A stretch of 44,849 nucleotides of DNA from NCBI GenBank assembly GCA_029210645.1, contig JARGFT010000012.1:1-44849 (forward strand), given 5' to 3'. Made by a program: the position numbers and the translations under genes. Origin of the DNA: Anaerosomatales bacterium. GTDB lineage: Bacteria; Actinomycetota; Coriobacteriia; Anaerosomatales; SLCP01. The first letter of the stretch is position 1. Each line of letters opens with the position of its first letter. Below the pieces are notes generated by a model, which saw nothing but the letters and a program-made list of their open reading frames with translations, did no database searches and was not told where the DNA came from. This document shows, piece by piece, positions 1 to 44,849 of the stretch.

Positions 1-221
1 GCGATGCTCGCAAGGAGCCCTCGCACCCAGAACCGCCCGAACAGACTCCAATCCGGAAGCGGGGTCTCCTTACCGTGCGCGGTGTTGCGGATGTAGTCGA
101 GGTAGTAGCCGGTCAGCGCGAAGCCCGTGAACGGAACGACGGCCCACACGCCGCCGAGCAGCGCTTTGGTCCCCCACGCCGGATCCTTGAACGGAGCACC
201 GAGGCCCCTGCCAACGTCCAT
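1..221 (-). CDS. DUF4013 family membrane protein, 5' part (runs off window)
   Basis: An open frame read on the minus strand starts at ATG 221-219 and stays open to base 1, giving about 73 residues of the N-terminus. A GGGAGG Shine-Dalgarno lies 7 nt upstream. The visible protein begins MDVGRGLGAPFKDPAWGTK and continues with a glycine-rich hydrophobic segment, then 'LTGYYLDYIRNTAHG' and 'LPDWSLFGRFWVRG'. The D-P-x-W-G-x-K, L-T-G-Y and L-P-x-W spacing is typical of DUF4013, a multi-pass membrane family of unknown function. The gene diverges from pgeF with a 76-bp gap. The C-terminal portion cannot be assessed. Confidence 0.75.
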   Translation of the reverse strand, partial: MDVGRGLGAPFKDPAWGTKALLGGVWAVVPFTGFALTGYYLDYIRNTAHGKETPLPDWSLFGRFWVRGLLASI

Positions 222-284
222 CTGTCGCCCTCCCGTTGTCATCGAGTCTGGTGAGACCGGACCCGTACCGCGGCCCACTGCGGG

Positions 285-300
285 TATCATTCCCTCAATG
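285..300 (+). promoter_or_regulatory. Candidate -10 box for a leaderless pgeF transcript
   Basis: TATCAT at 285-290 lies 7 nt before the ATG at 298, so initiation 7-8 nt downstream of the -10 would place the RNA 5' end on the start codon. No Shine-Dalgarno precedes this ATG, which fits a leaderless mRNA, common in actinobacteria. There is no convincing -35, so this is a weak call. Confidence 0.3.
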
Positions 301-1143
301 GTGGCAGAAGCAGACAAGAGGGAGCCGGATCCATTGCTCGAGCGTTTCGCGAGTCCGGGAGGAGTAACGGTCTGGACGGACCCGGGTCTTGCTGCGACCG
401 GCGTCGTGATCGCGTTCTCTGAACGCACCGGGGGCTGCAGCTCTCCGCCGTTCGACACGCTCAACCTGGCGACACACGTCGGCGACGATCCGAATGCTGT
501 GGACGCCAACAGGACGCGGCTCTTCGACTCCCTCGGCATCGCGAACCTGCGCAGAGACCTTGTCACCGCCGAGCAGGTTCACGGGGAGCGGGTCGCGATC
601 GTCACGAGTGCCGATGCCGGTGCCGGGGCGCTTACTGATGGCGCGCCGCCGATTCCGGCAACCGACGCGCTTCTTACTGATCGTGCCGGGCTTCCGCTCC
701 TCATGATGTATGCGGACTGCGTGCCTGTGATACTGGTCGCGACCCACCCGGGCAGAGCCGTGGGTGTCGTGCACGCGGGGTGGCGGGGAGCTCTGTCCAG
801 ACTTCCGGGTAAGGCCGCGCGACTCCTTGCGTCACACGCCGGATGCGAGGCATCCGATCTGCGCGCCTACATCGGGCCGCACATACGGGCGTGCTGTTAT
901 GAGGTCGGTGACGAGATTCTTTCGCATTTCTGTAACTCATTTGATACCATACGCGCGGTTGACGGGCGGCTCGATCTCACCGCTGCGGTCCGTGAGAGCC
1001 TCATCGAGTCCGGTGTGGGCGAGCAACGTACTGCGGAAGTGGGGGTGTGCACCCGTGAGCACGCTGACATGCTCTTCTCGTATCGTGCCGCTCCGGTGAC
1101 CGGACGACACGGTGCACTCGCGGTTATCGCAGAGGGCGAGTAG
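298..1143 (+). CDS. pgeF: Purine nucleoside phosphorylase / multicopper-like YfiH (PgeF, DUF152)
   Basis: A 281-residue cytoplasmic protein of the YfiH/DUF152 family, known for purine nucleoside phosphorylase/adenosine deaminase activity and for peptidoglycan-editing effects. Family hallmarks visible are 'SERTGGCSSPPFDTLNLATHVGD', 'QVHG', 'YADCVPV', 'GVVHAGWRG' and 'YIGPHIRACCYEVG', which carry the Cys and His metal ligands. I chose ATG 298 because the frame upstream (to 127) is low-complexity and antisense to the neighbouring gene, and because homologues begin near 'FASPGGVTVWTD'. In many Gram-positives this gene (ylmD) directly precedes yggS (ylmE). Here pstS starts on the base after its stop, so it is probably co-transcribed with the pst genes. 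Confidence 0.88.
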   Translation: MVAEADKREPDPLLERFASPGGVTVWTDPGLAATGVVIAFSERTGGCSSPPFDTLNLATHVGDDPNAVDANRTRLFDSLGIANLRRDLVTAEQVHGERVAIVTSADAGAGALTDGAPPIPATDALLTDRAGLPLLMMYADCVPVILVATHPGRAVGVVHAGWRGALSRLPGKAARLLASHAGCEASDLRAYIGPHIRACCYEVGDEILSHFCNSFDTIRAVDGRLDLTAAVRESLIESGVGEQRTAEVGVCTREHADMLFSYRAAPVTGRHGALAVIAEGE

Positions 1144-2022
1144 ATGACGAACCGGCTTTCCAGGCCGAACACGAACAGCCGGTCTTCACGCGCAGCCGTG
1201 CTCTTCCGGGCGGTGGGCTGCGCGCTGCTCGGGGCACTTCTTCTCGCGGGTACGGGGTGCGGCGGCGGCCGTTCGGCCGACACGGAGCTTGTCGTCACCG
1301 GTTCCACCACCATCCTGCCCATCGCCGAGATTGCCGGCGAGATGTATCACGGGCTGCACCCCGACCAGAAGGTGCTGGTATCGGGTCTGGGCTCTTCGGC
1401 AGGGATCGAGACCGTTTCGAGCGGGTCATCGGACATCGGGACGTCCTCGCGCGACCTGAAGCCTGCCGAAGAGGACCTCGGGCTGTTCGACACGCCTATC
1501 GCCTACGACGCGATCGCCGTGATCGTCAATCCCGACAATCCCGTCCGGGAGCTCACCAGCGAGCAGGTCCGTGCGATCTTCTCCGGCGAGATCGAGAACT
1601 GGTCGGAGCTCGGCGGGAACGACAAGGACATCGGTCTGGTGAATCGCGATGAAGCCTCCGGCACGCGCGAGGCGTTCCACAAGATCGTGATGGGAGACCA
1701 TCCCTTCGATCGGACAGCGGCGGTTCTTCCCGGGACGGGCCAGGTCCGCTCCGTGGTGTCGAACGCGCGCGGCGCGATCGGCTACATCTCGCTCGGCTTC
1801 GTCAACGATGAAGTCAAGGTCGTCGCCGTCGATGGCGTGGTTCCGACGAAGGAGACGGTCATCGCCGGCGAGTACCCGCTCCAGCGACTCCTCCACTTCT
1901 ACACGGTCGGAGAGCCGACAGGCCTGGCGCGCGACTACATACACTTCGTGCTTTCCGATGCCGTCCAACAGAGTGTCGTTCGCGATGCAGGATTCCTTCC
2001 CGTATCGCGCGAGGAGAACTAG
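1144..2022 (+). CDS. pstS: Phosphate ABC transporter substrate-binding lipoprotein PstS
   Basis: A 292-residue extracytoplasmic phosphate receptor for the PstSCAB importer. The N-terminus has a basic region (residues 1-22), a hydrophobic stretch, and a Cys at 39 in 'LLAGTGC', consistent with a lipoprotein although -3 is Gly rather than Leu. Phosphate-binding motifs are visible: GSTT at residues 53-56 and SGTRE at 172-176. The ATG immediately follows the pgeF stop codon. There is no intergenic promoter, so expression depends on readthrough from pgeF or on a promoter inside pgeF. It is followed directly by pstC. Confidence 0.95.
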   Translation: MTNRLSRPNTNSRSSRAAVLFRAVGCALLGALLLAGTGCGGGRSADTELVVTGSTTILPIAEIAGEMYHGLHPDQKVLVSGLGSSAGIETVSSGSSDIGTSSRDLKPAEEDLGLFDTPIAYDAIAVIVNPDNPVRELTSEQVRAIFSGEIENWSELGGNDKDIGLVNRDEASGTREAFHKIVMGDHPFDRTAAVLPGTGQVRSVVSNARGAIGYISLGFVNDEVKVVAVDGVVPTKETVIAGEYPLQRLLHFYTVGEPTGLARDYIHFVLSDAVQQSVVRDAGFLPVSREEN

Positions 2023-2946
2023 ATGCCGTCCCTGCCCTCGATGTCCTCGGAGAACAACAGTCTGAGGCTGGTGTCCCGCGCGACCCATCTTAAGGAGATT
2101 GCGCTCAAGAACCTCTTCCTGGTGTGTGCGTTCGTTGCCGTCGCAGGCGTGCTCCTGATCTTCGGGTTTGTCGGGTTTCGCGGATGGCCCGCCTTCGCGG
2201 AGGTGGGTCCGTGGTCCTTCCTGGCGGGCACCGAGTGGAGTCCGACCGACGGGGTCTACGGCATCCTGCCCCTGATCTGGGGCACGGTCGTGGTCATGCT
2301 CGGTGCGCTCGTCATCGGAACGCCGCTTGCCGTCGGCACCGCGGTGTTCCTCTCCGAGATCGCCACGCCGCGAGTCCGGGGTATCGTTCGTCCCGCCGTC
2401 GAACTGCTCGCCGGGATCCCTTCGGTCATCTACGGATTCTTCGGGCTGATCATCCTGCGGCCGATCATCGCAAACTTCACCGACGGCCTGGGTTTCGGGG
2501 CGGTCACGGCGTGGTTCATCCTCGCCATCATGATCGTTCCCACCATCGCGACGCTTTCCGAGGACGCGCTGCGCTCGATTCCCCCGGGCATCCGCGAGGC
2601 GAGTTACGCCATGGGCGCGACGACGTGGCAGACCATCTACAAGGTTCTCGTCCCGGCAGCGAAGATCGGGATCATCGACGCGATCATCCTCGGCATGGGC
2701 CGGGCCATCGGAGAGACGATGGCGGTCCTCATGGTCGTCGGTAACGCGCCGGTGTTTCCCGAGTCGATCGCCGCACCGATCGCCACGCTCACGACGCAGA
2801 TCGTCATGGACATGCCGTATGCGGCCGGAATGCACCGCACCGCACTCTTCGGCATGGCGATCGTGCTCTTCCTCGCGTCGATGGGCCTGGTAGCTCTCGT
2901 GCGCCTGATCTCCCGCTTCCAGACCTCGATCGAGGCCGGACGATGA
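2023..2946 (+). CDS. pstC: Phosphate ABC transporter permease PstC
   Basis: A 307-residue integral membrane permease with about six hydrophobic segments. The cytoplasmic EAA loop that docks onto PstB reads 'EASYAMGATTWQTIYKVLVP'. Other family stretches are 'GIPSVIYGFFGL' and 'GMGRAIGETMAVLM'. Translation starts at the ATG one base after the pstS stop, with GAGGAG inside the end of pstS as ribosome binding site. The stop overlaps the pstA start by four bases (ATGA), indicating coupled translation of the two permease subunits. Confidence 0.95.
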   Translation: MPSLPSMSSENNSLRLVSRATHLKEIALKNLFLVCAFVAVAGVLLIFGFVGFRGWPAFAEVGPWSFLAGTEWSPTDGVYGILPLIWGTVVVMLGALVIGTPLAVGTAVFLSEIATPRVRGIVRPAVELLAGIPSVIYGFFGLIILRPIIANFTDGLGFGAVTAWFILAIMIVPTIATLSEDALRSIPPGIREASYAMGATTWQTIYKVLVPAAKIGIIDAIILGMGRAIGETMAVLMVVGNAPVFPESIAAPIATLTTQIVMDMPYAAGMHRTALFGMAIVLFLASMGLVALVRLISRFQTSIEAGR

Positions 2947-3767
2947 ACAAGAACACCGCCAACGCGATCGCTCTTACCCTGCTGTGGATCTCCGCGATCG
3001 TCACGGTGGCGGTACTCGGCACGGTGATCATCTACGTCTTCGTGAACGGTATCGCTCAGCTTTCGCCCGAGTTCATCTTCACGTGGCCGGAGGGTGTGGC
3101 TGCCGAGGGTGGGATCTGGCCGACCATCGTCTCGACGCTCTACGTCACCGCACTGGCCATGATCATCGTCACGCCTATCGCGATCCTCGCAGCCGTCTAC
3201 CTTGCTGAGTACGCAGTCCAGGGGCGGCTGGTGAGCACGATCCGCTTTGCCGCGGACTCACTCGCGAGTGTGCCCTCCATCGTCATGGGGCTTTTCGGCC
3301 TGGCGCTCTTCGTTGAGGCTGCCGGGATCGGCTTCTCGATGCTCTCGGCCGCACTCGCGCTCTCCTTCCTGATGCTGCCCATCGTCATGCGCACCACCGA
3401 GGAGGCTATCCGCTCCGTTCCCAAATACATCCGGTGGGGCTCCTACGGCCTCGGTGCGACGAAGTGGCAGGTCGTGAGCCGCAGCGTGCTCCCCGCGTCG
3501 ATGCCGCGCATCGTCACCGGCATCATCCTGGCCACCGGGCGCGCCGTCGGTGAGACGGCCGTCGTCATCTACACGATGGGGCAGGCCATCAACCTTCCGA
3601 TAACGCCGTTCGACTCGGGCCGCCCGATGACGGTACATCTGTATCTGCTCGCGATGGAGGGCATCAACCTTCCCGCGGCGTACGGCACGGCACTGCTGCT
3701 CATGATCATGATCCTGGCCTTCAACCTCGGGGCGCGTTACTTCCTGCGCCGGAACCGGAAGGTGTGA
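2943..3767 (+). CDS. pstA: Phosphate ABC transporter permease PstA
   Basis: A 274-residue membrane permease, partner of PstC. It shows the equivalent EAA loop '[18 protein letters not shown]', the '[15 protein letters not shown]' stretch and '[17 protein letters not shown]'. Hydrophobic segments are spaced for six transmembrane helices. The ATG overlaps the pstC stop (ATGA). Length and order are normal for the family and nothing is degraded. Confidence 0.95.
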
Positions 3768-3772
3768 ACCTG

Positions 3773-4576
3773 ATGTCCTATCGCGCAACACCTGTCGCGG
3801 ATGACGCACCGGAGAAGATCACCGTCAAAGGACTCGACTTCTTCTACGGGGACTTCCACGCACTGACCGACATCAGCGTCGGCATCAAGGAGAAAGCGGT
3901 CACTGCCTTCATCGGCCCGTCGGGCTGTGGCAAGTCGACGTTCCTGCGATGCTTCAACCGGATGAACGACCTCATACCGGGCACGCGTGCCGAGGGCACG
4001 ATCACGCTCGACGGCCAGGACATCTACGCCACAGGGGTCGATCCGGTCGACCTGCGCCGCCGCATTGGCATGATCTTCCAGCAGCCGAACCCCTTCCCGA
4101 TGTCGATCTACGACAACGTCGCCTTCGGGCCGCGCCTCCAGGGCATCAAGAAGACCGAACTCGACGAGATCGTTCAGACCTCGCTGGAGCGCGCAAACCT
4201 CTGGAAAGAGACGAAGGACATCCTCGGGCGCAACGGGCTCGCGCTCTCAGGTGGTCAGCAGCAGCGTCTCTGCATCGCGCGCGTTCTCGCGGTCGAGCCC
4301 GAGGTCATGCTGATGGACGAGCCCTGTTCGGCGATCGACCCGACCTCGGTCCAGAAGATCGAGGACCTGATGGACGAGCTCAAGGACCGCATCACGATCA
4401 TCATCGTCACACACAACATGCAGCAGGCAGCACGCGTGAGCGACTTCACCGCATTCTTCTTGCAGGAGGTGGCTGGCGAGGCGGCGGTGCTCGTCGAATA
4501 CGACCGTACGCCCAACATCTTCACCTCTCCGAAGGACCGCCGTACCGAGGACTACATTACCGGTCGCTTTGGTTAA
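3773..4576 (+). CDS. pstB: Phosphate ABC transporter ATP-binding protein PstB
   Basis: A 267-residue ATPase that energises PstCA. From the chosen start, Walker A (GPSGCGKS) is at residues 48-55, the signature LSGGQQQ at 158-164 and Walker B (VMLMDEP) at 178-184, followed by the switch histidine in '[15 protein letters not shown]'. I prefer ATG 3773, which has GGAAGG 10 nt upstream. The GTG at 3764 would overlap the pstA stop but leaves that ribosome binding site only 1 nt away. The stop codon lies within a PHO-box-like sequence that precedes phoU. Confidence 0.95.
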
Positions 4577-4619
4577 ACATCGGTGAACTGCGGTTTTATG
4601 GGGGTTCGCACGGTATACT
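4571..4619 (+). promoter_or_regulatory. phoU promoter with PHO-box-like element
   Basis: TATACT at 4614-4619 is a good -10, about 40 nt before the phoU start. No strong -35 is present. Where an activator would sit, 4582-4588 reads GGTGAAC, the exact reverse complement of the actinobacterial PHO-box unit GTTCACC. Four bases further along the minus strand follows TTTAACC (5 of 7 matches), reproducing the 7+4 direct-repeat layout of PhoP sites. The element straddles the pstB stop codon. Regulation by PhoP is inference; no phoPR genes lie in the window. Confidence 0.4.
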
Positions 4620-4660
4620 CCAGGGGACCGAAGTAGATTCGAAGGAGCTGAAACGCAGCC

Positions 4661-5329
4661 ATGCGTGAGGGATTCAGACAGGAACTGAAGGAACTCAAGG
4701 CCGAGGTCCTTTCGATCGGCAGGGCCGTCACGGACGTTACCCGGGATGCCGTGACATCACTGGTCGAAGGTGACGTCGACCTCGCCGAGAAGGTGATCGC
4801 CGGCGATTCGGAGATCGATCGCCGCACACTCGGGGTCGAAGAGCACTCGCTGGAGGTCATCGCGACGCAGTTCCCGGTCGCGCGGGACCTGCGGCTGCTG
4901 CATTCGCTCACCTACATCGCGCTCCACCTCGAGCGCATGGCCGACCTCGGCGTCAATATCGCCCGCGCGGCGAAGCGCACCGCCGACCGCCGTGGCCCGC
5001 AGACGCTCTACGACCTCATCCAGGCGCAGGGCAACCTCGTCTATCGCGTGCTCGATGCGACGTGTGAGGCGCTCGAGAAGAACGACCTCGAACTCGCCCG
5101 CAAGCTCCAGGACCTCGACGAGCCGATCGACCACCTCTACAAGCAGTTCTTCCGCGAGCTTGCTCGCCTGCAGGACGAAGAGGACATCGAGTGGGCGTCG
5201 ATGATGGTGCTGGCGAGCCGGTACCTCGAGCGCATCGCGGACAACGCAGTGGACATCGGGGAGCGCATCGCCTACCTCGTCACGGGTGACTTCGATGCCC
5301 TTCACGACCTCGACCAGGAGACCGACTAG
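4661..5329 (+). CDS. phoU: Phosphate signalling complex protein PhoU
   Basis: A 222-residue all-helical cytoplasmic protein that links PstSCAB activity to the phosphate-sensing kinase. It consists of two repeated PhoU three-helix bundles. The metal-binding helices are recognisable as 'LERMADLGVNIAR' in the first half and 'LERIADNAVDIGERI' in the second. The length is typical. AAGGAG lies about 12 nt before the ATG. An 84-bp gap after pstB contains its own candidate promoter, so phoU may be expressed separately from the transporter. Confidence 0.93.
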   Translation: MREGFRQELKELKAEVLSIGRAVTDVTRDAVTSLVEGDVDLAEKVIAGDSEIDRRTLGVEEHSLEVIATQFPVARDLRLLHSLTYIALHLERMADLGVNIARAAKRTADRRGPQTLYDLIQAQGNLVYRVLDATCEALEKNDLELARKLQDLDEPIDHLYKQFFRELARLQDEEDIEWASMMVLASRYLERIADNAVDIGERIAYLVTGDFDALHDLDQETD

Positions 5330-5333
5330 ACAG

Positions 5334-6011
5334 ATGCCTTCGGTCGCAGTGCGATACGAGGCGGTCCGCAAACAGGTTGCGGACGCCGCTGACGCCTGCG
5401 GACGCGATCCGGCTGACGTCACCATCATCGCAGTGACCAAGACGGTCGGCGTTCCCGAGGTCACGGCAGCACTGGCCGCCGGCATCCGGGACTTCGGGGA
5501 GAACCGCGTCCAGGAGTTCCTCGGCAAGTACGGGCTCTTCCCCGAAGCCAGGTGGCACTTCATCGGAACGCTGCAGACCAACAAGGTCAAAGACGTCGTC
5601 GGCAGGGCGCACCTCATCCACTCGGTCGACTCTCTCAAGCTGCTGTCTCACATCGACCGGCGCGCAACCGAGAGAGGTGTAGTCCAGCCGGTCTTGCTCC
5701 AGGTCAACGTCTCGGGCGAGGGGTCCAAGCACGGATTGGCGATCCCTGATCTGCCCGAGGCGCTCGAAGAGGCCTCTCGCATGGACTCCGTCGAAGTCCG
5801 GGGGTTGATGACGATGGCTCCGCTCGCTCGTGCCGAGGACGTGAGATGGGTCTTCCGCGAGCTGCGCGAAGCACGCGATTCTCTACGCGCAACGTTGCCC
5901 GATAGGGTAGAGTTAGACGAGCTTTCGATGGGGATGTCGGGCGACTTCCGCGTGGCAGTCGAGGAGGGCGCTACCATCGTTCGCATCGGGCACGCTCTCT
6001 TTGGCAGATAG
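5334..6011 (+). CDS. yggS: PLP homeostasis protein YggS/YlmE (PROSC family)
   Basis: A 226-residue single-domain TIM-barrel protein that binds pyridoxal 5'-phosphate and helps control vitamin B6 and amino-acid pools. The PLP lysine is K36 in 'IIAVTKTVG'. Further family motifs are 'FGENRVQEF', 'WHFIGTLQTNK', 'LLQVNVSGEGSKHG', 'GLMTMAPL' and the C-terminal 'LSMGMSGDFRVAVEEGAT' with 'VRIGHALFG'. ATG 5334 is preferred over upstream starts that run inside phoU. It begins 4 nt after the phoU stop, and the gene is the first of the yggS-sepF-proC-yggT-divIVA run. Confidence 0.92.
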   Translation: MPSVAVRYEAVRKQVADAADACGRDPADVTIIAVTKTVGVPEVTAALAAGIRDFGENRVQEFLGKYGLFPEARWHFIGTLQTNKVKDVVGRAHLIHSVDSLKLLSHIDRRATERGVVQPVLLQVNVSGEGSKHGLAIPDLPEALEEASRMDSVEVRGLMTMAPLARAEDVRWVFRELREARDSLRATLPDRVELDELSMGMSGDFRVAVEEGATIVRIGHALFGR

Positions 6012-6031
6012 TCGCACGCGAGGAGGCTCAC

Positions 6032-6580
6032 GTGGGCCTGTTCCACAACATCAAGGTACGTCTCGGCCTTGCAGATGACTGGGACGACGAGTATTACGAC
6101 GATGACGACTACGAGGAGACGCCCGAGCCGAGCAGCAGCGACGGCTTCGTCGGCCGGCGCGTGACGTCGTACGACTCTCCGTACGCATCCGATACCCGGC
6201 ACGTACGCCGCCTCGGCCGAGATTCGGACGTGGACCGGTCGCGCGAACCGGCACCGCTCAGGTCGGTACCGGCGGGCAGCAACGTTGCGTCGATGACGCC
6301 GCAGGTGAAGATGCACATCACCGAGCCCAAGACGTTCACCGAGGCGCAGGCGATCGCTGACAGATTGAAAGCCGGCACACCGGTCATCATGAACCTCACG
6401 ATGACCCAGCCCGATCTCGCTAAACGTCTGATCGACTTCGCGAGCGGGCTGACCTACGGTGTCGACGGAGGCCTCCAGAAGGTCTCAGACAAGGTATTCA
6501 TGCTGACCCCCGCTAACGTCGACGTGTCCGCGGAGGACAGGCGTCGTCTGCGCGACACGGGTCTCTTCAACATGGAGTGA
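6032..6580 (+). CDS. sepF: Cell division protein SepF
   Basis: A 182-residue FtsZ-associated membrane anchor. The N-terminus 'MGLFHNIKVRLGL' can form the amphipathic membrane-binding helix. An acidic, disordered linker follows, rich in Asp and Tyr (about residues 17-90), and the SepF core occupies about residues 95-175, including 'ITEPKTFTEAQAIADRLKAG' and 'IDFASGLTYGVDG'. The start is a GTG with GAGGAGG 6 nt upstream. SepF is the usual FtsZ anchor in actinobacteria and Gram-positives. The stop overlaps the proC start region. Confidence 0.93.
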   Translation: MGLFHNIKVRLGLADDWDDEYYDDDDYEETPEPSSSDGFVGRRVTSYDSPYASDTRHVRRLGRDSDVDRSREPAPLRSVPAGSNVASMTPQVKMHITEPKTFTEAQAIADRLKAGTPVIMNLTMTQPDLAKRLIDFASGLTYGVDGGLQKVSDKVFMLTPANVDVSAEDRRRLRDTGLFNME

Positions 6581-6585
6581 CTGCA

Positions 6586-7410
6586 GTGACCATGGGGCAC
6601 CTGCGAATCGAAGGCACGCTCGCTATCATCGGCGGCGGGCGCATGGGCGAGGCCATCGCCGGCGGTTTGATAGCCGCAGGCGTGTTCGCGCCCGGATCGA
6701 TCGTGGTCGCCGAGCCGGTCGCCGAACGCCGGGCAGAGCTGGTGGCCGCTCACGGGGTGCGCTGCGTCGCTGACGCCGCACCGGCCGCCTACGAGGGGGA
6801 CATCGTCCTGCTGGCGGTCAAACCCCAGGTGATCGACGAGGTCGTGCTGTCTGTTGCGGGCGATCTCGGAGATGCGCTTGTGATCTCGATAGCCGCGGGC
6901 ATCTCCAGCGCCCGGCTCGAGTCGCACCTGCCGGCCGGCACGGCCGTCGTGCGGGTCATGCCCAACACCCCCGCACTGGTTCGCGAGGGGATGAGCGTCA
7001 TCAGCGGAGGCGGTGAGGCCACCGCCGAGCAGGTGGATCTGGTCCGCCGGCTCTTCGCTGCTCTCGGCAAGACCGTCGTGCTCGAGGAGCGCTATCAGGA
7101 CGCAGCCACCGCGATCTCCGGTTCGGGTCCGGCATATATCGCGCTCGTGGTGGACGCGCTCGCCCGCGCCGGCGTCAGGCATGGCCTCTCGCGTCAGATC
7201 GCAGAGGAACTCGCTCTACAGACCGTCGCCGGCACCGCGGCACTGATCGACCGCACGGGGCAGCACCCCGAGCAGGTCATCGACTCAGTCGCCAGTCCCG
7301 GCGGTACGACCATCGCCGCAATCGAGGCGCTCGAAGCGGGAGGGCTGCGTCCGGCGTTCGCCGCCGCTGTTGCCGCCGCAGTCGCGCGCGCTAAGGAGTT
7401 GGGTGCGTGA
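6586..7410 (+). CDS. proC: Pyrroline-5-carboxylate reductase ProC
   Basis: A 274-residue cytoplasmic enzyme that reduces 1-pyrroline-5-carboxylate to proline with NAD(P)H. The Rossmann motif is 'IIGGGRMGEAIAGG' near the N-terminus. The C-terminal signature contains 'SGSGPAYIALVVDAL' and 'VASPGGTTIAAIEALE'. Three starts are possible: GTG 6577 (GTGA overlap with sepF), GTG 6586 (GGAG 8 nt upstream, preferred) and ATG 6592. A proC in this position between sepF and yggT is common in related genomes. Confidence 0.93.
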   Translation: MTMGHLRIEGTLAIIGGGRMGEAIAGGLIAAGVFAPGSIVVAEPVAERRAELVAAHGVRCVADAAPAAYEGDIVLLAVKPQVIDEVVLSVAGDLGDALVISIAAGISSARLESHLPAGTAVVRVMPNTPALVREGMSVISGGGEATAEQVDLVRRLFAALGKTVVLEERYQDAATAISGSGPAYIALVVDALARAGVRHGLSRQIAEELALQTVAGTAALIDRTGQHPEQVIDSVASPGGTTIAAIEALEAGGLRPAFAAAVAAAVARAKELGA

Positions 7411-7685
7411 CGCTCATCTACGCCGTAAGCCGCCTGCTGGACTTCTACTCGCTCATCATCTTCATCTACGTCATCCTCTCGTGGTTCCCGGTTGGCCGAG
7501 GCGGCGTGGTCACCGACATCTACCGCGTCCTGGCGAGCGTGTGCGAACCCTACATCGGCATCTTCAGGCGTATCGTGCCATCCGTCGGAGGAGGCATCGA
7601 CTTCTCTCCGCTCGTCGCATTGCTCGTGCTACGCTATCTAATCCAGCCGGCGCTCATCGCTCTGGCCGGCATGGTCGCTGCCTGA
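7407..7685 (+). CDS. yggT: YggT family membrane protein (YlmG)
   Basis: A 92-residue small membrane protein with two hydrophobic helices (about residues 5-25 and 65-90). It carries the family pattern 'YVILSWFPV' after the first helix and 'DFSPLVALLVLRYL' before the second. It is thought to act in envelope or division processes as a partner of SepF and DivIVA; the molecular role is unsettled. It starts at GTG overlapping the proC stop (GTGA) and lies 26 nt before divIVA. Confidence 0.9.
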   Translation: MTLIYAVSRLLDFYSLIIFIYVILSWFPVGRGGVVTDIYRVLASVCEPYIGIFRRIVPSVGGGIDFSPLVALLVLRYLIQPALIALAGMVAA

Positions 7686-7711
7686 CAGGTCTGTAGGGGA
7701 GGATCGTCACC

Positions 7712-8611
7712 ATGAAGCTCACGCCGCTTGACATACACCACAAGGAGTTCCGCCGCTCGATCCGCGGTTACGACGACAAGGAGGTCGACGACTTCCTGGA
7801 CGCCGTGGCCGACGAGTTCGAGCGTCTCTTCAAGGAGAACATCGACCTCTCCGAGCGGATGGATGCCGCGAGCCAGCAGGTGCGCACGTACCAGGCGATG
7901 GAGACCACGCTCCACAACACCCTGCTCGCCGCTCAGCGCTCCGCCGAGGAGATCGTGGCCTCGGCCCGCGAGGAGTCCATATCGCTTCTGCGCGACGCAG
8001 AGATGAAGGCGAAGGAGGTCATCCACGACGCGCTGACCCAGAAGCAGAAGATGACGGGTGAGCTCGTCCGGGTGAAGCAGGCCGAGGAGGACTTCCGCGG
8101 AAGGTTCAAGCAGCTCCTCGAGCAGCACCTTGCCTCCGTGCGTGAGGTCACCCTACCCGAGGACGTGAACCTGCTTGTCGGCAACACCGACGAGGGGATC
8201 GTCGCGGACGTAGAGGTGGCGGCGGAGTCAGCTCTAGCCGCCCTCGAGCAGGTCGGGGCCGAGGCCGAGGCGGCCGCTGCCGCGCCGCCGTCGGACTTCC
8301 TTGTCCCCGCCGAGGGTCAGCAGCCCGGAGAGTTCGTTGCCGAGGAGGCCTCTCCCGCGTTTGGAGCAGACACTGAGGAACCGGTTGGAGACGAGGGGGC
8401 GACGCGGGCGATGCCTGCCGTCTCACAGGAGGAGCAGCCCGACGAGGAGCCACCGGCGGCCGGGTTCGTGACCAGCGTGACTCTCGGTGAGACCGAATCC
8501 CCCGAGCTTCCCGTCGACGTCGATCTGCAGGAGCCCCGGGAGTTCTCGGTGGGGGGGTATGGAGCGCTCGGAGAGCGCGAGGACGATATCGACATCGAGG
8601 AGATCGACTAG
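7712..8611 (+). CDS. divIVA: Cell division/polarity coiled-coil protein DivIVA
   Basis: A 299-residue membrane-curvature-sensing scaffold. The conserved N-terminal lipid-binding segment is intact: 'LTPLDIHHKEFRRSIRGYDD' then 'EVDDFLDAVADEFERL'. A long coiled coil follows to about residue 150 (heptads rich in Glu, Lys, Gln). The last 130 or so residues are acidic, Pro/Ala-rich and probably disordered, ending 'DIDIEEID'. The tail is longer than in Bacillus DivIVA, as in many actinobacteria. GGGAGG precedes the ATG. It closes the division-gene run. Confidence 0.92.
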   Translation: MKLTPLDIHHKEFRRSIRGYDDKEVDDFLDAVADEFERLFKENIDLSERMDAASQQVRTYQAMETTLHNTLLAAQRSAEEIVASAREESISLLRDAEMKAKEVIHDALTQKQKMTGELVRVKQAEEDFRGRFKQLLEQHLASVREVTLPEDVNLLVGNTDEGIVADVEVAAESALAALEQVGAEAEAAAAAPPSDFLVPAEGQQPGEFVAEEASPAFGADTEEPVGDEGATRAMPAVSQEEQPDEEPPAAGFVTSVTLGETESPELPVDVDLQEPREFSVGGYGALGEREDDIDIEEID

Positions 8612-8621
8612 GCGACCTGCC

Positions 8622-8906
8622 ATGGCCGGCGGACGTATCAGCGTACACGTCACCCCCAGGGCGGCGCGCGACGAGGTCGCGGGGTGGCGTGGGGGTGAGC
8701 TGTCGGTACGGGTGACCTCACCACCGGAAGGCGGCAAGGCGAACGCGGCAGTGTGCCGGGCGGTTGCAGCGGCACTCGGAGTGCCCAAGTCCTCGGTGAG
8801 TGTTGCGCGCGGTCACGCGTCGCGACATAAGCTCCTGGAAGTCGAGAGTCTCGATGACGAGGCGATCCGCACGGTCCTCGGCGAACCGGCCGAGCCGCTC
8901 TTCTGA
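8622..8906 (+). CDS. DUF167 family protein (YggU-like)
   Basis: A 94-residue single-domain protein. DUF167 features are 'ISVHVTPRAARDEV' at the N-terminus, 'SPPEGGKANAAVCRAVAAAL' in the middle and 'VSVARGHASRHKLLEV' later. The biochemical role of the family is unknown. The ATG lies 10 nt after the divIVA stop, and its ribosome binding site is weak. The gene commonly follows yggT/divIVA in other genomes, which supports the call. Confidence 0.85.
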   Translation: MAGGRISVHVTPRAARDEVAGWRGGELSVRVTSPPEGGKANAAVCRAVAAALGVPKSSVSVARGHASRHKLLEVESLDDEAIRTVLGEPAEPLF

Positions 8907-8930
8907 CCTCGCTACGGGACAGCGCCTTCG

Positions 8931-8960
8931 TTGACCCTGCGCACGAGCGTGCGCTACCAT
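8931..8960 (+). promoter_or_regulatory. ileS promoter
   Basis: TTGACC (8931-8936) and TACCAT (8955-8960) are separated by 18 nt, giving a good sigma-A-type promoter with initiation near 8967. The spacer holds a 6-bp-arm palindrome, GCGCAC (8939-8944) and GTGCGC (8949-8954). Downstream, 8970-8987 forms a 7-bp hairpin (GCGGCAC, loop of four C, GTGCCGC) at the start of the leader RNA. Confidence 0.55.
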
Positions 8961-9004
8961 CGCACACATGCGGCACCCCCGTGCCGCGAACCAGCACGAC
9001 CAGC

Positions 9005-9278
9005 GGCTATGACGGGGACGAGTAGGCGAGCGCACCTGCCGTCGAGCGAGCGGGGACAGTGGAAGCCCGCGGGCAGAACCTCGAGCGAAGATCACCCCAT
9101 CAGCCTCGGATCGAACGTGGACCGGCTCCGGGCGGACCATCAGTAGACCCCGACGGATGCCTCCGTTACCGGGCGACCGAGTGGCGAGTGGGGCCTGCGG
9201 TCAGGCCCCGTGCAAGCTGGGTGGTACCGCGGAGCGGCGAGTCGCGCTTCGTCCCGGCGAGGGACGGGCGCGTTTTTT
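9005..9278 (+). ncRNA. T-box riboswitch, tRNA-Ile responsive
   Basis: A leader RNA controlling ileS. The Stem I base pairs GGCT (9005-9008) with AGCC (9102-9105) and GGGG (9014-9017) with CCCC (9095-9098). The asymmetric internal loop between these helices matches the T-box K-turn (GA) motif. The specifier loop has AGTA (9021-9024) opposite GAA (9087-9089), followed by the specifier triplet ATC (9091-9093), an isoleucine codon. Stem III is a perfect 8-bp hairpin (9190-9197 with 9202-9209, loop CGGT). The T-box proper is TGGGTGGTACCGCG (9218-9231). Its TGGT (9222-9225) can pair with the ACCA end of uncharged tRNA. The rest of the 402-bp gap between DUF167 and ileS is the promoter and a short hairpin. 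Confidence 0.93.
9243..9278 (+). terminator. T-box terminator hairpin
   Basis: CGCGC (9243-9247) and CGTCCC (9250-9255) pair with GGGACG (9261-9266) and GCGCG (9268-9272), interrupted by a small internal loop and followed by six T (9273-9278). This is an intrinsic terminator mutually exclusive with the antiterminator that includes the T-box sequence. It implies transcriptional control, unlike the translational ileS T-boxes described in mycobacteria. Confidence 0.85.
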
Positions 9279-9308
9279 CGTGCCCTCGACACGACGAGAG
9301 GACCTGAC

Positions 9309-12104
9309 GTGGACTACAAGAGCACGATGAACCTGCCGCAGACCGAGTTTCCCATGCGCGCGAGTCTCGCGACGCGGGAGCCCGAGTGGCTGAAGTACTG
9401 GGAAGAGATCGACGTCTACGGCAAGACGCTCGAGGCGACCAAAGACGCACCACCGTTCATCCTCCATGACGGACCTCCGTACGCCAACGGCCACATCCAC
9501 ATGGGCACCGCCTTCAACAAGGTCTTCAAGGACCTCATCGTCAAGTACAAGACGATGCGCGGCTTCTACTCGCCGTACGTGCCCGGGTGGGACTGCCACG
9601 GTCAGCCCATCGAGCATCAGGTCGAGAAGAACCTCGGACCGGAGAGGATGGCCGAGATCTCCCGGGTCGATCTGCGAGCGCTCTGTCGCGACTACGCGAT
9701 GCGTTTCGTGGGCGTGCAGTCCGCCGAGTTCCAGCGCCTCGGTGTCAGGGGCGATTTCGAGCGGCCGTATCTGACGCTTCGCCCCGAATATGAGGCGGGC
9801 AACGTCCGCATCTTCGCCGAACTCTACCGTCGCGGCATGATTTACAAGGGATCCAAACCCATCCACTGGTGCACGCGGTGCAAGACCGCGCTCGCCGAGG
9901 CAGAGATCGAGTACGGCGACGAGACCTCGGACTCGATCTACGTCGGTTTCGAGCTGATCGACCCGCCGGACGTCTTCGCCGCGGCCGGGCTGCCCGTCTC
10001 GATCCTCATCTGGACCACCACGCCGTGGACGCTGCCCGCCAACGTGGCGGTGACCCTTGCCGAGGACGCTTCGTATGTCGGCGTCGTCGCTGGTGGGAAG
10101 GTGCTTGTGTTCGCCGAGGAGCTCGTAAGCCAGGTGGCCGAGGTCGCCGGTTGGGAACGGATCGAATACGTGTGCGGTGACGACGGGGAGCCTGCGCGTA
10201 TGCGTGGAAGCGAGCTCGCAGGTTTGCGTTACCACCAGCCGATCCACGCAGACTTGGAGGGTGTTGTCATCACCGGTCCTCACGTGGAGCTTTCGACAGG
10301 GACCGGTGCGGTACACACCGCTCCGGGCCACGGCGAGGAGGACTGGCTCGTCGGACGGGAGTTCGGTCTGCCCTCGCTCATGCCTGTGGACGACAACGGG
10401 GTCTTCGACGGAGGCGGAGGGCGCTTCGCGGGGATGCACGTCTATAAGGCCAATCCGGCCATCATCGACTATCTGCGCGAGGAGGGCTCGCTTCTCCACG
10501 CGGGCACGACGTCGCATTCGTATCCACACTGCTGGCGCTGCAAGCAGAAGGTGATCTTCCGCGCCACCGAGCAGTGGTTCGTTTCGATGGACCACGTCGA
10601 TGAGGGTCGTCCCCTGCGCGAAGGCGCGCTGGAGGCGATCGGGACGGTCGAGTGGATCCCCGGATGGTCGGTCAATCGCATCCGCTCGATGGTGGCCGAC
10701 CGCCCCGATTGGTGCATCTCGCGCCAGCGCGCGTGGGGCGTTCCGATCCCGGTGTTCACCTGTGCCGCATGCGGCGAGACCGTTGCTAACGACGAGACCT
10801 TCGAAGCCGTGATCCGGCTCTTCGAGACCGAGGGTGCCGATGCGTGGTTCATCAAGGACCCCTCGGAGTACCTGCCCGCCGGTGTGACGTGTCCCCGCTG
10901 TGGTGGGACCACGCTCACGCCGGAGGACGACATCGTCGATGTGTGGTGGGAGAGCGGCGTGAGCCACACGAGCGTGCTCGACAACTACGAGGAACTCCAT
11001 CGGCCGGCCGAGCTCTACCTCGAGGGAAGCGACCAACACAGAGGCTGGTTCCAGTCCGCGCTGCTGACGTCGGTCGGCGCCTACAACGCAGCGCCCTACG
11101 AGCGCGTGCTCACTCACGGCTTCATCGTCGACGGCGATGGCCGCAAGATGAGCAAGTCGCTCGGCAACGTCATCAGCCCGCTCGACGTCATCGAGAAGTC
11201 CGGCGCCGACATCATCCGCCTGTGGGCCGCTGCCGCCGACTACAGCCAGGATGTCTCGATCTCCGACGAGATCCTCGACCGGACAAGCGAGGCGTACCGC
11301 AGGATGCGCAACACCTTCCGCTTCCTGCTCTCGAACCTGTACGACTACGAGCCGTCGATGGCCGTCGAGTGGGAGCAGATGCCTGAGATCGACCGCTACG
11401 CGATGGTCAAGCTCGCAGACCTCGTCGAGCGCGTGACCCGCGCCTATGACGAGTGGAAGTTCCACCAGGTCTACCGTGCGGTGTTCGACTACTGCGTGGT
11501 GGACCTCTCCTCATTCTATTTCGACGTTCTCAAGGACCGCCTGTACTCGGATGCAGCGGGCTCGCTGTCGCGCAGAAGCGCTCAGACGGTGCTCTCGCAC
11601 ATCCTCGGAGCGCTCGTCAGGCTCGTCGCTCCGGTGCTCACTTTCACCTCCGAGGAGGTCTGGCACTTCATGCCCGAGAAGATGCGCGAGGACCTTCCAA
11701 GCGTTCAGCTCGCGGGGTGGCCAGTGGTCGAGATCCCCTCTGCCGAGGAAGCGGCGCGCCTGCGGGACTCCTACCGCGTGGTACTCGAGGTACGCGATGT
11801 CGTCACGAAGGCGCTCGAAGACGCCCGCAACGCCAAAGTGGTGAACAAGAGTCAGGAGGCGGCGATCGCTCTGACAGCGCCGACAGATGCACTTGACGAG
11901 CTTACGGAACGCGGTCTGGAGGCGCTTGCCGAGATGTTCATCGTCTCGGCGGTCCAGATCGCCGAGGGCGACCAGATCTCGGTGGCCGTCGAGCCGGCAT
12001 CGGGCGAGAAGTGTCCGCGGTGCTGGAACTACCGCGAGATCGGGGTTGATCCGGCCCGACCGGAGCTATGCGGCCGGTGCGCCGGGGTACTTGCTGACGG
12101 GTGA
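9309..12104 (+). CDS. ileS: Isoleucyl-tRNA synthetase
   Basis: A 931-residue class I aminoacyl-tRNA synthetase. The HIGH signature appears as GHIHMG starting at residue 61 and KMSKS is at 613-617. The editing (CP1) domain includes 'WTTTPWTLPANVAV'. A C-terminal zinc site is complete with C902, C905, C921 and C924. The GTG at 9309 is preferred because GAGAGG lies 7 nt upstream. The next ATG (9327) would also work, and the open frame upstream runs into the T-box. Expression is controlled by the preceding T-box. Confidence 0.95.
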   Translation: MDYKSTMNLPQTEFPMRASLATREPEWLKYWEEIDVYGKTLEATKDAPPFILHDGPPYANGHIHMGTAFNKVFKDLIVKYKTMRGFYSPYVPGWDCHGQPIEHQVEKNLGPERMAEISRVDLRALCRDYAMRFVGVQSAEFQRLGVRGDFERPYLTLRPEYEAGNVRIFAELYRRGMIYKGSKPIHWCTRCKTALAEAEIEYGDETSDSIYVGFELIDPPDVFAAAGLPVSILIWTTTPWTLPANVAVTLAEDASYVGVVAGGKVLVFAEELVSQVAEVAGWERIEYVCGDDGEPARMRGSELAGLRYHQPIHADLEGVVITGPHVELSTGTGAVHTAPGHGEEDWLVGREFGLPSLMPVDDNGVFDGGGGRFAGMHVYKANPAIIDYLREEGSLLHAGTTSHSYPHCWRCKQKVIFRATEQWFVSMDHVDEGRPLREGALEAIGTVEWIPGWSVNRIRSMVADRPDWCISRQRAWGVPIPVFTCAACGETVANDETFEAVIRLFETEGADAWFIKDPSEYLPAGVTCPRCGGTTLTPEDDIVDVWWESGVSHTSVLDNYEELHRPAELYLEGSDQHRGWFQSALLTSVGAYNAAPYERVLTHGFIVDGDGRKMSKSLGNVISPLDVIEKSGADIIRLWAAAADYSQDVSISDEILDRTSEAYRRMRNTFRFLLSNLYDYEPSMAVEWEQMPEIDRYAMVKLADLVERVTRAYDEWKFHQVYRAVFDYCVVDLSSFYFDVLKDRLYSDAAGSLSRRSAQTVLSHILGALVRLVAPVLTFTSEEVWHFMPEKMREDLPSVQLAGWPVVEIPSAEEAARLRDSYRVVLEVRDVVTKALEDARNAKVVNKSQEAAIALTAPTDALDELTERGLEALAEMFIVSAVQIAEGDQISVAVEPASGEKCPRCWNYREIGVDPARPELCGRCAGVLADG

Positions 12105-12120
12105 GTGTGCATGAAGTGCC

Positions 12121-12168
12121 CACCGGGGGCGCCGACCGCGATGCGGAAGGAGCCCCCGGTGGTATAAT
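12121..12168 (+). promoter_or_regulatory. Promoter with 10-bp dyad upstream of the DksA-like gene
   Basis: A consensus -10 TATAAT is at 12163-12168. Directly upstream, CACCGGGGGC (12121-12130) and GCCCCCGGTG (12152-12161) form a perfect 10-bp inverted repeat with a 21-nt spacer covering the -35 region. There is no obvious -35 hexamer. The repeat may bind a regulator, or form a GC-rich hairpin behind ileS; it lacks a T-run, so it is not a standard terminator. Confidence 0.5.
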
Positions 12169-12184
12169 CTGAGGTAGACGAATG

Positions 12185-12206
12185 AGCGCCTGGCTTTCCG
12201 GGCGCT
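12185..12206 (+). promoter_or_regulatory. Leader hairpin upstream of the DksA-like gene
   Basis: AGCGCCTGG (12185-12193) pairs with CCGGGCGCT (12198-12206) in a 9-bp stem (one T-G pair) with a CTTT loop, followed by only TT. It lies in the 5' untranslated RNA, about 34 nt before the start codon. The role is unknown. Confidence 0.35.
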
Positions 12207-12239
12207 TTACGATACCCGCAACCGCGAGGTGAGACGACC

Positions 12240-12605
12240 ATGGATGCCACCACCACAAACATGCTGCGTACCTTCCTCGAGTCGGAGCAGGCGCGGCTCT
12301 TGACCGAGATCGAGGAGATGGAGATCGAGGGTCACGAGGCCTTGTCGGAGGCGAGCGGCGAGAACAATTACCGCGATCACATGGCCGATCAGGGCTCCGC
12401 GACGTTCAGCCGTGAACTCGACATGACTCTCGACGACAACGTTCGGGAAGCGCTCTCGGGGGTCGAGAACGCACTCAAGCGCATGGATGAGGGCGTCTAC
12501 GAGGTGTGCGAACGGTGCGGGGCCCCCATCGGTGAGGAGCGCCTCAAGGCGATGCCCACTGCGACGATGTGTATCACGTGCAAGGCAGCCGAGGAATCGC
12601 GATAG
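12240..12605 (+). CDS. DksA/TraR-type C4 zinc finger protein
   Basis: A 121-residue protein with an N-terminal coiled coil (about residues 5-80) and a C-terminal four-cysteine zinc finger made by C90, C93, C111 and C114 ('CERCGAPI' and 'CITCK'). Proteins of this type bind RNA polymerase through the secondary channel in proteobacteria. Actinobacterial and Firmicutes relatives (YteA/YocK-like, or RbpA-unrelated DksA-like proteins) are less well understood. The conserved 'DHMADQGSATFSRELDMTL' region matches the general stress/DksA-like subfamily. It has its own promoter and is followed by lspA with overlapping reading frames. Confidence 0.85.
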   Translation: MDATTTNMLRTFLESEQARLLTEIEEMEIEGHEALSEASGENNYRDHMADQGSATFSRELDMTLDDNVREALSGVENALKRMDEGVYEVCERCGAPIGEERLKAMPTATMCITCKAAEESR

Positions 12606-13174
12606 AGACGCGCCGGCCCGGCGTCCTCTTCCTCGGCACCCTGGCCGCCGTCGTCCTTGTCGACCAATGGGTCAAGACTGTGGTCCGTGGCGCGCTGCGT
12701 CCCGCCGAGTCCATCCCGGTCATCGACGGGTTCTTCCACATCACGCACGTCCGGAACACGGGAGCTGCATTCGGTCTCATGCCCGGTCAGCGCTCGCTGT
12801 TCATCCTCACGTCGCTGCTCGTACTCGTGGCGATCGCGCTGTACTGGTGGCGCGCACGGCCCCGGAGCTTTGTGCTGGCGCTCTCGCTCGGGCTCGTCTC
12901 AGGCGGTGCGATCGGAAACCTGATCGACCGTGTCGTCGCAGGCCGGGTGACGGACTTCTTCGATTTCCGGGTCTTCCCCGTGTTCAACGTTGCCGACATG
13001 GGGATCGTGGTGGGTGCCGTGGGCCTGTTCGCCTGGGCGTTGTTCGCTCCTATCGAGCCACACCAGCAGGTCGAGGCGGAACCGGAGGGCGGCGAGGGTG
13101 ATCTGGAGAACCCGGCCTCCCTGCAGACCCAGGCCCCTGTACGGGACCCGGGCACAGACGGGGATGCCCGGTGA
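12569..13174 (+). CDS. lspA: Lipoprotein signal peptidase LspA (start uncertain)
   Basis: Signal peptidase II, the membrane aspartyl protease that cleaves prolipoproteins such as PstS. Motifs are 'VVLVDQWVK', 'THVRNTGAAFGL', 'GGAIGNLIDRVVAGRVTDFFDF' and 'VFNVADMGIV', which contain the two catalytic aspartates, within four hydrophobic segments. The C-terminal 40 residues are a hydrophilic tail. The canonical starts (ATG 12569, GTG 12578) lie inside the preceding gene and lack a ribosome binding site. An ATA at 12602 overlaps the upstream stop (ATAG) with GAGGA 6 nt upstream and would give a typical N-terminus, so it may be the real start. The gene overlaps rluD by GTGA. Confidence 0.88.
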   Translation: MYHVQGSRGIAIETRRPGVLFLGTLAAVVLVDQWVKTVVRGALRPAESIPVIDGFFHITHVRNTGAAFGLMPGQRSLFILTSLLVLVAIALYWWRARPRSFVLALSLGLVSGGAIGNLIDRVVAGRVTDFFDFRVFPVFNVADMGIVVGAVGLFAWALFAPIEPHQQVEAEPEGGEGDLENPASLQTQAPVRDPGTDGDAR

Positions 13175-14181
13175 GCGGTTCGAGGCGCTTCGAGTTCGCC
13201 GTTCGTGGAGAAGACGCAGGCCAACGTCTCGACACGCTCGTAGGCCAGTCCGACGAGGTCGTTTCCCGAACCGCAGCGGCCCGCCTGATCGATGCGGGCA
13301 TGGTCAGAGTGAACGGGGAGCCCGTCTCCAAGAAGCACGTCGTGCGCGCTGGCGAGCAGGTGTCGGTGGAGATCCCGCCCCCCGAGGGCTACGACCTCGA
13401 GCCGGAGGACATCCCGCTCGACATCCGCTTCGAGGACGACGACATGATCGTGCTTTCCAAGCAGGCTGGCCTCGTCGTCCATCCCGCGCAGGGCAACTGG
13501 ACCGGCACCCTCGTGCATGCGCTGCTCTCGCACGCCCGCGAGCTTGGTAGCCTGCAGGGCGAGGACCGCCCGGGCATCGTGCACCGCCTGGACAAGGACA
13601 CCACCGGGCTCATGATGGTCGCGAAGAACGACCGCTCGCAGGCGGCGCTTTCCGAGGCGATCAAGATCCGCGCCATCGACCGGCGCTACCTCGCGCTGGT
13701 CCACGGCTACATCGCACCGGACACCGGGCTGATCGACGCACCGCTCGGGAGGGACCCCCGCGATCGCAAGCGGATGGCGGTGGTCGAATCGGCATCGGCG
13801 CGCCAGTCGGTCACGACGTTTCGCGTGCTCGAGCGCTACATGGCAGGCGCGTACGATGACGGCTACACCCTGGTGGAGTGCAAGCTCTACACCGGCCGCA
13901 CGCATCAGATCCGCGTGCACATGGCCTACATCGACCACGCGGTCGTCGGCGACCAGACCTACGGGCAGCGCAAGCTCAAGGCGGACCGCGGCCTGACCCG
14001 TCAGTTCCTGCACGCCTACCGGCTCGAACTCGACCACCCGATCACGGGCGAGCGCCTCGCGTTCGTCGACTCGCTCCCGGACGATCTGGCCCGTGTGCTG
14101 CGGGAGATCGAGCCCGATTCGATGAATCGGACCGAAGCAGGGGAGGAGGTCGCGGCCGCTCTCGAGCAGGCGCGTTCGTGA
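13171..14181 (+). CDS. rluD: RluA/RluD family pseudouridine synthase
   Basis: A 336-residue rRNA-modifying enzyme. An N-terminal S4 RNA-binding domain (about residues 15-75, 'QRLDTLVGQ...SRTAAARLIDAG') precedes the catalytic domain. The catalytic aspartate is D141 in 'GIVHRLDKDTTGLMMVAK'. 'RRYLALVHG' and 'YTGRTHQIRVHMAYIDHAVVGD' complete the family pattern. It starts at GTG overlapping the lspA stop, a gene order (lspA-rluD) common in bacteria. The exact rRNA position modified cannot be read from sequence; RluD-like activity on 23S rRNA is likely. Confidence 0.9.
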   Translation: MSGSRRFEFAVRGEDAGQRLDTLVGQSDEVVSRTAAARLIDAGMVRVNGEPVSKKHVVRAGEQVSVEIPPPEGYDLEPEDIPLDIRFEDDDMIVLSKQAGLVVHPAQGNWTGTLVHALLSHARELGSLQGEDRPGIVHRLDKDTTGLMMVAKNDRSQAALSEAIKIRAIDRRYLALVHGYIAPDTGLIDAPLGRDPRDRKRMAVVESASARQSVTTFRVLERYMAGAYDDGYTLVECKLYTGRTHQIRVHMAYIDHAVVGDQTYGQRKLKADRGLTRQFLHAYRLELDHPITGERLAFVDSLPDDLARVLREIEPDSMNRTEAGEEVAAALEQARS

Positions 14182-14207
14182 TTCTCCGGAAAGCCGACGT
14201 GCGGGGG

Positions 14208-14236
14208 TTGGAATACCCGCGGACTACTGCTATCTT
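14208..14236 (+). promoter_or_regulatory. pyr operon promoter
   Basis: TTGGAA (14208-14213) and TATCTT (14231-14236) are spaced by exactly 17 nt. The TG at 14228-14229 makes an extended -10. Initiation would be near 14243, just before the PyrR-binding RNA element. Confidence 0.65.
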
Positions 14237-14240
14237 CGGT

Positions 14241-15887
<1,647 letters not shown>

Positions 15888-15904
<17 letters not shown>

Positions 15905-17180
15905 GAACGGACGGCTGGTCGACCCGGAGGTCGGGCTCGACGTGGTCACCGACATGATCGTGCGGGACGGCCGGATAGTCGAGATCGGCGAGGACCTGTC
16001 CGTCCCGAAGGGCCAGACCGTCGAGTGCGCCGAGAAGATCGTCGTGCCCGGCCTCGTAGACGTACACACACACCTGCGCGAACCGGGCAGGGAGGACGAG
16101 GAGACGGTGGCATCCGGCACACGGGCCGCAGCTCACGGAGGGTTCACGGCGGTGTGCGCGATGCCGAACACCAACCCGATCTGCGATACCGGTTCGAAGG
16201 TCCGTTTCCTCATCGAGCGTGCCGAGGAAACCGGCGTGGTACGCGTGTACCCGGTCGGCTCGCTCACCGCCAAGCAAGAAGGCGAGGCCATCGCCGAGAT
16301 CGGCGATATGGTCGCCGAGGGCGCGGTGGCCTTCTCCGATGACGGTCGGGGTGTGCAGGACGCCGGCATGATGCGCCGCGTCATGGACTATGCCAAGGCC
16401 TTCGACACCGTCGTGGTGAGTCACTGCGAGGACGAATCGCTCTCGGCGGACGGTGTGGTCAACGAGGGTGTCGTCTCCACGCGGCTCGGCCTTGCGGGGT
16501 GGCCTGCGGCTGCCGAGGAGATCGCCGTCGCTCGGGACATCAGTCTTGCCGAGCTGACCGGGTGCCGCCTGCACCTCGCACACCTCTCGACCGCGGGTTC
16601 GGTCGAACTCGTACGGGCCGCGAAGGCCAGAGGGGTACAGGTCACGGCCGAGGTCACCCCGCACCACCTCTTCCTCGACGAGGACGCCATCGGCCGCACT
16701 TACGACACGAGCCTCAAGATGAACCCGCCTCTGAGGACCGCCCGGGACCGCGAGGCGCTCGTGGAGGCTCTTCTCGACGGGACGGTCGACTGTGTCGCGA
16801 CCGACCACGCACCCCATGCGCGGCATGAGAAGGAGCTCGAGTTCGAACTCGCGCCGTTTGGTACGACCGGGCTTGAGACCGCACTCTCGCTTGTGATCAC
16901 GCACCTGGTGCAGCCCGGTCGTATGGCCTGGTCAGATGTGGTGCGCGTACTGGCTCATGCGCCTCGGGCAGCATTCGGTCTGCCTGCGGTCCGTCTGGAA
17001 GCCGGCTCGGTCGCCGACATCACAATCATTGACCCTGAGGCTAAGGTTGAGGTCACTCGCGAGCGGTTCGCATCGAAGTCGGCCAACTCGGCCTTCCTCG
17101 GCGCTACACTGCTAGGCAGGGCGACCGACGTGCTCGTCGAGGGCCGGTTTGCCCTGAAGAACGGAAAGGTGGTCGACTGA
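15888..17180 (+). CDS. pyrC: Dihydroorotase
   Basis: A 430-residue class I (AllB/PyrC-type amidohydrolase) dihydroorotase. The metal-binding 'DVHTHLREPG' has H60 and H62, and the later 'DHAPH' begins at D306. 'PHHLFLDED' and 'KMNPPLRT' are also typical. GTG 15888 is chosen because GGGAGG lies 8 nt upstream; GTG 15879 sits on that ribosome binding site. It overlaps the end of pyrB by 17 bp, and carA begins on the base after its stop. Confidence 0.94.
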
Positions 17181-18434
17181 GTGGCCGATACTGCCGCCCT
17201 GCTCGCGCTCGAAGACGGCACCGTGTTCACCGGGCGTTCGTGCGGTGCGCCCGGCGAGCGTGCAGGTGAGATCGTCTTCAACACGTCGATGTCGGGCTAT
17301 CAGGAGGTCGTCACGGATCCGTCGTACGCCGGGCAGATCGTCACGATGACGATGCCGCACATCGGAAACTACGGAGCGAACGGTGCCGACATGGAGTCCC
17401 GGGGCGTCTTCGCCGCGGGGTTCGTCGTCCGAGAGCTCTCCGATCTCGCCTCGAACTGGCGGGCGGAAGAGACGATGGGGGCGTTCCTCATTCGCCACGG
17501 GGTCGTCGCGATCGAGGGCATCGACACCCGCAAGCTCACCCGCCATATCCGCGAAGCGGGTGCCATGCGGGCCGTGCTCTCGACCGTCGATCTTGACCCC
17601 GCCTCCCTCGTCGCGAAGGCGGCTGCATCGCCGGGGCTCGTCGGCCGCGATCTTGTAGCGGAGGTCTCGGTGCGCGAGCCGTACCGTTGGGGGGCCGAAG
17701 GTCCCGACGGACTGCCGGTCGACACCGGTGTGCTGCCGACATCTCCGCGTTACCGTGTGGTCGCATTCGACTCCGGCATCAAGTACAACATCCTGCGCCG
17801 CCTCGCGGAGGCCGGATGCGACGTGCTGGTCGTGCCGCCGACCACCGGCGCTGCCGAGGTCCTCGCACACGCCCCTGACGGTGTGTTCCTTGCCAACGGC
17901 CCGGGTGATCCTGCGGCAGTCCACTACCTCTACGCGACGCTGACAGAGCTGATCGGCAACGTGCCTGTCTTCGGCATCTGCCTCGGCCATCAGATGCTCT
18001 CGCTCGCGGTGGGGTGTTCGACCTACAAGCTCAAGTACGGGCACCGCGGTGGCAATCAGCCGGTGAAGAACCTGCTCACCGGACGGGTCGAGGTGACGAG
18101 TCAGAATCACGGTTTCTGCGTCGACTTCGGATCGATCGGCCCGTTGCTTGCCGAGGAGTCGGCTGGTCTGGGGTTCGATCCGTCCGACATCGGTCAGTGG
18201 GCCGGCGCAGGCGTCCCCCCGGTCGTGCGCTCTGAGCGGTTCGGGCGGATCCAGCTCACCCACATCAATCTCAACGACATGACGGCCGAGGGTATCCGCT
18301 TGCTCGACGCGCCCGCCTTCTCGGTGCAGTACCATCCTGAAGCAGCGCCCGGGCCTCACGACTCGCGCTACCTTTTCGACGCCTTCACGGCGATGATGGA
18401 CGGGCGGGTCGACTACCTCGCCACACTCGAGTAG
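17181..18434 (+). CDS. carA: Carbamoyl-phosphate synthase small (glutaminase) subunit
   Basis: A 417-residue glutamine amidotransferase that supplies ammonia to CarB. The N-terminal domain ('[20 protein letters not shown]', '[17 protein letters not shown]') is followed by the class I glutaminase with nucleophile C267 in '[10 protein letters not shown]' and the dyad segment '[16 protein letters not shown]'. The protein is about 35-40 residues longer than usual. The extra length lies between '[10 protein letters not shown]' (309-318) and 'THINLND' (360 on), where other CarA proteins have about 10 residues. Its GTG follows directly after the pyrC stop. Confidence 0.93.
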
Positions 18435-18444
18435 GGGAGGATCC

Positions 18445-19293
18445 ATGGTACGAAGTGTGCTCATCCCGGCTGACCTCACACCCGAGTTCGACCTGATCGT
18501 TCGCTTCGCGGTCGGGTTGCCCGTACTCGGCGTGAGGCGGATCGTGCTCGGACACGTGGTCGACGCGTCGGGCATGGAAGGCCCGGTCATCGCCGCCGAG
18601 GTGGACCGGGCGCGCGAAGCCGTTCGTGCCGCGGCAGGGCCGTTGATGGCAGCGGGCATCGACGTCGAGATCCGTGTTGCGGCCGGGGGCGACCCGACCG
18701 AGGCGCTCCTCGGACTTGCGGTCGACACGAACGTCGATGCGATCGTCTGCGGCTCCCAGGGCAAGAGTACGGCCGAGCGCCTGATCGCCGGCTCGGTGTC
18801 AGAGGAGGTCATCGTCAGTGCCGAGGTGCCCTCGATGATGGTGCGCTACGGCCTGCTCGAGAACGTGAGCGATCCGGCCGATCTGGTCCGCTCGTTCGGG
18901 CGGACCCTCGTGCTGACAACCGACTTCTCCGCAGCATCGACTCGCGCGCTGATGGCGGTGCTCGATCTTCCCGCCGGAAGCGTCTCGGAGCTCTATCTCC
19001 TTCACGCTGTCGATCCGTCTCTTTCGGGGGAGAAGCTCGCAAAGGCGGAGCAGGGTGCCGAGTTCCAGCTTCGCAACATGGCCGACATGGCGGCGCAGAA
19101 GCGGATCTCGGCCCATCCCGTGGTGAGGAAGGGTGATCCCGGCCGGATCGCGCTTCGTGAGATCGACGAGCGCCGCGCAACCGGCATCGTCGCGGGGACA
19201 CGCGGCAGGGGAGCCTTGAGTGAGGCGCTCCTCGGCAGCGTGTCCCTCACCCTGGTACGTCAGGCGTCGTGCCCCGTATTGATCGTCCACTAG
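18445..19293 (+). CDS. Tandem universal stress protein (two UspA domains)
   Basis: A 282-residue cytoplasmic protein with two Usp domains (about 1-135 and 150-282). Each carries an ATP-loop-like G-x2-G-x9-GS pattern: '[20 protein letters not shown]' in the first and '[20 protein letters not shown]' in the second, the arrangement typical of nucleotide-binding UspA proteins. It sits between carA and carB with 10- and 19-bp gaps and its own GGGGAGG ribosome binding site, so it should be co-transcribed with pyrimidine genes. A role in pyrimidine metabolism is speculative. Confidence 0.88.
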
Positions 19294-19312
19294 CAGGAAC
19301 AGAGGAGCGTGC

Positions 19313-22536
<3,224 letters not shown>

Positions 22537-22537
<1 letters not shown>

Positions 22538-23355
22538 TGGGCGGCTGTGCCTGTTCGCAGCCTGGTGTGCCGCCGGCTCTCGAGAACGTCGAGGTGGTGG
22601 CCAACGATCGTGTGGCCAGCGGCGTAGGCCTGGTCGTGCTCCACGCGCCTCGTACGGCCGCGACGGTGCGCCCGGGCCAGTTCGTGCATCTGCGGATCTC
22701 GCGGGAGTCTGCGGCCCTGCTCAGGAGGCCCTTCTCGGTGCACCGGGTTCGCGGCGAGCGCATCGAGATCCTGTACCAGGTGCTCGGAACCGGCACACGT
22801 CTGCTTGCCGAGCGTGGAGCGGGGGAGGAGATGGATCTCATCGGCCCGCTCGGCCACGGGTGGGAGATCCCACCGGGAATCACCCACGCACTGCTCGTAG
22901 CGGGCGGACTCGGCGCAGCGCCCCTCGGCATGTTGGCGGAGGAGCTGGCGGCACGCGGGGTCGCGGTGACCGTCGCGCTCGGAGCACCGACCGAGGAGCG
23001 GTTGATCGCCCGCGATCTCTTCGAGACCGTCGCCCGCAGGTTCGAGACCGCCACTGATGACGGGTCGTGCGGGGTGGAGGGGTTCGTGACGGGTGTGTGC
23101 GAGAGCCTGTTGGCAGACGAGGCGCTCGATCTGGTCTACACATGCGGGCCCGAGCAGATGCAGCGCATCGTGGCCGCTCAGGCAGCCGAAGCGGGCGTGT
23201 CCTGCCAGGTCTCACTCGAACGCCTCATGGCCTGTGGGATCGGTGCGTGCCTGTCCTGTGTCGTCCGGACGAACGAGGGGCAGAAGCGTGCGTGCGTGGA
23301 CGGCCCGGTGTTCGATGCAGCCACGCTCCTGTGGGACCGATCGGAGATTCTGTAA
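22537..23355 (+). CDS. pyrK: Dihydroorotate dehydrogenase electron transfer subunit PyrK
   Basis: A 272-residue iron-sulfur flavoprotein that passes electrons from dihydroorotate (via PyrD) to NAD+. The FAD-binding motif is 'LRRPFSVHRV', the NAD-binding stretch is 'LLVAGGLGAAPLGML', and C233, C238, C241 and C253 form the C-terminal [2Fe-2S] site. ATG 22537 has GAGGAGG 7 nt upstream; the GTG three bases earlier overlaps the carB stop but is closer than optimal. Together with the class 1B PyrD it implies NAD-linked, anaerobically workable pyrimidine synthesis. Confidence 0.94.
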
Positions 23356-23384
23356 GAGACCTACACCTTAGATTGAGGTAGAGA

Positions 23385-24317
23385 GTGAGAGAAGGCGTGA
23401 CCCACACGGTCGACATGAGCGTCAAGCTCGGGAATCTGATTCTGAGGAGTCCCGTGCTGACCGCGTCGGGAACCTTCGCCAGCGGCCGCGAGTTCGCCGA
23501 CTTCGTCGACCTCGAACGCCTCGGAGGCCTGGTCACCAAGGGTGTCTCGCTCGAACCGTGGGAGGGCAACCCGGCCCCGCGCATCGCGGAGACTCCCAGC
23601 GGCATGTTGAACTCGATCGGGCTGCAGAATCCAGGTGTGGAGGCCTTCTGCAAGAAGGACCTCGCGTGGCTTGCCGGTGTCGACGTCCCCGTCATCGTCA
23701 ACGTCTCCGGTCACACCGTTGCGGAGTACGTCGGGGTCATCGAGCGCCTCGAGTCCGAGCCGCGGGTCGATGGGTACGAGGTCAACATCTCGTGCCCGAA
23801 CGTGGACTCCGGTGGCATGGCGTTCGGGACCGCGTGCGTGCCCGCCGGGGAGGTGACGCGAGCCTGCCGCGCCGCGACGCGACGCCCGCTCATCGTGAAA
23901 CTGTCGCCCAATGTCACCGATGTCGCCGAGATCGCACGCGCGGTCGCCGGTGCCGGTGCCGATGCTATCTCTCTCATCAACACGCTTCTCGGCATGGCGA
24001 TCGATACCGGCACCTTCAGGCCCAGGCTCGCCCGGGTGGTCGGGGGGCTTTCGGGTCCGGCGATCAAGCCGGTGGCGTTGCGCATGGTGTGGCAGGTGGC
24101 CCATGCGGTTGATGTCCCCGTGATCGGGATGGGCGGGATCATGGACGCCGAGGATGCCGCCGAGTTCATGCTCGCGGGGGCGAGTGCGATCTCGATCGGC
24201 ACCGCGAACTTCGTCGACCCCACCACGTCGATGCGGGTGAGCGACGGTCTCGCTGAATTCTGCCGGGCGCGCGGTATACGCCGGGTATCCGAGCTGACGG
24301 GAGCGCTGCGCACATGA
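23385..24317 (+). CDS. pyrD: Dihydroorotate dehydrogenase catalytic subunit, class 1B
   Basis: A 310-residue FMN TIM-barrel enzyme oxidising dihydroorotate to orotate. The catalytic cysteine is C137 in 'EVNISCPNVDSGG', which marks a class 1 enzyme; class 2 enzymes use Ser. 'TASGTFASG', 'NSIGLQNPG', 'VKLSPNVTD' and 'GMGGIMDAEDAAEFMLAGA' are family patterns. GTG 23385 is preferred with GAGG 6 nt upstream; ATG 23415 is an alternative. It lies directly after pyrK, as expected for the PyrK2-PyrD2 heterotetramer. Confidence 0.94.
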   Translation: MREGVTHTVDMSVKLGNLILRSPVLTASGTFASGREFADFVDLERLGGLVTKGVSLEPWEGNPAPRIAETPSGMLNSIGLQNPGVEAFCKKDLAWLAGVDVPVIVNVSGHTVAEYVGVIERLESEPRVDGYEVNISCPNVDSGGMAFGTACVPAGEVTRACRAATRRPLIVKLSPNVTDVAEIARAVAGAGADAISLINTLLGMAIDTGTFRPRLARVVGGLSGPAIKPVALRMVWQVAHAVDVPVIGMGGIMDAEDAAEFMLAGASAISIGTANFVDPTTSMRVSDGLAEFCRARGIRRVSELTGALRT

Positions 24318-24541
24318 GCGAGGAGGGTTACAGAGAGCCGGTGCCACCGGCAGAGTGGCGATTCCGTCGCGCGACGACTGCGGTAGTACTGGTCGCAGTG
24401 GTGCTCGCATTCCTTCTCGGCTGCTCGTGTATCGTGGCCTCGATCTTCGTCGCCCGTACCGCGGTGTCTTACACCGGGACGGAGTTCCGGGTCTGGAGCC
24501 AGATCGCGCCGGTGACGCAGTGGCATGGAGAGGAAGGGTGA
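24314..24541 (+). CDS. Small single-pass membrane protein of unknown function
   Basis: A 75-residue protein not assignable to a family. It has a charged N-terminus ('EGYREPVPPAEWRFRRATT'), one hydrophobic helix (about residues 24-48) containing two cysteines ('LLGCSCIVASIF'), and a short polar C-terminus. By the positive-inside rule the N-terminus is probably cytoplasmic. It starts at ATG overlapping the pyrD stop (ATGA), and its end overlaps the ribosome binding site of pyrF. This tight fit argues that it is really translated. Confidence 0.65.
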   Translation: MSEEGYREPVPPAEWRFRRATTAVVLVAVVLAFLLGCSCIVASIFVARTAVSYTGTEFRVWSQIAPVTQWHGEEG

Positions 24542-24548
24542 TGCGCTC

Positions 24549-25277
24549 GTGACAGCACTCCCTGAAGGTCCGGACCGGCTCCGGTCGTCGATCATCGTTG
24601 CGCTCGACACCGATGCACACACCGCTCTCTCGCTCGCGCACACGCTGCGCGGACGCGTAGAACACCTGAAGGTGGGGATGACGCTCTTCTACGCCGAGGG
24701 GCCGGGCATCGTCCGGCAGTTCACGGAGATGGGCTTCTCGGTGTTCGTCGATCTGAAGCTGCACGACATACCGCATCAGGTGCGGGGTGCGGCTCGCGAG
24801 GTCGCGCGCGCCGGGGCTTCGATGTTCACCGTGCATGCGTCGGGTGGGAGAGCGATGATGGAGGCCGCCGTGCGCGGTGCCTGTGAAGGAAGCGCCGAGT
24901 GCGGTTCGGACACACCGGATGTCCTGGCGGTCACGGTCCTCACAAGCCTGGATGATGCGGCACTTGCCGAGGTCGGTGTCGCGGCATCCTCGGCCGGGCA
25001 GGTCGAGCTGCTGACCCGTCTTGCTCGCGAGTCCGGTGTCCAGGGGGTGATCTGCTCGCCCCGCGAGGCCTCGGCGGCCCGGGCGATCCTGGGACCTGAA
25101 GCCCTCGTGGTGACACCCGGGGTGCGGCCGCCATGGGCGGCTACGGACGACCAGGCCCGCGTCGCGACCCCGGCCGATGCACTGGCCGCAGGTGCGTCAC
25201 ATCTCGTCATCGGTCGGCCCATCACGGGCCACTCACAGCCCGCACGCGCGTTCGAACGAATCGTTATGGAAGGGTAG
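24549..25277 (+). CDS. pyrF: Orotidine 5'-phosphate decarboxylase
   Basis: A 242-residue TIM-barrel enzyme that makes UMP from OMP. The catalytic array is 'FVDLKLHDIPHQV', with D68, K70 and D73. 'IVALDTD' opens the protein and 'VVTPGVRPPW' with 'GASHLVIGRPIT' form the phosphate-binding region. GTG 24549 is chosen because AGGAAGG lies about 11 nt upstream; the ATG at 24525 lies inside the preceding small gene with no ribosome binding site. Confidence 0.94.
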   Translation: MTALPEGPDRLRSSIIVALDTDAHTALSLAHTLRGRVEHLKVGMTLFYAEGPGIVRQFTEMGFSVFVDLKLHDIPHQVRGAAREVARAGASMFTVHASGGRAMMEAAVRGACEGSAECGSDTPDVLAVTVLTSLDDAALAEVGVAASSAGQVELLTRLARESGVQGVICSPREASAARAILGPEALVVTPGVRPPWAATDDQARVATPADALAAGASHLVIGRPITGHSQPARAFERIVMEG

Positions 25278-25285
25278 GGCGGAGC

Positions 25286-25873
25286 ATGGGCACTGCAGAA
25301 GTCATGAGCGAGACAGAGGTGCGTTCCGCGCTCGAAGAAGCCGGCGCCATACTGCACGGGCACTTCCGACTTACGAGTGGGCGTCACTCGGACACCTACG
25401 TTCAGTGCGCCCGGATCCTTGAAGACCCCGCGCTCACGACGTGGCTCGCCCGGACCGCCGCCGCACGTCTCGAGGGCAGGGCATTCGACCTGGTCGCCGC
25501 GCCGGCCGTCGGCGGCATCATCATCGGCTTCGCAGTCGCACAGGCCCTCGACCTCAAGTTCATCTTCAGTGAACGAGAGGAGGGGACGATGCGTTTCCGG
25601 AGGTCATTCTCCGTGCCGCGCGGAGCGCGGGTTCTCGTTGTAGAGGACGTGGTCACAACAGGTGGATCCGTCGCCGAGGTCGCCGATCTGGTGCGCGATG
25701 CAGGTGGCGAGGTCGCCGCTGTCGTCTCTCTCATCGACCGTGGCGGATCCAAGAGGTTCTCCGGCGAACTCGTATCTCTATTGAGGCTTGAGGTCGAGTC
25801 TTGGGAACCCGGTGAGTGTGTCCACTGCGCCCAGGGAGTGCCGCTCGACTCGCCCGGAAGCCGTCGTCTCTGA
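25286..25873 (+). CDS. pyrE: Orotate phosphoribosyltransferase
   Basis: A 195-residue enzyme converting orotate and PRPP to OMP. The PRPP loop is 'VVEDVVTTGGSVAEV' (from residue 118). 'HFRLTSGRHSDTYVQ' near the N-terminus binds orotate. The C-terminal 'CVHCAQGVPLDSPGSR' has two cysteines, as in the thermophile/Gram-positive PyrE subgroup. ATG 25286 is preferred; ATG 25304 is possible but has no ribosome binding site. It is the last gene of the pyr operon. No clear terminator follows. Confidence 0.94.
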   Translation: MGTAEVMSETEVRSALEEAGAILHGHFRLTSGRHSDTYVQCARILEDPALTTWLARTAAARLEGRAFDLVAAPAVGGIIIGFAVAQALDLKFIFSEREEGTMRFRRSFSVPRGARVLVVEDVVTTGGSVAEVADLVRDAGGEVAAVVSLIDRGGSKRFSGELVSLLRLEVESWEPGECVHCAQGVPLDSPGSRRL

Positions 25874-25925
25874 CGGGGTCTTGGCATCTTCGCAGGTCAG
25901 GCGTAACATCTATTCCTGTGTTCTG

Positions 25926-25955
25926 TTGTAAGGGGCTCGCGGTTGTGCATACAAT
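25926..25955 (+). promoter_or_regulatory. Promoter of the mIHF-gmk-rpoZ operon
   Basis: TTGTAA (25926-25931) and TACAAT (25950-25955) are separated by 18 nt, a good match to the housekeeping consensus. Initiation near 25962 leaves a 39-nt leader ending in GAGGACGAGGAGG before the mIHF start. Confidence 0.65.
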
Positions 25956-26000
25956 CGTGAGGCGTTGAGCAAGCTCCGCCAATGAGGACGAGGAGGAACG

Positions 26001-26309
26001 ATGGCACTTCCTAACCTTTCGGATGCGGATCGGCAGGCTGCTCTCAAGAAGGCTGCCGAAGCCCGCCAGAAGCGCGCAGAGCTGCGTGCGAAGATCAAGG
26101 ACGGCAAGATGTCGTTCGCGCAAGTGATGGCGAAGACGGACGACCCCATCGTTGCTCGTATGAAGGTCTCGACCCTTCTCGAGAGCCTTCCGGGTTACGG
26201 CAAGGCCAAGGCTGCCAAGATCATGGAGGAGCTGCAGATCTCCGAGAGCCGTCGCATCCAGGGCCTGGGTGCCCGCCAGCGCGAGGCCCTCATGGAGAAG
26301 CTGGGCTGA
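26001..26309 (+). CDS. mihF: Integration host factor, actinobacterial type (mIHF)
   Basis: A 102-residue basic nucleoid-associated protein. It has a Lys/Arg/Ala-rich N-terminal helix ('RQAALKKAAEARQKRAELRA'), then a compact helical domain with 'LPGYGKAKAAKIMEEL', a helix-two-turn-helix-like DNA-binding motif, and 'IQGLGARQREALMEK' at the end. The family is essentially limited to actinobacteria and sits next to gmk there too, which helps place the organism. A strong GAGGAGG ribosome binding site and its own promoter precede it. Confidence 0.93.
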   Translation: MALPNLSDADRQAALKKAAEARQKRAELRAKIKDGKMSFAQVMAKTDDPIVARMKVSTLLESLPGYGKAKAAKIMEELQISESRRIQGLGARQREALMEKLG

Positions 26310-26935
26310 TTCCCGCTCTGACCGCCGATTCGAGATCCGAGATCCCGGACCAGCGCCCCGGCGAAGTCTTCATCGTCTCCGGGCCTTCTGGCGCGGGCAA
26401 AGGGACGCTTGTTCAGGGTCTTCTGAAGCGGGTGCCGGATCTCTGGCTCTCGATCTCCGCAACGACTCGTGCTCCTCGGCCAGGGGAGGAGGAAGGTGTG
26501 CACTACGTCTTCCTGGCGGCCGAGGAGTTCGAGCGCATCGGGGCCGAGGATGGCTTCCTCGAGTGGGCACAGGTGCACGGCAACTGCTACGGGACCCTGC
26601 GTTCCGCGGTGGAGGAACGCAGGGGCGCAGGGCAGACCGTCATCCTCGAGATCGACCCGCAAGGGGCTGAGCAGGTGAAACGGACGATGCCCTCGGCGAC
26701 ACTCGTCTTCATCGCGCCGCCCACCTTTGCCGAACTGCGCCGACGGCTGGAGAAACGCGGCAGTGAGACTCCGGAGCAGATCGAGCGCCGCCTGCACCGG
26801 GCTGTCGCCGAGCTCAAGATTGCGGATACCTACGACTATGTGATAATAAATGACGACGTCACGCGGGCCACAGAAGAGCTTGCGTGCATCGTTCAATCCC
26901 ACGCGCAGCAGCGCATCACCGATGTGAAGGACTGA
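26306..26935 (+). CDS. gmk: Guanylate kinase with non-canonical start codon
   Basis: Cytoplasmic kinase phosphorylating GMP to GDP. Read from 26306 it has 209 residues, the normal family length. The P-loop GPSGAGKG is at 26-33, followed by 'ISATTRAPRPGEEEGVHYVF' and 'VILEIDPQGAEQVK'. No ATG, GTG or TTG exists in frame between the mIHF coding end and the P-loop. The first canonical start (GTG 26432) would delete the P-loop. The CTG at 26306 overlaps the mIHF stop (CTGA) with GGAG 8 nt upstream and is the best candidate; ATT at 26309 is the alternative. It is co-transcribed with mIHF and rpoZ. Confidence 0.9.
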   Translation: MIPALTADSRSEIPDQRPGEVFIVSGPSGAGKGTLVQGLLKRVPDLWLSISATTRAPRPGEEEGVHYVFLAAEEFERIGAEDGFLEWAQVHGNCYGTLRSAVEERRGAGQTVILEIDPQGAEQVKRTMPSATLVFIAPPTFAELRRRLEKRGSETPEQIERRLHRAVAELKIADTYDYVIINDDVTRATEELACIVQSHAQQRITDVKD

Positions 26936-26943
26936 TCTCTCCT

Positions 26944-27192
26944 ATGGTCATCAAGCCCGAGATAGACCTGTTGCTCTCCAAGGTTGACTCCAAGTACACG
27001 CTGTGCATCGTCTCGGCTCGCCGGGCGAGGCAGATCAACGACATGCTGCATGGAGTACGTGACCAGGCGCTCCTTACCATGGCCTCCTCTCAAATCACCG
27101 AGCTTACGAAGACCAAGCCGTTGACCAAGGCTCTGGAGGAGATCGCCGAGGGCGACGTCAGCTACGAGCGGGTCCAGGAGAGCTACAAGTAG
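26944..27192 (+). CDS. rpoZ: RNA polymerase omega subunit
   Basis: An 82-residue subunit that helps assemble RNA polymerase by holding beta-prime. The conserved 'IDLLLSKVDSKYTLCIVSARRARQIND' region is present, followed by 'TKPLTKALEEIAEGDVSYE'. ATG 26944 gives the family length; the frame open further upstream overlaps gmk. In many actinobacteria coaBC follows directly, but here it is 15 kb away at 42471. Confidence 0.9.
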   Translation: MVIKPEIDLLLSKVDSKYTLCIVSARRARQINDMLHGVRDQALLTMASSQITELTKTKPLTKALEEIAEGDVSYERVQESYK

Positions 27193-27202
27193 CCGGGGCG
27201 CC

Positions 27203-28423
27203 ATGTTCGAGCGCGCCGCACTCATCCACTACCACGAGATCGGCCTCAAGGGCCGCAACCGCGCCGCTTTCGAGCGGCGCTTGCGTGACAATCTCGAGTT
27301 CGCGCTGGCTCACCTTATCTCGGGTCGTGTCGAACGTATCTCGAGCAGACTGCTCGCCAGGGTGGCCGACGCCTCCCTCCTCGACGAGGTCTGCCGGATC
27401 GCCGCCTCACTGCCCGGAGTCTCCTACGCCGCCGCCGCGTACGTGACCTCGCGCGGGTCCGACGACATGAACGCCGCTGCGCTGCTCGCAGTGCGCGAGG
27501 TTCCGCGGGCGCGGACCTTCGCCGTGGCCTCCCGCCGTTCGAACACCGACCACCCCGTCACTTCACGCGAGATGAATCGCATCATCGGGCAGTACATCGT
27601 CGACAACACCGCTCTGGCGGTCGATCTGTCCGCGCCGGACGTGCGGTGCTCGATCGAAGTCGTCCAAGGCGAGGCGTACCTGTTCAGCAGGAAGTTCCCT
27701 GGCGTCGGAGGGCTTCCGATCGGTACTGCCGGCACGGTGATCTCGCTGCTCTCGGCCGGTATCGACTCGCCCGTAGCCACATGGCGTCTGATGAAGCGTG
27801 GCGCGGTGGCCGTCGGTGTCCACTTCTCCGGTCGTCCGCAGACCAACGAGCTCTCCGAGCGGCTGGTGGTCGACATCGGCTCGACGCTCGCCCGATCAGG
27901 CGGTCTCGGTCGCATCTACGTGGTTCCCTTCGGCGATCTCCAGCGCGAGATATCGTTGCTTACCACGCCCGACCTGCGGGTACTTCTCTACCGACGGCTG
28001 ATGATCAGGGTGGCCGAACGCTTCGCCGCCCTCGAGGGAGCGAAGGCGCTGGTCACCGGCGAGAGCCTCGGTCAGGTCGCTTCGCAGACGCTGGACAACA
28101 TCGCCGCGGTCGACGATGCGGCCACGCTGCCCGTGCTCCGTCCTCTCATCGGCACCAACAAGCTCGAGATCATCGCCGAGGCTCGCAGCCTCGGCACCTA
28201 CGAGCTTTCTACGCAGGAGCATGCGGACTGCTGCACGCTGTTCATGCCGAGGACCCCGGCGACCCACGCTACCGTTGCGGAGGTCCGACACGCCGAGACG
28301 GCGCTCGAGGTAAAACGCATGGTCGGCGCTGCGGTCTCGGCTGCCGAGTATCACGACTTCGTCTGCCCTGCCTACCGAGCGCCGAAGCGGCTTCCCGGAG
28401 TCCGTCCGGCCGGAGAACGTTGA
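27203..28423 (+). CDS. thiI: tRNA 4-thiouridine synthetase ThiI
   Basis: A 406-residue enzyme that adenylates U8 of tRNA for sulfur transfer and may feed thiamine synthesis. An N-terminal ferredoxin-like/THUMP region ('HYHEIGLKGRNRAAFERRLRDNL') precedes the PP-loop 'LLSAGIDSPVATW' (SAGIDSP at 184-190). A conserved cysteine pair is at 343-344 in 'HADCCTLFMP'. There is no C-terminal rhodanese domain, so a separate sulfur carrier or desulfurase must act, as in Bacillus. ATG start, 10 nt after rpoZ. Its stop overlaps the next start by one base. Confidence 0.93.
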   Translation: MFERAALIHYHEIGLKGRNRAAFERRLRDNLEFALAHLISGRVERISSRLLARVADASLLDEVCRIAASLPGVSYAAAAYVTSRGSDDMNAAALLAVREVPRARTFAVASRRSNTDHPVTSREMNRIIGQYIVDNTALAVDLSAPDVRCSIEVVQGEAYLFSRKFPGVGGLPIGTAGTVISLLSAGIDSPVATWRLMKRGAVAVGVHFSGRPQTNELSERLVVDIGSTLARSGGLGRIYVVPFGDLQREISLLTTPDLRVLLYRRLMIRVAERFAALEGAKALVTGESLGQVASQTLDNIAAVDDAATLPVLRPLIGTNKLEIIAEARSLGTYELSTQEHADCCTLFMPRTPATHATVAEVRHAETALEVKRMVGAAVSAAEYHDFVCPAYRAPKRLPGVRPAGER

Positions 28424-29622
28424 TGGATATCCCCGTCCGCCGGTTGCGCGTACTTGCCCTGGAGCCGTACTACGGCGGCTCACACCGTGCGGTCCTCGAT
28501 GGTCTGATCGAGCACATCGATGCCGAGTGGACGCTTCTCACACTGCCTGCCCGCAAGTGGAAGTGGCGTATGCGCGGGGCGGCCATCAACATGGCCGCAG
28601 ACGCCCGCGCGCGGCTCGCCGAGTGGCGGGCGGCGGGCGGGGAGGGCGCGCCCTGGGACGTGGTGTTCGCCTCGACCTTCGTCAACCTCGCCGAGTTCAA
28701 GGGCCTCGCGGGGGCCGAGATCGCCGCGCTTCCTTCGATCGTCTACTTTCACGAGAATCAGCTCGTGTATCCGAACCGGCACGAGGCGGAGTGGGACTTC
28801 CAGTTCCCGCTGACCAACATCACGAGCGCACTCGCCGCCGATCGCTGCCTCTTCAACACGCGCTGGAACCTCGATCAGTTCGTGTCGGAGACCACGCCGT
28901 TCCTGAAGCGGTTCCCCGACTATCATCCCGCGGGTGTGGCCGAACGCATCGCAGCGAAGTCCGCGGTTCTCCCACCGCCGTTCGATCCGCGTCCATTCGA
29001 CAAGGTCATGCCGCCGTTACGGGGGCTTCGCCCGCGGATCGTCTGGCCGCATCGCTGGGAGCACGACAAGGACCCGGAGGCGTTCTTCGCGGCGGTCGGC
29101 ACCCTGGCTGCCGAGGGTCTCGACTTCGAGGTAGCAGTGGCAGGGCAGGCGTTCCGCGAGACGGCCGACTCGATGCAGGCCGCTGCGGCTGCCCTCGGTG
29201 ACCGGCTCGTTCACGCAGGGGAGCCATCGTCGCGCGCCGAGTATGCCGCACTCCTGGCCTCGGCGGATATCGCGGTCTCCACCGCTCTTAACGAGTTCTT
29301 CGGTCTGGCGATGATCGAAGCATGCTACGCCGGGTGCTCCCCGCTCGTGCCCGACCGCCTGGCCTATCCCGAGATCTACGCGAAGGACTTGCGCTACGGT
29401 CACGCTGACGCGCTCGTCGCAAAGCTGCGCTCGCTCATTCTCGAGCGCCCCGAGCCCTTCGCCGCTAAGGCGATTGCGGAAGCATTCACCTTCGACCGGC
29501 TTGCGCCGGCGTTCGCCGGAGAGTTCGGCCGGATGGCGGCTGCCGCGACCCTTGGGTATCGTGGCAGAGGTGTGGCGGGGGTCGCCCCGGTCAGCGATGA
29601 CGCTTCCGGGGAGGGAACATGA
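28423..29622 (+). CDS. GTDC1/QTMAN-type glycosyltransferase (tRNA-queuosine mannosyltransferase-like)
   Basis: A 399-residue GT-B glycosyltransferase. The N-terminal DUF3524 half has 'LALEPYYGGSHRAVLDGL', 'LPARKWKWRMRGAAINMA' and 'VYFHENQLVYPNRHE', the hallmarks of animal GTDC1, shown to mannosylate queuosine in tRNA-Asp. The C-terminal half has 'WPHRWEHDKDPEAFF' and 'STALNEFFGLAMIEACYAGC', the nucleotide-sugar site. ATG 28423 overlaps the thiI stop. Placement next to another tRNA-modifying gene supports a tRNA substrate, but the acceptor is inferred. No queuosine genes lie in the window. Confidence 0.85.
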   Translation: MDIPVRRLRVLALEPYYGGSHRAVLDGLIEHIDAEWTLLTLPARKWKWRMRGAAINMAADARARLAEWRAAGGEGAPWDVVFASTFVNLAEFKGLAGAEIAALPSIVYFHENQLVYPNRHEAEWDFQFPLTNITSALAADRCLFNTRWNLDQFVSETTPFLKRFPDYHPAGVAERIAAKSAVLPPPFDPRPFDKVMPPLRGLRPRIVWPHRWEHDKDPEAFFAAVGTLAAEGLDFEVAVAGQAFRETADSMQAAAAALGDRLVHAGEPSSRAEYAALLASADIAVSTALNEFFGLAMIEACYAGCSPLVPDRLAYPEIYAKDLRYGHADALVAKLRSLILERPEPFAAKAIAEAFTFDRLAPAFAGEFGRMAAAATLGYRGRGVAGVAPVSDDASGEGT

Positions 29623-29945
29623 TCGACACGATCGCTGACGCGCTGGGAGTATCCACGTCGGTGGTGTGGGGCCTGCTGGGGCTTGTCATCGTGCAGGTTG
29701 CTGTACAGGTATGGGCCCTGGTGGATCTGGCGCGCAGGCCAAGGGTACGGTTCGATCGGAAGTGGATCTGGGTGCTCATCATCATCTTCGGAGGCAACTC
29801 CTTCATCGGACCTATCGTCTACGCGGCGATCGGACGTACCGCGCCGGGCGAAGGGAGCGCCGCCGAGGGTGCCGTGGCTCAGTCAGACGAGGGCCGTACC
29901 CGGCGCGCTGTCGACAGCCTTTACGGCGGTGACGAGCCGCGATGA
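29619..29945 (+). CDS. PLDc_N-domain small membrane protein (YxlE-like)
   Basis: A 108-residue protein with two transmembrane helices (about residues 16-37 and 49-68) enclosing 'LVDLARRPRVRFDRKWIWVLIIIFGG' and 'IGPIVYAAIGR', the phospholipase D nuclease N-terminal (PLDc_N) membrane module. No nuclease domain follows. In Bacillus subtilis the equivalent YxlE precedes the YxlFG ABC transporter and belongs to the sigma-Y operon. The same order here suggests an accessory role to the next two genes. It starts at ATG overlapping the preceding stop. Confidence 0.8.
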   Translation: MIDTIADALGVSTSVVWGLLGLVIVQVAVQVWALVDLARRPRVRFDRKWIWVLIIIFGGNSFIGPIVYAAIGRTAPGEGSAAEGAVAQSDEGRTRRAVDSLYGGDEPR

Positions 29946-30865
29946 GCACGGCCATCGAGATCGCCGGTCTGACCAAGATCTACAAGGAGATCCGCGCTCT
30001 GGACGGCGTCGACCTGATCGTCCCCGAGGGCTCGGTATTCGGTTTCCTCGGCCCGAACGGTGCGGGCAAGACCACCGCGCTGCGGATACTGACCGGGATG
30101 GCCCGCCCGACGGACGGTGCTGCGAGGATCTTCGGTCACGATGTGGTACACGCGACCAACGACGTGCGCTCCCTGGTCGGCTACCTTCCCGATGTTCCTG
30201 CCTACTACCCGTGGATGACCGCCGAGGAGTACCTGCGATTCGCGGGACGTTTGTTCGGCGTGTCCGGCCCAGTGCTCGATGATCGGGTGAGTTCGCTCCT
30301 CGAGATGGCGGGCCTCGCTGGCGTGAAGCAGCGGGTCGGGGGCTTTTCCAGGGGCATGAAGCAGCGCCTCGGCGTCGCTCAGGCGCTGATCAACGCCCCG
30401 CGGCTCCTGATGCTCGACGAGCCGACGAGTGCGCTCGATCCCATGGGTCGCAAGGACGTTCTCGACATGATCGCGGCGCTGCGGGGCAAGACAACGGTGT
30501 TCTTCTCGACGCACATCCTTACCGATGTCGAACGGGTCTGCGATACGGTCGCGATCCTGGACCATGGCCGGGTCGTGCGACAAGCCTCGATCGGAGAGAT
30601 CAAGCGCGAGGGCCATGCGACACGCCTACTGGTCGAGGTCGAGGAGGGTGCCGAGCTCCTGGAGCAGGCGCTCGCCGGCCAGGCGTGGGTGCGGGAGTGC
30701 GTGCGCAACGGGCAGGCGGTCCGCTGTGTGATCGAGGATGTCGCGGCCGCGCATCGGACGGTCCCGGCCCTCGTGGCACGACTCGATCTGGCACTCGTGC
30801 GGATGATGGACGAGGAGCCGACCCTCGAGGACGTTTTCGTCGAGCTCGTGGGGAGGGGAGTGTGA
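29942..30865 (+). CDS. ABC exporter ATP-binding protein (YxlF-like)
   Basis: A 307-residue ATPase of the ABC-2 exporter class. Walker A GPNGAGKT is at residues 37-44, the signature region reads 'GFSRGMKQRLGVAQALI', and Walker B is 'LLMLDEPTSALDPMG', followed by 'STHILTDVERVCDTVAI'. The C-terminal 80 residues form the DUF4162-like extension usual for this class. ATG overlaps the previous stop, and the TGA overlaps the permease ATG. The substrate is unknown; drug, peptide or lipid export are all possible. Confidence 0.9.
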   Translation: MSTAIEIAGLTKIYKEIRALDGVDLIVPEGSVFGFLGPNGAGKTTALRILTGMARPTDGAARIFGHDVVHATNDVRSLVGYLPDVPAYYPWMTAEEYLRFAGRLFGVSGPVLDDRVSSLLEMAGLAGVKQRVGGFSRGMKQRLGVAQALINAPRLLMLDEPTSALDPMGRKDVLDMIAALRGKTTVFFSTHILTDVERVCDTVAILDHGRVVRQASIGEIKREGHATRLLVEVEEGAELLEQALAGQAWVRECVRNGQAVRCVIEDVAAAHRTVPALVARLDLALVRMMDEEPTLEDVFVELVGRGV

Positions 30866-31635
30866 TGCGCGGACTGGGAGTCCTGCTCGGCAAGGAGTTC
30901 ACCGAGATACTTCGCACGTGGCGCCTGTACGTGGTCCCGGGCATCCTCATATTCTTCGGCATCAGCAGTCCGATACTGGCCGAACTGACACCCCAGCTGC
31001 TCTCCTCGATGCCGGGGCTTGCCGAGCAGGGAGTGAGCATCGAGATCCCGCCCGCCACGACGGTCGACGCATACCTGCAGTTCAACAAGAACGCCATGCA
31101 GATCGCGCTGATAGCGGTCATCATCGCCACCGCCGGTGCGATCGCGGGCGAACGTTCCTCGGGCACTGCGCAGATCGTGCTCGCCAAGCCGGTCTCACGA
31201 ACCGCGATGGTGGTCGCTAAGGCGCTCTCGAGCTGGGGGTTGATCCTCGTCGCCGTCGCCGTCGCGTCACTGCTCTGTGCGGGCGTGACCGCGCTCATCT
31301 TCGACACCGACCTGCTGCCCGAGTTCGCAGGGGTCGTCGGCCTGTGGTACGTGCTCGCGATGTTCCTTGTGGCGCTGACTTTGTTCTTCTCGGCGGCGCT
31401 GGGTTCGAGCGCCGGAGCGGCCGGCGCGGGCATCGCCGCCTACTTCACGCTCACCATCGGGTCGCTCTGGGAGACGGTGCGCGAGTTCACCCCGGTCGGA
31501 CTGCTGGGTGCAGGCGATCGGATCATCATGGGCGCGACCGATATCCCGGTCGTCTGGCCGGTGATAACCGGGCTCGCCGGGGCATTCGCGTTGGTCGGGC
31601 TCGCGGCCGTCGCCTTCGGTCGCAAGGAACTCTAA
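30865..31635 (+). CDS. ABC-2 family permease (YxlG-like)
   Basis: A 256-residue membrane protein with about six helices. The N-terminal 'LLGKEFTEILRTWRLYVVP', 'ISSPILAELTP' and 'AGERSSGTAQIVLAKPVSRTAMVVAKALSS' are typical of ABC-2 exporters that partner YxlF-type ATPases. ATG 30865 is preferred because it overlaps the ATPase stop and has GGGAGGGGAG upstream. It ends 13 bp before a convergent gene; the short GC hairpin there (31637-31649) has no T-run. Confidence 0.88.
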   Translation: MRGLGVLLGKEFTEILRTWRLYVVPGILIFFGISSPILAELTPQLLSSMPGLAEQGVSIEIPPATTVDAYLQFNKNAMQIALIAVIIATAGAIAGERSSGTAQIVLAKPVSRTAMVVAKALSSWGLILVAVAVASLLCAGVTALIFDTDLLPEFAGVVGLWYVLAMFLVALTLFFSAALGSSAGAAGAGIAAYFTLTIGSLWETVREFTPVGLLGAGDRIIMGATDIPVVWPVITGLAGAFALVGLAAVAFGRKEL

Positions 31636-31648
31636 GGCGGCGGGGCCG

Positions 31649-32188
31649 CTACTCGCACCCTGCGTAGGCGGACGCGACACCGTCGAATTCGATGTGGTCT
31701 GCCTCGACGTCGCGAATCGCCGCGAATACCTCGCGCAGCCGCTCGTTCGTGGCACGCTCGGCGAACATCGCATACAGCGACGAGGCGCGCTTCTCGCGCT
31801 TTAGGGACTCGGCGATATTCGCACACCAGTCGTCGGCGACTTCCATCGGGACCGAGAGGTCGTCAGGCTCGTCCACGCCGGCGAGCTTGCAGAACAGCTC
31901 GCAGTGCTCGGCCTCGATCTTGGAGAGGCGCTTGTACGCCGAGGACAGGACGGGTTCGGCCTTGTGCTGGGCCATACCGAGGTAGAAGCGGGTGTTCGAC
32001 CGCTCCAGCTCGATCGCTGCTTCGAGGTCGGCCCGCTCGCTCCCGGTGATCTCGACGTCGTTGATGTCGGCAGGGTACTCCTGGGAGGGATTCAGGAACT
32101 CCCGGTGCGCACCGCAGAACGGGCAGTGGCTGGGGGTCTCTGAGCCGAGGTAGACCTCTCCGCAGATACGGCAGCGAACCATCTTCAT
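31649..32188 (-). CDS. Rubrerythrin-like ferritin-fold protein with N-terminal rubredoxin domain
   Basis: A 179-residue protein. The N-terminal rubredoxin-like metal site is C6, C9, C22, C25, and a ferritin-like four-helix domain follows (about residues 50-175) with 'AAIELERSNTRFY', 'KIEAEHCELF' and 'AIRDVEADHIEF' providing Glu/His di-iron ligands. The domain order is that of reverse rubrerythrin, the opposite of classical rubrerythrin. Such proteins reduce peroxide in anaerobes. GAGAGGAG precedes the ATG. It is the second gene of a two-gene minus-strand unit with the DJ-1-like gene, 77 bp away. Confidence 0.85.
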   Translation of the reverse strand: MKMVRCRICGEVYLGSETPSHCPFCGAHREFLNPSQEYPADINDVEITGSERADLEAAIELERSNTRFYLGMAQHKAEPVLSSAYKRLSKIEAEHCELFCKLAGVDEPDDLSVPMEVADDWCANIAESLKREKRASSLYAMFAERATNERLREVFAAIRDVEADHIEFDGVASAYAGCE

Positions 32189-32265
32189 AGCGCGTCTCCT
32201 CTCATCGATCGGGCGTGACGGACTCGTGCGGGCCCGCGGTGTTCTCTCATCGTCGGGCGGGCGCT

Positions 32266-32775
32266 TCAGATCCCGAGGGCGTCTGCTACCGCAACGCCGA
32301 AGTCGCGTGCAGCTTCCGGGCCATTGGCGGTTATGACGTGGCCCTCGGCGGTCACGGACGCCCCGGTCCAGATGGCGCCGTGCGCTTCAAGATCGTCCTT
32401 CTGGCTCTCAAAGGCCGTGGCGGGCCAGCCGCGCAAGAGTCCGGCGCGTGCGAGAATGGACGGGGCGATGCAGATGGCCCCCAGTACCCGCTTGGACTCG
32501 CGGGCCGCCCTCGCCAGCGCGTGGGCGTAGGGGTCATCGAAGAAGACCTTGGCTCCGGCACCGCCGACGAACACCACAGCGTCGTAGTCGAGTGCGTCGG
32601 ATTCAGAGACTGCGATGGTCGCCTGAGCCTCCATCCCGAGCTTCCCGGAGCACGTGCCGGCTCGCGTGCTGGCCGTCACCACCGTCGCACCCCGGCTCTC
32701 GAGCACCTCTTTGGGGTGGGTGTACTCCTCGTCCCGGAATGTCTCCGGCGCGATCACCATCAGGACGGACTTCAT
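32266..32775 (-). CDS. DJ-1/PfpI family protein
   Basis: A 169-residue class I glutamine amidotransferase-like protein. The nucleophile-elbow cysteine is C102 in 'LGAICIAPSILARAG', and the acidic partner lies in 'ETFRDEEY' near residue 16. The usual His after the Cys is replaced by Ile ('ICIAP'), as in several DJ-1/YajL/ThiJ-like proteins rather than PfpI proteases. A role in stress defence or carbonyl detoxification is possible but not shown. It lies upstream of the rubrerythrin-like gene on the same strand and diverges from the polyferredoxin gene. Confidence 0.85.
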   Translation of the reverse strand: MKSVLMVIAPETFRDEEYTHPKEVLESRGATVVTASTRAGTCSGKLGMEAQATIAVSESDALDYDAVVFVGGAGAKVFFDDPYAHALARAARESKRVLGAICIAPSILARAGLLRGWPATAFESQKDDLEAHGAIWTGASVTAEGHVITANGPEAARDFGVAVADALGI

Positions 32776-32809
32776 GCAAACTCCTCACTTCGGTCGGGCC
32801 TCGTGTGAG

Positions 32810-32815
32810 AATATA
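32810..32815 (-). promoter_or_regulatory. Candidate -10 box for the DJ-1/rubrerythrin unit
   Basis: Read on the minus strand, TATATT (32815-32810) lies 35 nt before the start codon of the DJ-1-like gene. A -35 could not be identified. It is one of the few AT-rich hexamers in the 123-bp divergent intergenic region. Confidence 0.35.
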
Positions 32816-32898
32816 CCCGCAGCCATCGCGATGCGGCCGGCATCCGGCGCGGGGCCCTTGAGCGACGAAACGTACCATGTCGAGTCGGAAGGACGTGC

Positions 32899-33906
32899 GT
32901 GGAGCCGGTACATCGCGTTGTGCGGATCGTGACCAGCCGCTGGTTCGTCAAGGGAACGTTCTTCGTCTACTTCGTGTGGGCGTGCGTGAGTCTGTGGCGT
33001 TTCGCGGAGTGGGCTCGCGGCAACGGCACGTACGTGTCCCGGCCCGAGACGGTCGCCGGAATCCTCCCGGTCGGACACTTCACGAGCTTCTTCGCCTGGC
33101 TCAAGGGGGGAGGGTGGGACCCCTACCTTCCCGCCGGACTGGTGATCATCATCGCGGCGATTCTCACGTCGCTGCTGTTCAAGCGGGGGTTCTGCGGGTG
33201 GATATGCCCTGTCGGGACGGTGTGGGAGGCTGCCGCCTCGCTCGGCAGACGCGTGATGGGGGGGCGCAACCTCGGGCCGTCCCGCTGGCTTGACATCGCG
33301 GGCCGTTCGCTGCGCTACCTCATCGCCGTGGCCGCCTTCGGCTTCATCGGCCTCGTCTCCGTGCAGGAGGCGGTCTGGTTCAGGGAGCTGCCCTACATGT
33401 GGGTCGCCGACATCAAGATCCTCGGAGGCTTCTTCACGCCGGTGTTCATGGCCGTCATCGCACTGGCTTTCGTGCTCTCCATGCTATTCGGACCGGTGTG
33501 GTGCCGCTGGCTCTGTCCGCTGGGCGGCCTGTACAGCGTGTTCGGGATCGCATCGGCGTGCACGGTCGTGAGGGACGAGCGCTCGTGCATCCGGTGCAGC
33601 CGGTGCACCGAGGTATGCCATGCCTTCGTCGACGTGGAACGTGCCCGTGATGTGCGCGCTGCAGAGTGCGACGGCTGCATGGACTGCGTCAAGGAGTGCC
33701 CGGTCGACGGGTGCCTCACCGCACGTGCCCTGCGAACGATCGTCATCCCTGCGTGGGCGTGGCCGCTGCTTGTTGTCGGTCTCTGGCTGGGCGTCTACGC
33801 CGTCGCGAAGGTCAGCGGGAACTGGGACACGAGCATCCCGGTCGAGGCGTTCGCGCAGATTATCCGCTCCGGTCTCCTCGAGCAGCAGACCCCCGGATTC
33901 TTCTAG
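32899..33906 (+). CDS. Membrane polyferredoxin (NapH/CcoG-like 4Fe-4S protein)
   Basis: A 335-residue membrane electron carrier with about five helices. Two CxxxCP motifs ('GFCGWICPVGT' and 'VWCRWLCPLGG') mark the NapH/NosR/RdhC-like family. Two ferredoxin-type 4Fe-4S motifs follow, 'CIRCSRCTEVCHA' and 'CDGCMDCVKECPVDGC', and a final transmembrane helix. Such proteins move electrons across or along the membrane. No nitrate, nitrous oxide, cytochrome oxidase or dehalogenase genes are adjacent, so its partner is unknown. GTG start with GGAAGG 7 nt upstream. Confidence 0.87.
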   Translation: MEPVHRVVRIVTSRWFVKGTFFVYFVWACVSLWRFAEWARGNGTYVSRPETVAGILPVGHFTSFFAWLKGGGWDPYLPAGLVIIIAAILTSLLFKRGFCGWICPVGTVWEAAASLGRRVMGGRNLGPSRWLDIAGRSLRYLIAVAAFGFIGLVSVQEAVWFRELPYMWVADIKILGGFFTPVFMAVIALAFVLSMLFGPVWCRWLCPLGGLYSVFGIASACTVVRDERSCIRCSRCTEVCHAFVDVERARDVRAAECDGCMDCVKECPVDGCLTARALRTIVIPAWAWPLLVVGLWLGVYAVAKVSGNWDTSIPVEAFAQIIRSGLLEQQTPGFF

Positions 33907-33935
33907 GAAATCCTTGCGGGAGGCGATCCGGTGGG

Positions 33936-33983
33936 AGTGCACGGTGGTGCACTGCGGTATAGTGTGTACAACTTTGTACACAC
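33936..33983 (+). promoter_or_regulatory. Promoter with two perfect palindromes (oxoamine synthase operator)
   Basis: The -10 box TATAGT is at 33958-33963. Upstream, AGTGCAC (33936-33942) and GTGCACT (33947-33953) form a 7-bp-arm palindrome in the -35/-10 spacer. Downstream, GTGTGTACAA (33962-33971) and TTGTACACAC (33974-33983) form a 10-bp-arm palindrome with a 2-nt centre, covering the end of the -10 and the transcription start. This layout is typical of repressor operators. The binding protein is not identifiable from the window. Confidence 0.7.
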
Positions 33984-34032
33984 GACCGCCGGCACGGTGC
34001 CGGGGGGCTTGCCTCCAGAGAGGGGAATCCTC

Positions 34033-35250
34033 ATGACTGACTCGGTCACCATGCTCCGTGACGGGATCACGGAGCGCGTTGACGCCTTTCTAGAGCGCCG
34101 CACCGCTCTCAAGGACGCGGACCGCTACTTCTACCTGCAGCCCACGGTCGGACGCACCAACCACCGGGTCACCATGGCCGACGGCCGCGAGATGGTTCAG
34201 CTCGCCTCCTACAGCTACCTGGGGCTCATCGGTCATCCCCGCATCGAGGCCGCAGCCAAGGATGCGATCGACACCTACGGCACCGGTGCCGGCGGTGTGA
34301 GGCTTCTGACCGGTACGACCGATCTGCACGAGCGCCTCGAAACCCGCATCGCCGAGTACTGCCATCGGGAGGACTCCTGCGTCTACTCGAGCGGCTACGT
34401 GACGAACGTGGCGATCATCACGGGCCTGATGGGACCGGGTGACCTCGTTCTCATGGACAAGCTCGATCACGCCTCGATCGTCGACGGCTGCCTCCTCTCG
34501 GGCGCCAAGTGGCGCACGTATCGCCATAACGACATGGATCACCTCGAGAAGATCCTTGCAAAGGAGGCCGGAAACCACGGGACGATCATGGTGGTGGCCG
34601 ACTCGGTCTTCTCCATGGACGGCGACGTGATGGACCTGCCCACGACCCGCGAACTCTGCGACCGCTACGGCGCGCGGCTCATGGTCGATGAGGCCCACTC
34701 GGTCGGCTCGCTCGGAGCCACGGGTCACGGCATCGAGGAGCACTTCGACATGGTCGGCTCCATCGATCTGAAGATGGGCACGCTCTCCAAGTCGATCCCG
34801 TCCGTCGGCGGCTACCTCGCCGCGTCGCACGAGATCGTGGACTTCCAGCGGCACATGTCCCGCCCGTTCATCTTCTCCGCAGCACTGCCTCCCGCACAGA
34901 CAGCCGCTGCGATCGCGGCGTTCGACGTCATCGACGACGAGCCCGAGCGGGTAGCCCGGCTCCACGAGGTGACGCGCCGCTACTCCCAGGGCCTCAAAGC
35001 CCAGGGCTGGGACACGATGGATTCGACGACGTGCGTGGTGCCGGTGCTGGTGGGCGACGAGGGCAAGACGATGGACCTCACGCGCATGCTCTTCGACCGA
35101 GGCATCTTCGTGTGCCCGATCGTGCATCCGGCCGTACCCAAGGGCATGGACCGACTGCGCACCTGCCTGATGGCCACGCACACCGACGAGGACATCGACC
35201 AGGCTCTCTCGGCGTTCGCAGAGGCCGGAGCCGCACTCGGCCTGATCTAG
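34033..35250 (+). CDS. PLP-dependent alpha-oxoamine synthase family acyltransferase
   Basis: A 405-residue fold-type I PLP enzyme of the KBL/BioF/ALAS/SPT family, which condense an amino acid with an acyl thioester. 'YSYLGLIGHPRIEAAAKDAI' and 'YGTGAGGVRLLTGTTDLHERLE' bind substrate. 'VVADSVFSMDGDVMDL' and 'VDEAHSVGSLG' contact PLP, and K253 in 'GTLSKSIPSVGGYLA' is the Schiff-base lysine. The Ser-Lys-Ser context resembles serine palmitoyltransferases more than BioF or KBL (usually GK[AT]), but the substrate is not decided by this. ATG 34033 has AGAGGGG 7 nt upstream. It stands alone under an elaborate operator, with no biotin, haem or threonine-degradation genes nearby. Confidence 0.88.
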   Translation: MTDSVTMLRDGITERVDAFLERRTALKDADRYFYLQPTVGRTNHRVTMADGREMVQLASYSYLGLIGHPRIEAAAKDAIDTYGTGAGGVRLLTGTTDLHERLETRIAEYCHREDSCVYSSGYVTNVAIITGLMGPGDLVLMDKLDHASIVDGCLLSGAKWRTYRHNDMDHLEKILAKEAGNHGTIMVVADSVFSMDGDVMDLPTTRELCDRYGARLMVDEAHSVGSLGATGHGIEEHFDMVGSIDLKMGTLSKSIPSVGGYLAASHEIVDFQRHMSRPFIFSAALPPAQTAAAIAAFDVIDDEPERVARLHEVTRRYSQGLKAQGWDTMDSTTCVVPVLVGDEGKTMDLTRMLFDRGIFVCPIVHPAVPKGMDRLRTCLMATHTDEDIDQALSAFAEAGAALGLI

Positions 35251-35268
35251 CGGGTGGCGCGACCCGTT

Positions 35269-35300
35269 CTGCCATGTGGGCTAGAATCCGCACATGGCAG
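35269..35300 (+). promoter_or_regulatory. Promoter with 10-bp dyad flanking its -10 box
   Basis: TAGAAT (35282-35287) is a -10-like box. It is centred between CTGCCATGTG (35269-35278) and CACATGGCAG (35291-35300), a perfect 10-bp inverted repeat with a 12-nt spacer. The half-site centres are 22 bp apart, about two helical turns, as for a dimeric regulator. The predicted transcription start coincides with the ATG at 35294. No good -35 is seen. Confidence 0.6.
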
Positions 35301-35335
35301 GGAAGGGGAGCGTGATGCTCGAGGTCGGTCGGTGA
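35294..35335 (+). CDS. Possible 13-codon leader peptide upstream of the HD-GYP pair
   Basis: ATG 35294 opens a 13-codon frame encoding MAGKGSVMLEVGR, ending at TGA 35333-35335. The TGA overlaps the GTG start of the large gene (GTGA at 35332). The ATG lies 7 nt after the -10 box, so it would be translated from a leaderless RNA. A GGAAGGGGAG sequence inside it could also drive ATG 35315. Translational coupling to the downstream gene is the likely role. It is too short to prove from sequence alone. Confidence 0.35.
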   Translation: MAGKGSVMLEVGR

Positions 35336-37530
35336 AGGTGGAGCGCGGGCCCGGCGACGCGAAGGGCCGGCCGGGGTTCCGTGTGCCCGATCCTTTCCTG
35401 TGGTTTGGGCTTCCAGCCCTCGCGGTGACGTTCGTTGTCCTGCGCGACCCCGGTCCTTCGAGCCCGGTCGCGTTCGCCGCGAGTCAGGTCGTCTTCTTGC
35501 TCGCGGCCTGGCTGAGTGTGGCCGGTTCGGTGATGGCGCTTCGCACTGCCGAGGGCACCGTCGAACGCCGGCCGTGGGCCACCTTCGCTTTCGCGTGTGT
35601 CGCGATCGCTGCGGGCGAGACCTACTTCAGCGGTTATCAGGTGTTCATCGACCCCCTCGGCCCCGCAGCCATTTCTCCTTCGGACGTGCTCTACGGGATG
35701 GGCGCGCTCGCGCTTTCACTCGGTCTCCTGTTCGTCTCGAGTCTGTCGCGCATGCCGCGTGTGGTGGTCGCGCGTCGGGCGGCCGACGCGCTCGGGCTTG
35801 TCGCGGTGGCGCTCGCTGCTGCGTACGCAGCGATGCGCATCATCGTCGACCGTCCGGTCGGGCCGCTTCTCGACGAGCTCGCCGAAGTCGCCTACGTCGT
35901 TATCGGGCTCGTGATACTTGCCACCGTCGTATTCGGGCTTGTCGGCGTGCGCGGTCGCCGCCCTGACACGTGGGAGATCGTGATCGGAGCCGCACTTACC
36001 CTCTTCGGCTTGAGCGTGATGCTGGTGCCGATAGGCGGCCACTTCCCGGCGTTTGCGAGTGCGCCCTGGGGGAGGGTCGCCCTACCGATCTCGTTCATGT
36101 GCAGCTACTACCTCGTCTTCGTCGCAGGCGTGTATCGCTCGCGCGGACCAGGTGTGTCGGCGGCAGCGCGTGCATTCGTAGCCGAGGAGGTGCTGGCGGG
36201 CCTGCGATGGAGGGACGTCGTGATCTCGACGGTACTCCTCGTGGCGATTCCCGCGCTCGGGATCACGGCGTTTCGCGCGCGCGTGGACGCTCAGCATGCC
36301 ACAGTGAACTTCATCGCGATGGCGCTGGTAGGATCCGCGATGGTAGCTCACACCGCCCTGGACGCCGTGTACACAGGACGCCTGCGCAGGCGGGCAGGCA
36401 CCGATCCCCTTACGGGGCTGCTCGATGCGCGGGCGGTCCAGCGACGTCTTTCCGGGGCGGTGACCGATTTCGAGCGGTACGGCGACCCGGTGTCTGTCAT
36501 CGTGGTGGACCTCAACGACTTCGCACGTGTCAACACGCTCTACGACCGCGACGAGGGCGATCGTCTGATGAGAGAAGTAGCCCGGGTACTCGAGGCCGAC
36601 CCTCGTCCCCGTACGACCCCCGGCCGGCTTGGCAGCGACGAGTTCGTGGTGGTTCTCGAGGGGGCCGACCGTGCGGAGGCACTGCTCGCCGCGGACCGCA
36701 TGCGCGCTGAAGTGCACGGGATACTGACCACCGCAGGGCTGCCTCTGACTGCGTCCTGGGGTGTGGCGACCTGCCCGCAGGACGCCACGAGCCCTCGCAG
36801 TCTCATCATTAAGGCCTACTCGGCTCAGCACTGGGCCAAGACCCGCGGACACAACCTGCTCGCCTCCTACGATCCCGCCCGCATGCGAACCCTCGACCAG
36901 GTCGCTCGTATGGATGCTGCCGAGGAACAGGCTGACCTCGCGATGCTGCTCTCGATCGTCATGGCATCCGAGTCGCGCCACGAGACTACGCGCTTCCACT
37001 CCCGCAACGTAGCTGCACTCTCGGTATTGGTGGCAGAGCTCCTCGGCTTGGCTGCTGAAGAGGTCCGCGATGCCGAGCTCGCAGGACTTCTGCACGACAT
37101 AGGGAAGATCGGAGTCAGCGACGAGGTCCTTATGAAGGCGGAATCCCTGTCGCGTGCCGAGGATGCTCACTTCCGCGAGCACGTGGTGACCGGCGAGCGG
37201 CTCGTGGCCGCTACAGTCCTGAGCCGCGTCGCCCCCGCGATCAGGGCGCACCACGAACGGTGGGACGGGACGGGATATCCCGACCGCCTGGCCGGAGATG
37301 CGATTCCGCGTCTCGCGCGCATCATCGCCGTCTGTGATGCGTTCGAGGGACTGCTGTCGGGCAGGCCGGGGCGTCGGCCGCTCTCGCTCGATGCGACCCT
37401 TCAGGAGCTGGATCAGAGCATGGGCGTTGGACACGACCCCGAGGTGGTCGAAGTGCTCATCTCGGTCGCCGAGAGCCTTCCGGGGATGCGCCGGGAAGAC
37501 GAGGGGCGTGGTGCGCTATGGACAGGGTGA
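35332..37530 (+). CDS. Membrane GGDEF/HD-GYP signalling protein 1
   Basis: A 732-residue protein with about eight N-terminal membrane helices (to about residue 345), a GGDEF domain and an HD-GYP phosphodiesterase domain. The GGDEF signature is altered to GSDEF (434-438). The HD-GYP domain has HDIGK at 588-592, HH at 640-641 and 'ERWDGTGYPDRL', and retains the later metal-ligand aspartate in 'IIAVCDAFEG', so it is probably an active cyclic dinucleotide hydrolase. GTG 35332 is preferred (GAGG 7 nt upstream and overlap with the leader ORF); an upstream GTG at 35254 is possible. The 3' end overlaps its paralogue by 13 bp. Confidence 0.88.
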   Translation: MKVERGPGDAKGRPGFRVPDPFLWFGLPALAVTFVVLRDPGPSSPVAFAASQVVFLLAAWLSVAGSVMALRTAEGTVERRPWATFAFACVAIAAGETYFSGYQVFIDPLGPAAISPSDVLYGMGALALSLGLLFVSSLSRMPRVVVARRAADALGLVAVALAAAYAAMRIIVDRPVGPLLDELAEVAYVVIGLVILATVVFGLVGVRGRRPDTWEIVIGAALTLFGLSVMLVPIGGHFPAFASAPWGRVALPISFMCSYYLVFVAGVYRSRGPGVSAAARAFVAEEVLAGLRWRDVVISTVLLVAIPALGITAFRARVDAQHATVNFIAMALVGSAMVAHTALDAVYTGRLRRRAGTDPLTGLLDARAVQRRLSGAVTDFERYGDPVSVIVVDLNDFARVNTLYDRDEGDRLMREVARVLEADPRPRTTPGRLGSDEFVVVLEGADRAEALLAADRMRAEVHGILTTAGLPLTASWGVATCPQDATSPRSLIIKAYSAQHWAKTRGHNLLASYDPARMRTLDQVARMDAAEEQADLAMLLSIVMASESRHETTRFHSRNVAALSVLVAELLGLAAEEVRDAELAGLLHDIGKIGVSDEVLMKAESLSRAEDAHFREHVVTGERLVAATVLSRVAPAIRAHHERWDGTGYPDRLAGDAIPRLARIIAVCDAFEGLLSGRPGRRPLSLDATLQELDQSMGVGHDPEVVEVLISVAESLPGMRREDEGRGALWTG

Positions 37531-39656
37531 ACCGCGTCGCATTGACCCGGTTTCTTGCCTGGGCCGGGCTCGCTGCACTCGTACTGGCTCGCGTCGCAGT
37601 TGAGGGCCCACATCTGCCCGGAGACGCCGGCGCCATCGCGGCGTGGGGGATCTCACTGCTGCCGATGCCGATGGCAGCGGCAGCGTCGTTCCTCGCGTAC
37701 CGTCGTGCCGAGAGCGACGAGCGGCGGTTCTGGCTCCCGCTGACCCTCGCCGTCTCGATCCTCCTCCTCAGCGAGACGTACTGGGCGTACTTCGTACTCT
37801 TCGTCGATCCGCTCGGGCCCCGGCTTCCTCATCCCTTCGAGCTGTTGCAGGCCACGGCTGCGGTGGCGTTCCTGGCCATACTCGTGTCGCTCACGCGGTT
37901 CGGCACGGAGCCATGGCCGGTGCGCATACGCTTCTACGCGGATGTCGTGCTCTCGATGGTGGTCGGGTTCGTGGCCGTCTACCGGTGGGTGGTCGGCCCG
38001 CTGTTCGAAGGGATCCCGCGGTACTCGACGGGCCTGGTCCTCGTCGGCTCGGTGTACCCCGTTCTCGGTGCCGCACTACTCATCGGCACGTTCGGCGTGT
38101 TGGTGGGCCTGAAGGTCGATCGCTGGCGGTCCTGGGAGCGAGCCGTTGCCGCGTCGGTGACCGTCTACACGCTTGGGGTCCTCTACTGGCCCTGGTGGTA
38201 CTCGGGTTTCCAACGCTCAGGAGCGAGCGGCGCGAACACACTCATCGTCGACGCGGTGTTCACCGGAGGCTTCTATCTCCTGTTCGTCGCTGCCCTCTAC
38301 CGTCTCACCGAATACGATGTGCGACCAGTTTCGCGAGGGGTTCCTGCTCCGGTCGGCCGGTGGCCATGGCTTAGCCCGCTCTACCTCAGCGGCATGGTGC
38401 TCTCGGTTCCGCTCATCGCGTGGGCGGGCGCCACAGCCGAGGACAGCGCTGATGCAGCGGTCTACCTGTGGGCGGTGGTAGCGCTCGTGTCGCTTCTGGG
38501 CGTGCGCAGCTGGCTTTCAACGGTTGAAGGGACGTATCTGTTTACCGCATCGGTCACCGACCCGGTTTCGGGGCTCGCGAACCGGCGCGCGTTCGATGCG
38601 GTGCTTCCCGCGGCGGTTTCCGCCTACGACAACCAACCCGTCTCGGCGGTGGCGTTCGACATCGACCGCTTCGCAATCCTGAACGAGATCGCCGGACATG
38701 CCGAGGGTGATCGTGTGCTCCGTGAAGTGGCCGGAATCGTGCAGGAGGTCCTGGATGCCCGCGGCAAGGTGTTCCGCCTCGGCGGGGACGATCTCGTCGC
38801 GCTGCTGCCCGGCGTGGACGCAGCGGCCGCCGCAGATCTGGCCGCCGAGTGCGGTCGGCGTGTCGAGCGACACGTGCGCTCCAGCGGGATGACGGTCTCG
38901 CTCTCGGCGGGTGTGGCCTCGGCACCCCGGCATGCGCGGGAAGGCGAGGACCTCGTGCGAAAGGCGATGTCGGCGCAGGAGTGGGCCCGGTCCGCGGGTG
39001 GGGCGCGCACCAGGGTCTTCGATGAAGCCGAGGGGCACGTCCTCGACCCGGCAGAACGCCTCGAACGCATCAGACGGGGCGATCACCTCTCCACGGTACG
39101 CGCGATCGCGTCTACCGTTGATGCGAGAGACCCTCACGCCCCTGATCACTCGCGCATCGTCGCACGCGCGGCCGTCATGCTCGCCCGTGAGATCGGACTG
39201 TCCGACGAGCGCGTCGCTCTGATCGAGACTGCGGCGCTTCTGCACGACATCGGCAAGCTCGCCGTCGACGACCGCTTGCTCGCGACGGCACACGCTCTGA
39301 CTCAGGCCGAGCGAGAGCAGGTAGAGGAGCACGCGGTCTACTCCGAGCAAGTCCTGCGCTCCAGCGGTGTCGACGAGATACTGCCGTGGGTGCGCCACCA
39401 CCACGAGCGGTGGGACGGCGCCGGCTACCCGGACGGTCTGGTCGCCGGGCAGATCCCGCTCGAAGCTCGCATCGTCGCCATCGCAAACGCCTACGAGTTC
39501 ATGACCTCGGGCAGACCCTATCAGCCGGCCCTCGGACACCACGCCGCACTGCGCCACATCGAGCTGGAGGGCGGGGCGCATTTCGACCCGACGCTTGCAG
39601 CCGTCTTCGTCCGCATCATGTGGAACTCGACTCCGCTCCACACCGCAGCGCCCTGA
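37518..39656 (+). CDS. Membrane GGDEF/HD-GYP signalling protein 2 (degenerate)
   Basis: A 712-residue paralogue of the preceding protein with the same layout: about eight membrane helices, GGDEF and HD-GYP. The GGDEF signature is GGDDL (422-426), so cyclase activity is doubtful. HDIGK is at 576-580 and 'HHHERWDGAGYPDG' begins at 627. The aspartate usually found in the 'A-V-A-D-A-Y' metal-ligand motif is N657 ('IVAIANAYEFM'), which may weaken di-metal binding. ATG 37518 overlaps the first gene by 13 bp; GTG 37527 (GTGA overlap) is an alternative. The pair is certainly co-translated and may form a heteromer. Confidence 0.88.
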   Translation: MDRVNRVALTRFLAWAGLAALVLARVAVEGPHLPGDAGAIAAWGISLLPMPMAAAASFLAYRRAESDERRFWLPLTLAVSILLLSETYWAYFVLFVDPLGPRLPHPFELLQATAAVAFLAILVSLTRFGTEPWPVRIRFYADVVLSMVVGFVAVYRWVVGPLFEGIPRYSTGLVLVGSVYPVLGAALLIGTFGVLVGLKVDRWRSWERAVAASVTVYTLGVLYWPWWYSGFQRSGASGANTLIVDAVFTGGFYLLFVAALYRLTEYDVRPVSRGVPAPVGRWPWLSPLYLSGMVLSVPLIAWAGATAEDSADAAVYLWAVVALVSLLGVRSWLSTVEGTYLFTASVTDPVSGLANRRAFDAVLPAAVSAYDNQPVSAVAFDIDRFAILNEIAGHAEGDRVLREVAGIVQEVLDARGKVFRLGGDDLVALLPGVDAAAAADLAAECGRRVERHVRSSGMTVSLSAGVASAPRHAREGEDLVRKAMSAQEWARSAGGARTRVFDEAEGHVLDPAERLERIRRGDHLSTVRAIASTVDARDPHAPDHSRIVARAAVMLAREIGLSDERVALIETAALLHDIGKLAVDDRLLATAHALTQAEREQVEEHAVYSEQVLRSSGVDEILPWVRHHHERWDGAGYPDGLVAGQIPLEARIVAIANAYEFMTSGRPYQPALGHHAALRHIELEGGAHFDPTLAAVFVRIMWNSTPLHTAAP

Positions 39657-39681
39657 GACAGCGCGTCCCGCCCGACGATGC

Positions 39682-40566
39682 TCAGCCGAAGGACGCGATG
39701 AGGCCTGAGATGTCCCGCGGCTTCGTCGCCTTGTGGTATCCCGGGTCGCCGGCGCCGGTCGCATCCTCGTTGTACGTCGGCACCTCGTCTTCACGGTAGA
39801 AGACGCCGATCGGGACCCTGCACTCGTCCGGTGTGCACGTCATTTCGTGGAAGGTCGTCAGCGAGAGCTCGAACGCGGCACGGCGGTCGGACGGATCGTG
39901 TCCCTCGTCTTCGAGATTGTAAACGCGCTCGCGGAACCACGAGAAGGTGTTGAGCTTGTTCCAGGTGACGCAGGGCTGGAAGACGTCGACGAGCGCGAAA
40001 CCCTCGTGCCCGATGGCCTGCTTGTAGAGCTCGGTGAGGTGAGGGATGTCGCCGGCGAACCCGCGCGCGACGAACGTGGCGCCTTGTGCGAGTGCAAGCC
40101 CGAGCGGGTTCACCGGCTCCTCGAGAACGCCGCCGGGCGTGGAGACGGTGCGCATCAGGTGCTCGGTGGTAGGGGAGGCCTGCCCGGTCGTCAACCCGTA
40201 GATCTGGTTGTTGTGCGCGATGCACGTCATATCGATGTTGCGGCGGACGGAGTGGATGAAGTGGCCCATTCCGAGGCCGTATCCGTCGCCGTCACCCATC
40301 TCGACGATCACCTTGAGATCGGGTCGCGTGAGTGAGAGCGCGCTCGCCACCGGCAGCGCGCGTCCGTGCAGCGCGTGAAAGCCCTGCGTCTTGAGGAAAT
40401 CGGCTCCGTTGCCATGGCACCCGATGCCCCAGACCATCGAGTATTCGTTGAAGTCGAGGTCGAGCTGGGAGAGCGCTCGCTTGAGGGCCTCCCACATCCC
40501 GAAGTTGCCGCATCCGGGACACCACGTGGGCTTGTGGGGTGTCGTGTACTCCTTGACCTCGGGCAT
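39682..40566 (-). CDS. korB: 2-oxoacid:ferredoxin oxidoreductase beta subunit
   Basis: A 294-residue subunit carrying thiamine diphosphate and a 4Fe-4S cluster. C16 and C19 ('WCPGCGNFGMWEAL'), C50 ('GIGCHG') and a later Cys in 'FQPCVTWNKLNTFS' are cluster ligands. 'MGDGDGYGLGMGHF' with 'NNQIYGLTTGQASPT' is the ThDP/Mg motif. The 'CPGCG', 'TGQASPT' and 'TWNKLNT' pattern is that of KorB/OforB. The substrate is probably 2-oxoglutarate or another 2-oxoacid; pyruvate cannot be excluded. ATG overlaps the alpha-subunit stop (TGATG on the minus strand). Confidence 0.9.
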   Translation of the reverse strand: MPEVKEYTTPHKPTWCPGCGNFGMWEALKRALSQLDLDFNEYSMVWGIGCHGNGADFLKTQGFHALHGRALPVASALSLTRPDLKVIVEMGDGDGYGLGMGHFIHSVRRNIDMTCIAHNNQIYGLTTGQASPTTEHLMRTVSTPGGVLEEPVNPLGLALAQGATFVARGFAGDIPHLTELYKQAIGHEGFALVDVFQPCVTWNKLNTFSWFRERVYNLEDEGHDPSDRRAAFELSLTTFHEMTCTPDECRVPIGVFYREDEVPTYNEDATGAGDPGYHKATKPRDISGLIASFG

Positions 40567-42320
40567 CAGCCGAGCACCTCCTTGATGAACCCGCGTACCT
40601 GCTCGGGTGAGAATGGACGTCCGTCGTGCCGATGGAGCGTGTGATCGACGTCAGTCAGGCAGTGTTCGCGTACAAGGCTCTGCAGCTGTCCGGTGAAGTT
40701 GCCCTCGATGATCGCAGTGCGCCTTGCCCTGCCGAGGAACTCCGACACCTCCACGGCCGGGAAGGGCCAGACCGTCACGACCTGCATGATGTTGATCGAG
40801 ATGCCCTCGCGCTCGAGCCACTTGGCGGCCTCACGGACGGGCATCTTCGTCGAGCCGAAGAGCAGGACCGAGAGATCTGCGTCGTCCGGGCCGTAGTAAG
40901 CGGGCGGAGGGACGAGCGTACGGGCAAGCTCCATCTTGCGCATGCGCTTCTCGTTCTGCGCGATGCGCACCCCGGTGTCCTCACCCTGCGCGCCGTAGCC
41001 ATGTTCGTCGTGCTCGTAGGAGTTCACTACCTGCTCGGCGCCCTTGAGGCCAGGAATCGCCCGGGGCGAGACGCCGGAGTCCGTCACGCGGTAGCGGGCG
41101 TACTCTTCCACCTCGCCCTCGGTGATGATCTCACCGCGGTCGATCTCAACGCGCGAAGTGTCGAAGGGCGGGACGGACTGGCGGTTGTCCGAAAGGTACG
41201 TGTCGCCGAGGATGATGACCGGCGTCTGAAGCACGTCAGCGAGGTTGAACGCCTGCCACGTGAGATGGAAGGCGTCCTCGCGGTCGCCGGGTGCGAGGAC
41301 GACACGGGGGAACTCGCCCTGCGAGGCGTGTATGGCGAAGCGCAGGTCGCTCTGCTCCGTCCACGTGGGCATGCCGGTCGCCGGTCCGGGACGGGTGAAG
41401 AGCCCGACCACGACCGCGGACTCGCTCACTCCCGCAAGGCCGAACGCCTCGACCATCAGCGAGAAGCCCCCGCCCGAGGTGGCGCACATCGAGCGGGTTC
41501 CGCCGAACGCACCGCCGACCACCATGTTCATCGCGGCAATCTCGTCCTCGGTGTGCTTGACGACGATATCGTGCTTCTCGGCGTGTTTGGCGAAGAAGTG
41601 CAGCAGGCTGGAGGCCGGTGTCATCGGGTACGCGCAGTACAGGCCCACGCCTGCTGCCAGGGCGGCCAGGCCGGCGGACTCGTTGCCGTCAACGAGGACG
41701 CGCTCGCCGTCGCGATCCCGGGCCTGCATGTCGTAGGGAAAGGCACACTCATGATCGCGGGCGTGCTCGTAGCCGGCCGACGCGCACGCGACGTTCTGCT
41801 CGGCGATCTCGGGCGCCTTGTGGGCGAACTGCTGCTCGATCGAGCGGGTGAGGTAGTCGAGAGGGAAACCGATGTGCCCGAGGACCGCCCCGAGTGCCGC
41901 GACGTTGCGCATGATGGGGATGCCGCCAGCCTCGTAGACTATCTCCTTGAGCGGAGCGGGAACCGCGCAGGCCGTGTCGGGCACGCCCGCGACCTCGCCG
42001 ATGTCGAAGTCGTTCGGGTCGTAGATGATTGCGGCCCCCTCGGTCAGCTCGTCAAGGTGCAGGGCGACCGTGTCTCGATCCAGAGCGACGAGGATGTCGA
42101 CCGGTTCCACGTGGCTGAAGATCTCCTCGGACGAGATGCGCAGGTGGTAGTTGTTGTGACCCCCTTTGATGAGCGAGGGATACTCCGTGAGGTCGAAGGT
42201 CTCGTATCCCGCCCGGGTGAATAGCCTGGCGAGCGTCTGACCGGCAGCCTTGATACCGAAGCCGGCCGGCCCGCCGATCTTGATGCGTACCTCGACCGCC
42301 TCCGGGTCGCGTGGTGCCAT
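40566..42320 (-). CDS. korA: 2-oxoacid:ferredoxin oxidoreductase, fused gamma-alpha subunit
   Basis: A 584-residue subunit. The N-terminal gamma domain (about 1-180) begins 'EVRIKIGGPAGFGIKAAGQ' and 'YPSLIKGGHNNYHLRIS'. The alpha domain follows with 'YCAYPMTPASSLLHFFAKH', 'HTEDEIAAMNMVVGGAFGG', 'SGGGFSLMVEAFGLAG' and 'PGPATGMPTWTEQSDLRFA'. A gamma-alpha fusion paired with KorB is the two-subunit OFOR type of archaea and many anaerobic bacteria, with ferredoxin as acceptor. ATG 42320 is chosen with GAGGAGG 7 nt upstream; the open frame upstream is antisense to coaBC. It is divergent from coaBC. Confidence 0.92.
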   Translation of the reverse strand: MAPRDPEAVEVRIKIGGPAGFGIKAAGQTLARLFTRAGYETFDLTEYPSLIKGGHNNYHLRISSEEIFSHVEPVDILVALDRDTVALHLDELTEGAAIIYDPNDFDIGEVAGVPDTACAVPAPLKEIVYEAGGIPIMRNVAALGAVLGHIGFPLDYLTRSIEQQFAHKAPEIAEQNVACASAGYEHARDHECAFPYDMQARDRDGERVLVDGNESAGLAALAAGVGLYCAYPMTPASSLLHFFAKHAEKHDIVVKHTEDEIAAMNMVVGGAFGGTRSMCATSGGGFSLMVEAFGLAGVSESAVVVGLFTRPGPATGMPTWTEQSDLRFAIHASQGEFPRVVLAPGDREDAFHLTWQAFNLADVLQTPVIILGDTYLSDNRQSVPPFDTSRVEIDRGEIITEGEVEEYARYRVTDSGVSPRAIPGLKGAEQVVNSYEHDEHGYGAQGEDTGVRIAQNEKRMRKMELARTLVPPPAYYGPDDADLSVLLFGSTKMPVREAAKWLEREGISINIMQVVTVWPFPAVEVSEFLGRARRTAIIEGNFTGQLQSLVREHCLTDVDHTLHRHDGRPFSPEQVRGFIKEVLG

Positions 42321-42434
42321 CGCTGGGTCCTCCTCGGTGTCGCGCCGGTGCTTCCGGCATCGGGCACTCGCTAAGGTACATTCCCGTTCGTGCCGCCGGA
42401 CGAGCTCTTCTCGGTGAGGGTGTGCGCGTCGTGC

Positions 42435-42440
42435 GATAAT
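42435..42440 (+). promoter_or_regulatory. Candidate -10 box for coaBC
   Basis: GATAAT at 42435-42440 lies 30 nt before the coaBC start region, with no recognisable -35. The 150-bp divergent gap between korA and coaBC shows nothing else clear. Confidence 0.35.
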
Positions 42441-42470
42441 CGGGGTCGATCTCGATCGGAAGGTATGCAG

Positions 42471-43708
<1,238 letters not shown>

Positions 43709-43712
<4 letters not shown>

Positions 43713-44062
43713 CGCTCATCGGGAATTCGAAACGGCTCTCCGCATACATAGGCGAGGCCGACCGCTACGACGGCCGACCGCTCTACGAGGCACTGCTCGA
43801 GTCTGCCCGCATGGCGGGGTGTGCGGGCGCGACGTCGCTGAGGGGCATGTCCGGGTTCGGCGCGACGAGCCGGGAGCATGCCAAGCACGGAATCCGGATG
43901 TCGGTAGACCTGCCGGTGGTGGTGCAGGTCATCGACGAGCCCGACAAGATCACCGCGTTGGCCGAGGTATACGCTGCGATGATCGGGGACGGGCTGATCA
44001 CCGTGGAGGACGTGCGCGTGCTCCTCTACCGGGGAGGGGTGACCGGCGGTCCGGACGAGTAA
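43709..44062 (+). CDS. DUF190 (PII-like) protein
   Basis: A 117-residue protein of the DUF190 family, which has a PII-like ferredoxin fold. 'RLSAYIGEADRYDGRPLYEALLESAR', 'GCAGATSLRGMSGFG' and 'LPVVVQVIDEPDKI' are family patterns. DUF190 genes usually sit next to crcB/fluC fluoride channels, but no such gene is in the window. The ATG overlaps the coaBC stop (ATGA). The ligand is unknown. Confidence 0.88.
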
Positions 44063-44172
44063 GGACCGTGCCGCCGCAGATTTGGCGCGCGCTTTGTTAG
44101 CGTGCGTAGGTAGTGCGGCGTGTGAAGCATGCCGCTGTGCACTGTTCCGTGACACGAATCAGGAGTGATCGA

Positions 44173-44580
44173 GTGGCGAAGAACAAGAAGAAGCCGGCCT
44201 CGGCGCCGGCGGCTCCGCCGGCCAAGAAGAAGTCACCGGTGGTGCCGTTGACGATCGGGGTGATCGCAGTCGTCGTCGTGATCGCCATCATCGCTGGTGG
44301 GGGAGCGAACACGACTACGTTCGTCGACGGCCAGGCCTCCCGCACGATCGCAACGGTCGACGAGTGCGCCTCGACTACACTGCCGCTGGCCGTGCCCGAG
44401 GGCCAGACGATGGAAGACGTCGCGGCCGGCGTGTTCGAAGGCCTGTCGCGGACGAACGGCGTCGGCGTGGTCACGGTCTATGAGAACGATCCCCGTGTCA
44501 ACATCGAGTACTGCCAGTCGTATTCCAGCGACCCGACGTTGCGCGAGGTCATCGGCCAGGCCGGCTATCTGGGGCAGTAG
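44173..44580 (+). CDS. Small membrane-anchored protein with extracytoplasmic alpha/beta domain
   Basis: A 135-residue protein of no recognised family. A Lys/Ala/Pro-rich cytoplasmic tail (residues 1-22) precedes a transmembrane helix (about 24-42) and an extracytoplasmic domain from about 45 on. The pattern after 'STTLPLAVPEG' suggests a beta-alpha-beta-beta-alpha order resembling the HMA/ferredoxin-like fold, but the metal-binding CxxC is missing. Two cysteines ('DECAS' and 'EYCQS') could form a disulfide. The GTG has AGGAG 7 nt upstream. The 110 bp before it show no convincing promoter. Confidence 0.7.
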   Translation: MAKNKKKPASAPAAPPAKKKSPVVPLTIGVIAVVVVIAIIAGGGANTTTFVDGQASRTIATVDECASTTLPLAVPEGQTMEDVAAGVFEGLSRTNGVGVVTVYENDPRVNIEYCQSYSSDPTLREVIGQAGYLGQ

Positions 44581-44637
44581 CCCCGGGTGTGGGAGCGGGT
44601 GTTTGGATCCGAATCTGATCGATACCCGCGGTGTCTC

Positions 44638-44666
44638 TTGAATGCCGAGGCGGGGAGCCGTAGTAT
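44638..44666 (+). promoter_or_regulatory. tRNA-Pro promoter
   Basis: TTGAAT (44638-44643) and TAGTAT (44661-44666) are spaced by 17 nt, with initiation near 44673, about 23 nt before the mature tRNA 5' end. Confidence 0.6.
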
Positions 44667-44695
44667 GGCTTTCTGCCGTCGCACGGCGGCGTCAA

Positions 44696-44772
<77 letters not shown>

Positions 44773-44849
44773 TGTGATGTCTCAGGACATCGTGGACAGA
44801 TGTGTCACGACATCGTGGACACATCGCAGCGTCCGATGGCCTGATAGTT
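44773..44849. repeat. Tandem 23-bp repeats abutting the tRNA; possible mobile element end
   Basis: Two direct copies of a 23-bp unit lie at 44776-44798 and 44799-44821 and differ at 2 of 23 positions. Both end in ACATCGTGGACA. The first also contains an inverted repeat, GATGTC and GACATC. The array starts three bases after the tRNA CCA, with TGTG at the junction. Tandem subterminal repeats beginning with TG are typical of transposase-binding ends of some DDE insertion sequences. No transposase is visible before the window ends, so the identification is tentative. Confidence 0.45.

Follow-up and report, generated by a model that had tools for sequence, protein, structure and literature searches.

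A conserved bipartite operator at an alpha-oxoamine synthase promoter of Coriobacteriia and its probable self-regulated helix-turn-helix repressor

The promoter of an alpha-oxoamine synthase gene in an Anaerosomatales bacterium carries a palindrome which, judging from its preservation among relatives, is a real and deeply conserved DNA switch. This palindrome exemplifies a conserved operator of two parts, TGTRYACA-N4-TGTRYACA, and there is good reason to hold that it serves a local, autoregulated repressor: a helix-turn-helix protein of ~205 aa, here called TF, which is encoded elsewhere in the genome. The regulator that binds the operator is very probably a previously undescribed one. No published description of TF, its operator or its regulon was found in the literature covered (mostly without subscription journals), and all three appear to be new; systems of this kind, with a local self-regulated helix-turn-helix repressor, are familiar.

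The window (i.e., the whole stretch of 44,849 nucleotides that was analysed) holds the synthase gene on the forward strand at 34033-35250, with its ATG at 34033 and a product of 405 aa; this gene is the presumed target of the operator. Ahead of it lie (i) a likely ribosome-binding site, GAGAGGGG, read from the sequence at 34018-34025 (+ strand); (ii) a -10-like element, TATAGT, at 33958-33963 (+ strand), with a TATNNT-like element at or beside the same place in most orthologues; (iii) a large perfect dyad, GTGTGTACAA-CT-TTGTACACAC, with 10-bp arms and a 2-nt centre, at 33962-33983; and (iv) a small dyad, AGTGCAC-GGTG-GTGCACT, with 7-bp arms, at 33936-33953. Neither dyad has a strand, and both are exactly as an earlier note on this DNA had described them. 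Within the large dyad are the two octamers of the operator, likewise without strand and both of the form TGTRYACA: TGTGTACA at 33963-33970 and, 12 bp from it, TGTACACA at 33975-33982. The operator in the window begins at the last base of TATAGT. The 5' leader of the synthase gene also includes a short GC-rich hairpin, CCGGCAC-G-GTGCCGG (33989-34003), found in the closest relative (L003) and not in another relative (L004).

The conservation of the operator was computed from 38 distinct synthase promoters of Coriobacteriia, all of which contain it (34 exactly, four with one mismatch). Ten of the 12 fully specified positions are invariant and the remaining two are kept in 37 of the 38 promoters; the TGT..ACA frame of the first octamer is present in all of them, the second octamer is near-invariant, and the flanks are near random save the -10. 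The earlier note's proposal of a regulatory role for the large dyad is thus well borne out. The order yielded 30 orthologue promoters, each with a related site, and in a second collection the Coriobacteriia orthologues, including those of termite-gut type lineages (66-70% protein identity), also carry it; one truncated locus (L106) has no upstream DNA. At the Chloroflexi synthase homologues (about 50-55% identity) the operator is absent. At the middle dinucleotide the octamers have GT, AC, GC or AT, variously combined; perfect overall symmetry, as seen in the window, is therefore not required. From this comparison, the feature retained is a pair of symmetric TGT-RY-ACA units 12 bp apart, and not the GTGTGTACAA arm: the outer G/C is variable, as is most of the centre. 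In all 38 promoters the site lies at or just past the -10, mostly starting from its last base.

It had also been suggested that a search for further copies of the dyad would reveal the regulon and a self-regulated repressor, and the search did lead to a regulon and to an apparently self-regulated regulator. In the own genome no further copy of the 22-mer dyad was found at up to three mismatches, and a relaxed pattern yielded a second good site, with one mismatch, at C1:66534-66553, upstream of the TF gene (contig C1 of genome G000, about 66591-67211). An exact search of 61 relatives returned matches at the synthase and TF promoters and one other site (G046:C77); the reversed pattern, used as control, gave 0 matches in the same 61 relatives. 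With one mismatch allowed, just three further sites appeared in 41 genomes. The extra sites (G000:C16, G006:C2, G027:C107, G046:C77 and G247:C50) are all singletons, that of G006 lying in the rpsL region and that of G027 between yrdC-like and rpiB-like genes. Across the scanned relatives no gene other than those of the synthase and TF, the two computed targets, carries the operator recurrently, and further regulon members were in consequence rejected. The exact motif occurs in 40 genomes, of which 39 hold TF, the synthase or both. Co-occurrence of the two genes within the class was computed as well: both are present in 41 genomes, the synthase only in three, TF only in one and neither in 203, so that 41 of the 45 genomes holding either have the two together (Fisher p = 4e-42, a value that overstates the case because related genomes are not independent).

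The linkage of operator and TF was followed from the order to the phylum. Of the 30 TF genes in the order, 21 are preceded by the site at a distance of at most 70 bp, as a rule behind a TATACT-like -10, and the operator at TF promoters begins a few bases past the -10. The other nine have no site in front, and most of these directly follow coaX, the type III pantothenate kinase gene; in the f20 genomes there is no operator in front of TF, and in family f17 it precedes a coaX-TF-DH operon (DH being a protein of ~305 aa whose gene lies directly downstream of TF, usually overlapping it). In a sample of the phylum, TF homologues were found in 31 genomes from other Actinomycetota classes. All 18 TF loci examined there carry the operator upstream of TF with 0-1 mismatch, and all of them include DH. 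The 162 kb concerned contain 19 such sites, every one of which belongs to these operators; of 5400 shuffled upstream regions, 0 had the operator. By contrast with TF, 27 of these 31 genomes have no synthase homologue, and at the four distant synthase homologues of TF-bearing genomes the operator is absent. Since the operator accompanies TF where the synthase is usually missing, the operator follows TF; the older circuit is therefore probably that of TF and DH with their own operator, and the synthase would be a target added in Coriobacteriia. The recurrent placement of the site before TF's own gene, both in the order and in the other classes, points to autoregulation. Two TF promoters of other classes have more elaborate arrangements: three octamers in a row at 12-bp pitch, one of them degenerate (L237:4702-4733), and two full operators 43 bp apart (L226:4809-4871).

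Regarded purely as palindromes, neither dyad is remarkable. When dyads with loops of 0-6 nt were counted, with dinucleotide-preserving shuffles of the window as control, 38 with arms of at least 7 bp were observed versus a shuffle mean of 34.7, and one with arms of at least 10 bp versus a mean of 0.75. Both dyads are hence no rarer than chance, and function must come from comparison, their significance lying in conservation. These counts would suit a reading of both dyads as functionless chance palindromes, which stands for the small one; for the large one it is refuted by near-invariance amid randomised flanks, and the empty reversed-pattern control also speaks against it, so that the reading as a whole has a negligible probability. 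The earlier note had instead taken two exact dyads at one promoter as a sign of two regulators, or of one regulator with two operators, and had held that absence upstream of orthologues would count against them. Both dyads do exist in the window, but only the large one survives the comparison with orthologues, which show the TGTRYACA operator only. One arm of the 7-bp dyad is mutated in L003, and the dyad is gone in L004 and the other relatives. Not even the genus conserves it, and dyads this large are to be expected by chance; it is judged a chance feature, and with its loss in relatives the evidence for two regulators or two operators disappears, leaving that arrangement very improbable. Nor is it established that the small dyad fills a -35/-10 spacer, as had been stated: no -35 hexamer is recognisable, and a sigma-70 scan of 33700-35500 returned 0 promoters.

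If the large dyad is a true operator, a different regulator might bind it, the TF gene being merely one of its targets. Three genomes with synthase and operator in which no TF was detected (G001, G034, G035) would agree with such a regulator, but they are incomplete (82-91% complete) and stand against an otherwise strong co-occurrence of TF and synthase; moreover, in the other classes the site stays before TF in 18 of 18 cases, mostly without a synthase, and recurrently before no other gene. A binder other than TF is, on these grounds, quite unlikely. It is also unlikely that TF activates from the operator or plays both roles depending on its ligand. A promoter with no recognisable -35 might need help, and two-role regulators are known, e.g., the C proteins of restriction-modification systems, which act as repressors or activators (PMC5282649). 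Nevertheless, in both promoter classes the site is at or just past the -10, where a bound protein normally hinders the polymerase, and many orthologues have TG one base ahead of TATNNT, i.e., an extended -10, which can replace a -35.

The preferred reading, that of TF as a local autorepressor, can be put as follows. TF would bind TGTRYACA-N4-TGTRYACA at the synthase promoter and at its own TF-DH operon; we infer this role of binder from the same site standing before synthase and TF genes across the class, and before TF across the phylum. Bound TF would block RNA polymerase or initial transcription, and it is the position of the site at or just after the -10, the classical one for a repressor, that leads us to propose repression rather than activation. 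A ligand would release TF, most plausibly an intermediate of the pathway of synthase and DH, perhaps a CoA-linked one, as the location of TF beside coaX may indicate. Regarding the oligomeric state, the internal symmetry of the octamers and their mixed centre dinucleotides suggest a pair of dimers, one per octamer, the alternative being one dimer over 20 bp. A broader and rather doubtful proposal is that TF represents a phylum-wide helix-turn-helix family with its own sensing region, whose ligand would be a CoA-linked metabolite and which would govern a pathway of two steps, those of synthase and DH, that yields a new lipid or metabolite derived from an aminoketone (in Coriobacteriia and Chloroflexi); on this view, Coriobacteriia recruited the synthase to a TF-DH circuit that is older.

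The N-terminal part of TF is a helix-turn-helix whose recognition helix (R-S/T-F/V-V/I-S) is nearly invariant; a second conserved region follows, for which no database match was found. Pfam HTH_31 was matched in five of 30 members and HTH_3 in four of 30, weakly (E up to 0.05), with best values of 1e-4 and 7e-4, respectively; the TF of the own genome matched neither. Against the PDB, the profile of TF matched a C protein and a designed helix-turn-helix protein, both weakly. Two related genomes have one in-frame TGA in the TF frame (G046:C52:2616-3176 and G018:C161:14375-14917), which might reflect decay or an assembly error. By these weak matches, TF may resemble in general type the XRE-type autorepressors (HTH_3/HTH_31; 434-type and C proteins), and it would share with them self-regulation and an operator over the -10/start region, both read from sequence in the case of TF. 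But while C proteins consist of a helix-turn-helix only, TF has in addition a long conserved second region; and C boxes have an AGTC core (PMC5282649), unlike the TGTRYACA-N4-TGTRYACA operator of TF. Furthermore, TF is linked to metabolic genes (coaX, DH) and not to restriction-modification or phage genes. TF as a restriction-modification C protein was discarded given its other operator, its length of ~205 aa and its neighbours.

The synthase belongs to the PLP-dependent alpha-oxoamine synthases and has the lysine expected of them (K253). It shares the enzyme group and the PLP lysine with serine palmitoyltransferase, KBL and BioF, but falls below every NCBIfam equivalog cut-off for them (BioF, 395.5 bits versus 426.45; serine palmitoyltransferase, 391.6 bits versus 640), and its homologue is paired with DH in Caldilineaceae. 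Among solved structures, bacterial serine palmitoyltransferases come nearest (E 1.6e-84), with KBL/BioF-type enzymes close behind. No bioB over cut-off was found in the own genome and only one among the 61 relatives, which argues against a biotin enzyme; together with the score below cut-off, this led to the rejection of a BioF identity. In the sole relative with bioB, that gene adjoins a 38%-identical synthase paralogue, presumably the real bioF (G012:C154:3787-5881). The biotin regulators BirA, BioR and BioQ resemble the present case in having a site at the promoter of a bioF-related gene, but the synthase here is not a biotin enzyme; the TGTRYACA operator is also not known to resemble the BirA site. 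In the paper on Anaerosomatales, sphingolipid, biotin and serine palmitoyltransferase are not mentioned. Upstream of the synthase, here (31649-33906) and in the distant genome G044 (L159:3476-5202), there are genes for a rubrerythrin-like protein and a NapH-like iron-sulfur membrane protein, so that this neighbourhood is conserved.

DH had no Pfam or NCBIfam match and no significant PDB match. Quinate 5-dehydrogenase, a database name for DH, is not supported as an identity, as there was no match to a curated family model or a solved structure; the AlphaFold model of the Caldilineaceae DH homologues (mean pLDDT 52) is too poor to use. The gene that immediately follows the synthase homologue in 17 Caldilineaceae-type Chloroflexi encodes a DH homologue (41-45% identity), and this adjacency is independent evidence that both enzymes work together. 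Throughout the phylum, coaX is found near TF. Enzymes of the alpha-oxoamine synthase class use acyl-CoA, and both facts hint at a CoA-linked signal being sensed by TF.

These results provide a probable regulator with its operator and regulon for Coriobacteriia and other deep lineages of Actinomycetota, mostly known from metagenomes, for which none was found described, and they join three genes lacking an assigned role (those of TF, DH and the synthase) into a single unit open to testing. Being nearly unique per genome, the operator lends itself directly to binding assays and the search for an effector. The synthase, a target in Coriobacteriia alone, seems to provide a clear example of gene gain by a regulon.

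Downstream of the synthase, a GGDEF-HD protein gene (35254-37530) is adjacent to a gene whose product is similarly organised and looks alike in sequence (37518-39656), the two being probably a tandem duplication. Before the GGDEF-HD gene, a dyad with 10-bp arms, CTGCCATGTG-N12-CACATGGCAG (35269-35300), surrounds a TAGAAT -10-like element; retained only in part in L003 and L004, and missing from relatives beyond these, this dyad is probably due to chance.
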